Positions 1 through 64,000 of a stretch of DNA of 64,000 bases are shown here, piece after piece. The position numbers were made by a program, and so were the translations under genes. Below the pieces are notes generated by a model. It saw only the letters and a list, made by a program, of their open reading frames with translations, had not been told where the DNA came from and ran no database searches. Origin of the DNA: Chamaesiphon minutus PCC 6605 (GTDB lineage Bacteria > Cyanobacteriota > Cyanobacteriia > Cyanobacteriales > Chamaesiphonaceae); the NCBI RefSeq assembly GCF_000317145.1, contig NC_019697.1, forward strand, positions 1,984,001 to 2,048,000, read 5' to 3'. Position 1 is the first letter of the stretch, and each line of letters starts with the position of its first letter.

Positions 1-1
1 T

Positions 2-898
2 CGGACAGCGGTACTCGCAGCGGTACGATCCTATCGCGATCGCCTGAATGAGTATGCCCAAATGACTGCGCTAGATGTCTGGTATGCCCATATTGGGGTT
101 GAATCTCTGCTGACATTTACCGATCGTGCCAAAGAGCTGAAGAAACTCAAAACAGCAGTGGAGAAAGCACGAGCATTAAAGCCAATGCTGGAACTGGACA
201 AATTGACGGAAACGATCGCCGGAAAACGCCGTTTTATCGACAATCCGCCCTTAGTTTTCCATCCATCGCCTGAAGATCCCTTGACCGCAGAAATGTTATC
301 GGTTTTTCATAAATATCGCCAAACTCTCCGCGATGATTCGCGCACTTTACTAGACCACTATCACATTGTTGATGTGGCGATGAAAGTAGTGGGGGTGGGC
401 AGTATCGGTACCCGCTGTGGTGTTGCCCTATTGGTGACGGCAGATAACGACCCCTTATTTTTGCAAATTAAGGAAGCTCGTGCCTCGGTACTGGAGCCTT
501 ATGTCGGGAAAAGTACTTACCAGAACCAAGCACAACGGGTAGTAGCAGGGCAACACTTGATGCAAGCAGCCAGCGATCTCTTCCTTGGTTGGACGAAGGG
601 CGATAGTGGGCATGACTTCTATCTGCGACAACTCCGAGACATGAAATTTTCGATCGAGATTGAAGGCATGTCCGAGGCGGATTTGAGTGGCTATGCCCAT
701 CTATGTGGTTGGGCACTGGCGCGGAGTCATGCTCGATCCGGAGATCGATTCGCCATCAGTGGTTATCTCGGTCGAAACGATACATTCGAGCGGGCGATCG
801 CCGATTTTGCCGTTATTTATGCCGACCAAAACGACCGAGATTATCAACAATTAGTTGATGCAGTCAAATCGGGGCAGATTCAGGCGATCGACGAATAA
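2..898 (+). CDS. DUF2252 family protein, 5'-truncated by window edge
   Basis: The reading frame is open from base 2, so the N-terminal part lies outside the window; about 298 residues are visible. The sequence matches the C-terminal part of DUF2252 proteins (motif YRDRLNEYAQM, then RFIDNPPLVFHP, VKVVGVGSIGTR-like VGVGSIGTRC, and the late block GWALARSHARSGD). The family is usually 400-460 residues and has a distant kinase-like fold of unproven activity. The gene ends 29 bp before the SulP gene on the same strand, so the two may be co-transcribed. Family assignment is firm; function is unknown. Confidence 0.85.
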   Translation, partial: RTAVLAAVRSYRDRLNEYAQMTALDVWYAHIGVESLLTFTDRAKELKKLKTAVEKARALKPMLELDKLTETIAGKRRFIDNPPLVFHPSPEDPLTAEMLSVFHKYRQTLRDDSRTLLDHYHIVDVAMKVVGVGSIGTRCGVALLVTADNDPLFLQIKEARASVLEPYVGKSTYQNQAQRVVAGQHLMQAASDLFLGWTKGDSGHDFYLRQLRDMKFSIEIEGMSEADLSGYAHLCGWALARSHARSGDRFAISGYLGRNDTFERAIADFAVIYADQNDRDYQQLVDAVKSGQIQAIDE

Positions 899-927
899 AT
901 ATAGCAACGGATCTAAATAAACTAACC

Positions 928-2604
928 ATGAATATTCCCCCGCCGCCAGCCAGACATCGCCCTCGGCTGTTTCAAGGAATTTTACCTTTAAACCGAGCGA
1001 ACATCGGCAATGACATCATTGGCGGCATCGTTCTCGCTGCCATCGGTATCCCTGAAGTGATGGGATATACCAAAATTTCCGGCACCCCGATCGCCACCGG
1101 ACTGTATACGCTCCTACTTCCAGCGATTATTTTTGCGATCTTGGGTTCTTCTCGCCATCTCGTCGTCGCTGCCGACTCTGCAACAGCGGCAATTCTGGCT
1201 GCTGGGCTGTCTGGATTGGCACCTGTTGGAAACCCTCATTATTTAGCTTTAGCCGAAGCAGTCGCCATCCTGGTGGCAGGAATATTGTTCCTCGCACGGG
1301 TATTTCGGCTGGGGTTCCTGGCAGACTTTCTCTCGCGCACCGTTTTAATCGGTTTCTTGACTGGGGTAGGAATTCAAGTTGCGATCGGTCAATTAACTGG
1401 GTTACTAGATCTCAAGGGGGGCGGAAATCAGCCACTCCAACAAATTCTCACCGCGATCGAGGGTTTACCCCATGCTAACCATCTCGCGATCGGTATTTCT
1501 CTGGCCGTCCTCATCACAATTCAGTTATTCGAGCGATTTATCCCCAAATTTCCTGGCGCATTGCTGGCTGTAGTAGTCGCGATCTTTGCCAGTTGGCAAT
1601 TTAACTTTGCCAGTCATGGTGTCAACGTGGTGGGTGCCGTACCGAGTGGTTTACCTGCCATTGGTTTACCCGCGATCTCTGCGAGCGAACTACCCCAAAT
1701 CTTGGGGATTGCCCTATCCTGCTGTATCGTGATTGTCGCCCAAAGTGCTGCTACCTCTCGCGCTTACGCTTTTAGATATAGCGAGGGTTTTAATGAAAAT
1801 GTCGATCTCGAAGGTTTAGCCGCAGCAAATCTCGCGGCGGGATTGACTGGCACCTTTGTCGTCAATGGTAGCCCGACGAAAACTGAAATTGTGGATACCG
1901 CAGGCGGACGCAGCCAAGTGGCGCAACTAGCTACAGTCGCCGTCGTGCTAGTTGTCATCTTATTTTTGACTCAGCCGATTAGCTACTTACCCAATCCAGT
2001 TTTAGCCGCAATTGTGTTCTCGATCGGACTGAGATTGGTGGATACCAAAGGACTGCGATCGATCTTTAAAACCCACCGTGAAGAATTTTATTTAGCGATC
2101 GTCACTGCGGCGACGGTAGTGTTTATCGGTGTGAAAGAAGGGATTATCGTAGCAGTAATGTTGTCCCTAATCTTACATGTTCGCCATAGCTATCGACCGC
2201 ATTCGGCGATCGTCATCCCCGATGAACATCGTCTGTGGCAAACGATTCCCGTCCAAATGGGCAGTGTCTCGGCACCAGGTTTGATTATCTATCGGTTTAG
2301 TCGCGACTTATTTTATGCTAATGCTACCTTCTTTTCGGAGGAGATTGAGGGACTAGTCAAAAGTGCTAACCCACCAGTGCGGTGGTTGATTCTAGAAGCC
2401 AGAGCGATTACCGATATTGACTACTCGGCATCCCTGACGATTCGCGATGTTGCAAAGGAATTAGCCGCTCAGAACGTCACTTTTGTTATATCTGGTTTGC
2501 CCCCAGAACCACGCAGACAATTCGATCGAGATGGACTGACAGATTTAATCGGTACAGATCGATTTTTCAACCATTTAGAAGAGGCATTAGCTATTTTTTA
2601 TTAA
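928..2604 (+). CDS. SulP family anion permease with C-terminal STAS domain
   Basis: 558 residues. About residues 20-430 form the hydrophobic SulP transporter core (GDDIIGGIVLAAIGIPEVMGY-like start, with IGIPEVMGYTKISG in the first helices; GSPTKTEIVDTAGGRSQVA before the later helices), and residues about 440-558 look like a STAS domain (LILEARAITDIDYSASLTIRD). SulP members carry sulfate, bicarbonate, molybdate or other anions across the inner membrane, some as Na+ symporters such as BicA. Substrate cannot be read from sequence alone. It follows the DUF2252 gene by 29 bp. ATG at 928 is the first start after that stop. Confidence 0.9.
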   Translation: MNIPPPPARHRPRLFQGILPLNRANIGNDIIGGIVLAAIGIPEVMGYTKISGTPIATGLYTLLLPAIIFAILGSSRHLVVAADSATAAILAAGLSGLAPVGNPHYLALAEAVAILVAGILFLARVFRLGFLADFLSRTVLIGFLTGVGIQVAIGQLTGLLDLKGGGNQPLQQILTAIEGLPHANHLAIGISLAVLITIQLFERFIPKFPGALLAVVVAIFASWQFNFASHGVNVVGAVPSGLPAIGLPAISASELPQILGIALSCCIVIVAQSAATSRAYAFRYSEGFNENVDLEGLAAANLAAGLTGTFVVNGSPTKTEIVDTAGGRSQVAQLATVAVVLVVILFLTQPISYLPNPVLAAIVFSIGLRLVDTKGLRSIFKTHREEFYLAIVTAATVVFIGVKEGIIVAVMLSLILHVRHSYRPHSAIVIPDEHRLWQTIPVQMGSVSAPGLIIYRFSRDLFYANATFFSEEIEGLVKSANPPVRWLILEARAITDIDYSASLTIRDVAKELAAQNVTFVISGLPPEPRRQFDRDGLTDLIGTDRFFNHLEEALAIFY

Positions 2605-2695
2605 GGGTTACGGGCAAGAATAGGAGTATCTTTTAGCAGCCTAAATATTGCTATAAACAGTAGATGAGGAAAGTAATCTAGTTACTAAAGCTACA

Positions 2696-3331
2696 CTAAT
2701 ACTTCTGAATTAAGCTAACTTTATCTGAGTTAGCAGAAATAGCCTGCTGCTGACTGGGTAAAGTTCCCGCCACCATAAATCCAATTCCAATTGTGGCGAT
2801 CCCCAAGCCCACATACCAAATTGCCTGTTTCCGAGTTAAAGCAGCTATTGCTCCCATCGAAATCCCCACTTGTAATGCTGCAACACTCCGCGCAAATAGC
2901 TCGTGACGCGCTAAATTCTGTTGTGATTCAGCTTGGATCTTCTGTGCTTCCCGCCCAATCTCCTCTTGCTCCCGATTGAGTTTGTCGATCTCAGTGGTTG
3001 TTTTAGCAGGAACTGGTTTCTGGAGAGCTTGCAAGATCGTGATATTGGATTCTTCAATATGCCGCTTGGTAGATTTCGCCTGAAACTGCGCCCAACTATT
3101 GCTCGATTTGATTTGGGACAACATCCCTTCATTGGCAAAGTAACCACCTTGCATCGCCGCAATCGCGGCTAGGGTTGAAAAAATAGCTGTAGATAAACCG
3201 ATTAAGTTTAGCGATTGACGCTCCTGGCGTTGCTCGGATCTTTCTTCGGCTAACTCCTCCTTCATTTCTTTTAATGCTTCGATCGTATCGTCCTGCATCT
3301 CAACAGGTTCTCTGCCCAAATTTTCTTCCAT
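2696..3331 (-). CDS. DUF4337-type membrane protein
   Basis: 211 residues. The N-terminus is a charged, coiled-coil-prone stretch (residues about 10-40, rich in E, K, R), followed by one membrane segment (about 43-65). Then come the family-like motif SNSWAQFQAKSTKRHIEE, a second coiled coil, and two more membrane segments (about 150-200). This order is typical of DUF4337 proteins, which have no known function. It is divergent from uppP, and its promoter lies in the shared 3365-3500 regulatory region. Confidence 0.75.
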   Translation of the reverse strand: MEENLGREPVEMQDDTIEALKEMKEELAEERSEQRQERQSLNLIGLSTAIFSTLAAIAAMQGGYFANEGMLSQIKSSNSWAQFQAKSTKRHIEESNITILQALQKPVPAKTTTEIDKLNREQEEIGREAQKIQAESQQNLARHELFARSVAALQVGISMGAIAALTRKQAIWYVGLGIATIGIGFMVAGTLPSQQQAISANSDKVSLIQKY

Positions 3332-3364
3332 AATTAATGCGATCGCTTTTGAGCCAATTTAGAT

Positions 3365-3500
3365 TTTACATATCTAGATTAGATGAGAAAAGTAAATAAC
3401 TCGTCAAGTCTAAAATATTTGAAAAATAAAATATGACGCTCTTTCCTAGTTCTTGACAATCATTCTATACGATCGAATATGCCGAGCTAATTACAAATAT
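3365..3500. promoter_or_regulatory. Bidirectional promoter region with TTCTTGAC box (copy A)
   Basis: On the plus strand CCTAGTTCTTGACA ends with a good -35 (TTGACA, 3453-3458) and GAATAT 16 bp later. On the minus strand CTTGACGAGTTATTTAC gives two TTGAC/TTTAC half-sites 11 bp apart, facing the DUF4337 gene. The same arrangement recurs at 5690-5830 and 14650-14760. The 11-bp period is typical of OmpR/PhoB-type response regulators; the regulator is not identified. Confidence 0.55.
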
Positions 3501-3545
3501 ACTTATTGTAGCTATCTCATTATTATTCGACTAGGAAAAACTTCG

Positions 3546-4430
3546 ATGGCGTATTTTTTAGCTGTAAATTCACCAGAAACAATCGATCTGGGATTTGTCA
3601 AGTTAGGTTGGTTTAAGGTTTTGATTCTGGGCATCGTCCAAGGCATTACCGAGCTATTGCCCATTAGCAGCACCGCTCACATGCGGATCGTGCCCAGCCT
3701 ATTGGGGTGGCAAGATCCAGGGACAGCTTTTTCGGCGGCAATGCAGATGGCAAGTCTGGGAGCAGTTTTTTCTTACTTCTGGAAGGAGATTGAGAGCTTA
3801 GTTGGGGGCACGATAAGATCGATCGCCGATGGCAATTATCGATCGAGAGATTTCCAACTGACTCTAGGACTCATCATCGGGACGCTACCACTTGGTATCT
3901 TAGGTCTACTGCTCAAAAAAACACTCAACGCGCCTAATTCGCCCATGCGGGGTTTAGTCGTCATCGGGGTTGCTTGTATCGTCATGTCATTATTACTCGC
4001 TTTAGCAGAACTTCGAGGCACCAGAGAACGAGGATTTGGCAAGCTGACTCTTAATGATGGCTTGTTGGTTGGGGTTGCCCAAGCTCTAGCTCTAATTCCT
4101 GGAGTATCTCGATCGGGTTCGACACTCACGGCGGGGTTGTTTCTGGGGATGGAACGCGAAACTGCTGCCAAGTTTTCGTTTTTACTAGGATTGCCCGCAG
4201 TTACCTTAGCTGGTGCGGTAGAGTTACATGCGCTATTCAAAGCTGGACTCGATGCCAATGGCTGGTTTGTGCTGATGGTAGGATTGACTTCGGCGAGTAT
4301 CTCGGCTTTTTTGGCTATTTATGGGCTATTGCGTTATCTGGAGAGTCAGAGCACCTGGATTTTTGTGTGGTATCGATTAGCGATTGGCTTATTTTTGATT
4401 TTCGGCTCGCTGCAAGGTTTTTTACACTAA
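3546..4430 (+). CDS. uppP: Undecaprenyl-diphosphate phosphatase (UppP/BacA)
   Basis: 294 residues from ATG 3546. It dephosphorylates undecaprenyl pyrophosphate to recycle the lipid carrier for peptidoglycan and polysaccharide synthesis; it acts in the inner membrane. The two family motifs are present: QGITELLPISSTAH near residue 30 and PGVSRSGSTLTAGLFLGM near residue 190. The rest is hydrophobic with about eight helices, and length fits the family (265-300). An upstream in-frame TTG at 3453 falls inside the -35 box, so ATG 3546 is preferred. Its TTCTTGAC promoter is shared with other envelope genes in the window. Confidence 0.93.
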   Translation: MAYFLAVNSPETIDLGFVKLGWFKVLILGIVQGITELLPISSTAHMRIVPSLLGWQDPGTAFSAAMQMASLGAVFSYFWKEIESLVGGTIRSIADGNYRSRDFQLTLGLIIGTLPLGILGLLLKKTLNAPNSPMRGLVVIGVACIVMSLLLALAELRGTRERGFGKLTLNDGLLVGVAQALALIPGVSRSGSTLTAGLFLGMERETAAKFSFLLGLPAVTLAGAVELHALFKAGLDANGWFVLMVGLTSASISAFLAIYGLLRYLESQSTWIFVWYRLAIGLFLIFGSLQGFLH

Positions 4431-4473
4431 ATTTTCAGTCCTAAATCGATCGATAAATAGGAGATGACACTAA

Positions 4474-5637
4474 ATGACTGTCGAGCGCACCCTCGTAATG
4501 ACTCTTTGTACTTTGAGTCTAGGTTCATGGATGAGTGGATGTTCTTTCTTACGTCCCCCTCTAGCGAATACATCTCCTCAAATTGGGGTACCGACCAGTG
4601 CTAGTAATAGCCCTAACTCCAACATCTCAAAAAATATCACGCCAGCAGATCGAGCAATTCCCCACTACAAACACATTTTTACGATCGTTGCTGAGAATAA
4701 AGGCTATGCCCAAATTATCGGCAGTCCTAACGCACCCAGAATCAACCAATTTGCTAAAACCTATGGGCTAGCGAGTAATTTTTACGGCGAAGTTCATCCC
4801 AGCGAAGCTAACTATGTTGCCATGCTTGGTGGCAGTAACTTTGGCATTCATGATGATGATGCTTTTTATTGTCAATCTGCTAGCTCCGATGCTTTTTGTC
4901 CCCATGCCCACAAACCTGACTATGCAAATCACACCATTACAGCTAAAAGTCTTCTCGACCAACTCAAACAGAAAGGATTGACCTGGAAAGGATACTTTGA
5001 AAATCTGCCTGCTCCTGGCTCGAAGGCGGTCGTTTTTCCGAGTGGGATTCGTGCTCTCTATGCTGTCAAACACAATGGATTCATGAACTTTAAGTCCGTG
5101 CAAGACGCTCCAGACTTGACGCAAAAAATTGTAGGTTTAGATCGGCTATCAACAGATCTTAAAAGTGGCAAAGTACCTAACTATAGTCAGATTATTCTCA
5201 ATCAATGCCATGAAATGCACGGTCTGGCAGAATGTCCCAATCAAGACCGATTAATTCAAACTGGTGATGCTCAAATTGGTAAGGTGGTAGACCAAATTAT
5301 GAAGTCCACGATTTGGTCTTTACCAGACAATAGTGCGATCGTTTTGACTTGGGATGAAGATAATAATCCCGCTCAAAAAACAGATCCTCAAGGCTGTTGT
5401 GGTTTTGACCCTAAAGGTTCAACTAACTTTGGGGGCGGACATATTGCTACTATTGTCATCACCAACCACGGCGCACGGGGGATCGTCGATCCTACTCCCT
5501 ACAATCACTATTCTTTACTTCGCACGACTGAAGATGCGTTGGGGATTTATGAATATTTGAATGAAGCAGGAGATCTCGATAAAGGTGTCAAACCGATGAA
5601 GAAACTATTTGCACTTCCCGTCACCCGTATGAATTGA
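4474..5637 (+). CDS. Secreted lipoprotein phosphoesterase (PF04185-like)
   Basis: 387 residues. The N-terminus is a lipoprotein signal (hydrophobic stretch, then WMSGC with Cys23), so the protein is probably anchored outside the cytoplasm. The body has the phosphoesterase/acid phosphatase layout: HIFTIVAENKGY with the early metal-binding Glu, NFYGEVHPSEANYVAMLGG, and IVLTWDEDN late in the chain. Relatives are acid phosphatases and phospholipase C enzymes; the substrate here is unknown. It starts 43 bp after uppP on the same strand and may form an operon with it. Confidence 0.82.
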   Translation: MTVERTLVMTLCTLSLGSWMSGCSFLRPPLANTSPQIGVPTSASNSPNSNISKNITPADRAIPHYKHIFTIVAENKGYAQIIGSPNAPRINQFAKTYGLASNFYGEVHPSEANYVAMLGGSNFGIHDDDAFYCQSASSDAFCPHAHKPDYANHTITAKSLLDQLKQKGLTWKGYFENLPAPGSKAVVFPSGIRALYAVKHNGFMNFKSVQDAPDLTQKIVGLDRLSTDLKSGKVPNYSQIILNQCHEMHGLAECPNQDRLIQTGDAQIGKVVDQIMKSTIWSLPDNSAIVLTWDEDNNPAQKTDPQGCCGFDPKGSTNFGGGHIATIVITNHGARGIVDPTPYNHYSLLRTTEDALGIYEYLNEAGDLDKGVKPMKKLFALPVTRMN

Positions 5638-5689
5638 AAGGCACCATGATGATGGCAAAGGTTATCGTACTAGTATAGAAATTAGGTTA

Positions 5690-5830
5690 GCAAATTTAGA
5701 TTCTACACTATTTAGATTAGGCGATAAAAGTCAATAAGTAGCCAAGTCTAAAATATTTGAGAAATAAAACCTTACGATATTTCCTAGTTCTTGACAATCG
5801 TTTTGTATGCTCGAATAGGTTGAGCTAATA
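5690..5830. promoter_or_regulatory. Promoter region with TTCTTGAC box (copy B)
   Basis: TTTCCTAGTTCTTGACAATC at about 5780-5800 repeats copy A almost exactly (TTGACA 5791-5796, GAATAG 16 bp downstream) and drives the Nramp-like gene at 5843. The shared AAGTCTAAAATATTTGA block precedes it. On the minus strand a degenerate half-site pair is kept although no minus-strand gene starts here, which fits duplication of the whole block. Confidence 0.55.
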
Positions 5831-5842
5831 ACAAATCGATTT

Positions 5843-7135
5843 ATGATACCTTCTACCCAAAAACAGCCAAAAACTAGCAATATGCCAAAAAGCTTTCTCC
5901 AGCAGCTTGGGCCAGGGTTGATTACGGGAGCATCAGATGACGACCCTAGTGGTATCGGTACTTATTCTCAAGTCGGTGCCCAGTTTGGCTATGCAATGCT
6001 CTGGACAATGCTATTTTCATATCCGTTGATGGCCGCAATTCAAGAAATCAGCGCACGGATCGGTCGGGTAACTGGACATGGCATCGCTGGCAACATGCAC
6101 CGCTACTATCCGCGCTGGCTGACCTATATCATTGCCGGATTATTGGTAATTGCCAATGTTATCAATCTTGGTGCCGATATTAGCGCGATGGGTGCAGCTC
6201 TCAAGCTGCTAATTGGTGGGTCTGCTGCTCTATACGAAACAATTTTTGCGATAACCTGCTTGCTGTTGCAGATTTTTGTCCCCTATGCAAAATATGTGAA
6301 TTTTCTCAAGTGGCTCACGCTGGTGCTATTTGCTTATGTAGCGACAGTATTTGTCGTGCATGTGCCTTGGCGTGAAGCTCTCCATGCGACCTTCGTACCA
6401 TCGATCGAATTCAAAGCACAATACTTAGCTGGGATAATCGCAGTGTTCGGCACCACGATTAGTCCCTACTTATTCTTCTGGCAAGCTTCTGAGGAAGTAG
6501 AAAACATCGAACGCGCTCCTAATGAAAATGCACTGAGAGACGCTCCTCAACAAGCACCCAAACAGCTTGGGCGCATTAAAGCGGATACATATATCGGCAT
6601 GGGTATCTCTAACCTGATTGCGTTCTTCATCATCCTGACCGCAGCAGTCACACTCCACGCGCATGGCAAAACGGATATTCAAAGCTCCGCTCAAGCGGCG
6701 GAAGCCTTACGTCCGGTTGCTGGGGAGTTTGCCTACGCGCTATTTACTGCCGGAATTATTGGCACGGGATTACTGGCAGTGCCCGTACTAGCAGGTTCGG
6801 CGGCATACGCCGTCAGCGGTGTGTTTGGTTGGCCTGCTAGTTTGGAGTACAAAGCACTGCAAGCTAAGCGGTTTTATGGCGTGCTGGCAGTGGCAACATT
6901 GCTGGGACTGAGTTTGGACTTCACACCGATCGATCCGATTAAGGCTTTATTTTGGGCGGCAGTGATTAATGGTGTTTTGGCTGGCCCAGTGATGGTAGTC
7001 ATCATGCTGATGGCGACTAATCCGGCAGTGATGGGGCAATTTACCCTTTCTCGCCGCTTGAGACTAACAGGTTGGCTAGCAACTGCGGTGATGTTAATAG
7101 CGGCTGGCAGTCTATTTGCAACATGGGGCAAGTAA
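5843..7135 (+). CDS. Divergent Nramp-family (SLC11-like) transporter lacking the canonical metal site
   Basis: 430 residues with about 11 membrane segments. Overall order matches Nramp proteins, but where classical members have DPGN in helix 1 this has GASDDDPSGIGTYSQ, and where they have the ATVM-P-H-N motif in helix 6 this has FGTTISPYLFFWQAS, so the metal-ligand methionine is absent. In the SLC11 family, loss of these residues marks clades that carry other substrates, for example Mg2+ in NRMT proteins; assignment to that clade is inference. A canonical MntH is at 47701-49023. An alternative start is ATG 5882. It has its own TTCTTGAC promoter. Confidence 0.82.
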   Translation: MIPSTQKQPKTSNMPKSFLQQLGPGLITGASDDDPSGIGTYSQVGAQFGYAMLWTMLFSYPLMAAIQEISARIGRVTGHGIAGNMHRYYPRWLTYIIAGLLVIANVINLGADISAMGAALKLLIGGSAALYETIFAITCLLLQIFVPYAKYVNFLKWLTLVLFAYVATVFVVHVPWREALHATFVPSIEFKAQYLAGIIAVFGTTISPYLFFWQASEEVENIERAPNENALRDAPQQAPKQLGRIKADTYIGMGISNLIAFFIILTAAVTLHAHGKTDIQSSAQAAEALRPVAGEFAYALFTAGIIGTGLLAVPVLAGSAAYAVSGVFGWPASLEYKALQAKRFYGVLAVATLLGLSLDFTPIDPIKALFWAAVINGVLAGPVMVVIMLMATNPAVMGQFTLSRRLRLTGWLATAVMLIAAGSLFATWGK

Positions 7136-7209
7136 ACTAGAGCCATTTTAATGAGTGAGGTACAGATAAATTATCGATCTAGCTTGAGAATGGCTATGGA
7201 GAGTTGCCA

Positions 7210-8097
7210 TTACAAATTGTTATCTGATGTGCATCTTCTGGTTATATCCACATCAGGCAGCGGACGTTTGAGCCAATACAGCCAAATCAAGCCAATTCCG
7301 CCTACCAGAATACCTGTAAGGCTAATTACTTGAGCAATCCGCAGCAAGTTTAACAGCATCAGACTATCAGTGCGTAGTCCTTCAATCCAGAATCTACCGA
7401 TGCTATAAGTTACTAAATACACTAAAAAAATAGTACCATCTTTAATTTGAGAGTTCGGTTTGGCAGCACGAGCGAATAGAGTTAGGAGTAGATATAGAAC
7501 TGAAAAATTCCAAAGTGATTCATACAAAAATGTGGGGTGGAAATATTCAAAACCTTCAAATCCTGGCGGTCGCTGTTGGATGGGGATATACAACTTCCAC
7601 GGTAAATTAGTTGGGGAGCCAAATGCTTCAGAGTTAAAAAAGTTGCCCCATCGCCCGATCGCTTGCCCTAAAATTAATGAAGGAGCCACGACATCGACTA
7701 ACTTCCAAAATGATATTCGGTGCCAGCGAGAAAAAAGTAAAATGGCGACTAAACCGCCAATAATAGCCCCATGAATCGCAATTCCTCCTTTCCAAATAGC
7801 GAAGATATCGCTAGGATGCCCAGCATATTCCGACCATTGAAAAATGACATAATAAAGACGGGCACAGGGAAGTGCTGCAACTACCAGCCAGATCGTTAAC
7901 TTTTGAATTAGTAATGGATCGATATCTCTTTGTTTGGCTAAATATTGAGATAAATTAACACCGATAATTACAGCAGAGGCAATCAGCAATCCATACCATC
8001 TAAATGTGAGGAAGCCTACCTGAAAAATAATCGATCCTGGAGAAGTAAACAGAAAAGCTAACAGAGAGTCAGGCGAATATAATCCTAAGTTTGACAT
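7210..8097 (-). CDS. lgt: Prolipoprotein diacylglyceryl transferase
   Basis: 295 residues. Lgt moves diacylglycerol from phosphatidylglycerol to the lipobox cysteine of prolipoproteins in the inner membrane. Visible motifs are RWYGLLIASAV in the first helix, HGAIIGGL, the signature GRWGNFFNSEAFGSP, and HPTFLYESLWN. Length is typical (about 280-300). It lies just downstream of, and on the same strand as, the MFS gene (42-bp gap). Several lipoproteins in this window (phosphoesterase, 11032, 18324, 22029, oxidase) would be substrates. Whether it is the only copy in the genome is not known. Confidence 0.93.
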   Translation of the reverse strand: MSNLGLYSPDSLLAFLFTSPGSIIFQVGFLTFRWYGLLIASAVIIGVNLSQYLAKQRDIDPLLIQKLTIWLVVAALPCARLYYVIFQWSEYAGHPSDIFAIWKGGIAIHGAIIGGLVAILLFSRWHRISFWKLVDVVAPSLILGQAIGRWGNFFNSEAFGSPTNLPWKLYIPIQQRPPGFEGFEYFHPTFLYESLWNFSVLYLLLTLFARAAKPNSQIKDGTIFLVYLVTYSIGRFWIEGLRTDSLMLLNLLRIAQVISLTGILVGGIGLIWLYWLKRPLPDVDITRRCTSDNNL

Positions 8098-8139
8098 ATC
8101 AAAGTTGCAATAATAGTTTATGACATCAGACTTTTTAAT

Positions 8140-9315
8140 TTAATCCGATCTTAGCTTAACTCTAAATAACAGTACTGTTGACACCGCAGCACAGCTTGCT
8201 GAAAATTCAAAAGTGATTGTAGCCCCTGCATTTTCATAAAGCCAACCAAAAATAATTGACGCAGGTAGTAACATAATCCCGCTTGCCAGATTAAACCATC
8301 CATAAGCTGTACCTAACATTGCCGATGGAGCTAAATCTGCGACTAGAGCTTTTTCTACGCCCTCTGTAGCTGCTAGAAACAAACCATAGAAAGCAAATAA
8401 GCCAAACAGTAAAACTGAGTTTCCAGGCGATAAAAATCCCAAGCATAAATAAAATAATCCATAGGCTAACCAGCCAGCGGCGATCGAACGAGTTCTGCCA
8501 AATTTGTCGGATAATGCTGATAATGGCGTGCCAAAGATCGTGGCGATTGCAGAAATAGTTGCCCAGGCTAACGGCACTTGCGCTTCTGGTAATCCCAATT
8601 CCCTAGCGCGGAGTAATAAGAACATATTGGAAGAATTACCCAGGGTAAACACCACTACCGCTAATAGATAACGCTTAAACTCGATCGGTAAATTTTGTAA
8701 ATTCCAGCTAAATTTACCACGACGAACCTCAGCTAGCGCATTTTTTGGCTCTCGAATTAGTAGTGACATCCCCAGGCACAAGACGGCTGGAACGATCGAA
8801 ATGACAAATAGATCCCGAACTTTAAATCCATAACTCAGCAGTAGAGCCGCTAAAATCGGCCCTAACACCGCACCAGCATTGTCCATCGATCGATGTAATC
8901 CAAAAGCCAAACCACGACGCTCTGGGGGGACGCTAGCAGCTAGCAGCGCGTCGCGAGGCGAACTCCGCAAGCCTTTACCAACCCTGTCGAGCATCCGAAT
9001 CCCTAATACGCCTACCCAGCTATTGGCGATCGATATCAGCGGACGACTAAAACCTGCTAAACCATAGCCCCAGACGATCCAAGGCTTGATATGGCTAGTT
9101 TTATCGACCAATACCCCCGATATCAACTTTAAAATACTGCTAGTGGCTTCAGCAATCCCCTCAATTATCCCCAAAGCTTTTGGCCCAGCCATTAAGACGG
9201 AAGATAGATACAGGGGAATTAGGGGATACACCAGATCGCTAGCTGTATCGTTGAGCAAGCTGATTGCACCAATCAGCCAAACATTAGGTGGCAGTCGCCG
9301 AAGAGCGATGAGCAA
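8140..9315 (-). CDS. MFS transporter
   Basis: 391 residues, about 12 membrane helices. Its N-terminal half has LLNDTASDLVYPLIPLYL and RMLDRVGKGLRSSPRDALL, the latter typical of a large group of bacterial MFS permeases (the loop 2-3 D-R-x-G-K-G-x-R signature). Substrate is not predictable. It sits 42 bp upstream of lgt, same strand, so the pair may be one transcript. No TTCTTGAC box was seen in front of it. Confidence 0.88.
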   Translation of the reverse strand: MLIALRRLPPNVWLIGAISLLNDTASDLVYPLIPLYLSSVLMAGPKALGIIEGIAEATSSILKLISGVLVDKTSHIKPWIVWGYGLAGFSRPLISIANSWVGVLGIRMLDRVGKGLRSSPRDALLAASVPPERRGLAFGLHRSMDNAGAVLGPILAALLLSYGFKVRDLFVISIVPAVLCLGMSLLIREPKNALAEVRRGKFSWNLQNLPIEFKRYLLAVVVFTLGNSSNMFLLLRARELGLPEAQVPLAWATISAIATIFGTPLSALSDKFGRTRSIAAGWLAYGLFYLCLGFLSPGNSVLLFGLFAFYGLFLAATEGVEKALVADLAPSAMLGTAYGWFNLASGIMLLPASIIFGWLYENAGATITFEFSASCAAVSTVLLFRVKLRSD

Positions 9316-9468
9316 AGTTAGACCTCATGGTTGATAGGTTCGTAAAAAACTTATTTGATTAATAGATCGTTATCAAGAAAATGAGTATTTAAGTCAATGC
9401 CAACAGCCTTCATTTTATCTTTAATTACTGCTGTGATGACTTATTTAAAATATTTTGGCGGTCTATTG

Positions 9469-9497
9469 TCTGTCCGCTCAAAAGTTGAGCGGACAGA
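9469..9497. terminator. Hairpin downstream of PepSY gene 1
   Basis: Perfect 12-bp arms TCTGTCCGCTCA and TGAGCGGACAGA with loop AAAGT. It lies 28 bp past the stop of the minus-strand PepSY gene and between it and the MFS gene. The T-rich stretch follows on the plus strand only, so it is a likely but imperfect terminator. Confidence 0.55.
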
Positions 9498-9524
9498 TGT
9501 TTTAATTAGGCAGCAAATTAGCTG

Positions 9525-9995
9525 TTATGTAGCATCATCATTAGTTTCACCATCGCCATCGCTAACTTCAGCGACGCGGATGCTGCTATTGGGATGTTTT
9601 ACTTCGCTTCCTTCACTGTTAGCAGACTCGGTATAGAGTACTTGACCGTTACCCGCATCTACTTTGACCTCTTTTTGACCGATGGCTACAGCATAAACTA
9701 CATTACCATCTTCATTTTCGAGCTTCACGTTGCTAGCTTTACCACCTTGATTAGCTTCGGCAAATTGCCGTGCTTGTTCGGGAGTAATTTTGGCTAGAGT
9801 TTGCAGTTTAGCTGACTCTTGTTTGTCTTGAGCATCATCATTTGTTTCGCCGTCGCCATCGCTGGCTTCGGCAATTTTTTGAGGGGCGACGATCGTATTC
9901 GATTGTCCTTGGTTAGCATAAGCTAGACTGCTAAAGCCAGCCAAACCGAGAATTCCAACAGCCGCGATTGCCAAATATTTAGGAGAAATGTTCAT
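9525..9995 (-). CDS. Exported PepSY-domain protein with repeated acidic motif
   Basis: 156 residues. Signal peptide at residues 1-27 (LAIAAVGILGLAGFSSLAYA). Residues about 68-118 form a PepSY domain (ITPEQARQFAEANQGGKASNVKLENEDGN..YAVAIGQKEVKVDAGNGQVLYTE, seen as separate blocks). The acidic motif SDGDGETNDDA occurs twice, before the PepSY domain and at the very C-terminus. PepSY domains act outside the cytoplasm, often as modulators of proteases or sensors; no enzymatic role is expected. A close paralogue lies at 14165-14620. It is preceded by the TTGAC direct repeat at 10045-10062. Confidence 0.82.
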   Translation of the reverse strand: MNISPKYLAIAAVGILGLAGFSSLAYANQGQSNTIVAPQKIAEASDGDGETNDDAQDKQESAKLQTLAKITPEQARQFAEANQGGKASNVKLENEDGNVVYAVAIGQKEVKVDAGNGQVLYTESANSEGSEVKHPNSSIRVAEVSDGDGETNDDAT

Positions 9996-10044
9996 GGCTT
10001 CAATTTAGTAAGTTTTGGAAACTAACTTTAATATAGATCTCAAA

Positions 10045-10062
10045 AGTCAAGAACTCGTCAAG
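10045..10062 (-). promoter_or_regulatory. TTGAC direct repeat upstream of PepSY gene 1 (copy C)
   Basis: Minus strand reads CTTGACGAGTTCTTGACT: two CTTGAC half-sites exactly 11 bp apart. They start 50 bp upstream of the ATG at 9995. The same sequence with one change is upstream of the 11799 lipoprotein gene. Confidence 0.6.
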
Positions 10063-10187
10063 AGGATGATTTTTTCCAATAAATCTTGGAAATATTAATT
10101 AATAAGTAAAATACATAAATACACTAATTAATTAGCGTGTTTATACTTTGCCTTAAAAATAGACTGTGGCTTTAGATCGGATCGGTT

Positions 10188-10955
10188 CTACCAGTCGATC
10201 GATGAGTGGTCAACTCTCTTTTGTTTTAGGCTCAGATAAATAATCAGACTGGTAATAATACAAAGAAAAATAATACTAGTACCTACTGTCCCCAAACCAT
10301 AGCCACCATTTTTTGCAGGTTGAGATAGGAGATCGCCGATCGATGCACCGAGCGGACGAGTCAGGATATAAGCTAGCCAAAATGCTAAGACTGCATTCAT
10401 TCTAAAGTAAAAATGACCGATCGCTATTGCAGCAATTGCAGCCCCAAATAACAGTGCAGCTTGTAAATACCCTAACTTCAAAGCTTCGGCGAGATAATCT
10501 CCTGTCGCCGTGCCCAATGCAAATGTTACTAAAATAGCTGCCCAATAAAATAGTTCCCTTTTAGGTGTATTAATGGAGTGCATTGCTAATGTTTTTTCAT
10601 TGGCATACCAAACTGCAAAAACAACTGCCAAGATAATACTAAAAACTATAATAATGGTAACTAAACTAACTTTAAGCTCATCTACCAATCGATCGGTGAT
10701 GAGTGTTCCCGTGATACTCATTAGCACGACAACAACCCAGTAACTGACAGGTACGTAACGTTTTAATCTGAATTGATTGAAGAGAGCGAGTAACAATATA
10801 CCACTCATAATATAAGATGTTCCGCTCAAACCAAGTTTGAGATTTGTGGACAGATAATCTGCCCCAGTTTCACCTACTGTTGTTGCTAACACCTTAATTA
10901 TCCAGAACGAGCCGATGACTTCTGGAACCCGATTCGATCTACTAGTTATATTCAT
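10188..10955 (-). CDS. COG4705-type membrane protein (paralogue 1)
   Basis: 255 residues with about 8 membrane helices. The protein is built of internal repeats, each carrying a TxGETxAD or TxxGDYLxE block: KVLATTVGETGADYLS near residue 24, ALGTATGDYLAEALKLGY near 146, and TRPLGASIGDLLSQPAKNGG near 205. COG4705 proteins are conserved, uncharacterised membrane proteins often found near PepSY proteins and two-component systems. A paralogue (12154-12924) lies nearby and a lipoprotein gene sits between them. Function unknown. Confidence 0.78.
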   Translation of the reverse strand: MNITSRSNRVPEVIGSFWIIKVLATTVGETGADYLSTNLKLGLSGTSYIMSGILLLALFNQFRLKRYVPVSYWVVVVLMSITGTLITDRLVDELKVSLVTIIIVFSIILAVVFAVWYANEKTLAMHSINTPKRELFYWAAILVTFALGTATGDYLAEALKLGYLQAALLFGAAIAAIAIGHFYFRMNAVLAFWLAYILTRPLGASIGDLLSQPAKNGGYGLGTVGTSIIFLCIITSLIIYLSLKQKRVDHSSIDW

Positions 10956-10965
10956 TGCATTTGTC

Positions 10966-10994
10966 TCGATTAATTTTTAACTTTTATCGACTAA
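10966..10994. repeat. 29-bp direct repeat (copy 1)
   Basis: Identical to 12009-12037 (begins TCGATTAATTTTTAAC). Copy 1 lies 11 bp upstream of the COG4705 gene start at 10955. Copy 2 lies about 210 bp upstream of the lipoprotein gene with no COG4705 start next to it. This points to duplication and rearrangement of the block. Confidence 0.7.
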
Positions 10995-11031
10995 ATAGAC
11001 ATCGGGGTTAATCGGAATGGTGATGCCTCAT

Positions 11032-11799
11032 CTACAGAAAAACTTTTTCGAGCTTATCTACTGCATCTAAAACAGGTGTAGCCAGACGACCATATTCTGC
11101 GGGTGACTTTGCGGCTTGAATTCTGGCAGCGATCGCATCAAAGGTTTTTGCCTCCGAACTATTGCGAGCCTGAGTTGCTGGACGGAGGGTGTTCCAAGTC
11201 TGTTGGAATTCTGCTGCTGTCTTGGTTAACTGAGCTTTATTTCCACTAGCTGATAAAATCTCAAACTCACGACCATAGTAGTCAAGCAATGTGACTTCTA
11301 CAGGCACTTTAGGCTTAAACTCTGTGGTCATCCGAGCCGCAATCAACGTGACTTGATTCGCCTCCTGCAAAGTAGTAGATTTATTTTTGGCAGTAATAGA
11401 CCGATTGAGGTTGGTTGTGGTTAACTTTAACCGAGCTACATCTTTTTGAGCGATTTCAGCGGGTAATTTGCCAGTTACTTGCTGAAGTAATTTCAGGTTT
11501 GCAGAAGCTTTAGTCCAGTCCCCCGCTTTTGCCGTGTCGTAGAGGGCTTCTCCATAGTTACCGACATTAGTAAGTGAAGTCGGTACTTGCTCGTCTTGAA
11601 CTTCTCGTTCGCGCTCCTTAGCTTCATCCGTAGCTTCAACAGGAGTCGTCACGTCAATCTGCTTATTTGCTTGAGGTTGTTGGGTAGGCGTAGATTTATC
11701 GACTTGAGCTTGATTAGGTGTGCTTGTTCGAGCGCAGCTACTAATTCCTAAGATCCCGATCAGAGCTGCTAGAAAAAATATTTTTTGTGAAACTTGCAT
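11032..11799 (-). CDS. Helical lipoprotein of unknown function
   Basis: 255 residues. The start MQVSQKIFFLAALIGILGISSC is a lipoprotein signal with Cys22 as the acylation site, followed by a T/P/Q-rich linker (about 25-55) and a helical domain rich in K, A, L and E. No catalytic motif was recognised. Placed between the two COG4705 genes on the same strand; the TTGAC direct repeat at 11975-11992 lies about 180 bp upstream. It probably belongs to the same envelope regulon. Confidence 0.7.
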   Translation of the reverse strand: MQVSQKIFFLAALIGILGISSCARTSTPNQAQVDKSTPTQQPQANKQIDVTTPVEATDEAKEREREVQDEQVPTSLTNVGNYGEALYDTAKAGDWTKASANLKLLQQVTGKLPAEIAQKDVARLKLTTTNLNRSITAKNKSTTLQEANQVTLIAARMTTEFKPKVPVEVTLLDYYGREFEILSASGNKAQLTKTAAEFQQTWNTLRPATQARNSSEAKTFDAIAARIQAAKSPAEYGRLATPVLDAVDKLEKVFL

Positions 11800-11974
11800 T
11801 ATTTAAAATTCCTTGGCTAGTTTGTTACTCTGTCGTTCTGTCATCGAAGCGTTCGTTATCGGCGTGTGCATCTTTGGTGGTATGGTAAATAACACTTAAC
11901 AGTGTGAGAGTTGTCATTAAATTCCTTCGATATCGTTTAATGTTTTAGAAACTGTCTTTACAGTAGATCTTAAA

Positions 11975-11992
11975 AGTCAAGAACCCGTCAAG
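11975..11992 (-). promoter_or_regulatory. TTGAC direct repeat (copy D)
   Basis: Minus strand CTTGACGGGTTCTTGACT, one base different from copy C, again with 11-bp spacing. The downstream block (TTTTAAGATCTACTGTAAAG) also matches copy C closely, so a promoter-sized segment is conserved. Confidence 0.6.
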
Positions 11993-12008
11993 AATATAAT
12001 TTTCGGTT

Positions 12009-12037
12009 TCGATTAATTTTTAACTTTTATCGACTAA
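12009..12037. repeat. 29-bp direct repeat (copy 2)
   Basis: Identical to 10966-10994. See that entry for the interpretation. Confidence 0.7.
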
Positions 12038-12153
12038 TATATGCGCGATGAAGTACTCGCACTAAATTAGTATGAGTACCGCAAAATTTAGTCGATCGCT
12101 CGCTTTTTAATGTCGCCTTGAAATTGGTTCGATATTGTGAATTGTGCTACCGC

Positions 12154-12924
12154 TCAATGTCCTTTTTTGGCTGGTTTTTGCGGAAAAATAAAGATGCACG
12201 CCAGGATTAATACTAGAAGGATCGCCGATGCTGTGTAACGGCTCAAATTCAGCCCCCCTTTAGCGATGGGTTTATCTAGAAAGTCGCCGACAACCGCGCC
12301 AAGTGGACGAGTCAGGATAAAAGCCGCCCAAAATAGTACGGTTTGGGAGATGTTGGTTTGGTAGTAGGCAACTGCAACTGCCACTAACATCGTGCCAAAC
12401 ACGATCGCACCACCTGTATACCCCAGACCTGCTGTATCGGCTGTCCAATCGCCGAGCGCAGTACCCAAGGTTTGCGAAAACATAATCGTCACCCAATAAA
12501 ACATTTCAGCTTTGGGCGATTTCACCGTATGCACGGCGATCGAACCCAGAGTCCGGTACCACAAGACTAGTGACGCTAACAGTAAGCAGATTAATATTGC
12601 CGTTCCACCCGCATAGCCGATGCCCAGCGAACGATCGACAAAATCTGCCAACGTGGTTCCCACTGTTGTCGTGGCAATAATTGTCGTCCAGTACAGGAGC
12701 GGATGAAATTTCTTTGCAGCAATCTGAGCTAATACTGCAATCAAAAATATGCCTGCAAAGATGCCAGTACTGACGAGATAGCCGAAATTCATCGACATCG
12801 ACAAGGCATCCCCACCTGTCTCGCCCAGGGTTGTAGCCAGGATCTTGACGATCCAGAAGCTCAAAGTTACTGCTGGAACTTTACTGAGAATATCTTGCTC
12901 GTTGGTATTTGTTGTTGCCTTCAT
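12154..12924 (-). CDS. COG4705-type membrane protein (paralogue 2)
   Basis: 256 residues, about 8 membrane helices, same layout as 10188-10955: ILATTLGETGGDALSMS near residue 28, TLGTALGDWTADTAGLGY near 150, TRPLGAVVGDFLDKPIAKGG near 208. The similarity over the full length shows a gene duplication. It lies downstream of the ATP-grasp gene on the same strand (51-bp gap). Function unknown. Confidence 0.78.
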   Translation of the reverse strand: MKATTNTNEQDILSKVPAVTLSFWIVKILATTLGETGGDALSMSMNFGYLVSTGIFAGIFLIAVLAQIAAKKFHPLLYWTTIIATTTVGTTLADFVDRSLGIGYAGGTAILICLLLASLVLWYRTLGSIAVHTVKSPKAEMFYWVTIMFSQTLGTALGDWTADTAGLGYTGGAIVFGTMLVAVAVAYYQTNISQTVLFWAAFILTRPLGAVVGDFLDKPIAKGGLNLSRYTASAILLVLILACIFIFPQKPAKKGH

Positions 12925-12975
12925 TTAAATCAAAGATAAGTGCTTTTAACTTATCCATATAGTTGTTAATTAATC

Positions 12976-13980
12976 TCAATCTTTAAGTGAAAATGAAATC
13001 TCATTAGTCTTAACAAAGAGAGCATCATCATAACGGAGCATTGCCAAACCATCTTCCCATTCATCGATCGCTACTTTAGGACGTTCGCCCAGATATAACT
13101 GCATCAGCCAACCAGGAAAATTTGCTCCAGCTTGATAAGATAGAGGATAACCCCCACCAAAACGGGGATTAATTTCGATAAATACAATTTCACCATCAGG
13201 CTGTAAAAAGCACTGAACGGTAATACAACCGATCGCTCCAGGCAAAGATTCGACTACTTGTTTTGCCGCAGCAATTAAAGCTGGATTTTTGACAGTAATC
13301 CCTTTGCTGATTTCCCCTGCTCTAGTTTCAAGTCTCAATCTCGGAACGATCGATATTACGTTACCGTGAAAATCGACTAAAACATCGATTGTATATTCTT
13401 CACCAGTAATGAGCTGTTGGACGATCGCATCTTCGACATAATTTGAGAAGAATTCTAGCTCGACCTGATTCTGAACATAATGTAGTCCGATACTAGAACT
13501 ACCAGTGTCGGGTTTGATTATCAGTGGTAAATCTAGCTCTGTAACTCGATCTAATTCATAGATTATCGGTGTCTTGACACCAATTTCTTTGAAAAAGGTA
13601 CTTGTTTTCTTCTTGCTATAACAGATTTCATTTGTTGCTGCTGATGATGTGACTAGAGTGACTCCACGATCTCGAAACCGCTGCTGATGGAGTGACAGGA
13701 GTTGAAGTTCTGTGTCGATTAATGGAATGAGTAGATCGATCGAGTGTCGATCGCAGATATCTAGTAAACTGTCTATATAGGTAGGGTCGTTAATTTTAGG
13801 GACAAGCTCGGCTGTATCTGCAAGGAAAGAAGCTGGAGCACTTCTTTTAAAATCGGCAGTAATTATCTTGCCAGTGATTTTCGTTGGCGCAGCCTCTCGT
13901 GAAGAGAGTCGATACATTGACTGGAGAAAAGCTTTGAGTAGTTCGACTCTTCTACCTACACTTGTTAGTAAAATATTCAT
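12976..13980 (-). CDS. ATP-grasp enzyme (carbamoyl-phosphate synthase large chain-like)
   Basis: 334 residues from ATG 13980; a TTG 18 bp upstream is less likely. The start MNILLTSVGRRVELLKAF is the PreATP-grasp fold, the central part binds ATP (LPLIIKPDTGSSSIGLHYV), and the end carries metal/ATP residues (IVFIEINPRFGGGYPLSYQAG). ATP-grasp enzymes join a carboxylate to an amine or thiol; the substrate here is unknown. Residues about 25-35 (SSREAAPTK) are encoded by a short dispersed repeat at 13882-13908, inserted in frame in a surface part of the N-domain. Strong family call, no pathway. Confidence 0.85.
   Translation of the reverse strand: MNILLTSVGRRVELLKAFLQSMYRLSSREAAPTKITGKIITADFKRSAPASFLADTAELVPKINDPTYIDSLLDICDRHSIDLLIPLIDTELQLLSLHQQRFRDRGVTLVTSSAATNEICYSKKKTSTFFKEIGVKTPIIYELDRVTELDLPLIIKPDTGSSSIGLHYVQNQVELEFFSNYVEDAIVQQLITGEEYTIDVLVDFHGNVISIVPRLRLETRAGEISKGITVKNPALIAAAKQVVESLPGAIGCITVQCFLQPDGEIVFIEINPRFGGGYPLSYQAGANFPGWLMQLYLGERPKVAIDEWEDGLAMLRYDDALFVKTNEISFSLKD
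13882..13908. repeat. Short dispersed repeat, in-frame inside ATP-grasp gene
   Basis: CGTTGGCGCAGCCTCTCGTG followed by AAGAGAG. Same family as elements at 37831, 40495, 40750, 46583, 47549 and 54805 (core GGCTNNGCCAACG on the other strand). Confidence 0.65.
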
Positions 13981-14046
13981 GAATATTTCTAGCTTCAATG
14001 AATTTTTAAGCGGATACGAGCGATTAATTGAATAATTTAGTTTGGA

Positions 14047-14070
14047 TCGATCTCGATCTATCGAGATCGA
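14047..14070. other. Near-perfect hairpin between PepSY gene 2 and ATP-grasp gene
   Basis: Arms TCGATCTCGAT and ATCGAGATCGA (11 bp) with a 2-base centre. No T-run follows, so it may be an operator or a chance product of the GATC-rich base composition. Confidence 0.4.
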
Positions 14071-14164
14071 TAATAAATCTATCGATAGTAGATACCACCA
14101 CCTTGCAAGGATGAAAACTATCGATCGACTGTCATTAGATAGGGTAAAATTCGCAGATTATAAG

Positions 14165-14620
14165 TTATTTACCATCATCATTAGTTTCACCCTTTTCCAC
14201 TTCAGCTACTTGAATGCTGCTACGCGGGCGAGAACCTTCTGATTCCGATCCCTCTTTGGCTGTATTATCCGTATAGAGAATCTTTCCATTTCCCGCATCA
14301 ACTTTAACTTCATTTTGTCCGATATTTACAGCATAAACTAAGTTACCGTCTTCATTTTCTAGCTGAACGTTACTGGCTTTATTTCCTTGTGCTACTTCTG
14401 CTGTTTGTCGTGCTTGGCTGGCTGAGATTTTAGCCAGGGGCTGAAGTTTAGCTATTTCGCTCGCTTCATCAGTAGATGATTCGCTCAAGGCTACTTTCTC
14501 TTGGGCAACTGCCATTAATGATGTACTCGGTGACGATGCCGATACCATTTTGGTAATACCACCGATACCCATAGTAGCGACTACTGCGGCAATGAGACTG
14601 ACTTTTACTGAGGGTTTCAT
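14165..14620 (-). CDS. Exported PepSY-domain protein (paralogue 2)
   Basis: 151 residues. Signal peptide about 1-28, PepSY block at about 67-118 (ASNVQLENEDGN..VKVDAGNGKILYTD), and C-terminal tail SSIQVAEVEKGETNDDGK, closely matching the tail of the 9525-9995 protein. The two paralogues share the tail motif GETNDD, which is unusual and may bind a cation or serve as a recognition tail. The promoter region at 14650-14760 carries GAGTTCTTGACTTTTA on the minus strand. Confidence 0.82.
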   Translation of the reverse strand: MKPSVKVSLIAAVVATMGIGGITKMVSASSPSTSLMAVAQEKVALSESSTDEASEIAKLQPLAKISASQARQTAEVAQGNKASNVQLENEDGNLVYAVNIGQNEVKVDAGNGKILYTDNTAKEGSESEGSRPRSSIQVAEVEKGETNDDGK

Positions 14621-14649
14621 GGGTTAAAATTCTGAATTTGGACTCAACA

Positions 14650-14760
14650 CCATCTACATTAGGTAGTAAAAGTCAAGAACTCGGAAAGATCTAAAATATT
14701 TTAGAAATAAACAAATCTGATGACTTTTCTAGTTCTTGACAATTTGTTCTTACAATCGAT
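14650..14760. promoter_or_regulatory. Bidirectional promoter region with TTCTTGAC boxes (copy E)
   Basis: Minus strand: GAGTTCTTGACTTTTA (14671-14685) facing PepSY gene 2. Plus strand: TTCTAGTTCTTGACAATTTG with TTGACA at 14736-14741 and GATTTA 16 bp later, facing the small exported protein at 14792. Same layout as copies A and B. Confidence 0.55.
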
Positions 14761-14791
14761 TTATTCGATCGATTGTAAAAGGTATATTTTT

Positions 14792-15148
14792 ATGAAACGC
14801 TTTCTTTCAAGCGGCTTGGTAGTTATCGCCATTTCACTAGCTATAAACACCTCTGTAGAAGCAAAGGGCAAACCGGAGGTTATTAGAAAACCAGTAGTGC
14901 AAGTAAATAATAATCCCTCAGAATATATAACTCCGTTTGAATTAGTTGCTAATGCTTATCAAGGTCAATATCGGATGCAGTCTATTCCTGGATTCGGTTC
15001 ATTAATTTATGATGTTAAAACTGGCGAAATCACCGCTAAAGATTTAGTCAAAGCTGCAATTAATGCTAAGATTTTGCCCTCACAAGCAATTGCCGATCGT
15101 AATTATCTTAGTAATGTAGATTGGCAACTAAGATCGATGAGTAAGTAA
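14792..15148 (+). CDS. Small exported protein of unknown function
   Basis: 118 residues from ATG 14792. Signal peptide MKRFLSSGLVVIAISLAINT with cleavage likely after VEA (residue 24). The mature part (ITPFELVANAYQGQYRMQSI, then ITAKDLVKAAINAKILPS) is mixed alpha/beta with no known motif. An upstream TTG overlaps the promoter, so ATG 14792 is preferred. Under the plus-strand TTCTTGAC box. Confidence 0.65.
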   Translation: MKRFLSSGLVVIAISLAINTSVEAKGKPEVIRKPVVQVNNNPSEYITPFELVANAYQGQYRMQSIPGFGSLIYDVKTGEITAKDLVKAAINAKILPSQAIADRNYLSNVDWQLRSMSK

Positions 15149-15228
15149 GGTCGATTCAATTTTAAGCTGCCTCAATATGCACGCTCCCGTTCGTTCTAAT
15201 AGATAAATCTAATTAAGCTAATCCTGTC

Positions 15229-15873
15229 ATGCACGATCTTCGCTCTCATCGCCAGAATTTAATTAATAGCTTGCGCCAGCAAGGAGTATTGCTGATTGGC
15301 TATCTGCTTATCCTCAGTATTGTTGCTTGGCTGTGTACCGAAGTGTGGGAGAGAGAAGCATTTAGCTTCGATCGATCTTTACTGCTCTGGATTCATCAAT
15401 TTGCTAATCCTCAATTAGATGGTGTGATGCTATTTATTACCGCACTAGGTAATCCAGGTATGGTAGTAACAGTCTTTATTAGTACGATCGCTTGGCTGGG
15501 GATGAAAAGGCGATACTCTGATGGCATCAGATTTTTGATTATTTGTGCGGGTGGAGTATCATTCAATTATGTAATGAAGTTATTTTTTGCCAAACCTCGC
15601 CCCGAACTATGGACGCGATTAATTAGTGAAACTTCCTTTTCTTTTCCGAGCGGCCACGCTGTTGGTTCGATGGTTGTGTATGGTTTTATTGGTTATATCT
15701 TAGCTAGAGAGTTCCCTATTTATCAAAGATATATTTATACTGCTGCTAGTATTTTGATTATCGCGATCGGCTTTAGTCGCTTGTATTTGGGCGTACACTA
15801 TCCCACTGATATTATTGCCGGATATGGGGTAGGTATCCTATGGCTGACCACTTGTTTGAAAGTAAGACGCTAA
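15229..15873 (+). CDS. PAP2-family membrane phosphatase
   Basis: 214 residues, about six membrane helices. The three PAP2 motifs are present: KLFFAKPRP (about 125-133), SFPSGHAVGS (about 141-150), and SRLYLGVHYPTDIIAG (about 183-198) with the catalytic histidines. These enzymes dephosphorylate lipid pyrophosphates or phosphatidate on the outer face of the inner membrane; it may recycle undecaprenyl pyrophosphate like UppP at 3546. Specific substrate is not defined. Confidence 0.9.
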   Translation: MHDLRSHRQNLINSLRQQGVLLIGYLLILSIVAWLCTEVWEREAFSFDRSLLLWIHQFANPQLDGVMLFITALGNPGMVVTVFISTIAWLGMKRRYSDGIRFLIICAGGVSFNYVMKLFFAKPRPELWTRLISETSFSFPSGHAVGSMVVYGFIGYILAREFPIYQRYIYTAASILIIAIGFSRLYLGVHYPTDIIAGYGVGILWLTTCLKVRR

Positions 15874-15957
15874 AAGAGCGGGGATCGACTTTTTTCAACT
15901 ATTTTAACGATTGTGAGTCGTGAGCTACCACATCTGATACTGCTCAAATACGCACAT

Positions 15958-16068
15958 ATGCAAAACCTCCAGTTAGCTCTAGCTGTAACTGTTAGCTTGA
16001 CAGCGACTGCTAAGGTTAGCCAGCCATTTTTAGGTCTAACACTATATTTTGAGGTGAGTGCAAATTAA
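15958..16068 (+). CDS. Possible 36-residue signal-like peptide
   Basis: ATG 15958 opens a short frame MQNLQLALAVTVSLTATA... that resembles a signal peptide and ends after FEVSAN. No clear ribosome site. It could be a remnant of a secreted protein or chance. It is the only content seen in the 15874-16088 gap. Confidence 0.2.
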   Translation: MQNLQLALAVTVSLTATAKVSQPFLGLTLYFEVSAN

Positions 16069-16088
16069 AAAGTAGCTCCTGCCAGTGA

Positions 16089-16105
16089 TTTCATCTGGAT
16101 TTCAT
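16089..16105 (+). promoter_or_regulatory. TTTCAT direct repeat, CopR-box-like
   Basis: TTTCAT at 16089-16094 and 16100-16105, 11-bp period (TTTCATCTGGATTTCATC). It resembles the TTCAT-spacer-TTCAT repeats bound by the cyanobacterial copper response regulator CopR. Similar pairs occur at 21340, 24626, 34923 and 35002. Confidence 0.5.
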
Positions 16106-16146
16106 CTTGGGCATTTATGCTTGTTACAGGGTTAAGAGTTAAGGTA

Positions 16147-16644
16147 ATGGAAAAAATCTACCAATTTATCAATTCTTTAGGTCGCTCGACCACCACCTCT
16201 AGTACTGGCAAGTACCTAAACGTCAATAATACCGATCGCCTTTCACCGCATGTCGATGGTAAATTCGATCCCGACAATGAATGGACAATGGTTCGCCCAT
16301 CTATTCAAGTTCATGTGCCCTGTCATAGTCAAGTCTTGACAAAATTATGGATTCATATCCCCGATAATTTCAAGCCCCAAACTGCCAAAATTCAAATTAC
16401 CGATTCGGCAGAGCCGATGCTAAATACGCGAATGATTCCTGCTGTAATTTCCCGTCGAGGTCAGTGGCTGCAAATCAAATTGCAGCAGTCGATCGTTCCC
16501 GATACACAGTTGCGGATTGATTTCGATCGTCAAAATCGCAATATGCTGGTGCGATTGCCTGAATATTTTGTCTATGGCAAATCTGTAAACGGGCAAAGCA
16601 GTTTTTTAGGTAGAGGCTATTTGCCTCTGTCAAATCGGCCTTAG
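16147..16644 (+). CDS. DUF2808-like protein
   Basis: 165 residues from ATG 16147 (ATG 16117 is also possible but lies close to the TTTCAT box). The C-terminal pattern VPDTQLRIDFDRQNRNM and YFVYGKSVNGQ..FLGRGYL resembles the end of cyanobacterial DUF2808 proteins, which are mostly exported and of unknown function; no signal peptide is evident here. A degraded copy of its N-terminal part is found at 18142-18279. Family call is tentative. Confidence 0.55.
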   Translation: MEKIYQFINSLGRSTTTSSTGKYLNVNNTDRLSPHVDGKFDPDNEWTMVRPSIQVHVPCHSQVLTKLWIHIPDNFKPQTAKIQITDSAEPMLNTRMIPAVISRRGQWLQIKLQQSIVPDTQLRIDFDRQNRNMLVRLPEYFVYGKSVNGQSSFLGRGYLPLSNRP

Positions 16645-16843
16645 TGTGGAACGAAATATGCAGACGCGATCGCCTGAATATTTTAGTGATGACAAATTTA
16701 TAAATCGATCGACTAATTCTATATAAGAAGTCTACTTTATTAATAGACATATTTAATTACGACTCTTAAGCACGACTCGATTAACTTTATGTCTACATTA
16801 ATATATCTATATCCAAAAATTTAAATTGTAGTTGAAGTCAAAC

Positions 16844-18094
16844 ATGAAAGTAGTTATTATCCTCGAACATCGCTTCGATCGAACACCTGATGGGCGAGTG
16901 TGGACGCAAACAACTTTTGCTTATTCCTTCTGGTTGCAGTATCTCAAAGTATTCGATCGCGTGTGTGTAGTCGCTCGCATTCGGGATGTGCCCACTGTTG
17001 CTGCGGACTGGCAACTTGCCGACGGAGATCTAGTGTCGTTTGCAGCCGTACCAAACTATCTCGGCCCGTTGCAGTACCTACGCAAGGCACGTCAAGTCAA
17101 ACAAGCCGTTCAAAATGCAGTTGGCCACAGCGATGCAGTAATCGTTCGCGTTCCCTCCCCACTATCTCGATTGCTAATACCGCTGTTGCAGTGGGACAAT
17201 CATCCGTTTGCGGTCGAAGTTGTTGCCGATCCTTATGATGTCTTTGCTCCTGGTTCGATAGATCATCCGTTGCGACTGTTTTTTCGATGGTTATTGCCAC
17301 GAAATCTACGACATAGTTGTGTAAAAGCGATTACGGCAATGTACGTTACCAAATCGGCACTTCAGCAACGATATCCTTGCCCAAATTTGTCGATGGGGAT
17401 ATCGGATGTCGTTTTACCAGCACACAGCATCGTTGCGGCACCACGTCCGCAAGCTCAGGAGTTAGATGTGGTGACATTGGTATTTATCGGTACGATGTCT
17501 CAGTTGTACAAAGCTCCAGATATCCTGATAAAAGCAGTTGCCGTATGTGTCAAAGCAGGATTAAATATCCAACTGCTAATGCTGGGTGATGGACAATATC
17601 GGGGACAACTAGAAGATTTAGCCAAAGCTGAAAATGTGAGCGAACGAGTAAGTTTTCTCGGACAATTGGCTTCTGGATCTGCCGTTCAAAATCAGCTCGA
17701 TCTAGCTGACTTATTTGTGCTGCCATCCTATCAAGAAGGCTTGCCTAGAGCAATGGTCGAAGCGATGGCTAGGGCTTTACCCTGTATCGGTTCGACGGTG
17801 GGGGGTATACCGGAGCTATTGCCGCCAGAAGATCTGGTACCACCTGGAGACGTGGATGCACTTGCACGTAAAATTCGGGAAATCGTCACCGATCCCGAAC
17901 GGATGGCTACAATGTCCGCTCGAAATCTCGACAAAGCCAAAGAGTACCGAGATGAAGTATTGCAAGATCGGCGGACTGATTTCTACCGCTACGTGCGCGA
18001 GCAGACGGAAGGATGGTTATTAGAGCAACAGGGCAGCCGCATCTGTTTCTTAACAGTAGATATTTGCCAAGATAGGTATCTTGTAGATATCTAA
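16844..18094 (+). CDS. GT4-type glycosyltransferase
   Basis: 416 residues. Two Rossmann halves: N-domain (residues 1-190, with KVVIILEHRFDRTPDGRVWT) and C-domain with the nucleotide-sugar site (VTLVFIGTMSQLYKAPDILI, LLMLGDGQYRGQLEDLA, then the EX7E region LPSYQEGLPRAMVEAMA). It likely transfers a sugar from a nucleotide donor to a polysaccharide or lipid acceptor. The last about 25 residues after YVREQ are not typical and may be an added tail. ATG 16844 is preferred to the TTG 12 bp upstream. Confidence 0.85.
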   Translation: MKVVIILEHRFDRTPDGRVWTQTTFAYSFWLQYLKVFDRVCVVARIRDVPTVAADWQLADGDLVSFAAVPNYLGPLQYLRKARQVKQAVQNAVGHSDAVIVRVPSPLSRLLIPLLQWDNHPFAVEVVADPYDVFAPGSIDHPLRLFFRWLLPRNLRHSCVKAITAMYVTKSALQQRYPCPNLSMGISDVVLPAHSIVAAPRPQAQELDVVTLVFIGTMSQLYKAPDILIKAVAVCVKAGLNIQLLMLGDGQYRGQLEDLAKAENVSERVSFLGQLASGSAVQNQLDLADLFVLPSYQEGLPRAMVEAMARALPCIGSTVGGIPELLPPEDLVPPGDVDALARKIREIVTDPERMATMSARNLDKAKEYRDEVLQDRRTDFYRYVREQTEGWLLEQQGSRICFLTVDICQDRYLVDI

Positions 18095-18141
18095 TTTGAG
18101 TGTATCCCAGGTTTGATTTTTAATAACGCAAGTGTAATTTT

Positions 18142-18279
18142 ATGAAATCTCTATTAAAATTACCACCTCATGTAGATAGTAAATTTGAGTTTCCTAATAG
18201 TAGGTGGGCAACTGTCAGCCAAAACAGTCAATCTTTGATGCTGTTACGGCTGAAGGTTTCTCAAAATCTTGAGTTTTAA
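18142..18279 (+). pseudogene. Truncated duplicate of the 16147 gene's N-terminal region
   Basis: A 45-residue frame reads LPPHVDSKFEFPNSRWATVS, matching LSPHVDGKFDPDNEWTMV of the 16147 protein, then ends. The two copies flank the glycosyltransferase gene. A fragment rather than a gene, though a short peptide could be made. Confidence 0.5.
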
Positions 18280-18323
18280 AATAGCAAAATTATCATTAAA
18301 AATATTCAATTAGGAGTGCAAAA

Positions 18324-18833
18324 ATGAAATTAGTAACTTCAGCAATTATTGGTTTAGCTAGTACTGGACTATTATTACTGGGAGCCTGTAGTAAAGAAGC
18401 CAAAACCAGCGATTCGGCTAGCCCCGATGCTGCTACACCTACAACTGAAACTGCAACTCCAGCAGCAACTACATCTCCAGCGATGACTACGGCTAAAGCC
18501 GAGAAGAGTGAGGGCGGTAAGAGTAAAGGTGGACAGGTAGTAGAATCGGGTAAGTATCATTTCGAGTTCGTACCAGAGAAGGGTAGTAAGGAAACTCATT
18601 TAGATTTATATCTTCAAAAAGGTGATACTCATGAGGCTATTACTAATGCAAAAGTCACTGCTGATGTGCAATCACCAGATGGTAAGCTAAAAACTATTCC
18701 ACTTAGTTATGATGCCAGTGGGAAGCACTATGCTGGAGTAGTAAGTGATAAAACTGCTGGTCAGTATCAAGTAAAAGTTACTGCCACAATTGGTAGCGAA
18801 CAAGCGGATGGTCGGTTTAATTTCGATCGATAA
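18324..18833 (+). CDS. Lipoprotein with beta-sandwich domain (YtkA/FixH-like)
   Basis: 169 residues. Lipobox LLGAC with Cys22, then a T/A/S-rich linker (25-60), then a beta-rich domain (HFEFVPEKGSKETHLDLYLQ, VTADVQSPDGKLKTIPLSY, GQYQVKVTATIGSEQADGRF). This resembles YtkA-like domains often next to copper genes. It abuts the copper island, transcribed toward the convergent cysteine-rich gene. Role inferred from context only. Confidence 0.6.
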   Translation: MKLVTSAIIGLASTGLLLLGACSKEAKTSDSASPDAATPTTETATPAATTSPAMTTAKAEKSEGGKSKGGQVVESGKYHFEFVPEKGSKETHLDLYLQKGDTHEAITNAKVTADVQSPDGKLKTIPLSYDASGKHYAGVVSDKTAGQYQVKVTATIGSEQADGRFNFDR

Positions 18834-18848
18834 TTAAAGGATATTTTG

Positions 18849-18875
18849 GAGGAATCGACGATTGATTCCTCCTGC
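18849..18875. terminator. Hairpin between convergent genes
   Basis: Arms GGAGGAATC and GATTCCTCC with a 7-base loop, between the ends of the 18324 lipoprotein gene and the minus-strand cysteine-rich peptide gene. Position suits a shared terminator; the T-run is weak. Confidence 0.5.
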
Positions 18876-18884
18876 TTGTGAGAT

Positions 18885-19046
18885 TTACTGGCGAGGTGCA
18901 ACTTTAGGAACACTACAACCCTCGCCACAATCGCAACCACTAGCACATTTACCGCAACCACAGTCAGCGGCAAAAGCAGCTCCAGCAGTTACAACGGCAA
19001 TAGTTACAGCAGCTACTGTTGCTTTTAAAATATTTTTAGCAGTCAT
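18885..19046 (-). CDS. Exported 53-residue cysteine-rich peptide, metallothionein-like
   Basis: ATG at 19046, stop at 18885. Residues 1-26 are a clear signal peptide (MTAKNILKATVAAVTIAVVT, then AGAAFA). The mature part starts ADCGCGKCASGCDCGEGCS, with six Cys in 16 residues in C-x-C and C-x2-3-C spacing typical of metal clusters, then a short tail VPKVAPRQ. It probably binds copper or another soft metal outside the cytoplasm. It has a strong MerR-type promoter: TTGACT and TATGAT 20 bp apart with a palindrome between. I know no named family for it. Divergent from merR. Confidence 0.75.
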   Translation of the reverse strand: MTAKNILKATVAAVTIAVVTAGAAFAADCGCGKCASGCDCGEGCSVPKVAPRQ

Positions 19047-19073
19047 ATTTTTATTATCCTTGAGTACCCCCCA

Positions 19074-19106
19074 ATCATAAACCCTCTAGTTGGCTTGAGA
19101 GTCAAG
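19074..19106 (-). promoter_or_regulatory. MerR-type operator/promoter 1
   Basis: Minus strand -35 TTGACT (19105-19100), 20-bp spacer with dyad CTCAAG-CC-AACTAGAG, -10 TATGAT (19079-19074). The overlong spacer with a palindrome is the hallmark of MerR-activated promoters. It lies between the cysteine-rich gene and merR and may also serve autoregulation. Confidence 0.7.
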
Positions 19107-19137
19107 AGAGATAGACAAATTATCTGCGGTAGAACCA

Positions 19138-19566
19138 ATGCTGAAAATTGGCGATCTAAAAGAGCGAACGGGAGTGACAGTTAGCACCCTACGTTACTAT
19201 GAAAACCTAGGCTTACTGCAACCAGCACTCAGGAGTGATAGCGGCTATCGCTACTTCAATGACAATGCAGTGCAACGAGTATTGTTCATCAAGAAAGCTC
19301 AAACTCTCAATTTTTCTCTAACTGAGATTCAGGAAATCTTCAATTCTCACAATCGAGGTACAGCCGTTTGCTCGATCGTCAAAGACTTAATCGATCGCAA
19401 AATTAGTCATTTAGATATCGAGATTCAAAAGCTGCTCGCATCTAAGCAAAGATTGGAAAGTCACCGCGAACGATGGGCTACCTACCCTGAAGATCTTCCT
19501 AATAGTGAAACTATCTGTACTCTAATTGAAGAATTGATAGCATTGGAAGCTAATATTGTCGATTAA
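19138..19566 (+). CDS. MerR-family metal-responsive regulator
   Basis: 142 residues. N-terminal MerR winged helix (MLKIGDLKERTGVTVSTLRYYENLGLL shown in part; SGYRYFNDNAVQRVLFIKKA), then a long dimerisation helix and a C-terminal part. Only two cysteines: Cys78 (GTAVCSIV, equivalent in place to the MerR/ZntR inter-subunit Cys) and Cys127. This is not the CueR pair C112-x7-C120, so the metal is not certain; copper is inferred from the target genes. It probably acts on the five palindromes between 19074 and 23588. Confidence 0.8.
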   Translation: MLKIGDLKERTGVTVSTLRYYENLGLLQPALRSDSGYRYFNDNAVQRVLFIKKAQTLNFSLTEIQEIFNSHNRGTAVCSIVKDLIDRKISHLDIEIQKLLASKQRLESHRERWATYPEDLPNSETICTLIEELIALEANIVD

Positions 19567-19625
19567 TTTTGTAGAGAAAAACTATCAATTCCGAGCGTTC
19601 ATCATCATTTACTCTGCTAACGAGC

Positions 19626-19669
19626 TTAGTGTTTCAATAAAAGTATTTATACTCTCATTGAAACACTAA
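19626..19669. terminator. Hairpin after merR
   Basis: Perfect 13-bp arms TTAGTGTTTCAAT (19626-19638) and ATTGAAACACTAA (19657-19669). It lies between convergent merR and the pre-insertion end of the 21153 small gene, so it would terminate both. Confidence 0.7.
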
Positions 19670-19697
19670 AATCGTTATTTATTTACCTCGGATATAA

Positions 19698-19706
19698 CCT
19701 GGTGAA
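19698..19706. repeat. IS target-site duplication, left
   Basis: CCTGGTGAA, repeated at 20975-20983 directly outside the other inverted end. Confidence 0.85.
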
Positions 19707-20974
19707 CTGACGGGGCGACAGGTCGCCTGAAAACTCGGCAGAGAGACAACTCTAGACAAATAGTATCAAAAAAGATAGGGTAAGAGAGCTTCTTACCCAA
19801 AAAACAATTAAATGTTACCAGAATTGTATCATGCCCATTTGTCAGAAAAATTCACACGCGGTAACTACTTATTGACAATTTTATTGATTCAAGTAGTGCA
19901 ATCTATTAAAGAAGTCACGCTAGAAAGCATCGCAACAAAACTAGCGATGCCAATTAAATTTGAAAGCAGAAGAAAAAAAGTCCAGAGATTTTTATCAAAT
20001 GATGAATGGGATTTAGATAATGTTTGGTTATCACTAGTGATTGCTTGGATTAAAGGCAATGTCAAACAGAATAATATTATATATTTAGCAATAGATCGAA
20101 CCAAATGGCAATCAAACAATATTTTGATGGTCAGTATGATTTGGCGAAAGAGAGCAATTCCTATTTATTGGCAAATGCTTGATAAACAAGGGAACAGTAC
20201 ATTGGAAAACCAACAATTAGTATTAACCCCAGTATTCGCTGCCCTATCAGATTATAGCTTGTTGGTACTGGGAGATCGTGAATTTTGTAGTGTTACTCTT
20301 GCGAACTGGCTTAGAGAGCAGAAAATAGATTTCTGTTTACGACTGAAAAAGAATGTTTGTATCAAGACTGAAGAGGAATTGTGGACTGAACTGAAAAGGC
20401 TAGGATTAGAGCCAGGAAATAGCTTTTTTAATCAAGAAGTAACAATTAGAAAAACTGCACCAGTTGAAGGATTTAACCTAGCAGGTAAATGGCTAGGTAA
20501 ATATCGAAATATTACCACAAAAGAGCCTTGGTATATTCTGACCAGCTTGGCAGATCTACAAGCAGCAGTTGATACCTATGCTAAAAGATTTGGAATTGAG
20601 GAGATGTTTCGAGACTTTAAGGGCGGAGGATATAACTTAGAAAAGACTAATTTAACGGGCGAACGATTGAGCAAATTATTGATTTTGCTATCACTAGCAT
20701 ACTTGAAGAGTATCATCCAAGGGATAGATATCAAATCAAAGCAAGTTCAAGAATATCTCGGCAGAAAAACAGAACATCACCGAAAATATGCTAGACATAG
20801 CACTTTCTATATTGGACTCTGGGGTGAATCATGGGTCGATTCAACATCTAGTAATTGGCAGGTTGTTGTTGAATTAATGTCTTTGTCCCCACATAAACTA
20901 CCTAATTATCAACAAGGCTTGAGAGCTATGAGACTTATCCTATCAGCGTTATAGGCGACAAGTCGCCCCGACAG
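19707..20974 (+). mobile_element. IS4-family insertion sequence, 1268 bp, complete
   Basis: Inverted ends of about 22 bp (left CTGACGGGGCGACAGGTCGC; right, reversed, CTGTCGGGGCGACTTGTCGC) bound one transposase gene. A 9-bp duplication CCTGGTGAA flanks it. The intact frame and exact duplication suggest a fairly recent insertion. It removed the last codons of the 21153 small exported gene. Confidence 0.88.
19812..20954 (+). CDS. IS4-family DDE transposase
   Basis: 380 residues. Catalytic elements: first Asp in YLAIDRTKW (about 97), second Asp in LLVLGDREF (about 156), and the IS4 Y-x2-R-x3-E-x6-K signature YAKRFGIEEMFRDFKGG (about 256-272). It cuts and pastes the IS. The frame is uninterrupted, so the element may be active. 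Lower GC than the neighbours fits an imported element. Confidence 0.92.
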   Translation: MLPELYHAHLSEKFTRGNYLLTILLIQVVQSIKEVTLESIATKLAMPIKFESRRKKVQRFLSNDEWDLDNVWLSLVIAWIKGNVKQNNIIYLAIDRTKWQSNNILMVSMIWRKRAIPIYWQMLDKQGNSTLENQQLVLTPVFAALSDYSLLVLGDREFCSVTLANWLREQKIDFCLRLKKNVCIKTEEELWTELKRLGLEPGNSFFNQEVTIRKTAPVEGFNLAGKWLGKYRNITTKEPWYILTSLADLQAAVDTYAKRFGIEEMFRDFKGGGYNLEKTNLTGERLSKLLILLSLAYLKSIIQGIDIKSKQVQEYLGRKTEHHRKYARHSTFYIGLWGESWVDSTSSNWQVVVELMSLSPHKLPNYQQGLRAMRLILSAL

Positions 20975-21153
20975 CCTGGTGAATAAGATGAAGATTGCGA
21001 ATTAACTGGTAGCTGCATTTTTTCTGACTGCTGCATTTTCTTACAGCAACTACCGCTACTACGCTCTTGAGCAGAAACCGCCCCAGTTGTTATTAATCCT
21101 AAAGTGGCTAATGCCAAGACCGATCCGATTGCTAGCTTAATTTGTTTTGACAT
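20935..21153 (-). pseudogene. Small exported CC-motif peptide, C-terminus replaced by IS insertion
   Basis: As it stands it encodes 72 residues: signal peptide 1-28 (MSKQIKLAIGSVLALATLGL onward to VSA), then SSGSCCKKMQQSEKMQ and a C-terminus that runs into the IS end (CRGDLSPITLIG). Joining both flanks of the IS at the duplication gives the original end SPGYIRGK-stop, a 65-residue product. The mature part, with CC and Met residues, may bind copper; the clipped end may not matter for that. Driven by a near-ideal MerR-type promoter at 21189-21220. Confidence 0.7.
20975..20983. repeat. IS target-site duplication, right
   Basis: CCTGGTGAA, matching 19698-19706. Confidence 0.85.
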
Positions 21154-21188
21154 AATTACCTCTGATAACTTTCCAAGCTGTTACTTTC

Positions 21189-21220
21189 ATTATAAAGTCT
21201 CTACTAGACTGTAGAGTCAA
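21189..21220 (-). promoter_or_regulatory. MerR-type operator/promoter 2
   Basis: Minus strand TTGACT (21220-21215), 20-bp spacer containing CTACAGTCTAGTAGAG, and -10 TATAAT (21094-offset: bases 21189-21194). Both hexamers are close to consensus, and the spacer is long, as for MerR control. Drives the 21153 small exported gene. Confidence 0.7.
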
Positions 21221-21339
21221 GAGCTAATTTGAAATAATGTTTAGAACAGAAGTAAGAGAGGTATAAGGTCTTACTGGCAGTGGTTTTTAGCGAAATGTAA
21301 CGAATGTATCTACTAAAGTTTATAAAATTAAATATCTGA

Positions 21340-21356
21340 TTTCATCTTAATTTCAT
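21340..21356 (+). promoter_or_regulatory. TTTCAT direct repeat, CopR-box-like
   Basis: TTTCAT at 21340-21345 and 21351-21356 (TTTCATCTTAATTTCATC), 11-bp period, about 165 bp upstream of the Csp gene. Confidence 0.5.
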
Positions 21357-21518
21357 CTAGACATGGTAGAACAAAATTGACATAAATTAAAGGTCTTAAA
21401 AATAATAAATAAACTAAATAATCTATGTCGATCGACTGATTGATTAGCAACAGATTGTTTGTGAATATTAAAGCAGCAAACATCAAAATGTTTGTAAATG
21501 TTATTCAGGAGTAAGCTT

Positions 21519-21869
21519 ATGACTACTACTCAATCTCGTAATTCTCAACTTGAGGCTTGCATCGAAGCCTGCCTTCAATGTCTCCAAGACTGTGAAAATT
21601 GCACCACTGCTTGTCTCAACAGTGATATGGTGCAAATGATGGCAACTTGCATCAAAACCTGTATCGATTGCGCCGATCTTTGTACTCTTTGCGCCCGTTT
21701 CATGAGTCGTAATTCCGAGCTACACGCGCAACTGTGTGGTGTTTGTGCGGATGCTTGCGATCGTTGTGCTGCTGAATGTGAAAAGCACGACCACGACCAT
21801 TGCCGTCGCTGCGCTGAATCTTGTCGTCGGTGTGCTGAGTCTTGCCGTCAAATGTCGATGGCACATTAG
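21519..21869 (+). CDS. Four-helix-bundle copper-storage protein (Csp-like)
   Basis: 116 residues with 21 cysteines and several His, spaced along predicted helices as C-x3-C and C-x2-C (EACIEACLQCLQDCENC, ATCIKTCIDCADLCTLC, CGVCADACDRCAAEC, CRRCAESCRRCAESCRQ). This is the pattern of Csp proteins, whose helix bundle core is lined with Cys and stores many Cu(I) ions. No signal peptide, so cytosolic like Csp3. ATG 21519 follows AGGAGT by 6 bp and is preferred over 21498. It would buffer cytosolic copper alongside CopZ and CopA. Confidence 0.88.
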   Translation: MTTTQSRNSQLEACIEACLQCLQDCENCTTACLNSDMVQMMATCIKTCIDCADLCTLCARFMSRNSELHAQLCGVCADACDRCAAECEKHDHDHCRRCAESCRRCAESCRQMSMAH

Positions 21870-21903
21870 TAACAAATCACTAATCTGACGTTCGGCGATC
21901 TTC

Positions 21904-21933
21904 CTTGACTCTCTAGTTAGCTAGAGAGTCAAG
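21904..21933. promoter_or_regulatory. MerR-type operator 3
   Basis: Perfect palindrome with arms CTTGACTCTCTAG and CTAGAGAGTCAAG and 4-base centre TTAG. TTGACT serves as -35 on either strand; 96 bp upstream of the first DUF305 gene. Confidence 0.7.
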
Positions 21934-22028
21934 CATCGGACGTAAGCAAATCCAAAATAGTACGCTCGATCTTCAATCGAATCGATCGCGATCCATCCAC
22001 CAATATCGACCCAAAACATCCAAAGAAT

Positions 22029-22850
22029 ATGACCGAGCATAACGATCGAGTTAAATCATTCGTCAGTCGAAGAAGAATGGCAAATCCAGTATCAGTTCCA
22101 CCGAAAATATGGGCAGGATTCGCGATCGCTGCCCTCTTTTTGAGTGGCGGATTGGTATCGTGTTCCACTCGCACAGCGCAATCGCCGTCAACAACAGAAA
22201 CTACGACCACAACCACAACCACTCCCGCCGTAAGTTCATCCCCCAACTCATCGCCATCGCCGTCAACAACAGAGGCTACACCCACGACTAGTCCAGCCAT
22301 GAGTTCATCTCCCAGCTCATCTAGTCAAACCATCTCAGATAGAGATTTTCTGACGATGATGACGGCCCATCACAAGCAAGCAATTGAGATGGCGGATTTA
22401 GCCCCATCCCGTGCGAAGCGTCCTGAAGTCAAACAACTCGCTCGATCGATTAGCAAAGACCAAAAGGAAGAGATTCAAACAATGGCAACTTTGTATAAAG
22501 CAGCGTATGGCACAGCAATTCCGTCCATGACAATGGGTGGCGGCATGATGGGCAAGGATAGCAATTCGATGAATGGCATGAATGGCATGAATGGCATGAA
22601 TGGCATGAAAATGGATATGAATGCTCTCAAAAATGCCGCTGATTTTGACAAAGAATTTTTGCAGCAGATGAGTGTCCATCACCCGACAGCAACCCAGATG
22701 AGTCAGATGGTGCTAAAGACAACCAAATCACCACAAATTCGGACATTAGCTCAATCGATCGTTAAGGAGCAAACCGCCGAGGTCGCTCAGATGCGGAAAT
22801 GGTATCAAAGTTGGTATAAATCTGACCTGCCAAATAGCACTTCAAATTAA
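22029..22850 (+). CDS. CopM-like DUF305 lipoprotein with Met-rich segment
   Basis: 273 residues from ATG 22029 (ATG 22077, MANPVSVPPK, gives a shorter leader and is plausible). Lipobox LVSC. After a T/S/P-rich linker, DUF305 occupies about 105-265 with the family His motifs FLTMMTAHHKQAIEMA and FLQQMSVHHPTATQMSQMV. Between them is the repeat MNGMNGMNGMNGMKMDM, a likely copper-binding insert. DUF305 includes CopM, the periplasmic copper-binding protein of Synechocystis. It follows MerR-type operator 3. Confidence 0.85.
   Translation: MTEHNDRVKSFVSRRRMANPVSVPPKIWAGFAIAALFLSGGLVSCSTRTAQSPSTTETTTTTTTTPAVSSSPNSSPSPSTTEATPTTSPAMSSSPSSSSQTISDRDFLTMMTAHHKQAIEMADLAPSRAKRPEVKQLARSISKDQKEEIQTMATLYKAAYGTAIPSMTMGGGMMGKDSNSMNGMNGMNGMNGMKMDMNALKNAADFDKEFLQQMSVHHPTATQMSQMVLKTTKSPQIRTLAQSIVKEQTAEVAQMRKWYQSWYKSDLPNSTSN
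22568..22603 (+). repeat. Tandem ATGAATGGC repeat inside DUF305 gene
   Basis: Four copies of the 9-mer ATGAATGGC encode (MNG)4. Such tandem units may change copy number by slippage and so alter the number of Met ligands. Confidence 0.75.
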
Positions 22851-22893
22851 AGTTTATTCACCCCTTGACTCTTTAGTTGACTAGAGAGTCAAG
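22844..22893. repeat. 50-bp duplicated promoter cassette (copy 1)
   Basis: Matches 23539-23588 at 47 of 50 positions by eye. It includes AAATTAAAGTTTATTCACCC plus the MerR-type palindrome 22864-22893. Confidence 0.75.
22864..22893. promoter_or_regulatory. MerR-type operator 4
   Basis: CTTGACTCTTTAG, centre TTGA, CTAGAGAGTCAAG. -35 TTGACT at 22865. About 40 bp before the second DUF305 gene. Confidence 0.7.
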
Positions 22894-22933
22894 CTAGCAG
22901 ACCAGAAATTCGTCAATTAACGCAAGAAGCAAT

Positions 22934-23494
22934 ATGACTCAACACAAACAAATGTCGGGAATGGGCTGGAACCGATTTGCGGCGACGATCGCAACCTCAA
23001 CATTCATCATGTTCTTCTTGATGTATCAGCTCATATACTCCCTCGATTACGCCACGTTTAGCATCAACCGACTGATCTCTTCACTGGTGATGGGGTGCGT
23101 GATGACCGCTGTGATGCTTTCCTCTATGTGGTCGATGTACCGAGGAACAGGAACCAAGATCGCAGTTCTCGGTTCGGCTGTCGCGCTCGGCTTGATTTTG
23201 CTGTTCGTGAATAGAAGTCAGGCGGTGGTCGAAGATGTCACTTTTATGAAGTCGATGATTCCCCACCACTCAATCGCCATTAACAGTTCGCGGAAGGCAA
23301 GCATTAGCGATCCGCGCGTTCGCAAGCTGGCGGATGAGATTATTGAGTCGCAGGTTCGTGAAACAGCTATTATGCGGTTGCTCCTTAATGATATTGCACA
23401 AAACGGAGAACGGGGGACAGGGGCGAAGCTTCCTGCTCGCTCGACCGAAGTCACCCCTGATATGGAGCGTCAGATTAGAGAAGCAGTGCAGTAA
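22934..23494 (+). CDS. Membrane-anchored DUF305 protein
   Basis: 186 residues. Three membrane segments (about 14-35, 48-68, 76-94) followed by a short DUF305 domain ([20 protein letters not shown], then [16 protein letters not shown]). The IPHH motif is the conserved metal-binding His pair of the family. Smaller than the 22029 protein and anchored by helices instead of lipid. It likely works with it in copper binding at the membrane. Under MerR-type operator 4. Confidence 0.8.
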
Positions 23495-23538
23495 TCAACA
23501 TAGGCGGGGTTTAAATCTAACCTGTAGCTAACATTTCT

Positions 23539-23588
23539 AAATTAAAGTTTATTCACCCCTTGACTCTCTAGTTGACTAGAGAGTTGAG
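23539..23588. repeat. 50-bp duplicated promoter cassette (copy 2)
   Basis: See 22844-22893. The duplicated unit gives copZ the same control as the DUF305 gene. Confidence 0.75.
23559..23588. promoter_or_regulatory. MerR-type operator 5
   Basis: CTTGACTCTCTAG, centre TTGA, CTAGAGAGTTGAG. -35 TTGACT 23560-23565 and GAGAAT 20 bp later. Drives copZ and perhaps flavodoxin. Confidence 0.7.
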
Positions 23589-23631
23589 AATAAGATTAAG
23601 TACATCATCGAACAAAGTTCTTCAACTGCAC

Positions 23632-23660
23632 TTCTCCAGGGGAGAGGCTTTGCCAACAAC
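23632..23660. repeat. Short dispersed repeat in copZ leader
   Basis: TTCTCCAGGGGAGAGGCTTT followed by GCCAACAA, ending 2 bp before the copZ ATG. It occupies the place where a ribosome site would be; a related element is at about 24536-24558. Confidence 0.55.
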
Positions 23661-23662
23661 AT

Positions 23663-23857
23663 ATGACTATCGAACTAAATATTCCTAACATGGCTTGCGC
23701 TGCCTGCTGCGAAACCATTACTAAAGCGGTGATGAAGATCGATCCGACAGCAACCGTCCAAGCCAACCCCAAAACTAAGCAAGTCAAGATCGAAACTCAA
23801 GCTGCTCAAACAGCGATCGAAAGTGCCATTACAGCGGCTGGCTACCAAGTAAGTTAG
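23663..23857 (+). CDS. copZ: CopZ/Atx1-type copper chaperone
   Basis: 64 residues, a single HMA (beta-alpha-beta-beta-alpha-beta) domain. Metal motif NMACAACCET with Cys12 and Cys15, plus an extra Cys16. It would carry Cu(I) in the cytosol to CopA (27374) or store it on Csp. No His in loop 5, unlike Synechocystis Atx1 (the late region reads ITAAGYQVS). Preceded by MerR-type operator 5 and a short dispersed repeat. Flavodoxin follows after 91 bp. Confidence 0.9.
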   Translation: MTIELNIPNMACAACCETITKAVMKIDPTATVQANPKTKQVKIETQAAQTAIESAITAAGYQVS

Positions 23858-23948
23858 TAGCAGCTAGAGTTCCCAACGAACCCTCGCCACCTCCTTAATA
23901 TCTTCACTTTGGATCGACGATCGATAAACGCAAACTGGAGCTATATAT

Positions 23949-24458
23949 ATGTCTAAAATCGGTCTTTTTTATGGTACCCAAACAGGCAAAACAGAAGCGA
24001 TTGCCTCGATGATTCAAGAACAATTAGGTAAAGATGTCGTAGATATTCATGAAATACTAGATGTCACAGTTGATGATTTTGCTGACTACCAAAATCTAAT
24101 TATTGGCGCACCGACATGGAACGTTGGTGAGTTGTCGAGTGACTGGGAAGATTTCTTTCCAAACCTAGATGAAATTGATTTTAAGGGTAAAACAGTAGCT
24201 TACTTTGGGGTTGGCGACCAAACTGGCTACCCCGATAGCTTTATGGACGCGATCGGAATTCTCGAAGAGAAAATTAGCGCGCTAGGTGGTAAGACTGTTG
24301 GTGCTTGGCCGACTGATGGCTATGACTTCAATGAGTCACGGGGTGTACGTGACGGTAAATTTATCGGTTTAGCACTCGATGAAGATAACCAAGGAGATTT
24401 AACCGAGTCGCGCATCACAACTTGGTCGAGCCAGATTAAACAAGCCTTTGGGATCTAA
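23949..24458 (+). CDS. Flavodoxin (long-chain)
   Basis: 169 residues. FMN-binding loop GLFYGTQTGKTEAIA at the start, APTWNVGELSSDW and GVGDQTGYPDSF for the isoalloxazine loops, and the long-chain insertion after about residue 120 (DGYDFNESRGVRDGKFIG). It replaces ferredoxin as an electron carrier, typically when Fe-S clusters are scarce. Its position inside a copper island is notable, since excess copper destroys Fe-S clusters. May be co-transcribed with copZ. Confidence 0.95.
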   Translation: MSKIGLFYGTQTGKTEAIASMIQEQLGKDVVDIHEILDVTVDDFADYQNLIIGAPTWNVGELSSDWEDFFPNLDEIDFKGKTVAYFGVGDQTGYPDSFMDAIGILEEKISALGGKTVGAWPTDGYDFNESRGVRDGKFIGLALDEDNQGDLTESRITTWSSQIKQAFGI

Positions 24459-24625
24459 GCATCATCAATTAAAAATGAATACCCTAAAATTTACAGATTC
24501 AAGACCTCACGCACTGATGTATAAATGCGATTCTGTTTCAGAGAGGCTATGCCAACAATATAACCATTCCGATCGCTCACCGATCTCCTCTTTATTTACA
24601 GAAAAAACTTGACAGTTTTAGCTGA

Positions 24626-24642
24626 CTTCATTGGAATTTCAT
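24626..24642 (+). promoter_or_regulatory. TTCAT direct repeat, CopR-box-like
   Basis: CTTCAT 24626-24631 and TTTCAT 24637-24642, 11-bp period, 44 bp upstream of the oxidase gene start. Confidence 0.5.
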
Positions 24643-24685
24643 CTGCGGCTGCCAAGCTAGAAAATAGGTTTCTATTATCACATTC

Positions 24686-26449
24686 ATGAATAAGAACGAG
24701 CTGCCCCCTACAGGCAGTCATCAATATCCTCTAACCCGTCGCAGTTTCATTCGAGGAGGTGGTATTGCCAGCGGACTGCTCCTCAGTAGTGGTATTCACA
24801 GCCTGCTATCGAGTTGTTCCCCCCAACCTTCTACTCCGACGAAGACACCCGCACAGAACACCGTAGCCCGCACCCCGAATCCGAAATTCATTCCCGATCT
24901 GGAAATTAACCTCAAGGCTGCACCGAAAACGGTTCAACTATTATCGGGACAACCAACCCAAGTTTGGTCTTATGCAGCAGAGCTGGTTAAAGGCGACCCA
25001 AACAGCTTACAAGCTATTCCCGATAGTTATTTAGGCCCGATTATTCGCGTTCGGCAAGGTCAGCGCGTTCGAGTCAACTTCCAAAACAATCTTCCCCAAG
25101 GACAGCCCAGTATCGTCCATTGGCATGGCTTGATATTGCCAGAAGACATGGATGGACATCCTCGATTTGCGATCGATCCCGGACAAACCTACGTCTATGA
25201 GTTTGAGGTCATCAATCGGGCGGGTACGAACTGGTTTCACCCTCATCCAGACCAGCTTACAGGGCAGCAAGCATACGCTGGCTTGGCAGGAGTGTTTATC
25301 GTCACAGATCCAGAAGAAGCCACTCTCAAACTACCTTCAGGTACTTACGATCTTCCGATCGTGTTGCAAGATCGTACCTTAGATGCCAATAATCAACTTC
25401 TCTATCTGAATAGCAAAATCGGTACGCCTCGTAATACTGGTATGGGCGGTATGGGCGGTATGGGCGGTATGGGCGGTATGGGCGGCATGTCACAGGGTAA
25501 CTCCAGTCAGTCGAGTGGAGGCATGGATGACATGGGCGGTATGATGGGCTTCCTGGGCAAACAGCTCTTCGTCAATGGTCAGCCCGACTTTACCCTGGCT
25601 GCGGCAACGCGAGTCTACCGCCTCCGCATTCTTAATGGTTCTAACGCCCGCATCTACAAGCTAGCATGGAGTAATGGCGATCCTTTGACAGTTATTGGCA
25701 CCGATGGGAGCTTACTGACTCAGCCCGTCATCCGCAAGTATGTGATGCTGGCTCCAGGCGAACGGCTCGATGTCTGGGCAGATTTTAGCAAGCTGAAAGT
25801 TGGGACTCAATTAGCTCTCAATAGTCTGGCTTTTTCTGGAGCAGAGAATGTCGATGAGAATAATATGGGCGGGATGAGTTCTAGTAATGCTCCAGAACTT
25901 GGTGCGGCGATGACCCTATTTAATGTCAAGATCGGGAGGGCAGAAACAGAAACTTTGCAGCTTCCCAGCAAACTAGCTACTCTACCCTTATTGCGTCCAG
26001 AAGATGCTACTAATGCCGCCCAGCCGCGTCCCGTTGAGCTTTCGCTCCAAGGGATGAAATGGGTAATGAATGGTAAACCATTTGAAATGAATGTGGCAAC
26101 ACCGCAAGAAACTGTCAAGTTAAATTCGATCGAGCAGTGGGAGATTATTAATAAACTCAACCCTGGAGCGATGATGGATGCAAAGGGGATGGCGCATCCC
26201 ATCCATCTACACGGTGTGCAGTTTCAAGTCATTAGTCGCCAAGTGTTGCCAGAACTTGCCGCCGGATGGCAAACAGTCAAGGATGGCTATGTGGATGAGG
26301 GCTTCAAGGATACTGTAATGGTGATGCCAGGTGAGCGAGTCAAGCTGCTGATGAAGTTCGATAAATATAGCGGCTTATTTACCTATCATTGCCATAACTT
26401 AGAACATGAAGATGCTGGCATGATGCGAAATTATCGAATTAATACCTAA
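24686..26449 (+). CDS. Tat-exported multicopper oxidase (CueO/CopA-type)
   Basis: 587 residues. Twin-arginine signal [13 protein letters not shown] (12-30) and a lipobox-like LLSSC at about 43. The copper ligands are complete: HWHGL (about 147), WFHPHPD (about 183), [10 protein letters not shown] (about 507) and [14 protein letters not shown] (about 571) with the axial Met. Residues about 250-285 are a [10 protein letters not shown] run plus a Met/Gly tail, comparable with the Met-rich region of CueO that binds Cu(I). It likely oxidises Cu(I) to Cu(II) in the periplasm. Confidence 0.93.
   Translation: [587 protein letters not shown]
25441..25488 (+). repeat. Tandem GGTATGGGC repeat inside oxidase gene
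   Basis: Repeated 9-mers encode [20 protein letters not shown] in the Met-rich loop, suggesting expansion by slippage. Confidence 0.75.
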
Positions 26450-26494
26450 GTATTATATCCATCTCAACTACCAAAGTTTATTTACCAAAAAATC

Positions 26495-27001
26495 ATGAGC
26501 GATCTAATTGTTGTTGGCTTCAAAGATGAGTTCAAAGCAGACGAGGTTTTAATCGAGCTGAAGAGACTCGAACTAGAGTATTTAATCGACTTGGAAGATG
26601 CGGCTGTTGTAGTCAGAAATCAAAAAGGTAAAGTTAAAATTAAGCAAGTTCAGGAACTTATTACTGATGGTGCTGTGAGTGGAGGCTATTGGGGATTGCT
26701 ACTTGGCATCATATTCTTCCATCCAATCTTGGCTGTTTTAGGTGTAGCCGCTGGAGCAATTTCAGGAGCATTAACCGATGTCGGGATTGATGATAATTTT
26801 ATTCGCGATATTGGTAGCACGATCGAGCCTGGAACTTCTGCCATCTTTGTGTTGATAAGAAAATCAACACCAGATAAAGTTTTGGCAGATCTAAGTAGAT
26901 TTGAAGGCAAAGTTTTACGAACTTCATTATCAAAAGAAGACGAAGCAAAATTACAAGCTGCTTTAAATAAGAATGAAGTTATTGAAAACGCGAGTTCTTA
27001 A
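26495..27001 (+). CDS. DUF1269 family membrane protein
   Basis: 168 residues. Starts with the family pattern MSDLIVVGFKDEFKADEVL, has a Gly-rich pair of membrane segments (about 65-100, GGYWGLLLGIIFFHP and LGVAAGAISGALTDVGI) and ends with an acid/base-rich tail. Function unknown. Lies between the oxidase and CopA on the same strand, so likely in the copper operon. Confidence 0.85.
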   Translation: MSDLIVVGFKDEFKADEVLIELKRLELEYLIDLEDAAVVVRNQKGKVKIKQVQELITDGAVSGGYWGLLLGIIFFHPILAVLGVAAGAISGALTDVGIDDNFIRDIGSTIEPGTSAIFVLIRKSTPDKVLADLSRFEGKVLRTSLSKEDEAKLQAALNKNEVIENASS

Positions 27002-27039
27002 AAACTTTGAAGTTAATCTTATTTGAACAGGTAATCCAC

Positions 27040-27333
27040 ATGACCAGCAGTAAGTCTTTTCAGTTTCGCAAATTTCATCGGGCGATCGCGCTAATTATGT
27101 TACTACCATTACTACTTACAGCAATTACAGGTTCGATTTATCAAATCACAGACCTGTCTGGAAATGATGTGAAGTGGATATTGGAGTTACACAAGGGTAA
27201 CATCGGCTCGCTAAAGTTAGAAACAATTTACCCATTTCTCAATGCACTAGGGTTACTCGCGTTGCTGGCTACTGGAACTTCGATGTTATTACAAACGCGG
27301 CGAACTCCAAGACGGCGGACGGAAGAAGATTAA
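27040..27333 (+). CDS. Small PepSY-associated two-helix membrane protein
   Basis: 97 residues from ATG 27040. RKFHRAIALIMLLPLLLTAITGSIY is the first helix of PepSY-TM proteins (shown in two parts: RKFHRAIALIM and LLPLLLTAITGSIY); a second helix at about 63-82 and a basic tail RRTPRRRTEED. Much shorter than the 350-500-residue PepSY-TM family. The upstream TTG at 27007 is unlikely. Role unknown. Confidence 0.65.
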   Translation: MTSSKSFQFRKFHRAIALIMLLPLLLTAITGSIYQITDLSGNDVKWILELHKGNIGSLKLETIYPFLNALGLLALLATGTSMLLQTRRTPRRRTEED

Positions 27334-27373
27334 TCACGATCTCAGACAAATTGAATAACTGAGGCAAACAAAT

Positions 27374-29638
27374 ATGGAAGATCTAAATCTCAAACTCAGA
27401 GGGATGAGTTGCGTCTCCTGTGCCAACAGCATTGAGCAAGCAATTCTCGCCGTACCAGGAGTGGTCGAAGGCAACGTCAATTTTAGTAGCGATCGAGCAA
27501 CCGTGCGCTACGATCCCAAACAGACTAGGATCGACACGATCGCTAAAGCAGTTGCCGATATCGGCTATGAAGCCGAAATTATCCCGTCGGATCTCGCACC
27601 TGAAGATGATTCGGAAAATATCAGACAAAGACGGCAAGAGCGAGATCTTCAGCGTCGAGTCATAATCGGGGCAACGCTCACTTTACTCCTGATGCTGGGC
27701 ACATTGGGTCATTTTAATCTCAGACTGCCTGGTGCGTTAGCCGAGCTAGAAAACCCTTGGGTGCAGCTAGTTCTGGCAACACCCGTTCAGTTTTGGGTAG
27801 GCAAAGAATTTCACCAGTCGGCGTGGAAGGCATTTCGCCATCGCACTGCTGATATGAATACCCTGATTTCGCTCGGTACGAATATCGCTTTTTTCTATTC
27901 GTTATGGATAACGATAAATCCTAATTATTTCACAGATCGAGGCTTGTTAGCCCAAGTCTATTATGAAGTGTCGGCGGCGATCGTCACTTTGACACTATTA
28001 GGACGGTGGTTAGAAAATCGCGCTAAGGGCGCAACTTCAACCGCAATTCAAGCTCTAATGGGGCTACAAGCCAAAACAGCGCGGGTGGTAAGAGATAATG
28101 TCGAAATGGACATTCCGATCGGCGAAGTCGCACTGGCTGATATTGTCATCGTGCGCCCTGGTGAAAAAATCCCCGTCGATGGGCGAGTTTTATCGGGATA
28201 TTCTACTGTCGATGAATCGATGCTGACTGGTGAGAGTTTGCCAGTTGCCAAACAAGTCGGCGATGAAGTTGTCGGCGCAACGCTCAATAAGATGGGCAGC
28301 TTTCAATTTCGGGCGACCAAAATCGGTAAAGATACCGCGTTGGCGCAGATCGTCAAACTAGTTCAGCAAGCCCAGAATTCTAAAGCTCCGATCCAAAAGC
28401 TTGCCGATAATATTACTAGCTGGTTCGTACCAGTAATTATCGCGATCGCCATTAGCACTTTTGTCATCTGGTTTCTAGCGATCGGTAATTTTACGCTTTC
28501 GATCGTTACGATGGTTGGCGTATTAATTATCGCCTGTCCCTGCGCTTTAGGTCTAGCAACGCCCACATCAGTGACTGTCGGCATCGGCAAAGGGGCAGAA
28601 CATGGCATCCTGATTAAAGGGGCAGAAAGTCTAGAACTCGCTCGCAAAATCCAAACGATCGTGCTGGATAAGACGGGTACGATTACTCAGGGTAAGCCAG
28701 TTGTCACCGACACTACCTCGATCCTGGATCTGATTCCCAATAGTCCAGGTGTTGTAGATCCACTGACTTTATGGCGATCGATCGGTGCTTTAGAAAGCAA
28801 CTCCGAACATCCTCTAGCTGAAGCCTTGTTGCAATATGCCCGCGAACGCAGTAAAGATGCCCAATTACCTACTGTCGATCGATTTGAAGCGATCGCGGGT
28901 AGCGGCGTTAAAGGAAGCGTCGAAGGGCGGGAAGTTTCGATCGGCACCCAACGCTGGTTCGATGAAATGGGACTCGATTCGTCGGCATTCCAAGCCGAGC
29001 AACAAGCCTTAGAAAATGCTGGGAAAACTGTGGTTTTTGCGGCTGTTGATGGGCATTTACAATCCGCGATCGCGGTTGCCGATACTGTCAAACCCAACTC
29101 TGCTAAAGCAGTTCAAACCTTGCAGAAAATGGGCATCGAAGTAATCATGCTCACTGGCGATAATCAGCGTACCGCCAAAGCGATCGCCGATCGAGTCGGG
29201 ATTAAACGTGTCCTCGCTGAAGTCCGCCCCGACCAAAAAGCGCAAATGATTCAGACTTTGCAAGTGCAAGAGAAAAAAATTGTAGCAATGGTGGGAGACG
29301 GCATTAATGATGCCCCAGCTTTGGCTCAGGCTGATGTCGGGATGGCGATCGGCACTGGCACGGATGTCGCGATCGCCGCAAGTGATATTACGCTGATTTC
29401 GGGAGACTTACAGGGGATTGTGACGGCAATTCGGCTCAGTCGTGCCACGATGCAAAATATTCAGCAGAATCTATTTTGGGCATTCGGTTACAATGTGCTG
29501 GGCATCCCGTTGGCTGCGGGAATCTTGTTCCCATTTACTGGCTGGTTGCTCAATCCGGCGATTGCAGGCGCGGCGATGGCATTTAGTTCGATTTCAGTCG
29601 TCCTCAATGCTTTGAGATTACAAGGAGTGAAAATATGA
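27374..29638 (+). CDS. copA: Copper-exporting P1B-type ATPase
   Basis: 754 residues. One N-terminal HMA domain ([14 protein letters not shown], residues 8-21), eight membrane helices, transport motif [14 protein letters not shown] (about 390) with the CPC pair, phosphorylation site DKTGTITQG (about 435), and [12 protein letters not shown] (about 640). The [10 protein letters not shown] form and later conserved residues mark Cu(I) ATPases (subtype 1B-1). It pumps Cu(I) out of the cytosol, accepting it from CopZ. Stop overlaps the start of the next gene (ATGA), indicating coupling. Confidence 0.95.
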
Positions 29639-30180
29639 AACTGGCAGCAATCTCGATTGGGGCAATGCTCTCGATCCTTCCAATAAGCGGCTACTTCGGC
29701 TACGCTCAGTACAAGCCCGTCAACGCTCAAATGGGTGAAGGATCTCCAATGCAAATGCAGCCTTCGGCCTCAGACCGCTCGTTTCGTCAGATCGAACAGC
29801 CCTTACCCATCAAAGTTGGCGTAGTTCTCGGCGGAATGACGCTGATTGGTGCCGAACTCTGGTGGTTTCTGGGACGCAAACAACAGAAACAACAAGCGAC
29901 TCAAAGTAATGGGGTGCAAGAGGTATTAGTAACAGTTGATGGTGGCTATCGTCCCGATCGAGTTGTTGTGAATAATGGTGAACCCGTGCGGTTGTCGTTT
30001 CATCGATTAGACAGTAATTCTTGTCTGGATGAAGTGTTAATTCCTGACTTTGGAATTAGCACTCGTTTACCTGTCGGGCAAACAACAACTGTCGAATTCA
30101 CGCCAACTAAAGTAGGTGAATATGCCTTTACTTGTGGAATGAGAATGTTTCGAGGAGTAATTGAAGTCACCGCAACGTAA
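29635..30180 (+). CDS. Membrane-anchored cupredoxin-like protein
   Basis: 181 residues. Signal-like segment 1-24, a second membrane helix about 61-80 ([20 protein letters not shown]), then a cupredoxin domain about 97-180 ([45 protein letters not shown]). Copper ligands seem retained in part: the FTCGMRMF block holds Cys and Met, and a His precedes in LSFHRLDSN. It overlaps copA by 4 bp and probably hands copper over or receives it at the pump exit. Confidence 0.82.
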
Positions 30181-30271
30181 TGTCGCAGTTACTCAATCGA
30201 GGAGAACATAATTTACGTTCTCTATTGTCATAACGGCACTCTGGTTTTATCGTTTCTCAACAGCATAAGGT

Positions 30272-31186
30272 ATGACACACAACCACGGCAGCGAACATAC
30301 GCACGGTACCGGAAATTACAATCGCGCCTTTATCATAAGTGTCACTCTAAATACTTTATTTGTCGCGATCGAAGCATTTTATGGGATTGCGGCGAATTCA
30401 TTAGCTTTACTTGCAGATGCAGGACATAATTTAAGTGATGTGCTGGGGTTACTATTAGCTTGGGGAGCGAGTTTATTGTCGCAACGACAAGCTACCGAAC
30501 GACGCACCTTTGGATTGCTTCGATCGTCGATTCTTGCCGCCTTGTTTAATGCCATGTTTCTATTAGTCATCTCTGGTGGCGTGGGTTGGGAGGCGATTCT
30601 GCGGTTTCGCGACCCCGCGCCTGTCTCTGGCAGAACGCTAATTGTAGTGGCAGCGATCGGGATTGTCATCAATACCCTTAGTGCCTTGATGTTTCTAGCC
30701 GGACGGAAGCGGGATTTAAATATTCGCGGCGCATTTTTACATTTGATGGCAGATGCGGCAGTGTCGGCAGGAGTTGTCTTCGCAGGCTTGGCGATTGTCT
30801 TTACTGGAGAGCTTTGGTTCGATCCCGCAGTGAGTTTACTAGTGACAGTCGTTATTGTGGTCGGTACTTGGCAATTGTTGCGCGATGCGCTCAACCTGAT
30901 TACGGATGCAGTCCCAGCAGGCATCGAACCTTTAGCCGTCCGTACCTACTTAGCAGAACGTCCGGGCGTTGCGGAAGTTCACGATTTACATATTTGGAGT
31001 ATGAGCACCACAGAAGCTGCGCTGATGGTTCATTTGCTCGTACCTACTGGTCATCCTGGAGATGCGTTTCTCGCACAGATTTACCGCGATCTCCACGAAA
31101 ATTTTGGCATCGAACACGCTACAATCCAGATCGAACTTGGAGATTCAGGACAAGCTTGCGCTCTGGCTCCAGAAAATGTAGTTTGA
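30272..31186 (+). CDS. CDF-family divalent metal exporter (CzcD/ZitB-like)
   Basis: 304 residues. N-terminal His motif MTHNHGSEHTHGTG, six membrane helices with the zinc site residues H-x3-D in ADAGHNLSDVLG (about 49) and HLMADAAVSAGV (about 153), and a C-terminal metal-binding domain (VAEVHDLHIWSMST). Such proteins exchange cytosolic Zn2+ (or Co2+, Cd2+) for protons. It follows the copper genes after 91 bp. Confidence 0.93.
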   Translation: MTHNHGSEHTHGTGNYNRAFIISVTLNTLFVAIEAFYGIAANSLALLADAGHNLSDVLGLLLAWGASLLSQRQATERRTFGLLRSSILAALFNAMFLLVISGGVGWEAILRFRDPAPVSGRTLIVVAAIGIVINTLSALMFLAGRKRDLNIRGAFLHLMADAAVSAGVVFAGLAIVFTGELWFDPAVSLLVTVVIVVGTWQLLRDALNLITDAVPAGIEPLAVRTYLAERPGVAEVHDLHIWSMSTTEAALMVHLLVPTGHPGDAFLAQIYRDLHENFGIEHATIQIELGDSGQACALAPENVV

Positions 31187-31190
31187 CCTT

Positions 31191-31258
31191 TCGATCGTTG
31201 ATGTTTGAGTAGGATTTACAGAATGTTGTCACTGAAATCTTGCTGTTACTATATCTCT
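31191..31258. repeat. Dispersed direct repeat, uninterrupted copy
   Basis: Shared with 37822-37915: TCGATCGTTGATG..TTGAGT, then GGATTTACAGAATGTTGTC and TTACTATATCT. The 37822 copy carries a 25-26-bp insertion absent here. Confidence 0.7.
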
Positions 31259-31344
31259 ATGATGGCGTTTCGTAGCTAATTCGCCAACACCGGAACTTAG
31301 GCATCTAAAGCTTTCAGGGCGGTTGAAATGCTCTAAAAAAATAG

Positions 31345-32598
31345 CTAGTCTAGGAGAGCTGTCTTGGCGATCTTAGTCATCGCACGATGGTCTGCACCAA
31401 ACTTACAAATTGCATCACAATGTTGACGCAGATCTGCAAAGAGAATGTATTGCATTGAGACATTTTGCTGTTCGATCGATGGGCGTTTAAGCTGACGAAT
31501 AACCTCCTGTTCTCTTCGATCGGGCACAACTAAAAAAAGCGTTCTGAGATCGTGTGGGCATGAGACAGCCAGATCGCTCAATCTCAAGATTCCAGAATAA
31601 ATTGAGGTGCTTTTTTCAACTTCAAATGCGCCGATAACTTGGTTGGTTCCTTTGGCTAGCCACAATACATCAATTAAGCTAATCGTATTAAATGTATCTC
31701 GATCGATCTCCATTTTTGGTAAACAGGGAATGCAGATAAATGAAAATTTATCATCCTGATACGCCTTAGATCGATCGTTACTGGCAACCACAACGTCATA
31801 GCCTAAAGCACGACCGATTTTGAGCAAATGATATTGCATTTCTGTATGCACATCTATCTCTTGTTGCTCTGACATAACCTCGGCATGGCGTTTTTTGAGT
31901 AATTTTTCAACTTTACTTTGTTGGGTTTCATCTAGTGCTGAAGATCCTTCAATTAGCAGTTTATTTGCACCGATCTCGAATAATAATCCAGCGATTGCCC
32001 CTAAATCGGTGGATAACTCATTGCGATATTGAGTATTAACTTGCAGCATCACTTCTCGCATTCTTAGATAACTTTCCCAAGAGCCTAGTTTTATCTTCTC
32101 ATTGAATAGGAGGTTAAATCCATTGACGATTGCTGTATTAAATGGCGGGAGTATCGTTGGATGTAGGAAATAGAGAATATTAGCAACTGAAGGCCCTAAT
32201 CCCTTAATGTTTCTTGATGATAGTTTGATGATTTCTTTGATAAGTTGCTCTTCTTTAGTTGTATTCAAACAACTTTCCAAAAATTGACCAAAGGCAACTT
32301 TGTTTACTTCAGTCTCATAAATATCGGGAATGCGGAGTTTAGGTTTCCAATAAAATGGATGCGCTGCACCCTCAAAAACTTGCTTTTGCTCGGTGATGCA
32401 GGTTAGCACAAATTCCAAGGACGAGCCTTTAAAGTCATTACCGAACCTGCCATTTTTGATATCTTGAGTTACATTCAGTACACCGCGACGGATCGATCGA
32501 AATGCTTTCAAGCGATCTTCATTGTTGATAAACCAAGTATTGTAGACAGATTCAGAGTCTTGTTTATATTGACGCACAATACTTAGTAAATCAGTCAT
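31345..32598 (-). CDS. Predicted HhH plus PD-(D/E)XK-like nuclease protein
   Basis: 417 residues. I do not recognise a named family. Around 128-160 is a helix-hairpin-helix-like stretch (SRNIKGLGPSVANILYFLHP) followed by PFNTAIVNGFN, as in DNA-glycosylase folds. From about 310, SLIDVLWLAKGTNQVIGAFE and VEKSTSIYSGILRLSDLAV give the D-x9-15-E-x-E/K order of restriction-like nucleases; this E-V-E-x-T/S-S-I-Y-S-G motif recurs in bacterial nuclease modules. It may act in DNA repair or phage defence. Stands alone on the minus strand. Confidence 0.6.
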   Translation of the reverse strand: MTDLLSIVRQYKQDSESVYNTWFINNEDRLKAFRSIRRGVLNVTQDIKNGRFGNDFKGSSLEFVLTCITEQKQVFEGAAHPFYWKPKLRIPDIYETEVNKVAFGQFLESCLNTTKEEQLIKEIIKLSSRNIKGLGPSVANILYFLHPTILPPFNTAIVNGFNLLFNEKIKLGSWESYLRMREVMLQVNTQYRNELSTDLGAIAGLLFEIGANKLLIEGSSALDETQQSKVEKLLKKRHAEVMSEQQEIDVHTEMQYHLLKIGRALGYDVVVASNDRSKAYQDDKFSFICIPCLPKMEIDRDTFNTISLIDVLWLAKGTNQVIGAFEVEKSTSIYSGILRLSDLAVSCPHDLRTLFLVVPDRREQEVIRQLKRPSIEQQNVSMQYILFADLRQHCDAICKFGADHRAMTKIAKTALLD

Positions 32599-32678
32599 CT
32601 ACACGGCAACCTTACATGAAAAATTATAATGTTCGTTCCATTCCTACTACTCATTATGACTTAGAACGTACACAGAGA

Positions 32679-33449
32679 CTAATCGTGAGAAGACATATTG
32701 ACTCGATCCAATTCTTCAGATAACGCTTTTTGATAAACCTTGGAGAGCATGGGTGTGATTGAATTATTTTCCGTGCCGTAGCCGAGGCTCGTCCAAGTAC
32801 CAGACAAAAGCTGTAAAACCCGATTCAATTTCCCCTGCTTCAGCAGATCTGCGATATCTGCTCCCCAAGCATGACGATCTATCAGCCAAGCATAGACCAC
32901 TTCATCTTGTGACTGTGGCTCAAAATTGTCAGGATTTCCAGTTAAAGATTTTGATTGTTTGGAGCGATACTGCTTCACCTTTTCCAGCCAGGTAGAAGTA
33001 AGAACTTGATAGCGACCTGCTGCTGTACTACATTCGCCTTGATGAGGGCCAGAAACAATTGTGATACATTGGTTCGGATGACGACTCAGATCGGTGAAAT
33101 GCTTACCACCATACAGAAGAGTGTAAGGATTGGTATCTTTAGCTTCGCTTGTGGAAATAGTTCGCATTAATGCTCTAACATAAGGGTTCCCACCTGTCAT
33201 CACTAACGGCGGAATAGAGTTAGTATCTTTGAGTTGGGATGTTTTTTGTTTATCAAACCCAGACCAGATAGTGATTAGTAAGAATAGAATAAATAATCCG
33301 CCAAATATCACTTTTCGCTTGAATTGTTTTGATTTGCTATAACCTACAGATTTTTCTGGATTTAAAAAGTATTCTTTAATACCGATTGCTTTGCGGAATC
33401 GATCTAATAAAAAGTGAAACCAAATGATTAACAAGCCATTATTTAGCAT
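32679..33449 (-). CDS. Membrane-anchored GH24-type muramidase
   Basis: 256 residues. One membrane helix about 47-62; the catalytic part follows: YVRALMRTISTSEAKDTNPY with the catalytic Glu region, YTLLYGGKHFTDLSRHPNQC, and STAAGRYQVLTSTWLEKV. This is the phage-lysozyme-like muramidase pattern that cleaves peptidoglycan. It may come from a phage or serve wall turnover; no phage genes are nearby. Confidence 0.8.
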   Translation of the reverse strand: MLNNGLLIIWFHFLLDRFRKAIGIKEYFLNPEKSVGYSKSKQFKRKVIFGGLFILFLLITIWSGFDKQKTSQLKDTNSIPPLVMTGGNPYVRALMRTISTSEAKDTNPYTLLYGGKHFTDLSRHPNQCITIVSGPHQGECSTAAGRYQVLTSTWLEKVKQYRSKQSKSLTGNPDNFEPQSQDEVVYAWLIDRHAWGADIADLLKQGKLNRVLQLLSGTWTSLGYGTENNSITPMLSKVYQKALSEELDRVNMSSHD

Positions 33450-33501
33450 TTAGCTTGTCTCCATAATTCTATAAGTCGATAATCATGCCCAATTTCAACA
33501 C

Positions 33502-34842
33502 TCATAAGCTGAAAAACTCTTCCGCAGCCGTTGGATGAATACCGATCGTTTCATTGAAATCTGCTTTTGTTACACCCTTTTTAATGGCAAGAGCCAGACA
33601 CTGAATAATCTCAGCAGCGTATTCACCCACCATATGTGCGCCCAGCACCCGATCTGAATTGCCATCAACCACTAACTTCATCAGGGTTTTCTGTTCTGGT
33701 ACGGCGATGCTGTCGAAAAGTGGTTGAAACTTGGAGGAATAGCAGCGGACAGCTTCACCAAATTTTTCCCGTGCTTGAGCTTCAGTTAAACCGATAGTCG
33801 CGGCTTCAGGTTGGGATGAAACTGCTTTAGGAATAAATTCATAACTTATAGTTCTGGATTTATTTCCAAACACTGTATCGGCAAAAGCACGACCTGTGGC
33901 AATGGCTACTGGAGTCCAATGAGGTCGATTAGTACAATCGCCAACCGCAAAAATGTGCGGTTGGTTGGTGCAACTAGATTCATCTACTCCAACCGCTCCT
34001 TGCGTGACTTCCACGCCTGCATTCTCCAAACCGAGGCTACTCACATTCGGAACGCGACCCGTAACACATAGAACGGTATCTACAGTTAAAGTATCTTGGC
34101 TGTCTCCTGACAAACTGACATTTAAACTAGCTTCTACTCGTTCGATTTTTTCGACGCTGGTATTGCAAAGAACTCGAACTCCATTCTTTATCAAGCCATC
34201 GCGAACGGTAGTACGCAGATCTTCGTCATAGCCTGGTAAAACACAGTCTTCCGCCACTATAAGAGTGACTTTGGAGAGCGAACCATTCATACTTCCAGCA
34301 AACTTTATGGCAATTTGGTCGCTGCCGACGATGAGCAGATGTTCGGGTTGCTGCTTGAGTTCAAACATTTGGCGCGACGTGATGGCATACTCGATCCCTG
34401 GAATGTTTGGCTTGGTAGCTTCCCCACCGACTGCAATCAGAATTTTGTCAGCAGTAATGCGTCGTCCCCCAACATCTAAAGTATGAGCATCTAAGAATTT
34501 GCTGTGTCCTTTGACTAATTCGACTCCTGCTGTTTGAAGGTGCTGAATATGCAATTGGCTCAGATGTTCGATGGCGCGGTCTTTGGCTGCCATAAATTTA
34601 TGCCAGTCAAATCGCTCGTTAACTTTATTCCAGCCATACTCGTCAGCATCTTCCAAAACGTGGGAAAAACTAGCCGCATAGGACAGTAGTTTTTCAGGAA
34701 TACAGCCATGAACGACACAGGTACCACCTACCCGATCTCGTTCGGCAATTGCTACATGAAACCCATATTCAGCAGCTCGTCTGGCAGCACTAATGCCTCC
34801 AGGCCCCGCCCCAATCACAAACAGATCGTAATCAAATTTCAT
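33502..34842 (-). CDS. Glutathione-reductase-like flavin disulfide reductase
   Basis: 446 residues from ATG 34842. FAD site GAGPGGISAARRA, redox motif GGTCVVHGCIPEK with the two Cys four residues apart, NAD(P) region near 165-190, GRVPN, second FAD motif FAVGDCTNRPHWTPVA, and C-terminal IGIHPTAAEEFF with the active-site His of the partner subunit. The last motif is typical of glutathione reductases. No N-terminal HMA, so not a typical MerA. Two TTTCAT-type repeats upstream link it to the copper response. Confidence 0.85.
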   Translation of the reverse strand: MKFDYDLFVIGAGPGGISAARRAAEYGFHVAIAERDRVGGTCVVHGCIPEKLLSYAASFSHVLEDADEYGWNKVNERFDWHKFMAAKDRAIEHLSQLHIQHLQTAGVELVKGHSKFLDAHTLDVGGRRITADKILIAVGGEATKPNIPGIEYAITSRQMFELKQQPEHLLIVGSDQIAIKFAGSMNGSLSKVTLIVAEDCVLPGYDEDLRTTVRDGLIKNGVRVLCNTSVEKIERVEASLNVSLSGDSQDTLTVDTVLCVTGRVPNVSSLGLENAGVEVTQGAVGVDESSCTNQPHIFAVGDCTNRPHWTPVAIATGRAFADTVFGNKSRTISYEFIPKAVSSQPEAATIGLTEAQAREKFGEAVRCYSSKFQPLFDSIAVPEQKTLMKLVVDGNSDRVLGAHMVGEYAAEIIQCLALAIKKGVTKADFNETIGIHPTAAEEFFSL

Positions 34843-34922
34843 AATGATTAAATAAAATAAGTTCTTATTTGAATCGTTAATATCAATTTTTGTTGATATT
34901 ACTATGAGTCTGACAGCCCTGA

Positions 34923-34939
34923 ATGAAATTGAGATGAAA
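34923..34939 (-). promoter_or_regulatory. TTTCAT direct repeat, CopR-box-like
   Basis: Minus strand TTTCAT at 34939-34934 and 34928-34923, 11-bp period, 81 bp upstream of the reductase ATG. Confidence 0.5.
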
Positions 34940-35001
34940 GCCATCAGTCTATCTTATAAATATGAACCCATCTATTTCGATCTGTGTAATAGCATTAATA
35001 A

Positions 35002-35018
35002 ATGAAATCATGATGAAA
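35002..35018 (-). promoter_or_regulatory. Second TTTCAT direct repeat upstream of reductase
   Basis: ATGAAA at 35002-35007 and 35013-35018 (minus strand TTTCAT), 11-bp period, 63 bp beyond the first pair. Confidence 0.45.
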
Positions 35019-35033
35019 TCATCTCGATCGGCG

Positions 35034-35243
35034 TTACACGGAAAATGAAAATTCTTCCTCTGTCGATGGTATAATTCTTAGTTCATTTGATAGATTTAGT
35101 TGAAAGTAAATTTCAAAAGGATTAGTCATAACTTTTTTAAAATGAGTTATTAGAAATAAATTAATTTCATAAGTCATACGTATTTTTAATCTAAAATAGA
35201 AAGTAGTCGATTTGCACGATTGAACGATTGCTTGAGTTTTCAT
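35034..35243 (-). CDS. Doubtful 69-residue orphan frame
   Basis: Open frame with an ATG start (MKTQAIVQSCKSTTFYF...) and an acidic tail STEEEFSFSV. No family, no ribosome site, biased composition in AT-rich DNA. May be chance. Confidence 0.2.
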   Translation of the reverse strand: MKTQAIVQSCKSTTFYFRLKIRMTYEINLFLITHFKKVMTNPFEIYFQLNLSNELRIIPSTEEEFSFSV

Positions 35244-35430
35244 AACGATCTAAGTCATCGATAATAATGTTGTATCGCTGCGATCTGACTCGAACCGTTC
35301 ACAAACAGATTACGATCGCAAATTTAGATCGGGTAAATATAATCTTCGCTTAGATAAACGACCTGTACTGCCGATCGCTACGTAACGATCGATCGTCAGT
35401 TCGTAAATATCAGTAATGAAAGGAGTCATA

Positions 35431-36126
35431 ATGAACATACTAATGGTATTAACCTCACACGACAGGCTTGGTAATACGGGCAAAAAAACGGGTTTCTGGC
35501 TCGAAGAATTTACCGCTCCCTACTACGCATTTAAAGACGCAGGTGCGACGATTACGCTAGCTTCACCGCGTGGTGGGCAGCCACCGCTCGACCCCAAGAG
35601 CGATACCCCAGATGCTCAAACTAAGGACACGCAACGCTTTAAGGCAGATCCCACTGCTCAAGCTGCGCTCGCGCACACACTCAAATTAAGCGAGGTTGCT
35701 GCTGCTGATTTCGATGCAGTGTTTTACCCTGGCGGACATGGCCCGCTGTGGGACTTAGCTGAAGATCCAGTCTCAATCGATCTCATCGAGTTCATGCTAG
35801 CCGCAGGTAAACCAGTCGCCCTAGTTTGTCATGCTCCAGGCGTACTCCGTGATGTCAAGACCCTTGACGGCTCTCCCATCGTCCAAGGTAAGGCAGTCAC
35901 AGGTTTTACCAATACCGAGGAGCAGGCAGCCGGATTGACCGAAATCGTTCCCTTCCTGGTCGAGGATATGCTCGTGCAAAACGGTGGGCATTATTCCAAA
36001 GTAGCCGACTGGCAGCCCTATGTCCTCAAAGATGGTTTGCTGATTACCGGACAAAACCCCGCATCTTCCGAGCCAGCCGCCAAGGAACTACTCGAACAGC
36101 TCAGTTTGCTTACCACCGTTAAATAA
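35431..36126 (+). CDS. DJ-1/PfpI family protein (class I glutamine amidotransferase-like)
   Basis: 231 residues from ATG 35431, preceded by AAAGGAGT. Motifs: VFYPGGHGPLWDLAED with the acidic nucleophile environment, and ALVCHAPGVLRDV with the nucleophilic Cys followed by His. This matches Hsp31/YajL-like proteins, reported as glyoxalases or stress chaperones. It likely protects against carbonyl or oxidative stress, fitting the redox gene next to it. Confidence 0.9.
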   Translation: MNILMVLTSHDRLGNTGKKTGFWLEEFTAPYYAFKDAGATITLASPRGGQPPLDPKSDTPDAQTKDTQRFKADPTAQAALAHTLKLSEVAAADFDAVFYPGGHGPLWDLAEDPVSIDLIEFMLAAGKPVALVCHAPGVLRDVKTLDGSPIVQGKAVTGFTNTEEQAAGLTEIVPFLVEDMLVQNGGHYSKVADWQPYVLKDGLLITGQNPASSEPAAKELLEQLSLLTTVK

Positions 36127-36479
36127 TCTTCTTGAAACTACTTGCTTACATAAATTTTTAAGCAGCTCAATCTCTGCCAGTTCGCGTCGATCGAGTCTAG
36201 ATTAGACTCGATCGACGTGACAAAATCATAAAGACTCCGAGCGGTTACAAGTTGCGATCGGATAAACCATAGTATGCCGTTTCAAGGGTCGCAGACCAAT
36301 CTGAACCCAGCCGCGAAAACACCGATCTAAGCAAGCGGTCGAGCATCGAGCGATCTTTTAGATGGTACCAAACAATAATATTGACAATCCGCAATTACTG
36401 GAGGGCATCAGCGTCCACTCCCTGATGTGAATACAACTAGAACATTCACAGCTCCTAATTTATAAGGATGACTTGCCAA
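36127..36479. other. 353-bp intergenic region
   Basis: Between convergent DJ-1 and MFS genes. Contains the strong hairpin at 36185-36217. Nothing else recognised. Confidence 0.5.
36185..36217. terminator. Perfect 15-bp hairpin
   Basis: Arms CGTCGATCGAGTCTA and TAGACTCGATCGACG with loop GAT. Between convergent genes, but no T-run follows. May be a bidirectional terminator or a transcript-stabilising stem. Confidence 0.55.
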
Positions 36480-37820
36480 TCAACCTTCGGGATGAAAATG
36501 TAAGTGATGGTGCGGACTTTGGGTAGTTAGATTGGGTGAATGTGCGTGTGAATGTTGTTCCTCATCGTGAAGATGCTCGTGTTCGTGCCACAGCCCACCT
36601 GGTAAATCGGTGAGTTTCCACGGCTTGAAAGCTAGATATACCAACACTAATAATCCAGCACCGATTAAACTAGTGTAGAAAAAATTATGCGTTGGCGAAT
36701 TGCTACCCATCCAACCCGCTAGTGGATAAGCTAACGCCCACCATAAATGACTCCAGGCAAAATGGGCACCATAAACCCTTCCCTGCACTTCAACTGCAAC
36801 TCGATCGGCTATTAACGTTTGAGTGGGCACATTCACCAGCGTTTGTCCGATACCCGCGATCGCCCACAGCACCAATAATCCGCCCAAATTCACGAGATTG
36901 GCAGGTAATAACGCCAGCGTAATCAGCACGGTGCCCATACTCGTCAATAAGATGGGACTGAACTTTTGCGAGAAATTACCCAAACCGATCGATGCGATCG
37001 TTGCCCCGATCCCAAATGCCGCCATCACCCAGCCATATTCAATCTTGCCAAACTGGAGTACCCCTTGGACGTAACCGACTGTATTAACGAGAATTTCTGC
37101 CCCCGCGATCGCCGCCACTAATTGCAGTACCAGTGCATAGCGAATCGGCGGATCGAGGAATAGGCAAACCGTACCCAGCCGAATATCTTCTAAAGTTCGG
37201 TTGACGGTTCTAGCCGTCTGTTGGTGCTGATTCACCATTAGTTGTCCGGGCAGTGTCACGATAAGGATTGTCGCGATTAAAAAGGTGATGCCATCGAGAA
37301 AAAACACTTGTCTGGTACCGATAAATGCCGCGATACTGCCAGCTAAACCAGGCCCTAACACGCCCAAAAGCTGATAAGTGGCACTGGATAAGGCGATCGC
37401 CCCAGATCGCTCTGCTTCGGTCGTTACCAGTGGAATGGTGGCAGTGTAAGTCGGTGCGAAGAACGCATAAAACACATTGAGCGACAGCACGATCGCGTAA
37501 ATTTGCCAGATCTGAGTGACAAACGGCAACAGACAGACGATCGCCATTCGTGCCAAGTGAGTTGTTACCATCAACCATTTACGATCGACTCGATCGGCGA
37601 TCGCCCCAGCAATCGGCGACAATATGACAAACGCCGTCACCCGCAATGTGAGTGCCCCAGCTAAAACCGTTCCAGCTTGTGCTCCGGCTAACTCAAACGC
37701 CAACAATGCCAAACCTAACCAAGTCAGCGCGTCGCCAACGAGATTGATGGTTTGAGCCAGATACAATCTGGCAAAGATCGGATTGTTCAATCCTTGCAGC
37801 CAGTGAGGAAGTTGTTTCAT
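36480..37820 (-). CDS. MFS exporter with His-rich C-terminal tail (NrsD-like)
   Basis: 446 residues, about 12 helices, MFS_3-like start (FARLYLAQTINLVGDALTWLGL in parts). The C-terminus is WHEHEHLHDEEQHSHAHSPN and HHHLHFHPEG, with more than ten His. In Synechocystis, NrsD is an MFS nickel exporter with a His-rich tail, so a Ni2+/Co2+ export role is plausible but inferred. A short dispersed repeat sits just upstream of its start. Confidence 0.8.
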   Translation of the reverse strand: MKQLPHWLQGLNNPIFARLYLAQTINLVGDALTWLGLALLAFELAGAQAGTVLAGALTLRVTAFVILSPIAGAIADRVDRKWLMVTTHLARMAIVCLLPFVTQIWQIYAIVLSLNVFYAFFAPTYTATIPLVTTEAERSGAIALSSATYQLLGVLGPGLAGSIAAFIGTRQVFFLDGITFLIATILIVTLPGQLMVNQHQQTARTVNRTLEDIRLGTVCLFLDPPIRYALVLQLVAAIAGAEILVNTVGYVQGVLQFGKIEYGWVMAAFGIGATIASIGLGNFSQKFSPILLTSMGTVLITLALLPANLVNLGGLLVLWAIAGIGQTLVNVPTQTLIADRVAVEVQGRVYGAHFAWSHLWWALAYPLAGWMGSNSPTHNFFYTSLIGAGLLVLVYLAFKPWKLTDLPGGLWHEHEHLHDEEQHSHAHSPNLTTQSPHHHLHFHPEG

Positions 37821-37821
37821 G

Positions 37822-37915
37822 TCGATCGTTGGCGCAGCCTACCGTTAGGTAATCGTTGATGCTTGAGTCGGATTTACAGAATGTTGTCGCTACAGTCTTA
37901 CTTTTACTATATCTT
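37822..37915. repeat. Dispersed direct repeat, copy carrying an inserted short repeat
   Basis: Same sequence as 31191-31258 but with GGCGCAGCCTACCGTTAGGT (from 37831) inserted and ATCGTT present on both sides. The comparison gives an empty and a filled site. Confidence 0.7.
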
Positions 37916-37956
37916 TTGTAGAATCCATTAGATCTCTGAAATAAGGAATAATCGAT

Positions 37957-39273
37957 CTAATCGCGATGGTTTAAATTTGAATTTGTATTCTTCAATGCGG
38001 CTTGCCATTGGTCTGTCTGAAAAGGTATCAACATTCTTACATCAGGATTAGGTAGTCCAATTTCAGCCGCCTTCAAAGCAGCAACGATCGCCTGTCTAAC
38101 TTGAGAAGTGGTGGCGACAAAATCCGATCGCTGCGAGTCCGTCCAGAACCGAGCTTCAATGACAATATCGTCTTGTCCCAAGTCCCGAACGCGGATCGAA
38201 GCAGCGGGTTCTGTCAGCACACCATCGGTTGCCTGAACCGCTGCTCGAACAACATCGATCGCCTGTGGCAGATCGGTATCATAGCCAATGAATAGAGTCA
38301 CACTGCCCCGACGAGTGGATGCGGCTGTGTTGTTGACGATCCGCGAGGTGAACACTTCGGCATTAGGAACCAGCACCACTCGACCATCATAGGTACGGAG
38401 TTGCGTCGCTCTGAGATCGATCCGTTCGACATTACCTTCTGTTTCCCCCACAATAATTTGGTCGCCTAACTCAAACGGACGCAACACCAAAATCGAGATG
38501 CCGCTGATAAAATTAGAGAGAATGTCTTTGAGGGCAAAACCGAGTGCCAAACTGGTTAATCCTAAGCCTGTAGCAACGGCTTGCGGATCGAAGCCAAAGG
38601 CATCGATCGCGACGATGAACCCTAAGATCCAAATCGCATAATAAGCGACCTGTTTAATCAGATTTTCAACCGTCAGGTCTTCGACAATCCGTCGGAAGAT
38701 GAACCGCATCAACCAGCGAACGAAGGTGGCAATCGCCCAAAATAATCCGAGCGTCAACAAGGCGGCAAGGGCGCGGGGAATAATGACAATAGCAGATTCG
38801 ATCGATCGTCCGAAAGCAGTTTCAATTGAGGATTGGACTTCTGCGGCAAATCGACCACCTGGAGAAAGTCGGCGTTTACTCGCTCGTTCTAAGGCTGTGT
38901 CGATCGCTTGCGACCATTGCGTTGCCAAGACATTCACTGTCGTTAGGTTATCTTGAGCATCCGTCTGTGTCACTGTTACTACTGGAACACCTGCGATCGC
39001 GATCGTCCGATCGGTTGTATTCGCATTTGTTGACTCGATCCGAGGCGTGGCAATCGCATCGGGATTTTCTAGCAAGCGATTCATCCGCTGCTCGATTTGT
39101 CGGGCGCGTGCCGTCGCATCTAGTCCCCCAACTACCCCAACCCGAAATACGGCTCGTCCGTCCAGACGCACCGTTACCCGTTCGGACTGTGCTACTACTG
39201 AAGGAAGGAACAGCAAGATCGCTAGCAAAGTCGCGATCGTTTTCAGCAAGAATCGTTTGAATGCAGCGTTCAC
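37957..39273 (-). CDS. MscS-family mechanosensitive channel
   Basis: 438 residues. Signal peptide 1-28, a periplasmic domain to about 165, then membrane helices and the MscS pore/beta domain (ATGLGLTSLALGFALKDILSNFISG in parts; LRPFELGDQIIVGETEGNVERIDLRAT). It releases solutes on osmotic downshock. The N-terminal extension places it among larger MscS relatives. Confidence 0.9.
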   Translation of the reverse strand: MNAAFKRFLLKTIATLLAILLFLPSVVAQSERVTVRLDGRAVFRVGVVGGLDATARARQIEQRMNRLLENPDAIATPRIESTNANTTDRTIAIAGVPVVTVTQTDAQDNLTTVNVLATQWSQAIDTALERASKRRLSPGGRFAAEVQSSIETAFGRSIESAIVIIPRALAALLTLGLFWAIATFVRWLMRFIFRRIVEDLTVENLIKQVAYYAIWILGFIVAIDAFGFDPQAVATGLGLTSLALGFALKDILSNFISGISILVLRPFELGDQIIVGETEGNVERIDLRATQLRTYDGRVVLVPNAEVFTSRIVNNTAASTRRGSVTLFIGYDTDLPQAIDVVRAAVQATDGVLTEPAASIRVRDLGQDDIVIEARFWTDSQRSDFVATTSQVRQAIVAALKAAEIGLPNPDVRMLIPFQTDQWQAALKNTNSNLNHRD

Positions 39274-39424
39274 TATAATAATTTTTGACTACATTAATAG
39301 CTCTGTCCAGAATATAAATCGATCGCTTGACTCAGCCTCTGTAAGACATTTAAGCTTTTCACCTCTTCATTTTATCTTGAAGGCTTGCTTAAATAATCGG
39401 GGCATTGTAGAATAAATTAATAAT

Positions 39425-39448
39425 ATATGAGCAAGTGCTTACTTATAT
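39425..39448. promoter_or_regulatory. Imperfect palindrome, possible TetR operator
   Basis: ATATGAGCAAGT / GCTTACTTATAT, 18 of 24 positions symmetric. Lies 18 bp before the 39466 gene in the operon that ends with a TetR regulator. Confidence 0.45.
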
Positions 39449-39465
39449 TTTGAGCGGATTCAGCC

Positions 39466-39909
39466 ATGAATAAATACTTAGGTTCTGACCCTTCAATGAC
39501 GCTGGGTGAAGCAATCCAGAACATGCGGGCATCGGAGCCGGAAGACTTTGCAACCCAAGCGTCAGCAGATATCATGCAGTCATTAGAACAACATGATGCC
39601 GTCCATATCTTGTTCGATCTGGGTACCTCCATTCAGGATGAGATTGCTGCACACATCTGGATGATGTTAGCCACAACCGCGAATGTGAGCCAAATGCACC
39701 GCGCTGTTGCCACTCAAGAACATCGCAGTGTTTTAGCGGGAATCGGACATTTCCAGTTGCTGGGAATCTGGTGTGTGAGCCTACCGCGCATTATCGGGAT
39801 CTTTTTCAAAAGCTGGCGGATGAAACGGAAAATCGCCGTAGAAGATCTGTCTGCGCTCAAAGAACAATCTATTTTGGTAATTCGCCAAGAACACGGTATT
39901 GTGCTGTAA
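39466..39909 (+). CDS. Hypothetical protein in TetR operon
   Basis: 147 residues, not recognised. Middle part hydrophobic (LAGIGHFQLLGIWCVSLPRIIG) and a basic segment KSWRMKRK after it, so it may be membrane-associated. Preceded by a palindrome and followed by the TetR gene after 56 bp on the same strand. Confidence 0.55.
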   Translation: MNKYLGSDPSMTLGEAIQNMRASEPEDFATQASADIMQSLEQHDAVHILFDLGTSIQDEIAAHIWMMLATTANVSQMHRAVATQEHRSVLAGIGHFQLLGIWCVSLPRIIGIFFKSWRMKRKIAVEDLSALKEQSILVIRQEHGIVL

Positions 39910-39965
39910 ATGTGTCTCACCACGCACTAAAAACCCACAACACATCGCAACTCCAGCTAAACTGA

Positions 39966-40592
39966 ATGCCCCGACAGAAAACTATTACCGATGACGAAAT
40001 TCTGGCTGTGGCACGAACGCTCTTTCTCCAGGTAGGGGCAAAGGCTTCGACGCGAACGCTGGCGAAACTGGTTGGCATCTCTGAAGCAGTGATTTTTCAA
40101 AGATTTGGCACCAAAGAAAATCTATTCTTTGCCGCAATGGTGCCGCCGACAGCGCAGCTTGAGACTATATTTGCAGTGCGAATCGGGGCGGAACGGGTTG
40201 AAACTAACCTGCAATCGATTTGTGTGCAGATTGTGGCTTATTTTCGTGAAGTAATGCCCATTTTTCTATCTTCGATCGCACATCCAGCTTTCGATCTGCC
40301 AACTTTTTTGCAACGTCACACGCTGCCAGCGATGCAAATTAGCGATCGACTCTGTGCCTATCTCAATGCTGAAGCAGATTTGGGGCGCATTCGTCCTGGT
40401 AGTGCCGAGACGATGGCAGCCATTTTAATTTCACACTTGCATCATCTCGCGTTGTCGGAAACGATCGGTTCGCATCACTCAATCGATCTCGTTGGCGGAG
40501 CCTCTCTGCGCAGGCAGACGCTTCGCGAACGGAACGATAATCTGGCTATTGCCGATGCAATTACATTGTTGTGTCGGGGTGTGATTCCCTAA
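39966..40592 (+). CDS. TetR-family regulator
   Basis: 208 residues. N-terminal HTH typical of the family (ITDDEILAVARTLFLQVGAK, then TRTLAKLVGISEAVIFQRFGTKENLF). The ligand-binding domain is helical. Near its C-terminus, GGASLRRQTLRER is encoded by a short dispersed repeat (40495-40535), inserted in frame. It probably represses its own operon through 39425-39448. Confidence 0.88.
   Translation: MPRQKTITDDEILAVARTLFLQVGAKASTRTLAKLVGISEAVIFQRFGTKENLFFAAMVPPTAQLETIFAVRIGAERVETNLQSICVQIVAYFREVMPIFLSSIAHPAFDLPTFLQRHTLPAMQISDRLCAYLNAEADLGRIRPGSAETMAAILISHLHHLALSETIGSHHSIDLVGGASLRRQTLRERNDNLAIADAITLLCRGVIP
40495..40535. repeat. Short dispersed repeat, in-frame in tetR
   Basis: GTTGGCGGAGCCTCTCTGCG, then CAGGCAGACGCTTCGCGAAC. 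Family member with a longer stem part. Confidence 0.6.
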
Positions 40593-40664
40593 ATCATTAG
40601 CTTGTCACAAATCGGATAACTATCTCGTCTTAATTAAGTTAGCCTCTCTCTAGCTGCGATCGCC

Positions 40665-41349
40665 ATGACCGAACTATTCGACAGTTTTGATACCGTATTA
40701 AGCCAAGTCGCACCTAAAATTTCCAGCCGCCTCCAGCCTGGATTAACGATTACCTCCGGTAGGCTACGCCAACGAGCAAATCGAGGATCAAATTGCTGGA
40801 TACTCATGGACGTTTCCCCAAGCTGCTTTCGACCTCTATCGATCGCATAACGGGCTTTCCGGTCAGCCAGGCAGGTTAAATTTGGTGGAGAAATTACTGA
40901 GGATTAAAGGCAAATGGCATGGAGAATTATCAGGACGAGAAACCGAAATCCATCTACAATTAGGTGAGCGATTAATTATTGCTAAATTCTTACCATTAGA
41001 TTATGCCTTAGCCGGACATCGCCATCTCAAATTGGGTAGATGCCCGCTCGATTTACTGCCATTTGCGATTTTAAATGATGGCAACAATACGATTTACTGC
41101 ATGATGCGTTTAGATCCAGAAAATCCGATCGTCTATTGTGCCAACGGGACAAAACTACCGCCGCTGGGTGTAACTGAATCATTTTTAGCAACTCAGCCAC
41201 AATTTAATCGATCGAGCGATCTAATTGCATTTTTGACCGCAGTTTTTCAGGAGCGAATTCACTCGATTGCAATTGACGAAAATAATCCATTAGATTGCGA
41301 ACTCGACTCGATACAGTTCGAGAAAATTTACCAACAATACCGCCGTTAA
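40665..41349 (+). pseudogene. SMI1/KNR4-like gene, frameshifted by a short repeat insertion
   Basis: The frame from ATG 40665 reads VAPKISSRLQPGLT, then enters a short dispersed repeat and ends. In the +1 frame the same protein continues NEQIEDQIAGYSWTFPQAAF, DLYRSHNGLSGQPG and on to stop 41349. The pattern (acidic helix, then x-P-x-x-x-x-x-Y-x-x-H-N-G) is that of SMI1/KNR4 (SUKH) domains, some of which are toxin immunity proteins. Removing about 22 or 25 bp within 40745-40776 restores the frame. The C-terminal frame could be expressed from TTG 40882. Confidence 0.7.
40750..40776. repeat. Short dispersed repeat, frameshifting SMI1-like gene
   Basis: TTACCTCCGGTAGGCTACGC followed by CAACG, the same core as the element at 47549-47576. 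Confidence 0.65.
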
Positions 41350-41381
41350 ATTATCGATCGAGAACTTATATTACAATTTTC

Positions 41382-42005
41382 ATGAAACTACTTGAAATTC
41401 AATCTAGCGTCCGGCTAGAAAAATCGATTTCTCGCGCACTCAGCCACGAATTTATCGAAGCATTGCAAAATTCACATCCCGATTTTCATCACCAGCAGCA
41501 GGATGTCGGTACTAATCCTCCCGCTCATCCTACCGAACTGTGGACGACGGCAAATTACCTGCCGCCAGAAAGCCGCACACTAGAAATGGCAACAATACTG
41601 ACTGAATCCGATCGATTGATTGCCGAATTACTCTGGGCAGATCGCTTAGTACTCGGCGTACCTATGTATAATTTTAGTGTGCCATCGACTTTAAAAGCGT
41701 ATCTAGATAATATCGTGCGGGTGAATCGCACTTTTACATTCGATCCCCAAACCCATACTTTCCAAGGACTAGCAACAGGTAAAAAAGCGATTGCGATCGT
41801 CCCCAGTGCTGGAAATTTTGTCGTCGGTACGCCACTTGGAGAGATGAATTTTTGCGATCCTTATTTACGATCGATCTTGGGCTTTATTGGGATTGAAGAG
41901 GTCGAAATCGTGCCGATTCCCAACCAGTTTATGGATGAGGAAATTCGCCAACAGGAAGTAGCAACCGCACGGCTCAATTTGATGAATCTAGCTGCGTCCT
42001 GGTAA
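41382..42005 (+). CDS. azoR: FMN-dependent NADH-azoreductase
   Basis: 207 residues from ATG 41382. Flavodoxin-like fold with MKLLEIQSSVRLEKSISRAL for FMN phosphate binding, PMYNFSVPSTLKAYLDNIVR, and GKKAIAIVPSAGNF. AzoR enzymes reduce quinones and azo dyes with NADH. The stop is one base before the sigma-factor start, so the two are coupled. Confidence 0.9.
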   Translation: MKLLEIQSSVRLEKSISRALSHEFIEALQNSHPDFHHQQQDVGTNPPAHPTELWTTANYLPPESRTLEMATILTESDRLIAELLWADRLVLGVPMYNFSVPSTLKAYLDNIVRVNRTFTFDPQTHTFQGLATGKKAIAIVPSAGNFVVGTPLGEMNFCDPYLRSILGFIGIEEVEIVPIPNQFMDEEIRQQEVATARLNLMNLAASW

Positions 42006-42006
42006 T

Positions 42007-42888
42007 ATGAACCGATTGGAATTGTTCGATCGATATCGCTCCCTGCTATTTGCGATTGCCTATCGAATGCTGGGCAGCTTCACAGAAGCCGAAGATATCG
42101 TCCAGGAAGCCTGGATTCGGTGGCAACATACCGAAAGTATCGTTCAGTCGCCCAAAGCGTTTCTATCGAAGATTGTGACGCGGTTGTGTATCGACTATCT
42201 CCGCTCTGCCCGCGTCCACCGCGAACGATATACCGGAACGTGGCTGCCAGAGCCACTGATAACCGAACGTCCCGATGTCGAAGATCGTGCGGAATTAGCG
42301 GAATCTCTTTCCTTCGCATTTCTAATGCTGCTGGAATGCTTATCCCCAACTGAAAGAGCCGTTTTCCTGTTGCGTGAAGTTTTCGATTATGAATATGCAG
42401 CGATCTCGCAAACCGTCCACAAAAGTATTCCCAACTGTCGCCAGATCGTGCGTCGCGCCCGACAGCATCTCGTGTTACGCCGACCGACACTTTCCAATTT
42501 TGACGATCGAGATCTCCTTGTCGAGCGATTTCTTGACTGTTGGGATCGTGGTGATTTACCAGAATTGATGACACTAATGGCAGCAGATGTGACCCTCTGG
42601 TCGGATGGCGGTGGTAAAGTTGTCGCAGCGCAAAAACCATTGCAGGGCTGTCAAAAAGTCGCTCGGTTTTTGGTGGCAATTCGCCGCAGCCGCTTGACAC
42701 CGACGCTAGTTTCACAGGTGATAACAGTCAATGGTCAGTCGGGAATTATTAATATTGTTGATGAGCACACCCATAGTATTTTTAGTTTTGAATTTACAGG
42801 AGATCGCATTCGATCTATTTTTGCAGTTGTCAATCCAGAAAAGCTAGGTACAGTGAAAATCAAATTGCTACGTTCGATCTCAGGTTAG
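42007..42888 (+). CDS. ECF sigma factor with SnoaL-like C-terminal domain (SigJ/ECF41-type)
   Basis: 293 residues. Sigma-2 region (FDRYRSLLFAIAYRMLGSFT, EAEDIVQEAWIRW), sigma-4 region (LSPTERAVFLLREVFDYEYA, IPNCRQIVRRARQHL) and a C-terminal NTF2/SnoaL-like domain about 175-285. In this group the C-domain takes the place of an anti-sigma factor. Usually next to a redox or carboxymuconolactone-type gene; here azoR. The last bases overlap the convergent CDF gene. Confidence 0.88.
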   Translation: MNRLELFDRYRSLLFAIAYRMLGSFTEAEDIVQEAWIRWQHTESIVQSPKAFLSKIVTRLCIDYLRSARVHRERYTGTWLPEPLITERPDVEDRAELAESLSFAFLMLLECLSPTERAVFLLREVFDYEYAAISQTVHKSIPNCRQIVRRARQHLVLRRPTLSNFDDRDLLVERFLDCWDRGDLPELMTLMAADVTLWSDGGGKVVAAQKPLQGCQKVARFLVAIRRSRLTPTLVSQVITVNGQSGIINIVDEHTHSIFSFEFTGDRIRSIFAVVNPEKLGTVKIKLLRSISG

Positions 42889-43577
42889 ATAACCGTAGTG
42901 TTTGAAGGCGGATAGATTGAATCTTCTCGGAGCATTTGCCATGCCGATCTAATCAGCGACAGCGCACTAACGCTAATTATTAACACCACTAGTAAACTAG
43001 CCGCTGCATCTGCCCACAACCAATCAAACCAATACATTACGCTAGCCGCTACAAGCGCACTCAACGCACCAGTGGCATCCGCAACCCCATGTAGAAAAAC
43101 GCCCCGCAGATTCAAATCTCGGTCGCGATGTCGATATAGTAAGTAGACCGCGAAACCGTTCGTAGCTAGGCTTAATCCGGCTATCAGCAACATGGGTAAA
43201 GAAGCTACCGATTCGATCGTTTGTAGATGTTTCACCGCTTCCTGGGCAATTAAAAGCGCGATCGCGCCCAAGCTAATCCCGTTAATTAATCCAATCCAAG
43301 CCTTCAACCGCTGCTCGGTTTGGATAGTGCGATTTAATGGCTGACGTTGGATCGCCCAAGCAGCGATAAAAGTTAGTCCCAGTGTCAATAGATCTGCAAA
43401 TAGATGTCCCGCTCCGGCTAATAGCGATAGACTATGACTCCAGATCGCCGTGCCCAATTCGATCGAGAACAACGCAATTCGCAAGCCTAAAATCATCCAC
43501 AGTAAAGATGTTTTAGGCTGAATACAATCGATGTCTAGCTGGTTCAATATTTTATTATTCACTTTAAGTGAAGACAA
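42885..43577 (-). CDS. Short CDF-family metal transporter without C-terminal domain
   Basis: 230 residues. Six helices with the metal residues in LAGAGHLFADLLTLG (H-x3-D) and FLHGVADATGALSAL (H-x3-D). It ends soon after the sixth helix (MLREDSIYPPSN) and so lacks the cytosolic domain found in the 30272 paralogue (304 residues). Likely zinc or cobalt, judged by its operon with the P-type ATPase upstream (3-bp gap). Confidence 0.85.
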   Translation of the reverse strand: MSSLKVNNKILNQLDIDCIQPKTSLLWMILGLRIALFSIELGTAIWSHSLSLLAGAGHLFADLLTLGLTFIAAWAIQRQPLNRTIQTEQRLKAWIGLINGISLGAIALLIAQEAVKHLQTIESVASLPMLLIAGLSLATNGFAVYLLYRHRDRDLNLRGVFLHGVADATGALSALVAASVMYWFDWLWADAAASLLVVLIISVSALSLIRSAWQMLREDSIYPPSNTTVI

Positions 43578-43580
43578 TGA

Positions 43581-45776
43581 TTACTTCATGACTCTAGTTG
43601 CATTAAAAATCGCGGCTAATGCCACACCGACATCAGCAAAAACAGCTTCCCACATTGTTGCTAATCCCAGTAACCCCAATCCGATAAAAATCACTTTAAT
43701 AGTTAAAGCAAATATAATATTCTGCAACACGATCGCATGAGTCTTCTTGCCCACCTGAATTGCTTCCGCCACCTTTGAAGGCGCATCTGTCATCAATACG
43801 ACATCCGCAGTTTCGATCGCCGCATCCGAACCCAATCCACCCATCGCAATTCCCACATCGGCTCTGGCAATTACAGGCGCGTCGTTAATTCCGTCCCCAA
43901 CAAAGGCAACTTTACCTTTTTTGTGGAATTCTCCGAGCAGTTTTTCAATTGCCGCTACCTTGTCTTCTGGCAATAGCTCCGCCGCAAAAGTATCGACACC
44001 CAAAGTCTTCGCGATCCGTGCTGCTACAGCTTGTGAATCCCCAGTCAGCATCATAATTCGCTCGACACCTGCGGCTTTGAGATCGCGAATTGCTCGAACT
44101 GCATCTTCTTTGATTTCATCGGCAATAATAATGTAACCAGCATAAATTCCATCGATTGCCAAATGCACGACAGTACCCTCAACATTACAGGTATCATGAG
44201 TAATATTTTCACGGTGCATCAATCGATCGTTACCTGCTAGAACTAGCTTTCCTTCAATTGTCGCCTGAATGCCATGAGCGGCAATTTCGGTATAATTAGA
44301 AACCGTAGATTCATCAATCGGTCGCTCATAAGCTACTACAATTGATTTAGCGATCGGGTGATTAGAATTTGTTTCTGCTGCCGCTGCAATCCTTAACAAC
44401 CCATCTTGTTTAAACCCATTATAAGGGACGATTTCAGTAACTTTAAATACGCCCTTAGTCAGCGTTCCCGTCTTATCAAATGCGATCGCTTTAACTCCAG
44501 CTAAAGTATCTAAAAAAGTCGCTCCCTTCACCAAAATTCCCCGTTTAGCCGCCCCACCAAGACCTCCAAAATAACTGAGTGGAATACTAATTACCAATCC
44601 ACACGGACAAGAAATTACCAAGAGTATTAGAGCGCGATACACCCATTCAGCGCGGGTGGCACCTGGAATTACCAGCGGTGGAATTAAGGCAACTAGTAAC
44701 GATGAAATCACTACAATCGGCGTATACCGACGGGCGATTCTAGTCATCAACTTCTCAGTTGCGGCTTTCTTAGCAGTTGCATTTTCGACCAAATCTAGAA
44801 TTCGCGCGATCGATGATTCTCCAAATAATTTGGTAACGGTGACAGTTAATACGCCACTTTGATTAATCATTCCGGCTAATACAGTTTCACCCACATTCAC
44901 CGTGCGCGGTACTGATTCGCCTGTTAATGCCGATGTATCGACTTGAGAGTTACCTTCGACGATTTCACCATCTAAGGGCACCTTTTCCCCTGGCTTAATA
45001 ATAATTGTATCGCCTACTTTTACCCGTTCTGGTGAAACGACTTCAATCCCATTAGCCGTTTTGAGATTGGCAGCATCGGGACGAATTTCAAGTAATGCCG
45101 AAATCGATCGCCGCGAGCGACTGACGGCTGATTCCTGAAACAATTCACCAACTTTAAAGAATAACATCACGCCCACAGCTTCAGGTAGCTTATGAATTGC
45201 GATCGCTCCCACAGTGGCGATCGTCATCAGAAAGTTTTCATCAAATACTTGTCCGCGTAAAATATTCCGTCCGGCTGTAGTTAATACAGTCCAACCACTT
45301 AATAAATAAGCTGGGATAAATACTGCATACTCCCCGATCGATAATGGTGTATTGTGCAGTGTTTCCTCAAAGACTGAACCCAACACAAATAAGGCAATTA
45401 CAACCCCAACTAATACACCTTCACGCTTTAAGTTAACTTCTCCCCCACCATGATTATGAGCATGGTCATCTTCGTCTCCATCATTTTGACTACTGTGGTC
45501 ATGACTGCTATGGTCATTGCCGATCTGTGTAGCTGGAGACTTAGACTTTTCTGTTTCGATCGTATATCCCAAAGCTGTCACTCGCTCTTTAATATCTGCT
45601 TCACTTACCCGTGCTGGGTCGTAAGTGACAATTAGCCGCCCAGTTGCCACCACCACAGAGATCTCAGCTACCCCTGCTAGCTTCTCTAAACTGCCTTCAA
45701 TCTTCACTGCACAACTCGTGCAGTCCATGCCACCAACTTGCAGCCGTTGGGTTTTGAGTGCGGGTACTTGAGTCAT
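43581..45776 (-). CDS. ziaA: Zn/Cd-type P1B ATPase (ZiaA-like)
   Basis: 731 residues. HMA domain with GGMDCTSCAVKIE, a His/Asp-rich linker (about 87-112, with HSSHDHSSQN and DDHAHNHGGG), membrane helices, the CPC site SCPCGLVISIP (about 400), DKTGTLTKG, and [13 protein letters not shown]. The CPC-G-L-V form and the His-rich linker indicate Zn2+/Cd2+ (subtype 1B-2), as in cyanobacterial ZiaA. Divergent from an ArsR-type regulator with two dyads between them. The symbol is by similarity. Confidence 0.9.
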   Translation of the reverse strand: MTQVPALKTQRLQVGGMDCTSCAVKIEGSLEKLAGVAEISVVVATGRLIVTYDPARVSEADIKERVTALGYTIETEKSKSPATQIGNDHSSHDHSSQNDGDEDDHAHNHGGGEVNLKREGVLVGVVIALFVLGSVFEETLHNTPLSIGEYAVFIPAYLLSGWTVLTTAGRNILRGQVFDENFLMTIATVGAIAIHKLPEAVGVMLFFKVGELFQESAVSRSRRSISALLEIRPDAANLKTANGIEVVSPERVKVGDTIIIKPGEKVPLDGEIVEGNSQVDTSALTGESVPRTVNVGETVLAGMINQSGVLTVTVTKLFGESSIARILDLVENATAKKAATEKLMTRIARRYTPIVVISSLLVALIPPLVIPGATRAEWVYRALILLVISCPCGLVISIPLSYFGGLGGAAKRGILVKGATFLDTLAGVKAIAFDKTGTLTKGVFKVTEIVPYNGFKQDGLLRIAAAAETNSNHPIAKSIVVAYERPIDESTVSNYTEIAAHGIQATIEGKLVLAGNDRLMHRENITHDTCNVEGTVVHLAIDGIYAGYIIIADEIKEDAVRAIRDLKAAGVERIMMLTGDSQAVAARIAKTLGVDTFAAELLPEDKVAAIEKLLGEFHKKGKVAFVGDGINDAPVIARADVGIAMGGLGSDAAIETADVVLMTDAPSKVAEAIQVGKKTHAIVLQNIIFALTIKVIFIGLGLLGLATMWEAVFADVGVALAAIFNATRVMK

Positions 45777-45832
45777 ATCTGTTGTGAAGAGTATGGAACT
45801 AATATCTTAGATTGTAGACCAAAATCACAATA

Positions 45833-45870
45833 TCTGAAAGTATATTCAGAGATAGAATGATTTTCATTCT
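45833..45870. promoter_or_regulatory. Two dyads between ATPase and ArsR genes
   Basis: TCTGAA-6-TTCAGA at 45833-45850 and AGAATGA-TTT-TCATTCT at 45854-45870, both perfect. This is the place and style of SmtB/ArsR operators. Confidence 0.6.
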
Positions 45871-45918
45871 TAGGTTTATAATTTAGAGAGCGTTCATCTT
45901 CACTCAACTAGACATTTC

Positions 45919-46320
45919 ATGACCGAGCAGGAATATTCAAGTAAATCGATCGAGGATACTCAGGTACCTAGTTGTGAAGAGCGATTGGTACATTTAGATA
46001 ATGTCCGTCAACTGCAACTAGAAATTCTGCCGATGGAGCAAGCGCAACGTCGAGCCGAGCTATTCAATGTATTGGCAGATCCCAATCGGTTGCGACTGCT
46101 CTCAGCATTGGCGAAACAAGAATTGTGCGTCTGCGATCTGGCAGCAGGTTTGAAAATGGGGGAATCGGCGGTATCTCACCAGTTGCGAGTATTGAAATCG
46201 ATGCGAATGGTCAATTACCGTAAGGAAGGGCGAAATGTCTACTATAGTTTGGCAGATAGTCAAGCGATCGACTTGTACAACTCGATTTCTGCACAGTTGT
46301 TTTCTTCGCCCCTACGTTAA
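45919..46320 (+). CDS. ArsR/SmtB-family metal sensor, alpha-3N type (AztR/CadC-like)
   Basis: 133 residues. Winged helix with KQELCVCDLAAGL in the alpha-3 region (the CxC pair) and SAVSHQLRVLKSMRMVNYRK as recognition helix. An N-terminal Cys (VPSCEER) could complete the alpha-3N site. The alpha-5 zinc site of SmtB/ZiaR (Asp/His then His/Glu) is not kept: here it reads LADSQAIDLYNSISAQLF, without His. So the sensor resembles AztR/CadC, which respond to Zn/Cd/Pb via the Cys site. It probably represses the divergent ATPase. Confidence 0.85.
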   Translation: MTEQEYSSKSIEDTQVPSCEERLVHLDNVRQLQLEILPMEQAQRRAELFNVLADPNRLRLLSALAKQELCVCDLAAGLKMGESAVSHQLRVLKSMRMVNYRKEGRNVYYSLADSQAIDLYNSISAQLFSSPLR

Positions 46321-46346
46321 AATCTCAACTAACTTTTATCAGTCTA

Positions 46347-46997
46347 ATTATCATAGATTCAAAAACGCATTGGGAGAAAGTTTACCAAACAAAAGCTGCT
46401 AATGAGGTAAGTTGGTATCGAGCGCACCTCGACAAGTCGCTAGCACTAATCGAACGTGCTGCCCCAGATCTTAATGCTACGATAATTGATATTGGTGGTG
46501 GCGAAGCAACATTAGTTGATGACTTAATCGAGAGAGGATACCAGCACCTGAATGTTTTGGATATTTCGCAAGCAGCGATTTCCCAAAGGGAAGGCTTCGC
46601 CAACGATACTACCAGACAACGATTGAGCACAGTAGCAGAGCGAATCAACTGGCTAGTCACCCACATTGTAACAGCAGACCTCCCATCGCAACAGTATGAT
46701 GTTTGGCACGATCGAGCGGTATTTCATTTTCTCACTCTACCAGCACAACGAGCAGCCTATGTTCGACAAGTTTTGGATGCAGTTAAACCTGGTGGTCATG
46801 TAATTATTGCGACTTTTGGTTTAGATGGGCTAGAAAAGTGCAGTGGATTGAAAATTGTGCGTTACAATGCCGGATCGCTACAAGCAGAATTTGGCGATCG
46901 ATTCCAGTTATTAGAAACTAGTATGGAATTACATAAAACTCCATTTGACACGACTCAACAATTTTTATATTGCCATTACTTAATTGCAATTCCTTGA
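46347..46997 (+). CDS. SAM-dependent methyltransferase without a normal start codon
   Basis: About 216 residues if read from the ArsR end. SKTHWEKVYQTKAANEVSWY is the usual start of this family, then the SAM site IIDIGGGEATLVDDL, LDISQAAIS, ADLPSQQYDVWHDRAVFHFL and VKPGGHVIIATFG. Upstream of HWEKVY there is no ATG, GTG or TTG in frame; only ATT (46347), ATC or ATA could start it. TTG 46557 would lose the SAM site. A short repeat encodes REGFAND in frame. It lies just after arsR. Confidence 0.7.
   Translation: MIIDSKTHWEKVYQTKAANEVSWYRAHLDKSLALIERAAPDLNATIIDIGGGEATLVDDLIERGYQHLNVLDISQAAISQREGFANDTTRQRLSTVAERINWLVTHIVTADLPSQQYDVWHDRAVFHFLTLPAQRAAYVRQVLDAVKPGGHVIIATFGLDGLEKCSGLKIVRYNAGSLQAEFGDRFQLLETSMELHKTPFDTTQQFLYCHYLIAIP
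46583..46606. repeat. Short dispersed repeat, in-frame in methyltransferase
   Basis: CAAAGGGAAGGCTTCGCCAA followed by CG. Same core as the other elements. Confidence 0.55.
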
Positions 46998-47614
46998 TAA
47001 AAATATCCGCCAATTTTAGGTGTGTTAGGGCTATAAAATTCCCGAACATCTAAATTATTAAACTGTTTAGCAATTAGTAGGCGGATCTGTCGATTGAGAT
47101 GACAGCCATCACCGATTACTTTCTGAATGGGAGTAATTCGATGTTGCCAAGTTTGGATATTTGGCTCATTGCTCAATCCGTGTTCGATAAATAGGAATTT
47201 ACCACCTGGTTTCAGTACGCGGTGAATTTCAGCGATCGCTGTTTCTACCTGTTTGATACTGCACAGCGTCCAAGTACTAACTACTGTATCGAATGTATCA
47301 TCTGCCATTGGTAATTTTTCGCCATTGAGCACCTGATAATCTACCTTGATTGAACTAGCTGCTATCCGCTTTTGCGCGAGTTTATTCATCCCTGGATTGA
47401 CATCAACAGTCGTAATTTTCTCTACTCGACCTTGCGGATAATAAGCTAAATTCAAGCCAGTACCAAAACCAATTTCTAATACCGAGCCTACTGCATCGGC
47501 GAGGACTATCTGCCGATAGTTGGCAAAATCTTCCCCAGACATTACTCGTTGGCGTAGCCTCTCCTACGGAGAATCGATTAATGTGGGGAAAATTAGTCGG
47601 GAATAAATATTCAT
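46976..47614 (-). pseudogene. Class I methyltransferase split by a short repeat carrying a stop
   Basis: The family start is MNIYSRLIFPTLID (from ATG 47614), expected to run on as W-VMSGEDFANYRQ. Between LID and VMSGEDF lies a short dispersed repeat whose in-frame codons read S-P-stop-E-R-L-R-Q-R. The rest from ATG 47542 is intact (188 residues): SAM motif VLEIGFGTGLNLAYYP, VDVNPGM, TWTLCSIKQVETAIAEIHRV, and LKPGGKFLFIEHG. Either a pseudogene or a protein restarted at 47542 lacking about 24 residues. Confidence 0.75.
47549..47576. repeat. Short dispersed repeat splitting a methyltransferase
   Basis: CGTTGGCGTAGCCTCTCCTA followed by CGGAGA. The minus strand carries TAG in the gene's frame at 47566-47564. 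Confidence 0.75.
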
Positions 47615-47700
47615 AAGCATAAAGAGTTTATTTAAAATAGTAGCTAAGATCGGCAGCTTATTCTATTAAATTAATAATTACACCTAACTCTTATCTTTTA

Positions 47701-49023
47701 TCAGCTAGGATTAAGCCATCCTGAGAATGTCTGAAATAATAACCAGCCATTCAACCCGACAATGATTGTTGCCACTGTACAAGCCAGCACCTTGAGCCAA
47801 GTAGGATTGACAAACTCACCCATCAACTTGCGATCGCTAGTGAACATAATCAGTGGAATAACGGCAAACGAAAGCTGTAAACTCAGAATCACCTGACTCA
47901 AAATCAGCAAACTCGTCGTACTACCTTCACCAAAAAAGATAATTGTCAGTAGTGCTGGTACGATCGCTACCAGCCGAGTCAACAAGCGACGCAGCCAGGG
48001 TTTCACTCGGAGGTGGAGAAATCCCTCCATCACAATTTGCCCCGCCATCGTTGCCGTTAAAGTTGAATTTTGCCCAGAGGCTAATAACGCGATCGCAAAA
48101 ATGGCACTAGCCGGAGCAACACCCAACATCGGTGATAATAACTTGTAAGCATCCTGAATTTCGGCGACATCTTGCTTGCCGGAAAAATGAAATACCGCCG
48201 CTGCTAAAATCAAAATTGCCGAGTTGATAAATAACGCTAAAGATAAAGCAATAGTTGAATCGATCGTCCCAAATTTAATCGCTTCCCGCTTCTGTTCTGG
48301 GGTATCTTCCCAATTACGAGTTTGGACGATCGAGGAGTGTAGATATAGATTATGTGGCATCACTGTCGCCCCTAGAATGCCGATCGCAATATACAGTGCT
48401 TCTGGATTTCTGACTACTTCTACCTGTGGAATAAAACCGCCCAGAATTCCACCCAAATCGGGTTTGGCAAAGATTAATTCAGCGACAAAACAGCCTCCAA
48501 CCACAGCGATAATTGTTATCACTAATGCTTCAATATAACGGAAGCCCTTATTTTGAAGAAACAGGATCGCAAACACATCTAACGCCGTAATGCACACGCC
48601 TACGGCTAATGGAATATTAAACAATAATTGTAATGCGATCGCACTACCGACCAATTCGGCTAGATCGCAAGCTGAAATGGCAATTTCACACAATACCCAC
48701 AGACCAAAGCTAACAGGCTTACTAAAATTGTCCCGACATGCTTGCGCTAAATCTCGTCCAGTTGCCACCCCCAATTTGACACAAAGTGCCTGTAACAAAA
48801 TTGCCATCAAATTTGATAACAAAATGATGCTCAACAGACTGTAGCCGAATTTAGCACCGCCAGCTAGATCCGTTGCCCAGTTACCTGGATCCATATATCC
48901 AACCGAAACGAGATATCCTGGCCCCGCATACGCCAACATCTTTTTCCAGAAGCTGCCGTTGGTTGGGACGCTTACTGTCCGATGTACTTCTGGTAGTGAA
49001 GGAATTTTGTCGATCTGTGACAT
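47701..49023 (-). CDS. mntH: Canonical Nramp manganese transporter
   Basis: 440 residues, 11 helices. Helix 1 YMDPGNWATDLAGG has the DPGN metal site; helix 6 GATVMPHNLYLHSS has the A-x-x-M-P-H-N site. Length and motifs are those of bacterial MntH, a proton-coupled Mn2+ (Fe2+) importer. Contrast with the divergent relative at 5843-7135. Confidence 0.93.
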   Translation of the reverse strand: MSQIDKIPSLPEVHRTVSVPTNGSFWKKMLAYAGPGYLVSVGYMDPGNWATDLAGGAKFGYSLLSIILLSNLMAILLQALCVKLGVATGRDLAQACRDNFSKPVSFGLWVLCEIAISACDLAELVGSAIALQLLFNIPLAVGVCITALDVFAILFLQNKGFRYIEALVITIIAVVGGCFVAELIFAKPDLGGILGGFIPQVEVVRNPEALYIAIGILGATVMPHNLYLHSSIVQTRNWEDTPEQKREAIKFGTIDSTIALSLALFINSAILILAAAVFHFSGKQDVAEIQDAYKLLSPMLGVAPASAIFAIALLASGQNSTLTATMAGQIVMEGFLHLRVKPWLRRLLTRLVAIVPALLTIIFFGEGSTTSLLILSQVILSLQLSFAVIPLIMFTSDRKLMGEFVNPTWLKVLACTVATIIVGLNGWLLFQTFSGWLNPS

Positions 49024-49089
49024 GGGTTGATTTTCATATTCTTCTCATAATCTTCAGATTAACACACATGCACCTCTAAATTTAATGAC

Positions 49090-49431
49090 TCATTGGTGTC
49101 TCCGCGCCGCCAGAATCCTTGACTTCAATGGTGGAGGAGAAACATCAGCTAGTTTACGTTTGGGAATCAATCTGACTTTACTACTGTCGTTGCCTTCGAT
49201 CGATGTCTGATTGCTGACATTCATTGCAACGATGGTTTTACGCCGATCGCTTGGCACCACTACTGTTTTCTGTCTGGATGCAGACTTGATTTTTCGCGGA
49301 TGTTCGCCAGTCGCCGAATTTTTCTGACTAGAACCAGACCGGATAAATCTTTCTGTACTAGATTGTTTTCGCTCTTCCCGATCGGCAACACTAATGCCTG
49401 GAACTGAGAGATTTAGATCGATCGCTGATGG
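49090..49431 (-). pseudogene. Open remnant without a proper start
   Basis: The minus strand is open for about 113 codons (VPGISVADREERKQSS, VVVPSDRRKTIVAMNV, ending ILAARRHQ), basic and Ser-rich, but with a stop just before and no ATG/GTG/TTG until an ATG at 49224 (44 residues). It may be the 3' part of a lost gene. Main content of the 49024-49660 gap. Confidence 0.3.
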
Positions 49432-49501
49432 TCAGATTTGTCAATTCTCACTCTAGGGTGGGTTTAGTGATAAGGGGTAGACCATGTACGCTCGATCGAG
49501 T

Positions 49502-49537
49502 ACTTTCACGTTGAAGAATCTTTCATAACGTGAAAGT
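49502..49537. repeat. Inverted repeat upstream of tyrosine recombinase
   Basis: Arms ACTTTCACGTT (49502-49512) and AACGTGAAAGT (49527-49537), perfect, 14 bp apart. Two 11-bp arms are the size of recombinase half-sites; it could be the target of the downstream recombinase or a regulatory hairpin. Confidence 0.5.
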
Positions 49538-49660
49538 GTCTTTAGGCGCGTACTTGAGACAATATGAGTAAGATAAAATTCATTGTCGTGTTCTTAGTTT
49601 GCGCTAAAATTTTAGTACTTGTGGCAAGTACAGTCCCTCTCTCGCTTGCCGATCGATGCC

Positions 49661-50623
49661 ATGCGGTCGCCAGTATCTAAACCCATTCCAGTACCCAACT
49701 TACCTGAAGCCATTCGTTCTTCTTCAGATCTTCTTGCTGACTTTCTCCGACTGAAAATTTCTGCCAATACTAAGCGAAACTATAGCAAGGCGATCGTCGA
49801 TTTTTGTCGTCGCACCTACAATAGTGAAATATCAGAGTGGCTTCTAACTCAGTTTCTCTCCCTACAGCAGCCAGAAGCTGTTTATCAAGTTCTCCAATAT
49901 CGACAACTACTTATCGATGCTAAATTAGCCCCCAGTACGATTAACGTCCGGCTCAGTGCCTTAAAATCCTTCGTAGACTATGCCCGTCAAGCAGAGCAGT
50001 GTCACTTTAATCTGGCCGACGTTACTTGCTTAAAGGTCGAGAGTTATGGCGACACAACAGGGATTGAGGTAGCTGGATTTAGGGAAATGCTTCAAATTCC
50101 AGATCGTAGCACCATCAAAGGGATCAGGGATTACGCCATCCTGCGATTGCTTTGGGACAATGCTTTGCGTCGGAATGAAATCTGTAGCCTGGACGTGGGC
50201 GATTTTGACAAATCGGGGCGACTATCGATTTTAGGTAAAGGCAAGATCCAAAAAAGTCAGATCGACCTGTCCCCAGCAACCACAATCGCGCTCTCACAAT
50301 GGTTAGCAGCTAGAGACAAATATCGATCGTCAGATCCTCTGTTTATCAGTCTGGATAGACGCAGTAAGGGACATCGACTCGACGGCAGTACTATTTATCG
50401 CCTGGTTCGGAAGTTTAGTGAATCAGCCGGAATCGATAAGATCGTCTCTCCCCATCGGATCAGACACAGTGCCATCACTGCCTACCTCGATGCCAGCGAT
50501 GGAAATATTCGAGCCGCTCAAGGACTAAGCCGTCATGCAAATTTGAACACCCTAAATCGCTACGATGATAACCGCCATAAATATCAAGCCCAAGCTACTA
50601 ATACACTAGCCGATTTGGTGTGA
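49661..50623 (+). CDS. Tyrosine recombinase (XerC/D-like integrase)
   Basis: 320 residues from ATG 49661 (TTG 49619 adds 14). N-terminal SAM-like core-binding domain (FLRLKISANTKRNYSKAIVDF), catalytic domain with Arg in DNALRRNEICSL, Lys in LSILGKGKIQKSQ, HRIRHSAITAYLD (His, Arg), RHANLNTLNRYDD (His/Asn position and Tyr). Likely resolves replicon multimers or integrates an element. A terminator follows. Confidence 0.9.
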   Translation: MRSPVSKPIPVPNLPEAIRSSSDLLADFLRLKISANTKRNYSKAIVDFCRRTYNSEISEWLLTQFLSLQQPEAVYQVLQYRQLLIDAKLAPSTINVRLSALKSFVDYARQAEQCHFNLADVTCLKVESYGDTTGIEVAGFREMLQIPDRSTIKGIRDYAILRLLWDNALRRNEICSLDVGDFDKSGRLSILGKGKIQKSQIDLSPATTIALSQWLAARDKYRSSDPLFISLDRRSKGHRLDGSTIYRLVRKFSESAGIDKIVSPHRIRHSAITAYLDASDGNIRAAQGLSRHANLNTLNRYDDNRHKYQAQATNTLADLV

Positions 50624-50905
50624 ATTTGTTGGAAATCTCCAAAACGTAGCTAGTGCCTGAAAACCTTTCCCCGTAGTAACTATGGTCTCAAGACGTTCCG
50701 CTAAAGTGCATTAGCGGCCCGTTGTTTTTAGGGGCATGTGAAGTACGATTGGATTGCTAAAGTAGACAAGATGGGCGGACTCCTCATCCGATCGCACCAA
50801 AATTTGTGAGCAAACGTCAAGTGGATTCGAGTAGAATTTTACTATCGCGATCGCTTACGAGTGCTCCATTGAATGACCTTAATTCGACATCTACCACCTC
50901 AGTTT
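50624..50905. other. Gap between recombinase and Tn3 element
   Basis: Contains the terminator at 50698-50730. No gene seen. Confidence 0.5.
50698..50730 (+). terminator. Rho-independent terminator after the recombinase
   Basis: CCGCTAA / TTAGCGG with 6-base loop, then GTTGTTTTTA. Confidence 0.7.
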
Positions 50906-50943
50906 GGGGTTTTTTGTATAAACCCTCGAAAAGGGGGATTCTG
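50906..50943. repeat. Tn3-family left inverted repeat (38 bp)
   Basis: Begins GGGGTTTTTTGTATAAACCC. Identical in reverse to 54732-54769. Confidence 0.9.
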
Positions 50944-50947
50944 AGTT

Positions 50948-51517
50948 TTATGGTACTTCCGAACTAGATTTTCCAAGATAACGATAGACACTCGCCTTAG
51001 AAAGATCGAAGTCTTTCATCAAGATTTTAATCAGAACACCCTGTTGGCGTTGAAGCTGAAGCTCCACCACCTGTTGGGGAGATAATCGTTTACTCCTCCC
51101 AAACTTGACACCCAACTCTTTTGCCTTATTAATGCCATCTAGCTGACGCTCAGAGCGGAGTTCAGTTTCAAATTCAGCGATCGCCGCCAGCATATTAAAA
51201 AGTAGACGACCCGTAGCATCAGAAGTATCAATATTTTGGTCGAGAACCTGCAAAGCGACATTTTTGCGCTGGAGTGCATCAGCGATCGTGCAAAGGTGAA
51301 GAGTAGAGCGAGCTAACCGATCTAACCGCGACACAATCAACGTATCGCCGTCTCGGACATATTCCAAACAAGCAGCAAGCTGAGAACGCTGATGGTTAGT
51401 ACCACTTTGTGTTTCTTGATAGATCTTGTCGCAATGTTTGAGTTTCTGTAACTGAACGTCAAGACTCTGCCCAGACGAGCTAACTCTTAGCGTACCCAAC
51501 CAAAGCCATACAAACAC
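50948..51517 (-). CDS. tnpR: Serine recombinase (Tn3-type resolvase)
   Basis: 189 residues from GTG 51517. LRVSSSGQSLDVQLQKL holds the nucleophilic Ser, VSRLDRLARSTLHLC the catalytic Arg residues, and LFNMLAAIAEFETELRSERQ the family signature; the C-terminal HTH is FGRSKRLSPQQVVELQLQRQ to ASVYRYL. It resolves cointegrates. The N-terminus is slightly odd (MFVWLWLGTLRVSSS rather than xGYARVST). Confidence 0.9.
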   Translation of the reverse strand: MFVWLWLGTLRVSSSGQSLDVQLQKLKHCDKIYQETQSGTNHQRSQLAACLEYVRDGDTLIVSRLDRLARSTLHLCTIADALQRKNVALQVLDQNIDTSDATGRLLFNMLAAIAEFETELRSERQLDGINKAKELGVKFGRSKRLSPQQVVELQLQRQQGVLIKILMKDFDLSKASVYRYLGKSSSEVP

Positions 51518-51655
51518 CTGTAGATGTATTTACGTCTCATTATGCCTTAAAGGATAAGAGAAAGGTATTTTGAGACATGGAAAGAGACATAATTAAAGAA
51601 CGTCCCAGAAAGTGTACTTTCTGAGACTCATAAAATTGAATAATGAGTAGCCAAA
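51518..51655. promoter_or_regulatory. Presumed res site between tnpR and tnpA
   Basis: Divergent promoters are expected here. Several GAGAC/GTCTC motifs, and a palindrome CAGAAAGT-GT-ACTTTCTG (51606-51623) with a 2-bp centre, as in resolvase crossover sites. Confidence 0.5.
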
Positions 51656-54600
51656 ATGAAAGATCGAGGTACTGAAATCACCCGCAAGGACAAGCGGTTG
51701 AAGATTCTGGCTACTGATGAAATTGAGAGTATTTACGCTCGACCTAAATTTAACCGTGAAGAACAAATTGAATACTTCACACTATCACAATCGGATTTAG
51801 AGATTCTTGAAGTATTTGGCTCAATTAAATCTCAAGTATATTTCATTCTTCAATTAGGATACTTCAGAGCAAAGCATCTATTCTTCATATTTACATTTGA
51901 TGAGGTTAAAAACGATTTTCAATATATTATCGAACAATATTTTAATTCCAAACAGCTCGGTGGAATCAAAGTAATTGACAAACAGACGCGGCTCAAACAA
52001 CAGCGGTTAATCCTCGAACTCCATCGCTATCATCTATGTGGGAAAGAAGAACGTCAAGAACTCGAACAGAAAGCACAACAATCGGCAAAGGTTTACAGTA
52101 AACCTGTTTATGTGTTTCGCGAACTTGTCAATTATCTCACAGATCGAAAGATTGCGGTTCCAGGTTATACCTTAATGCAAGACATCGTTAGTCAAGCTTT
52201 GACTAACGAGCACAATAGATTAATAAAAATTGTAAGCGATCGGTTGCAAGCATCTGAGCTAGAAGCCTTTGAAAAACTATTAGAAGAATCACCCGGCTTA
52301 TACGAAATTACACACCTCAAACAAGAGCCGAGAAATTTTAGTCTCAAAGAAACTAAGTATGAGATTCAAAGAGGCGAGCGATTATATTTACTCTACACGA
52401 TCGCTGAAAGCTTATTGCCAGAGATGGAGATCTCTAATGAGAGTATTAAATATTATGCTGCGTTAGTCGGTTATTACTCTGTTGCCAGATTGAAACAACT
52501 GAACAAATGGACAGCATATATTTATATTATCTGTTTTGCTCATCATCGATATCAGCAACGCTCGGACAATTTAATTAACTGTTTAATCTCTAGAGTGAGG
52601 CATTATAATGATGAAGCTAAAAGTGTTGCCAAAGAACGTTTATATGAATGTCATCTTGAGATTAATGAGAATTTTCAAAAAGCAGGGCAGGTGCTCAAAC
52701 TGTTAACAGATGAAAGTATTGAAGCAAATACACCTTTTAAGACGGTTCAATCTAAGATCTTTGGGATTCTACCACGTCCAAAGTTGATGGTTGTTGCCGA
52801 TCGAATGGCGAAGATAGTCAGTTTTGATGAAACTGCCTTTCAATGGGAACACATTGATAAATTAGCTCATCAGTTTAAGTTGCACTTGCGACAGATAATA
52901 TTAACAGTTGAGTTTACCACAACACTAGCTCAGGATACATTAATCGAAGCGATCGATTTCTTGAGAGTAGCATTTAAGAAGGGTAAGCCACTCAAGGAAT
53001 TCCAGAGTGACTTATTTCCAGTCGAGTGTGTCCCAGCTTCTGTTACAAGTTATCTCTACACGAGCGACCGCGAACAAGAACAGCAGTTAATTCCCGATCG
53101 CTATGAATTTTTAATCTATCGACTACTCCGTAACGGATTAGAATCGGGTGATATCTCTTGTCGAAACAGTATTCATTTTCGGAGTCTTGAGGATGACTTA
53201 ATTGACGATCTGCGCTGGCAAGACAAGCAGGAATTAATGATTAGCAATAATCTCACTATTTTAGCCCAGCCAATTATCGAACATTTAGCCCTACTTGAGC
53301 AAAATCTTGAAAAGCGGATTGGTGAAGTTAATCGTCGCATTGCTGACGGAGAGAACGAACACTTTCAGATTAAGAAGCGTCGCAATAAAGTTAGTTGGAA
53401 TCTCTTATATCCTCAAGGTATCGATCTCATCAATGCACCGCTCTTTGATAGTTTAAAACAAGTTGATATTGCGAGTATTCTTCACTTTGTAGATCGACAT
53501 TGCCATTTTATCAAAGCTTTCGAGCATGTATTAGGTCGTTATCATCGACAAGCTGTGGATGAGCATGTGATTATTGCTTGTTTGATTGCTTGGGGTAATA
53601 ATATGGGTATGGGTAGGATGGGTCAAATCTCTGATATTAGCTATCAACTTCTTAGCACTACCTCGGAGAATTTTATTCGATTAGAAACGCTCAAAGATGC
53701 AAACGACCTGATTAGTAATGCGATTGCTGAGTTATCGATATTTCATCATTATGATATCGGGAATCTCCTTCATTCTAGTAGTGACGGACAGAAATTTGAA
53801 GCTCGAATTAATACAATTAATTCACGTCACTCTCCTAAGTATTTTGGACTGAATAAGGGTGTTGTCTCGTACACGCTCGTTGCTAATCATATTCCGGTTA
53901 ATGCCAGGATTATTGGGGCTAATGAGCATGAGAGCCACTTTGTGTTTGATATCTTATTTAACAATACGACTGATATTCAGCCGAATATCCATTCCACTGA
54001 TACTCACGGTACGAATGAGATTAATTTTGCGGTACTGCATTCGTTTGGTTATCAATTTGCTCCTCGCTATAAAGATATATATGACAAGGTTAGCAAATCT
54101 CTATACGGATTTCAACATCCCAGTAACTATGATAAGGATTGCGTCATCAAGCCAATTCGTAAAATTAATACTGAATTAATTGTGGAGGAATGGGAGAATA
54201 TTCAACGCATTATGGTTTCACTAGCAGTGAAGGAAACTACTCAAAGCATAATTGTAGGTAAACTCAGTGCTTATGCGCGGAAGAATAAGACTAGACGGGC
54301 TTTGTGGGAATATGACAATATTTTAAAAAGTTTATATTTGCTTGATTATATTGACTCTTTACCGTTGCGTCAAAATGTTCAGCGGGCATTGAATCGAGGC
54401 GAAAGTTATCATCAGTTACGCCGAGCTATCTCACATGCTAATTTTGGGAAGCTCCGCTTTAAGTCTGAGTTAGAGCAACAACTATGGAGCGAGTGCGGAC
54501 GTTTGATTGCTAATTGCATTCTTTATTACAATGCCAGGATTTTGTCTAGTGTTCTCGAACATCGAGAGCAGCTTGGAGATCTTCAAGGGGTTGAAGACTT

Positions 54601-54727
54601 GAGACAGATTTCTCCTGTTGCTTGGCAGCACATTAATTTGTATGGTCGTTATGAGTTTCGCAAGTTTGCTGATTCGATCGATCTCGATGCGATCGTTGAG
54701 CAGCTAACCCAAGCCCCGTCTCGTTAA
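51656..54727 (+). CDS. tnpA: Tn3-family transposase TnpA
   Basis: 1023 residues, full family length. N-terminal DNA-binding part, then the Tn3 catalytic region about 620-960: HSSSDGQKFEARINTINSRH with the first Asp, IHSTDTHGTNEINFAVLHSF with the second Asp, and the late E in RALNRGESYHQLRRAI. Performs replicative transposition at the 38-bp ends. No disruption seen. Confidence 0.95.
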   Translation: MKDRGTEITRKDKRLKILATDEIESIYARPKFNREEQIEYFTLSQSDLEILEVFGSIKSQVYFILQLGYFRAKHLFFIFTFDEVKNDFQYIIEQYFNSKQLGGIKVIDKQTRLKQQRLILELHRYHLCGKEERQELEQKAQQSAKVYSKPVYVFRELVNYLTDRKIAVPGYTLMQDIVSQALTNEHNRLIKIVSDRLQASELEAFEKLLEESPGLYEITHLKQEPRNFSLKETKYEIQRGERLYLLYTIAESLLPEMEISNESIKYYAALVGYYSVARLKQLNKWTAYIYIICFAHHRYQQRSDNLINCLISRVRHYNDEAKSVAKERLYECHLEINENFQKAGQVLKLLTDESIEANTPFKTVQSKIFGILPRPKLMVVADRMAKIVSFDETAFQWEHIDKLAHQFKLHLRQIILTVEFTTTLAQDTLIEAIDFLRVAFKKGKPLKEFQSDLFPVECVPASVTSYLYTSDREQEQQLIPDRYEFLIYRLLRNGLESGDISCRNSIHFRSLEDDLIDDLRWQDKQELMISNNLTILAQPIIEHLALLEQNLEKRIGEVNRRIADGENEHFQIKKRRNKVSWNLLYPQGIDLINAPLFDSLKQVDIASILHFVDRHCHFIKAFEHVLGRYHRQAVDEHVIIACLIAWGNNMGMGRMGQISDISYQLLSTTSENFIRLETLKDANDLISNAIAELSIFHHYDIGNLLHSSSDGQKFEARINTINSRHSPKYFGLNKGVVSYTLVANHIPVNARIIGANEHESHFVFDILFNNTTDIQPNIHSTDTHGTNEINFAVLHSFGYQFAPRYKDIYDKVSKSLYGFQHPSNYDKDCVIKPIRKINTELIVEEWENIQRIMVSLAVKETTQSIIVGKLSAYARKNKTRRALWEYDNILKSLYLLDYIDSLPLRQNVQRALNRGESYHQLRRAISHANFGKLRFKSELEQQLWSECGRLIANCILYYNARILSSVLEHREQLGDLQGVEDLRQISPVAWQHINLYGRYEFRKFADSIDLDAIVEQLTQAPSR

Positions 54728-54731
54728 TTTC

Positions 54732-54769
54732 CAGAATCCCCCTTTTCGAGGGTTTATACAAAAAACCCC
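54732..54769. repeat. Tn3-family right inverted repeat (38 bp)
   Basis: Reverse of 50906-50943, all positions matching by eye. Confidence 0.9.
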
Positions 54770-54804
54770 TCGTAGGAACCTCCCAGTGCCCTCACGATTA
54801 CCTC

Positions 54805-54831
54805 GCGGCGCGGCTACGCCAACGCCAGCAC
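54805..54831. repeat. Short dispersed repeat, intergenic
   Basis: ATTACCTCGCGGCGCGGCTA followed by CGCCAAC. Same family as in the split methyltransferase. Confidence 0.5.
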
Positions 54832-54940
54832 TTTGAAGAGCGATCGTTCTGGGGGAGATGAAGCTTAAATACTATAGAATGCTATTTGCTCGTGTCGAAG
54901 TCACGATGCGAATACCTTGCTGCTACCGTCTCTTTTGATA

Positions 54941-55519
54941 ATGACTCAGAATCAGCTATCGCTGTTTTCAGCGAATGAAATTAATAGAGCTACACCCAAT
55001 CGTCCAGTTTTAATGTCTAAAGATTTTCTAATAGACTGGAAATCTCGGATCGTCACTTATCAGCAACAAATTTGGAACAATCCCCCCTCTCAACAAACGA
55101 GTTTATTTGAATCATCATCGAACCAATTCGACCCCGATAGTGTCGATCCATTTGGCTTACTATATCAGCCATTCGAGTTTTATCGTTTACCTGAAGATGG
55201 TCAGGAGAACTGTCTCTATTTTGTTGTAGATTTGATGCAGCCTTTACTACTATATGTTGGGGAAACTCAGCAAACACCCAAGAAACGATGGATGAACCAT
55301 TATTGTCGAGATTATACGGACAACTACCTAGCACTCAATCACCATTACAAGCTAGAAGTAGCTGTCAATATTGGGTTTTGGTGGAATACTCCCACAAATA
55401 GAAAGGCTAGACAAGCAATGGAATTAGCTTTAATCGATAAATGGCGATCGCCTTTTAATAAAGAGAATTGGCATATATATTCTCAACCTTTCAAAAAAGC
55501 TGGCTCGATAAATTATTAA
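54941..55519 (+). CDS. GIY-YIG nuclease-like protein
   Basis: 192 residues from ATG 54941. After a 90-residue N-terminal part, ENCLYFVVDLMQPLLLYVGE has the GIY-YIG strand pair (LYFVV, LLYVG), then TPKKRWMNHY with the catalytic Arg, and ARQAMELALIDKWRSPFNKE with the Glu and Asn. Such enzymes cut DNA once; the role here is unknown. Not in an obvious operon. Confidence 0.75.
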   Translation: MTQNQLSLFSANEINRATPNRPVLMSKDFLIDWKSRIVTYQQQIWNNPPSQQTSLFESSSNQFDPDSVDPFGLLYQPFEFYRLPEDGQENCLYFVVDLMQPLLLYVGETQQTPKKRWMNHYCRDYTDNYLALNHHYKLEVAVNIGFWWNTPTNRKARQAMELALIDKWRSPFNKENWHIYSQPFKKAGSINY

Positions 55520-55706
55520 GCAAGCTACGATCGACTCGCTCGCTAAGTAATTCTTCAACACGAAAGCCGATGGTTGGATCGATGTCTTGCAATACAAGTC
55601 TGTTTTTGTAGGCTGGCTGCGAACCCAGATTGAGGTTCCTATAAATACTTTTATCGGAACTTGAGCTAAAAGCCTGTATCCTATACTCAGTCAAGATTTA
55701 AGTCGT

Positions 55707-56174
55707 TTGGATGCCACCTCGATCGCCTCCACCTTACCCACTATTGCTACTATTCTCAATAAGATGACTGAAACCATATCTAGACTGACTAAAAAGGACA
55801 AGCAAGCGATTACCGCCCGTGCCGTCGCCGCAGCACTAGCAGATTACTTCGCTGGAGTTACCAAAGCCCAAGCAGAGGAAGTATTTAAGGTGCTAGCGAT
55901 GATGGCTTCGTTTCCTGGTGCTACCCCTCCAGAGCCGCTAGTTGGTTGCGATGTTATCTGGAGTTCCGAGCTGCGCGTCGGTGACTCGCTGGCAACCCAA
56001 AAATTCAGCGTCCAGGTTAAATATGGACAATTACTATTTAATTACTTCCACCCTGGCGATGGGGTGCCGATTCGGGGGATTCAATTGCCCGATAGCTCCC
56101 ACATCAATTTCGACAACTGGGATCTTCATGCCGATCGGGTCGAGAAACGGGCAATCGCCAAACTCAAATTCTAG
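55707..56174 (+). CDS. Hypothetical protein
   Basis: 155 residues from TTG 55707, or 136 from ATG 55764. N-terminal helical, Ala-rich part (TARAVAAALADYFAGVTKAQ), then beta-rich part with VIWSSELRVGDSLATQKFSV. No known motif. It is followed by the CoiA-like gene on the same strand (86-bp gap). Confidence 0.5.
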   Translation: MDATSIASTLPTIATILNKMTETISRLTKKDKQAITARAVAAALADYFAGVTKAQAEEVFKVLAMMASFPGATPPEPLVGCDVIWSSELRVGDSLATQKFSVQVKYGQLLFNYFHPGDGVPIRGIQLPDSSHINFDNWDLHADRVEKRAIAKLKF

Positions 56175-56260
56175 AATGAAATTAGGTTTGCATTCTGCTC
56201 GAATAGTTGCCGTTGAGGGATTACTAACATTAAGAGTTACCTAACTATTAGAACTTTTAG

Positions 56261-56827
56261 ATGTTAGTTGCGATCGACAAAAAATCAGCGGAGCGGATTA
56301 AAGCAGTTGGCTATAAAACGGCTCATGCTATTCGTTCCAAATTTCCGTTGGGGGAGCTAGTGTGTCCTTTTTGTGATGAAATAGTATTTCCACGCGAGCG
56401 ACAGGGGTTTGTGTTGCATTTTGTGCATCAACACCCTTGCACCAGTAATATCGCTCGCCATCCTGAATCGCCAGAACACGAACAGGGCAAATTCGAGCTT
56501 GCCAGATTCTTGAGCCAGCAGATTAAAGACCATCCGAACGAAAGTGCCAAGATCGAAGTAGAGTATCGTCTGTCTAAGTGCGGCGAAAATGGGCGAGTGG
56601 CGGACGTGGCACTTGTCTACCAAAACGGTAATCTGTTGATTTGTGAATGCCAACTTGCAAAAATAACACTTGATGAACTCGAACAACGAACCCGTGACTA
56701 CTATGCGATCGGAGCCGATGTCCTCTGGTTCCTTGGCAAAGATGCAGATACACTTGAAAATCGAACCTGGCTGCGTTCGATGTTTGGCTCAGTTGGAAGT
56801 CTCCAATTTATCTATACAAGCAGCTAG
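56261..56827 (+). CDS. CoiA-like nuclease with zinc finger
   Basis: 188 residues. LVCPFCDEIVFPRERQGFVL with a CxxC pair and HFVHQH nearby suggests a zinc site; then HEQGKFELARFLSQQI, and the PD-(D/E)XK core GRVADVALVYQNGNLLICEC and QLAKITLDELEQRT. This is the layout of competence protein CoiA-family nucleases. Function in DNA uptake is unproven for such cyanobacterial proteins. Confidence 0.75.
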   Translation: MLVAIDKKSAERIKAVGYKTAHAIRSKFPLGELVCPFCDEIVFPRERQGFVLHFVHQHPCTSNIARHPESPEHEQGKFELARFLSQQIKDHPNESAKIEVEYRLSKCGENGRVADVALVYQNGNLLICECQLAKITLDELEQRTRDYYAIGADVLWFLGKDADTLENRTWLRSMFGSVGSLQFIYTSS

Positions 56828-57323
56828 TGAAGGTCTAGATGCGCGTCTGTATCAATCTGGAATCGAACAAATAACCTTACAACGACCAGCTTTCCTACAA
56901 CGCACTGATATTTTAGAGGAATATAGTCGCTGCGAGTGTCAAATTTCAGATGCGATCGGAGTAGAGCTTCAGTTCGATCGTTTGGCAAACGTGGCTATAC
57001 ATATAGAAGAGTGCCTCTTGCCTGGTGTTCGGGTCGAAAAAACAGACAAGCGGTTTAAGTGGAAAGGAACGATCCTCACAATTGCCGAGGAGCGCGTTTT
57101 AGTGAATTGGGAAGGTTCCGAGCGATGGCACACTTTTGATGAGCTTCGCCCACTAATAAGCGCGAAACCCAATATTTTTGAAATTGCGCGCCGTAAAGTA
57201 GGATCTCGATCGGTACGAGCTGGGGTAGCACAATCGATTCAAGATCGACCTCTGCAACCAGATCGAATTCAGATGGAGTTGTTTGCTCGGATTGATTATA
57301 GGGAAAGCGATCTTGAATGGTAG
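56791..57323 (+). CDS. Hypothetical protein overlapping the CoiA-like gene
   Basis: About 177 residues from TTG 56791; starts further upstream would lie wholly inside the CoiA-like gene. Contains IEQITLQRPAFLQRTDILEE and a small beta domain KRFKWKGTILTIAEERVLVN, then WEGSERWHTFDELRPL, like an SH3-type fold. It overlaps the end of the CoiA-like gene by 37 bp in another frame, so it is translated by coupling or is a frameshifted extension. Confidence 0.5.
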
Positions 57324-57435
57324 GTTTAGATTTCCTAACACTACCGCAATCAACGTTCTCTATTCAGTCAGCCAAGACTGGTATCTTCATACCGATTCCA
57401 CACAGCGAAGGCTTCACAATCGCCAAGCTTAAATT

Positions 57436-58155
57436 CTAGAAGCTAGGCACTCCCCTCAGCAGCATTGGCTCCCACTCCCCATAACCCAGCGGTGCCCTAG
57501 CAACTTGATAATTCCGGTCTAAGAACTTTGTTCGATGAAGATCTGACGAGCCAGTTTGACAGATTAGGGTTTTTTGGAGTGGGAGAAAGCTGGAAATTAA
57601 AAACTCATTGCGATTGTAGAGGCGTTTGACGAACCGTTGAGATGGCAGCCGATCGAACTTCCCTCCGACCCCGCGATTGCACTCCTGACAAGCTAGTACT
57701 AGATTCCACACCCCATCGATCGATTTAATTAGATCGTGCAGTCTGTGTGGAAAAAAATGGTCTACGTCGGCAAGATTTTCCGCCCCAGGCTCGATCGAGA
57801 TCGCCCCGAAGCAGTAGAAGCATTTTCCTTTCTGATAGCCGTCGAGCGCGGTTCTGCTGGAAGTAATATCGATCCGTCGGACTCGATCCTTAACTATAAA
57901 TAGCATTTGCTCTCGATCGTCTACCTCGACTCGCAGCAAGTTTCGCGATATCCCCTCCCCCCAGGCAGTCTCTACCAGTCGCCATCGGGCTTCTACCTCT
58001 GGCTCTAGGTTGCCAAATCCCTCACTCTCGAATAGTTTGAACAGCTCGTCGGTAATAGCGATTCCCCGCTGTTTGCTCTTGCGCTCGTCGGTAAAGAACC
58101 GCTGGGGCAGTTCTGTTCTATTAACAACGTGGAAAGCATCAATGACATCCTCAAA
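57436..58155 (-). pseudogene. HNH endonuclease gene, C-terminal part, interrupted by Tn7-like element
   Basis: The minus frame is open from the transposon end: DVIDAFHVVNRTELPQRFFT, DERKSKQRGIAI, down to the HNH/zinc module KGKCFYCFGAISIEPGAENL, ADVDHFFPHRLHD and LVLACQECNRGVGGKFDRLP, then stop 57436. The N-terminal part is at 62658-62977. Without the insert and one TCAAA the two parts give 1035 bp, 345 codons in frame. The C-terminal part from TTG 57939 might still be made. Confidence 0.85.
58151..58155. repeat. Tn7-like target duplication, left
   Basis: TCAAA, repeated at 62658-62662 just outside the other end. Confidence 0.85.
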
Positions 58156-58396
58156 TGTGACTTATGGGATAACTTGGCACAGTCGTCAACCATAAATTGG
58201 CTTTTTAATAACGAAAACACGTCGTTTCAGGCGATCGCTCGCGATAAGTTGTAAACCATAACTTGGCAGTAAGTACCTAAATTCAATCATAATAAGGCAA
58301 TGAGTTCTTTTTGAGAATTGTGTGCTAACATCGCTAAAAATGGCAATTTTCAAGAACTCTCAGCCAAGATATGGTTGACTCCAAGGAGTATTCAAC
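58156..58396. other. Left end of the Tn7-like element with transposase-binding repeats
   Basis: Starts TGTGACTTATGGGATAACTT. Contains related sites at 58169-58178 (ATAACTTGGC), 58192-58201 (ATAAATTGGC), 58244-58253 (ATAAGTTGTA) and 58258-58267 (ATAACTTGGC). Multiple spaced copies at the ends are typical of TnsB-binding sites. Confidence 0.75.
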
Positions 58397-61102
58397 TTGA
58401 ACCCAAGAGAATTTGAACGATGGTGTCAGACACTGAACTTGCCACCAGCAGCCATCGAAGCGATCGCTAAGATCCGGTCGGCTCCCCCAAGCCGTCGCGT
58501 CCAAGGACGAGCCTCTAATGTCAGCGGTACCTACCCTTCCCAAAAAATGGGGTTGACCATCCAATTTGAAAGCCACAAGGTAGAATTGTGGGCGATCTAC
58601 TTGATGGAACACGACCCAACTGTTCTAGAGTTTTACGACCAACCATCCTGCTTTAAAATTCAATACACCAACAAATCTGGACGCAAGATCGGTCACTATC
58701 ACACGCCAGACTTCTTTGTCCTGGGCACCAAATCAGCCGCCTGGGTGGAATGGAAAACCGAAGCCGAACTGGAGAAACTGAGTGAAAAATATCCCACTCG
58801 TTATCTCCAAGCCGCAGATGGCTCGTGGCGATGCCCGCCTGGAGAGGCTTATGCTTCTCCATTGGGTCTTGAATATCACGTTCGCACTGATGCCTCATTA
58901 GACCCCATCTATATCCAGAACTTAATCTTCCTAGAGGATTACCTCGGATTTAAGACAGACAGTAATCCGTCGATTCAAGCACTGGTCAAAGAGAGAGTTA
59001 AAACAGCACCAGGCATCACTTTAGCCGCTCTGTTGGCATCCTCACCCCAAATCAGTGCCAATGATGTCTATGTGATGATAGTCCTCGACCAACTCTACAT
59101 CGCACTCTTAGATGTGCCGCTCGTACAGCACGAACGAGTACGGCTATATCCAGACCGCCAGACTTATGACACTTATCGAGAAAGTTCTCAACACCAAAAA
59201 GATCTAACTATTGCTGACACTGCACCACCGACATTAGTTGCCAACACTCGTCTGCGCTGGGATGGCAGACTCTGGACATTAGTTAATCTGGGAGAGACAA
59301 CCACTACCCTACTACCAGAAATCGGACAGCCACTGCAAATATCTTCCGCATTCTTTTACCAACTTCTCGACGGCGGAGCAATTAACTTTCCTGAAACAGA
59401 AGGAGCGACGAATCCAGCAGTAATAGCATTGATGGAGGGAGCATCCCCAAGCGATCTGAGAACAGCTAACCAACGGTTTGGGGCAGTCATGGCAGAGCGA
59501 GAGCAAGGAGCCGCAGGGCAGAGCGATGTCTCCAAACGGACTCTGTACCGATGGTTGAAGCAGTTGAAAGAGGCAGAACTTAAATACGGTTGCGGCTATG
59601 TCGGATTGCTACCCAAAACGCAAGCACGGGGGAACCGGACAACCAAAGCCCCAAACGTATCGAGTGAATTACTCAACACCTTTATTACCGGGCAGTTTGA
59701 AACCCCCACCCAAGCACCCGCCGCTTCAGTCTATCGAGCATACCAACGAGCTTGCGAACAGCAGGGCATTCCCTCACTGTCGCGGTGTACTTTTTACGCT
59801 CGTCTCCAACAACGACCGATTCACGAGCAGACTGAAAAGCGCAAAGGCTCTAAAGCTGCCTATCGCCACCAACCTTGGTATTGGGAACTAACTTACAGTA
59901 CCCCTCGCCACGGCGACCGCCCCCTGGGTATCGTTCATATCGACCACACTCAACTCGATCTAGAATTGCGTTCTGCGACAACAGGAAGATTGCTGGGAAG
60001 ACCTTGGCTGACCTTAATGGTAGATGCCTATTCACGCCGCATCCTCACCATTTATCTGACCTTCGACCCACCCAGTTACCGTTCCTGCATGATGGCGATT
60101 CGCATCTGCGTTCAACGCTTCGGTCGCTTCCCGCAAGCCATCGTGGTCGATGGTGGGAAAGAGTTTCACAGCGTCTATTTTGACACCTTACTCGCGCGTT
60201 ATCACTGTACCAAAAAGACTCGTCCTGGAGCCAAACCCCGCTTTGGTAGTGTAATCGAGCGACTGTTTGGGACTACCAATACCCAGTTAATCTTCAACTT
60301 GTCAGGCAACACCCAAGCGACCAAACAAGTGCGAGAAATTACCAAGGCAGTTAACCCCAAACAACATGCCCTGTGGACATTGGGCGATTTGTACGCCTAT
60401 TTGGTTGAGTATGCCTATGTTGTTTACGACCAAAACGAACACCCAGCCTTATCGATGTCACCCCAGAGTGCTTACGAGCAGGGAGAAATGAACGCAGGGG
60501 AACGACTGCATCGGCGGATTGCTTATGATGAAGATTTTATCCTCGCCACTCACCCCAGTCCGCGTTCGGGACAGGCTTTAGTTCAACCTGGAAAGGGGAT
60601 TAAATTGAATTACCTCTACTATTGGAGCGATGCGTTCCGCCATCCTGAAGTCGAACGCACGAAAGTCTCAGTGCGTTACGACCCCTTCGATTTAGGCGTG
60701 GCTTATGCTTACGTTCAAGGGCGATGGGTTAAGTGCATTTCTCAGTATTACAGCATTTTCTCAGGACGCAGCGAACGAGAACTGCTGTTAGCTTCGCTCG
60801 AAATCAAGCAACAAGCCAAACTCACTCAGACGAACACTACTATTTCGGCTAAACGTCTAGCTGATTTCCTTAGTAATGTCACCGCTCATGAGGCTTTGAT
60901 GCTGCAACGCTTGCGGGATTTGGAGGGGCAAAATGTCCTCAATACACTCGGACAAAGAGCGTCGTCTGCTCCACAGAGCCAGCCCCAGCCACAAACAGAA
61001 CCACTCGCTCCTAATAGTCTTCAAACCCTTGCTCCCACTCAACCTAGTCCAGCCTTAGTCTTAGATCTGTCCCAAATCCCGTTGTTTGAGGAGTACCGTT
61101 AA
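58397..61102 (+). CDS. tnsAB: TnsA-TnsB fusion transposase
   Basis: 901 residues from TTG 58397, preceded by AAGGAG. TnsA part about 40-200: Glu63 (HKVELWAIYL), Asp105 (YHTPDFFVLG), Glu118 and Lys120 (WVEWKTE), the PD-(D/E)XK set that cuts 5' ends. TnsB part about 260-790: HTH regions, then the RNase H/DDE core with IVHIDHTQLDLEL (Asp about 516), AIVVDGGKEFHS (Asp about 584) and SVIERLFGTTN (Glu about 620). TnsAB fusions are known in some Tn7-like elements, including type I-B and I-D CASTs. Overlaps tnsC start by one base (TAATG). Confidence 0.93.
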   Translation: MNPREFERWCQTLNLPPAAIEAIAKIRSAPPSRRVQGRASNVSGTYPSQKMGLTIQFESHKVELWAIYLMEHDPTVLEFYDQPSCFKIQYTNKSGRKIGHYHTPDFFVLGTKSAAWVEWKTEAELEKLSEKYPTRYLQAADGSWRCPPGEAYASPLGLEYHVRTDASLDPIYIQNLIFLEDYLGFKTDSNPSIQALVKERVKTAPGITLAALLASSPQISANDVYVMIVLDQLYIALLDVPLVQHERVRLYPDRQTYDTYRESSQHQKDLTIADTAPPTLVANTRLRWDGRLWTLVNLGETTTTLLPEIGQPLQISSAFFYQLLDGGAINFPETEGATNPAVIALMEGASPSDLRTANQRFGAVMAEREQGAAGQSDVSKRTLYRWLKQLKEAELKYGCGYVGLLPKTQARGNRTTKAPNVSSELLNTFITGQFETPTQAPAASVYRAYQRACEQQGIPSLSRCTFYARLQQRPIHEQTEKRKGSKAAYRHQPWYWELTYSTPRHGDRPLGIVHIDHTQLDLELRSATTGRLLGRPWLTLMVDAYSRRILTIYLTFDPPSYRSCMMAIRICVQRFGRFPQAIVVDGGKEFHSVYFDTLLARYHCTKKTRPGAKPRFGSVIERLFGTTNTQLIFNLSGNTQATKQVREITKAVNPKQHALWTLGDLYAYLVEYAYVVYDQNEHPALSMSPQSAYEQGEMNAGERLHRRIAYDEDFILATHPSPRSGQALVQPGKGIKLNYLYYWSDAFRHPEVERTKVSVRYDPFDLGVAYAYVQGRWVKCISQYYSIFSGRSERELLLASLEIKQQAKLTQTNTTISAKRLADFLSNVTAHEALMLQRLRDLEGQNVLNTLGQRASSAPQSQPQPQTEPLAPNSLQTLAPTQPSPALVLDLSQIPLFEEYR

Positions 61103-62553
61103 TGAAGGATGTTGTGACTGTCGATCTGACGCTGGAATTAACATCCAAGCTGAATCACTTTAAAGAGTATGCTGTGTCACATCCTCAACTACTCCAGGTA
61201 GATAAGGTATTGATGCAAGCCATTCAAGAACCCGCTGGATTTGCTCATGTGCTGATTTATGGGCCTTCTGGGGTGGGTAAAACGACGATGATTCGTCAAA
61301 TTTCCCGACGGTTAAATGAGATCTCAAATGAGATCCCACCAGCGGTTGTTACAGACCGCTCCAGCTATAGTAATGGTGGGGTTGCGCCAGTACCCTTATT
61401 GCTGCTGGAAACACGTCCACCGGATGGTGGAGCCTTCAACCGAGCAGATTACTACCGCACTGCTCTAAAACTGTTGGGTGAACCCTTCTACGAACGCCGT
61501 CTGTTGGTCGATATCGATACCGAACAAACGATTGAGAAGAAAGGCCGTGGACGGAGTAAAGCTACCCAGTTTAATGATTCTCCCGAACTGCGTCATGCGC
61601 TCGAAGCAGCGATGGCGAAACGGGGCGTAAGAGCTGTGATTCTCGATGAAGCCCAACATCTGATGAAGGTTGGCAGTGGCGCGAGTGGTGGTAAGTTACT
61701 CGACCAATTGGACTGGATTAAGTCGATGACGAATGTGACTGGGGTGCTGCACATTCTGATTGGCACTTACGAGCTGTTGAACTTTCGCAATTTAAGCGGG
61801 CAGGCATCGCGGCGGGGGCTGGATCTGCATTTTCCGCGTTATCTGTTTCAACACGAGCAAGACCGTCAGGATTTTCAAGGGGTGTTATTGGCACTGCTCA
61901 AGCAAGTTCCACTCACGACTGATATCCCTGCTTTGATGCAGCATTGGTTCTATTTTTACGAACGGTCGATTGGTTGTATTGGTGTACTCAAGGACTGGCT
62001 GATTCGGGCGGTGGCGGCAGCTATCCGCGAGGGGAGTGACACTTTGACTCAAGGGCGATTAGAGGAACATGCGTTGTCTTTGTCTCAATGCGAACGGATG
62101 GCTCTGGATGCGATTGAGGGCGAACAAAAGCTGGGCTATGCGGAAAGTCGGCGCGACCATTTATGGCGGTTGTTGCAATCTGGGATGACCTCAACGACTG
62201 TGCCTACCACTGTTGTCTCCACAACAGTGGCTGTCGAGGATGCTCCGCCACCTGCCAAAAAGCCAAGGAAAAAGCGTTCCACTTCGTCAACTACTGAGTC
62301 AGTGACTGCATCTGTCGAGACTTTCGAGACTATCGTTGAACCTGTCCCGCCTAAGAAAAGAAGGAGTAAAAAGGCTGTCACTACGCCAGCGCCAGTCCCA
62401 GATCCAGTCCCAGAAACTTTGAATGTCACAACCAACGATCTGGCAGTAGATCTGCTTGGGGCTGAAATTCCGCTTCCTGTAGCCGAACCAGCTAAGAAAA
62501 AAAACTCAAGGCGTGTCGGACAGCGCAATCCACAGCGAGATCCAGTTGGCTGA
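61102..62553 (+). CDS. tnsC: TnsC AAA+ regulator with long basic C-terminal tail
   Basis: 483 residues. Walker A GPSGVGKTT (54-62), Walker B AVILDEAQH (about 178-186), then sensor and helical lid to about 350. From about 370 on, the tail is low-complexity, rich in T, V, P, with KKPRKKRS, PPKKRRSKK and AKKKNSRR clusters. TnsC links target DNA to the transposase; such a long basic tail is unusual and may bind DNA. No target-selector gene is next to it. Confidence 0.9.
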   Translation: MKDVVTVDLTLELTSKLNHFKEYAVSHPQLLQVDKVLMQAIQEPAGFAHVLIYGPSGVGKTTMIRQISRRLNEISNEIPPAVVTDRSSYSNGGVAPVPLLLLETRPPDGGAFNRADYYRTALKLLGEPFYERRLLVDIDTEQTIEKKGRGRSKATQFNDSPELRHALEAAMAKRGVRAVILDEAQHLMKVGSGASGGKLLDQLDWIKSMTNVTGVLHILIGTYELLNFRNLSGQASRRGLDLHFPRYLFQHEQDRQDFQGVLLALLKQVPLTTDIPALMQHWFYFYERSIGCIGVLKDWLIRAVAAAIREGSDTLTQGRLEEHALSLSQCERMALDAIEGEQKLGYAESRRDHLWRLLQSGMTSTTVPTTVVSTTVAVEDAPPPAKKPRKKRSTSSTTESVTASVETFETIVEPVPPKKRRSKKAVTTPAPVPDPVPETLNVTTNDLAVDLLGAEIPLPVAEPAKKKNSRRVGQRNPQRDPVG

Positions 62554-62657
62554 GATGATTGGGGGGTGGACTACTGCTACTAAGATTTTCAAAGGCAGGT
62601 ACTTGTGCTTGTCAAGCATAAGTTGTCATTTTCCGCCAAGTTATGCCAGAAGTCACA
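62554..62657. other. Right end of the Tn7-like element
   Basis: Sites at 62617-62627 (CATAAGTTGTC) and 62635-62644 (reverse ATAACTTGGC). The end reads AGTCACA on the plus strand. Fewer sites than the left end, an asymmetry known in Tn7. Confidence 0.7.
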
Positions 62658-62662
62658 TCAAA
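62658..62662. repeat. Tn7-like target duplication, right
   Basis: TCAAA, matching 58151-58155. Confidence 0.85.
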
Positions 62663-62977
62663 CCCCCTTTTGGTAGCGACCGAGATCAGTTTATCTTCAC
62701 CAATTTCCCCAGCGTTAAAATCACCACATGCCTTGAGAAATATACTGCTTGGTGAGGTGGTTTGTTTGGGCTGAAGCTTTAGGTGTTCGCACAAGTGGCG
62801 AGTAAATGGTTGAGATAGCTCCTCTAGGGTAACGAACGTTTTTCCCGTCGGGGCGATTTCTAGTAGGGACTTGGCTAAGGCAAATTTGTACGAAGCAGCG
62901 TTCGCGCCAAATAGAACGATCGACCGCCAGTACTCATCCAAGGTTGGCTCTGGGCTGATAAAGTTTAGTGTACCCAC
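62658..62977 (-). pseudogene. HNH endonuclease gene, N-terminal part
   Basis: From GTG 62977: GTLNFISPEPTLDEYWRSIV, LFGANAASYKFALAKSLLEI, ATKRGF, then the transposon. Continues in frame with 57436-58155 once the element is removed. This N-domain is helical; its partner is unknown. Divergent from the small genes at 63036 onward, with a palindrome between. Confidence 0.85.
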
Positions 62978-62985
62978 TTGTTTTT

Positions 62986-63001
62986 ACTTCGTAAACGAAG
63001 T
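62986..63001. promoter_or_regulatory. Palindrome between divergent HNH gene and small ORFs
   Basis: ACTTCGT-AA-ACGAAGT, perfect, followed by ATAATT (a -10-like TATAAT at 63001-63006 on the plus strand). Probable operator/promoter for both sides. Confidence 0.6.
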
Positions 63002-63035
63002 ATAATTAAATTAAGAAATCGGCTTGGATAAGTCT

Positions 63036-63314
63036 ATGAAAGCACAAGTGTATGTAAATCGTCATGTGATGACAGCAAATAAGAAAGCAACCAAAGATCG
63101 TGGTGTGCCGATCGATGAGGCGGCAATCAGTGTGAACACTTATTTAGGAGTAGTGTACGGGAAAGAGATCGACTTTACCCAAGGCTGTAAGCTAGTCCAA
63201 AATGCCACTAATGCCCGCTGCTCTGGTGCGACAATTTGGATGGAAGCTGAGTTTGAATCTCTAGTCATCGATGGCATTAAAGCCGATCGCTCGATGTTTG
63301 AAAAAACAAATTGA
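63036..63314 (+). CDS. Small protein of unknown function
   Basis: 92 residues from ATG 63036 (TTG 63024 also in frame). KAQVYVNRHVMTANKKATKD, then AAISVNTYLGVVYGKEIDF. No family known to me. First gene of a same-strand row leading to the AAA ATPase. Confidence 0.55.
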   Translation: MKAQVYVNRHVMTANKKATKDRGVPIDEAAISVNTYLGVVYGKEIDFTQGCKLVQNATNARCSGATIWMEAEFESLVIDGIKADRSMFEKTN

Positions 63315-63340
63315 TTATTTTTAAACGAGTAAATAGTTAA

Positions 63341-63505
63341 ATGGTTGTAACTTTAGAGATTGTCAACAGCGACGGCACGACTGAAACGATTGTTAGAAGC
63401 ATCAAGGAAGGCTCTAAAGCTTATTTATCAGTTAACGGTGAAATTATCACAGCACAGGTAATTACAGAAGCTGCTTATCCTGCTATCGCTAAAGAACAGG
63501 TTTAA
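63341..63505 (+). CDS. Small protein, 54 residues
   Basis: MVVTLEIVNSDGTTETIVRS, SIKEGSKAYLSVNGEI, ending AKEQV. Beta-rich, no known family. 26 bp after the 63036 gene and 5 bp before the next frame, so very likely in one operon. Confidence 0.55.
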   Translation: MVVTLEIVNSDGTTETIVRSIKEGSKAYLSVNGEIITAQVITEAAYPAIAKEQV

Positions 63506-63510
63506 TATTG

Positions 63511-63765
63511 ATGTCCGCCAAAGAAGAGAATAAACAAATGTCTGATTCATTATCTCAAAATATTCCTAAAAATGTTGATGCAGCGATCGGCGAATTTTTG
63601 GCTAAATTGGCTAGCATCGACGATTATGTGCGCCCTACGTGGGAACTGGAAATCAAGGAAGAGATCTGGGATAAGTTTGCGATTAATACCCTATCAGAGC
63701 AATCGATGTTTGACTCAGAGCTTGCCGAAATACGAAATCCAAGACGCAGGGAAAATGTAAATTAG
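63511..63765 (+). CDS. Small acidic protein
   Basis: 84 residues from ATG 63511 (ATG 63538 possible). NVDAAIGEFLAKLASIDDYV, then SEQSMFDSELAEIRNPRRRE. No known family. 5 bp after the 54-residue gene and 52 bp before the ATPase. Confidence 0.5.
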   Translation: MSAKEENKQMSDSLSQNIPKNVDAAIGEFLAKLASIDDYVRPTWELEIKEEIWDKFAINTLSEQSMFDSELAEIRNPRRRENVN

Positions 63766-63817
63766 AACCTGTAATTTCATCACGGATCGATCGTCATTTT
63801 TGAAAATTAGGAGGAAA

Positions 63818-64000
63818 ATGAAATCTCTACGAATCGTTAATTTTAAAGCTTTTACCGATCGCACCTTCGATCTCAAACCGCTGACTTTACTCTCTGGTTT
63901 GAATAGTACTGGTAAATCCTGTCTGTTGCAGTCGCTCTTGCTGTTGCAACAGTCCTATCAACAGCGGCTACTGCCTGATACTGGTTTAGCTCTCAATGGC
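63818..64000 (+). CDS. AAA-type ATPase (OLD/DUF3696-like), truncated by window end
   Basis: 61 codons visible from ATG 63818, with AGGAGG 4 bp upstream. MKSLRIVNFKAFTDRTFDLK is the start of RecF/OLD-type ATPases, followed by Walker A GLNSTGKS and LLQSLLLLQQ, as in DUF3696 proteins. Such ATPases often partner with a nuclease in phage defence. The rest is outside the window. Confidence 0.8.
   Translation, partial: MKSLRIVNFKAFTDRTFDLKPLTLLSGLNSTGKSCLLQSLLLLQQSYQQRLLPDTGLALNG

Follow-up and report, generated by a model that had tools for sequence, protein, structure and literature searches.

Metallothioneins are described as cytosolic proteins, and in the excerpted account NmtA is controlled by a repressor of the SmtB/ArsR family, not by a MerR protein (PMC8790569). 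Excerpts of two further reports place metallothioneins elsewhere: PmtA, the metallothionein of Pseudomonas aeruginosa, is found on the cell surface, with nonclassical secretion or autolysis proposed as its route (PMC11237414), and metallothioneins have been detected in cyanobacterial exoproteomes, where their role is unclear (PMC4894872). Copper binders of other kinds are exported as well. According to the portions of the literature consulted, Csp1 is an exported, Cys-rich protein that stores Cu(I) as thiolates (PMC7558416; PMC12510493), CopG holds a tetranuclear copper cluster in the periplasm through cysteines, with a CxCC motif and an adjacent methionine (PMC7558416), and PcoE and SilE are induced periplasmic buffers for copper and silver (PMC7558416; PMC5008109). 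In both Csp1 and CopG, going by the same portions, thiolate coordination of copper works outside the cytosol (PMC7558416; PMC12510493).

The locus described here lies in a 64,000-nucleotide stretch of the genome of Chamaesiphon minutus PCC 6605, which we call the window. It encodes a short six-cysteine peptide, peptide A, beside a MerR-family regulator and a set of copper genes. Neither peptide A nor the pairing of a MerR gene with such a peptide is described among the matches listed from the PMC literature.

A six-cysteine peptide divergent from a MerR gene

Peptide A is encoded by an ORF of 53 codons with an ATG start, which occupies exactly positions 18885–19046 on the minus strand. The gene and its immediate surroundings comprise the following features.

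18324..18833, plus strand: lipoprotein, the convergent neighbor of peptide A, also present beside the other intact copies
18848..18872, no strand assigned: stem-loop GGAGGAATC/GATTCCTCC separating the stop codons of the convergent peptide A and lipoprotein genes, z −3.43
18885..19046, minus strand: peptide A, predicted exported six-Cys peptide (ORF, 53 aa; signal 1–26 by eye)
19074..19105, minus strand: MerR-type operator/promoter of peptide A, TTGACT-20 nt-TATGAT with dyad
19138..19566, plus strand: MerR-family regulator (Pfam/NCBIfam), divergent from peptide A, with C78 and C127 as its only Cys residues

By inspection, residues 1–26 form a Sec-type signal (MTAKNILK / ATVAAVTIAVVTAGAAF / AFA-AD), with lysines at positions 4 and 8, a run of A, V, T, I, and G residues, and an AFA-AD end. 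The predicted mature part is the 27 residues that begin at A27, ADCGCGKCASGCDCGEGCSVPKVAPRQ, and it contains six cysteines (positions 29, 31, 34, 38, 40, and 44) in the spacing C-x-C-x2-C-x3-C-x-C-x3-C. A chain this short and this rich in Cys, with two C-x-C motifs, has the layout of a metallothionein in the wide sense. Its charges cancel (two Asp, one Glu, two Lys, and one Arg), it has no His, and the copy in the window also has no Met. An AAGGA sequence ends 10 nt before the ATG. The gene is probably monocistronic, since the next downstream gene lies on the opposite strand. The stem between the two stops, 9 bp long and without a T-run, is a candidate terminator at most; the terminator scan reported nothing at this position, and a similar stem is visible in the sequence at L002 and L004.

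Two further intact copies of the gene, 92% identical, are present on contig C3 of the host genome (6.76 Mb in three contigs), and Chamaesiphon polymorphus CCALA 037 has one intact copy (L017) that is 98% identical, which argues that the ORF is not a chance one. A remnant of the mature part is found on contig C1 of the host (L004), and C. polymorphus has a second, broken copy (L016) of 35 residues followed by KWHN and a stop. In this broken copy (4001–4540 of L016) the peptide is cut after residue 35, apparently by rearrangement onto an unrelated ORF, and the adjoining MerR gene is an intact 142-aa ORF. All six cysteines are invariant in an alignment of the four intact copies, and pN is below pS over the whole gene in all six pairwise comparisons. 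Within the mature part, L002 and L003 differ by four synonymous and no nonsynonymous changes, the window copy differs from L002/L003 by 2.7–4.7 synonymous and 4.3 nonsynonymous changes, and the window copy differs from L017 by one of each; a synonymous excess within the mature part is thus clear for one copy pair only.

The copper island, its operators, and its regulator

Beyond the MerR gene, the window continues with the features listed below.

20935..21153, minus strand: peptide B, second predicted exported Cys peptide (CCKKM core), with an IS insertion in place of its final codons
21189..21220, minus strand: MerR-type operator/promoter of peptide B, TTGACT-20-TATAAT, −10 perfect (6/6)
21498..21869, plus strand: DUF326 copper-storage-type protein (Pfam DUF326 above cutoff, NCBIfam Csp1 model below cutoff, no signal peptide seen)
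21901..21936, no strand assigned: palindromic MerR-type operator before the CopM gene, weak −10
22029..22850, plus strand: CopM-family DUF305 protein (NF049983, 107 bits against a cutoff of 90)
22861..22896, no strand assigned: MerR-type operator before the second DUF305 gene, weak −10
22934–23494: second DUF305 gene
23560..23591, plus strand: MerR-type operator before CopZ
23663..23857, plus strand: CopZ-type HMA protein (Pfam HMA above cutoff, NCBIfam CopZ models below cutoffs)
24686..26449, plus strand: multicopper oxidase (Pfam Cu-oxidase models above cutoff)
27374..29638, plus strand: Cu-translocating P-type ATPase, CopA type (TIGR01511, 643.6 bits against a cutoff of 397)

By its gene content, this region is a copper-resistance island. 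The ATPase also passes TIGR01512, a general cadmium-family model, with a score below that of the copper model; apart from this match, none of 16 window proteins compared with NCBIfam receives a name for mercury, cadmium, or zinc resistance above cutoff. An IS element (19698–20983, transposase 19812–20954) with a 9-bp direct repeat, CCTGGTGAA, has inserted into the final codons of peptide B, whose Cys/Met core is intact.

The host carries this island more than once, and the copies of peptide A sit in its repeats. When 24 window genes were searched by tblastn, the block A-MerR-B-Csp-CopM-CopZ-flavodoxin-oxidase-CopA was found again at C3:80–92 kb, with CopZ in two pieces, and at C3:371–384 kb, with Csp in two pieces and CopA matched over 260 of 754 residues only; a more broken set of island genes lies at C1:1.739–1.755 Mb. 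Across these three copies (L118–L120), most genes are 70–94% identical.

The site upstream of peptide A, read from 19105 to 19074, is TTGACTCTCAAGCCAACTAGAGGGTTTATGAT. Its −10 element agrees at five of six positions and its dyad at 7 of 11, and with a 20-nt spacer and a divergent MerR gene the sequence has the arrangement expected of a MerR-controlled gene. A standard sigma-70 scan for spacers of 16–18 nt does not list this promoter, as expected for a spacer of 20 nt. Both C3 copies and the C. polymorphus copy L017 share this 32-nt operator unchanged. Loosened to tolerate up to three mismatches, the pattern matches seven times in the window, a number reached by none of 100 shuffles. Across both strands of the whole genome it matches 27 times, several of these being the two strands of one palindrome; 24 fall within the four copper islands, and the other three carry three mismatches each. 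A reversed control pattern has one match in the genome. The matches in the window precede peptide A, peptide B, the CopM gene, the second DUF305 gene, and CopZ. The dyads at the CopM, DUF305, and CopZ sites agree at 9–10 of 11 positions, and activation from the CopM and DUF305 sites would be less sure because their −10 elements are poor (2–3 of 6).

A preliminary description of peptide A had given it 53 residues, a signal peptide, a 27-residue mature part with six Cys, and a link to merR. The ORF, its positions, and the cysteine spacing are all as stated there, the signal is recognizable by eye as Sec type, and the link to merR takes the form of a divergent gene and an operator directed toward the peptide. 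The same description had credited peptide A with the best-formed MerR promoter of the island, which does not hold: the −10 element is perfect at peptide B (6/6, compared with 5/6 at peptide A), and the dyads are better formed at the CopM, DUF305, and CopZ sites (9–10 against 7 of 11).

To place the regulator, we searched 388 genomes of the class with the MerR sequence and found matches in 73 (own included) at E 1e-30 or better. From the 86 matches listed outside the host genome, 49 loci were examined, comprising the 48 best-scoring and one more. All 49 relatives have Cys near positions 78 and 127, within a few residues, and none in the region 108–121. In a PDB search, the closest solved relatives of the window MerR are 4ua1 (entered as 'Regulatory protein'), which we take to be a Bacillus MerR, and CadR, with CueR weaker. 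The ligands of CueR (the loop pair C112 and C120, and Ser77) are missing from the window MerR, which has only C78 and C127. As far as the excerpted source goes, Ser at the first position marks monovalent sensors and Cys divalent ones (PMC11591864). The pattern points to a divalent or broad sensor, since Cys stands where monovalent sensors have Ser and the CueR loop has no Cys. Either copper is sensed in this clade through a different set of ligands, or the island also responds to divalent metals. Operators precede CopZ and CopM genes in this clade, which offers a MerR that seemingly runs copper genes without the CueR ligand pair and possibly has an unusual copper-sensing site.

Cysteine peptides beside related MerR genes and the distribution of peptide A

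The neighbors of the related MerR genes were screened by an automatic rule for ORFs that are divergent from the MerR, 30–110 aa long, and endowed with a signal-like start and at least three Cys. By this rule, a Cys peptide with predicted export is found at 14 of the 20 top-ranked loci, compared with none of the 29 lower-ranked ones. A further top-20 locus (L062) is cut by a contig end, and another (L052, the same as L123) has a B-type peptide on the strand of the MerR itself. Eleven genera are represented in the top 20, and the 14 loci come from six of them; a single genus (g112) supplies eight of the 14 loci. At 12 of these 14 the operator pattern is directed toward the peptide; of the remaining 35 loci, 9 have it on the same strand.

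Three types of peptide occupy this slot at the related loci: type B, with GCxCCKxM and a Met-rich tail; type C, 46–51 aa long with an end like PCLFPTPDCPPSNCD; and type D, which ends in SCCCSKKD. Type C is found at ten loci (L053–L058, L060, L063, L069, and L070), where the peptide lies at ≈1.1–1.3 kb when the MerR is set to the plus strand; it has the features of an exported peptide and is divergent from the same MerR clade. The operator pattern is directed toward it in eight of the ten, as in the example TTGACTCTCAAGCCAACCTCAGGGTTTACC. Other neighbors in the slot are CopZ-like and ATPase-like ORFs (L061) and a thioredoxin-like protein on Nostoc and Tolypothrix plasmids. Near the same MerR clade we also observe Met-rich peptides with predicted export (MMSMMxNMMG) on Chroococcidiopsis and Gloeocapsa plasmids (L113, 4086–4430; L114, 3769–4086). 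The six-Cys layout of peptide A was not found among the slot peptides of the 14 loci, and because none of the other peptides has it, we regard peptide A as the Chamaesiphon occupant of this recurrent place.

Peptide B appears to belong to a widespread cyanobacterial family of peptides with predicted export, the GCxCCKxM core, and a Met-rich tail. A nine-row profile, in which C33, C36, C37, and M40 are invariant, finds it in 25 of the 388 genomes (own included) at E 0.01 or better. Of the 24 loci outside the host, 15 were kept (L121–L133, L136, and L138; L129 without an assigned start); three of these (L121, L122, and L124) had themselves supplied rows to the profile, and the L. boryana row is found at L123. 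The loci set aside are longer proteins with a CxCC motif (L134, L135, and L139, presumably DUF411/CopG-like), other frames or sequences without the Cys core (L137, L140, and L141), and three dropped for weak E-values alone (L142–L144). A MerR-type operator pattern lies within 300 nt upstream in 11 of the 15 kept loci, compared with 16 of 810 background stretches. Carriers of B-type peptides include plasmids of Chondrocystis sp. NIES-4102, Leptolyngbya boryana NIES-2135, and Nostoc carneum NIES-2107. Cu(I) binding by peptide B is plausible by analogy, because CopG binds its copper cluster through CxCC and an adjacent Met.

Peptide A itself is far more restricted. A family-level search of 11 genomes, own included, finds it in two of the nine genomes of the genus. 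The preliminary description had proposed that a lack of conservation in related genomes would count against it, and the outcome is mixed: a second Chamaesiphon has the peptide, but the seven other genomes of the genus (77–100% complete) and both other genomes of the family do not. With only two of nine genomes carrying it, peptide A would be an accessory, dispensable component in the genus.

In a single-sequence search of the 388 class genomes, no other credible match to peptide A was found. Eight genomes other than the host scored at E 0.005–0.01 and are counted as chance; frames were obtained for seven of these loci and none for L014. A four-row profile matched 13 genomes other than the host at E 0.001–0.008 in the same set, of which 11 matches were fetched and translated (the place of L014 is L151 here). 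None of the 11 is a short peptide with a signal and six Cys; they contain stops, are parts of longer frames, or run antisense to a long ORF (L155 and L158), and we count them as chance as well. Viral contigs gave no match for peptide A, phmmer with the mature peptide gave none in the PDB, and Pfam gave no family match, DUF326 included; in NCBIfam only ExtJ appeared (E 0.034, 14.6 bits against a cutoff of 52.5). A pattern scan of genome contigs returned at least 597 stretches, with one confirmed relative among the matches listed. No match for peptide A, peptide B, or type C was found in PLSDB by tblastn, a search of low sensitivity that missed B-type peptides later found beside MerR in three PLSDB plasmids (L112, L115, and L117). 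Similarly, the single-sequence class search for peptide B recovered 4 of 15 profile members (G080, G213, G296, and G263, the last at a different place). Distant relatives of peptide A may therefore be missed, as searches with such short peptides missed known B-type members, and the best reading is that peptide A is found only in Chamaesiphon, by searches that are weak for so short a sequence.

Taken further, these observations suggest a proposal that we hold tentatively, as a little short of an even call: that cyanobacterial copper islands have a modular slot beside a C78/C127 MerR, occupied by Cys peptides that are unrelated to one another, change fast, and are exported by the Sec route (type A, a thionein with six Cys; type B, with GCxCCKxM and a Met-rich tail; type C, with PC-x7-C-x4-C; type D, with CCC), and that peptide A is a genuinely exported metallothionein that has converged on the Cu-thionein core of fungi and acts as an extracytoplasmic copper buffer. 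All four types are very short and could be synthesized as candidates for Cu(I) binding.

Proposed function and comparison with known systems

Peptide A belongs to none of the tested families, and its expected role is that of a metallothionein or metal sponge. On the sequence evidence, we think it rather likely that it is a MerR-induced, Sec-exported, thionein-like peptide of the copper-resistance island that serves as a Cu(I)-thiolate sponge. A metal, most likely Cu(I), would load the divergent MerR; bound at the overlong 20-nt spacer, the MerR would realign it and turn on peptide A, and the same switch would turn on peptide B, CopM, CopZ, and perhaps other island genes. The 53-mer would then cross the cytoplasmic membrane and lose its signal. 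In the periplasm (or thylakoid lumen) the 27-residue peptide, with its thiols reduced, would fold to enclose a small Cu(I)-thiolate cluster and would protect the cell by buffering copper that is pushed out by CopA and handled by CopM and the multicopper oxidase. The copies, the invariant cysteines, the recurring block, the operators, the island genes, the six Cys among 27 mature residues with no His and with canceling charges, the likeness to 1t2y described below, the slot loci, and the Csp1 and CopG precedents argue for a copper sponge. Against it stand the failure of any family model or solved structure to match, the cysteine pattern of the MerR, the presence in two of nine genomes of the genus, and the synonymous excess of the mature part in one pair only. 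The exported thiols may also be oxidized to disulfides.

The cysteine pattern of the regulator bears on which metal is involved. The same exported thionein could have a divalent metal (Hg, Cd, Zn, or Pb) as its physiological partner, induced by a Hg/Cd-type MerR with the copper genes co-controlled. Only C78 and C127 are present in the MerR and the CueR loop region is free of Cys, as in all 49 relatives; 4ua1 and CadR outscore CueR among solved structures; and merF is found close to one MerR relative, that of Gloeocapsa sp. PCC 7428. However, operators precede CopM and CopZ, the island encodes a Cu-ATPase and a multicopper oxidase, and the lower TIGR01512 score of the ATPase is the sole Hg/Cd/Zn resistance match above cutoff among the 16 window proteins compared with NCBIfam, so that we judge a divalent partner unlikely. 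A peptide that binds no metal and is instead a disulfide-bonded exported product, of a bacteriocin, defensin, or signal kind, would agree with the even number of cysteines and with the small size and predicted export of peptide A. Spacings of C-x-C and C-x2-C suit metal clusters rather than disulfides, the charges of the mature part cancel, and the operator ties the gene to copper genes, all of which make such a product quite improbable.

We give a similarly low probability to the idea that peptide A is a redundant, decaying accessory of the island without a present function. The C1 remnant (L004), the broken copy in C. polymorphus, and the absence from seven of nine genomes of the genus speak for decay, but three intact copies have the same 32-nt operator, all six whole-gene comparisons give a pN lower than pS, and all six Cys are kept. 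A small ORF beside a regulator could also encode a leader or sensing peptide, its translation serving to control a second gene. Here, however, the next downstream gene, that of the lipoprotein, lies on the opposite strand and converges with peptide A, and a stem-loop separates the two stops; with no sense gene after peptide A we reject this reading, which is highly improbable. The copper sponge remains our preferred account of peptide A, and it can be set beside the systems already described.

The closest likeness is to the Cu-metallothionein of Neurospora crassa (1t2y). Its alignment with the core of peptide A (DCGC-GKCASGCDCGEGCS / DCGCSG--ASSCNCGSGCS) has 13 identities in 16 pairs, and its score is equaled by one full shuffle in 5000 and by two in 5000 with Cys fixed, a significance that is overstated because the target was picked by eye. 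Both are short chains of Gly, Ser, and Cys with C-x-C and C-x3-C spacing. The fungal protein is cytosolic and has 25 aa and seven Cys, whereas peptide A has six Cys, preceded by a signal and followed by a Cys-free tail. The resemblance is probably convergent, and homology is unlikely.

Among bacterial metallothioneins, SmtA and NmtA (both cyanobacterial) and MymT are, like peptide A, small Cys-rich metal buffers. Peptide A differs from the SmtA/NmtA type in that it matches no Pfam or NCBIfam family and, by inspection, has a Sec-like signal in place of a cytosolic location. The preliminary term metallothionein-like is borne out by the layout and by the likeness to the fungal core but not by any family model. 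PmtA, for which the excerpted source gives no known route, is found outside the cytosol, whereas peptide A carries a signal of its own. Peptide A is unlike Csp1, a far longer four-helix bundle with a Tat signal: it has 27 mature residues, a Sec-like signal, and no match to DUF326, a family that its neighbor at 21498–21869 does match. PcoE and SilE are larger and use His and Met ligands, both of which are missing from the mature peptide in the window. CopG is a thioredoxin-like domain whose CxCC and Met resemble peptide B and not peptide A, which has no CxCC. Export had been put forward as what makes peptide A unusual; this is fair in relation to classical metallothioneins, but exported Cys-rich copper binders as such are already known in Csp1 and CopG, as the excerpted sources describe them. 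Bacterial metallothioneins are generally described as cytosolic, and if our reading is true, peptide A would perform the same chemistry outside the cytoplasm, in a photosynthetic cell that has copper proteins in both its lumen and its periplasm.
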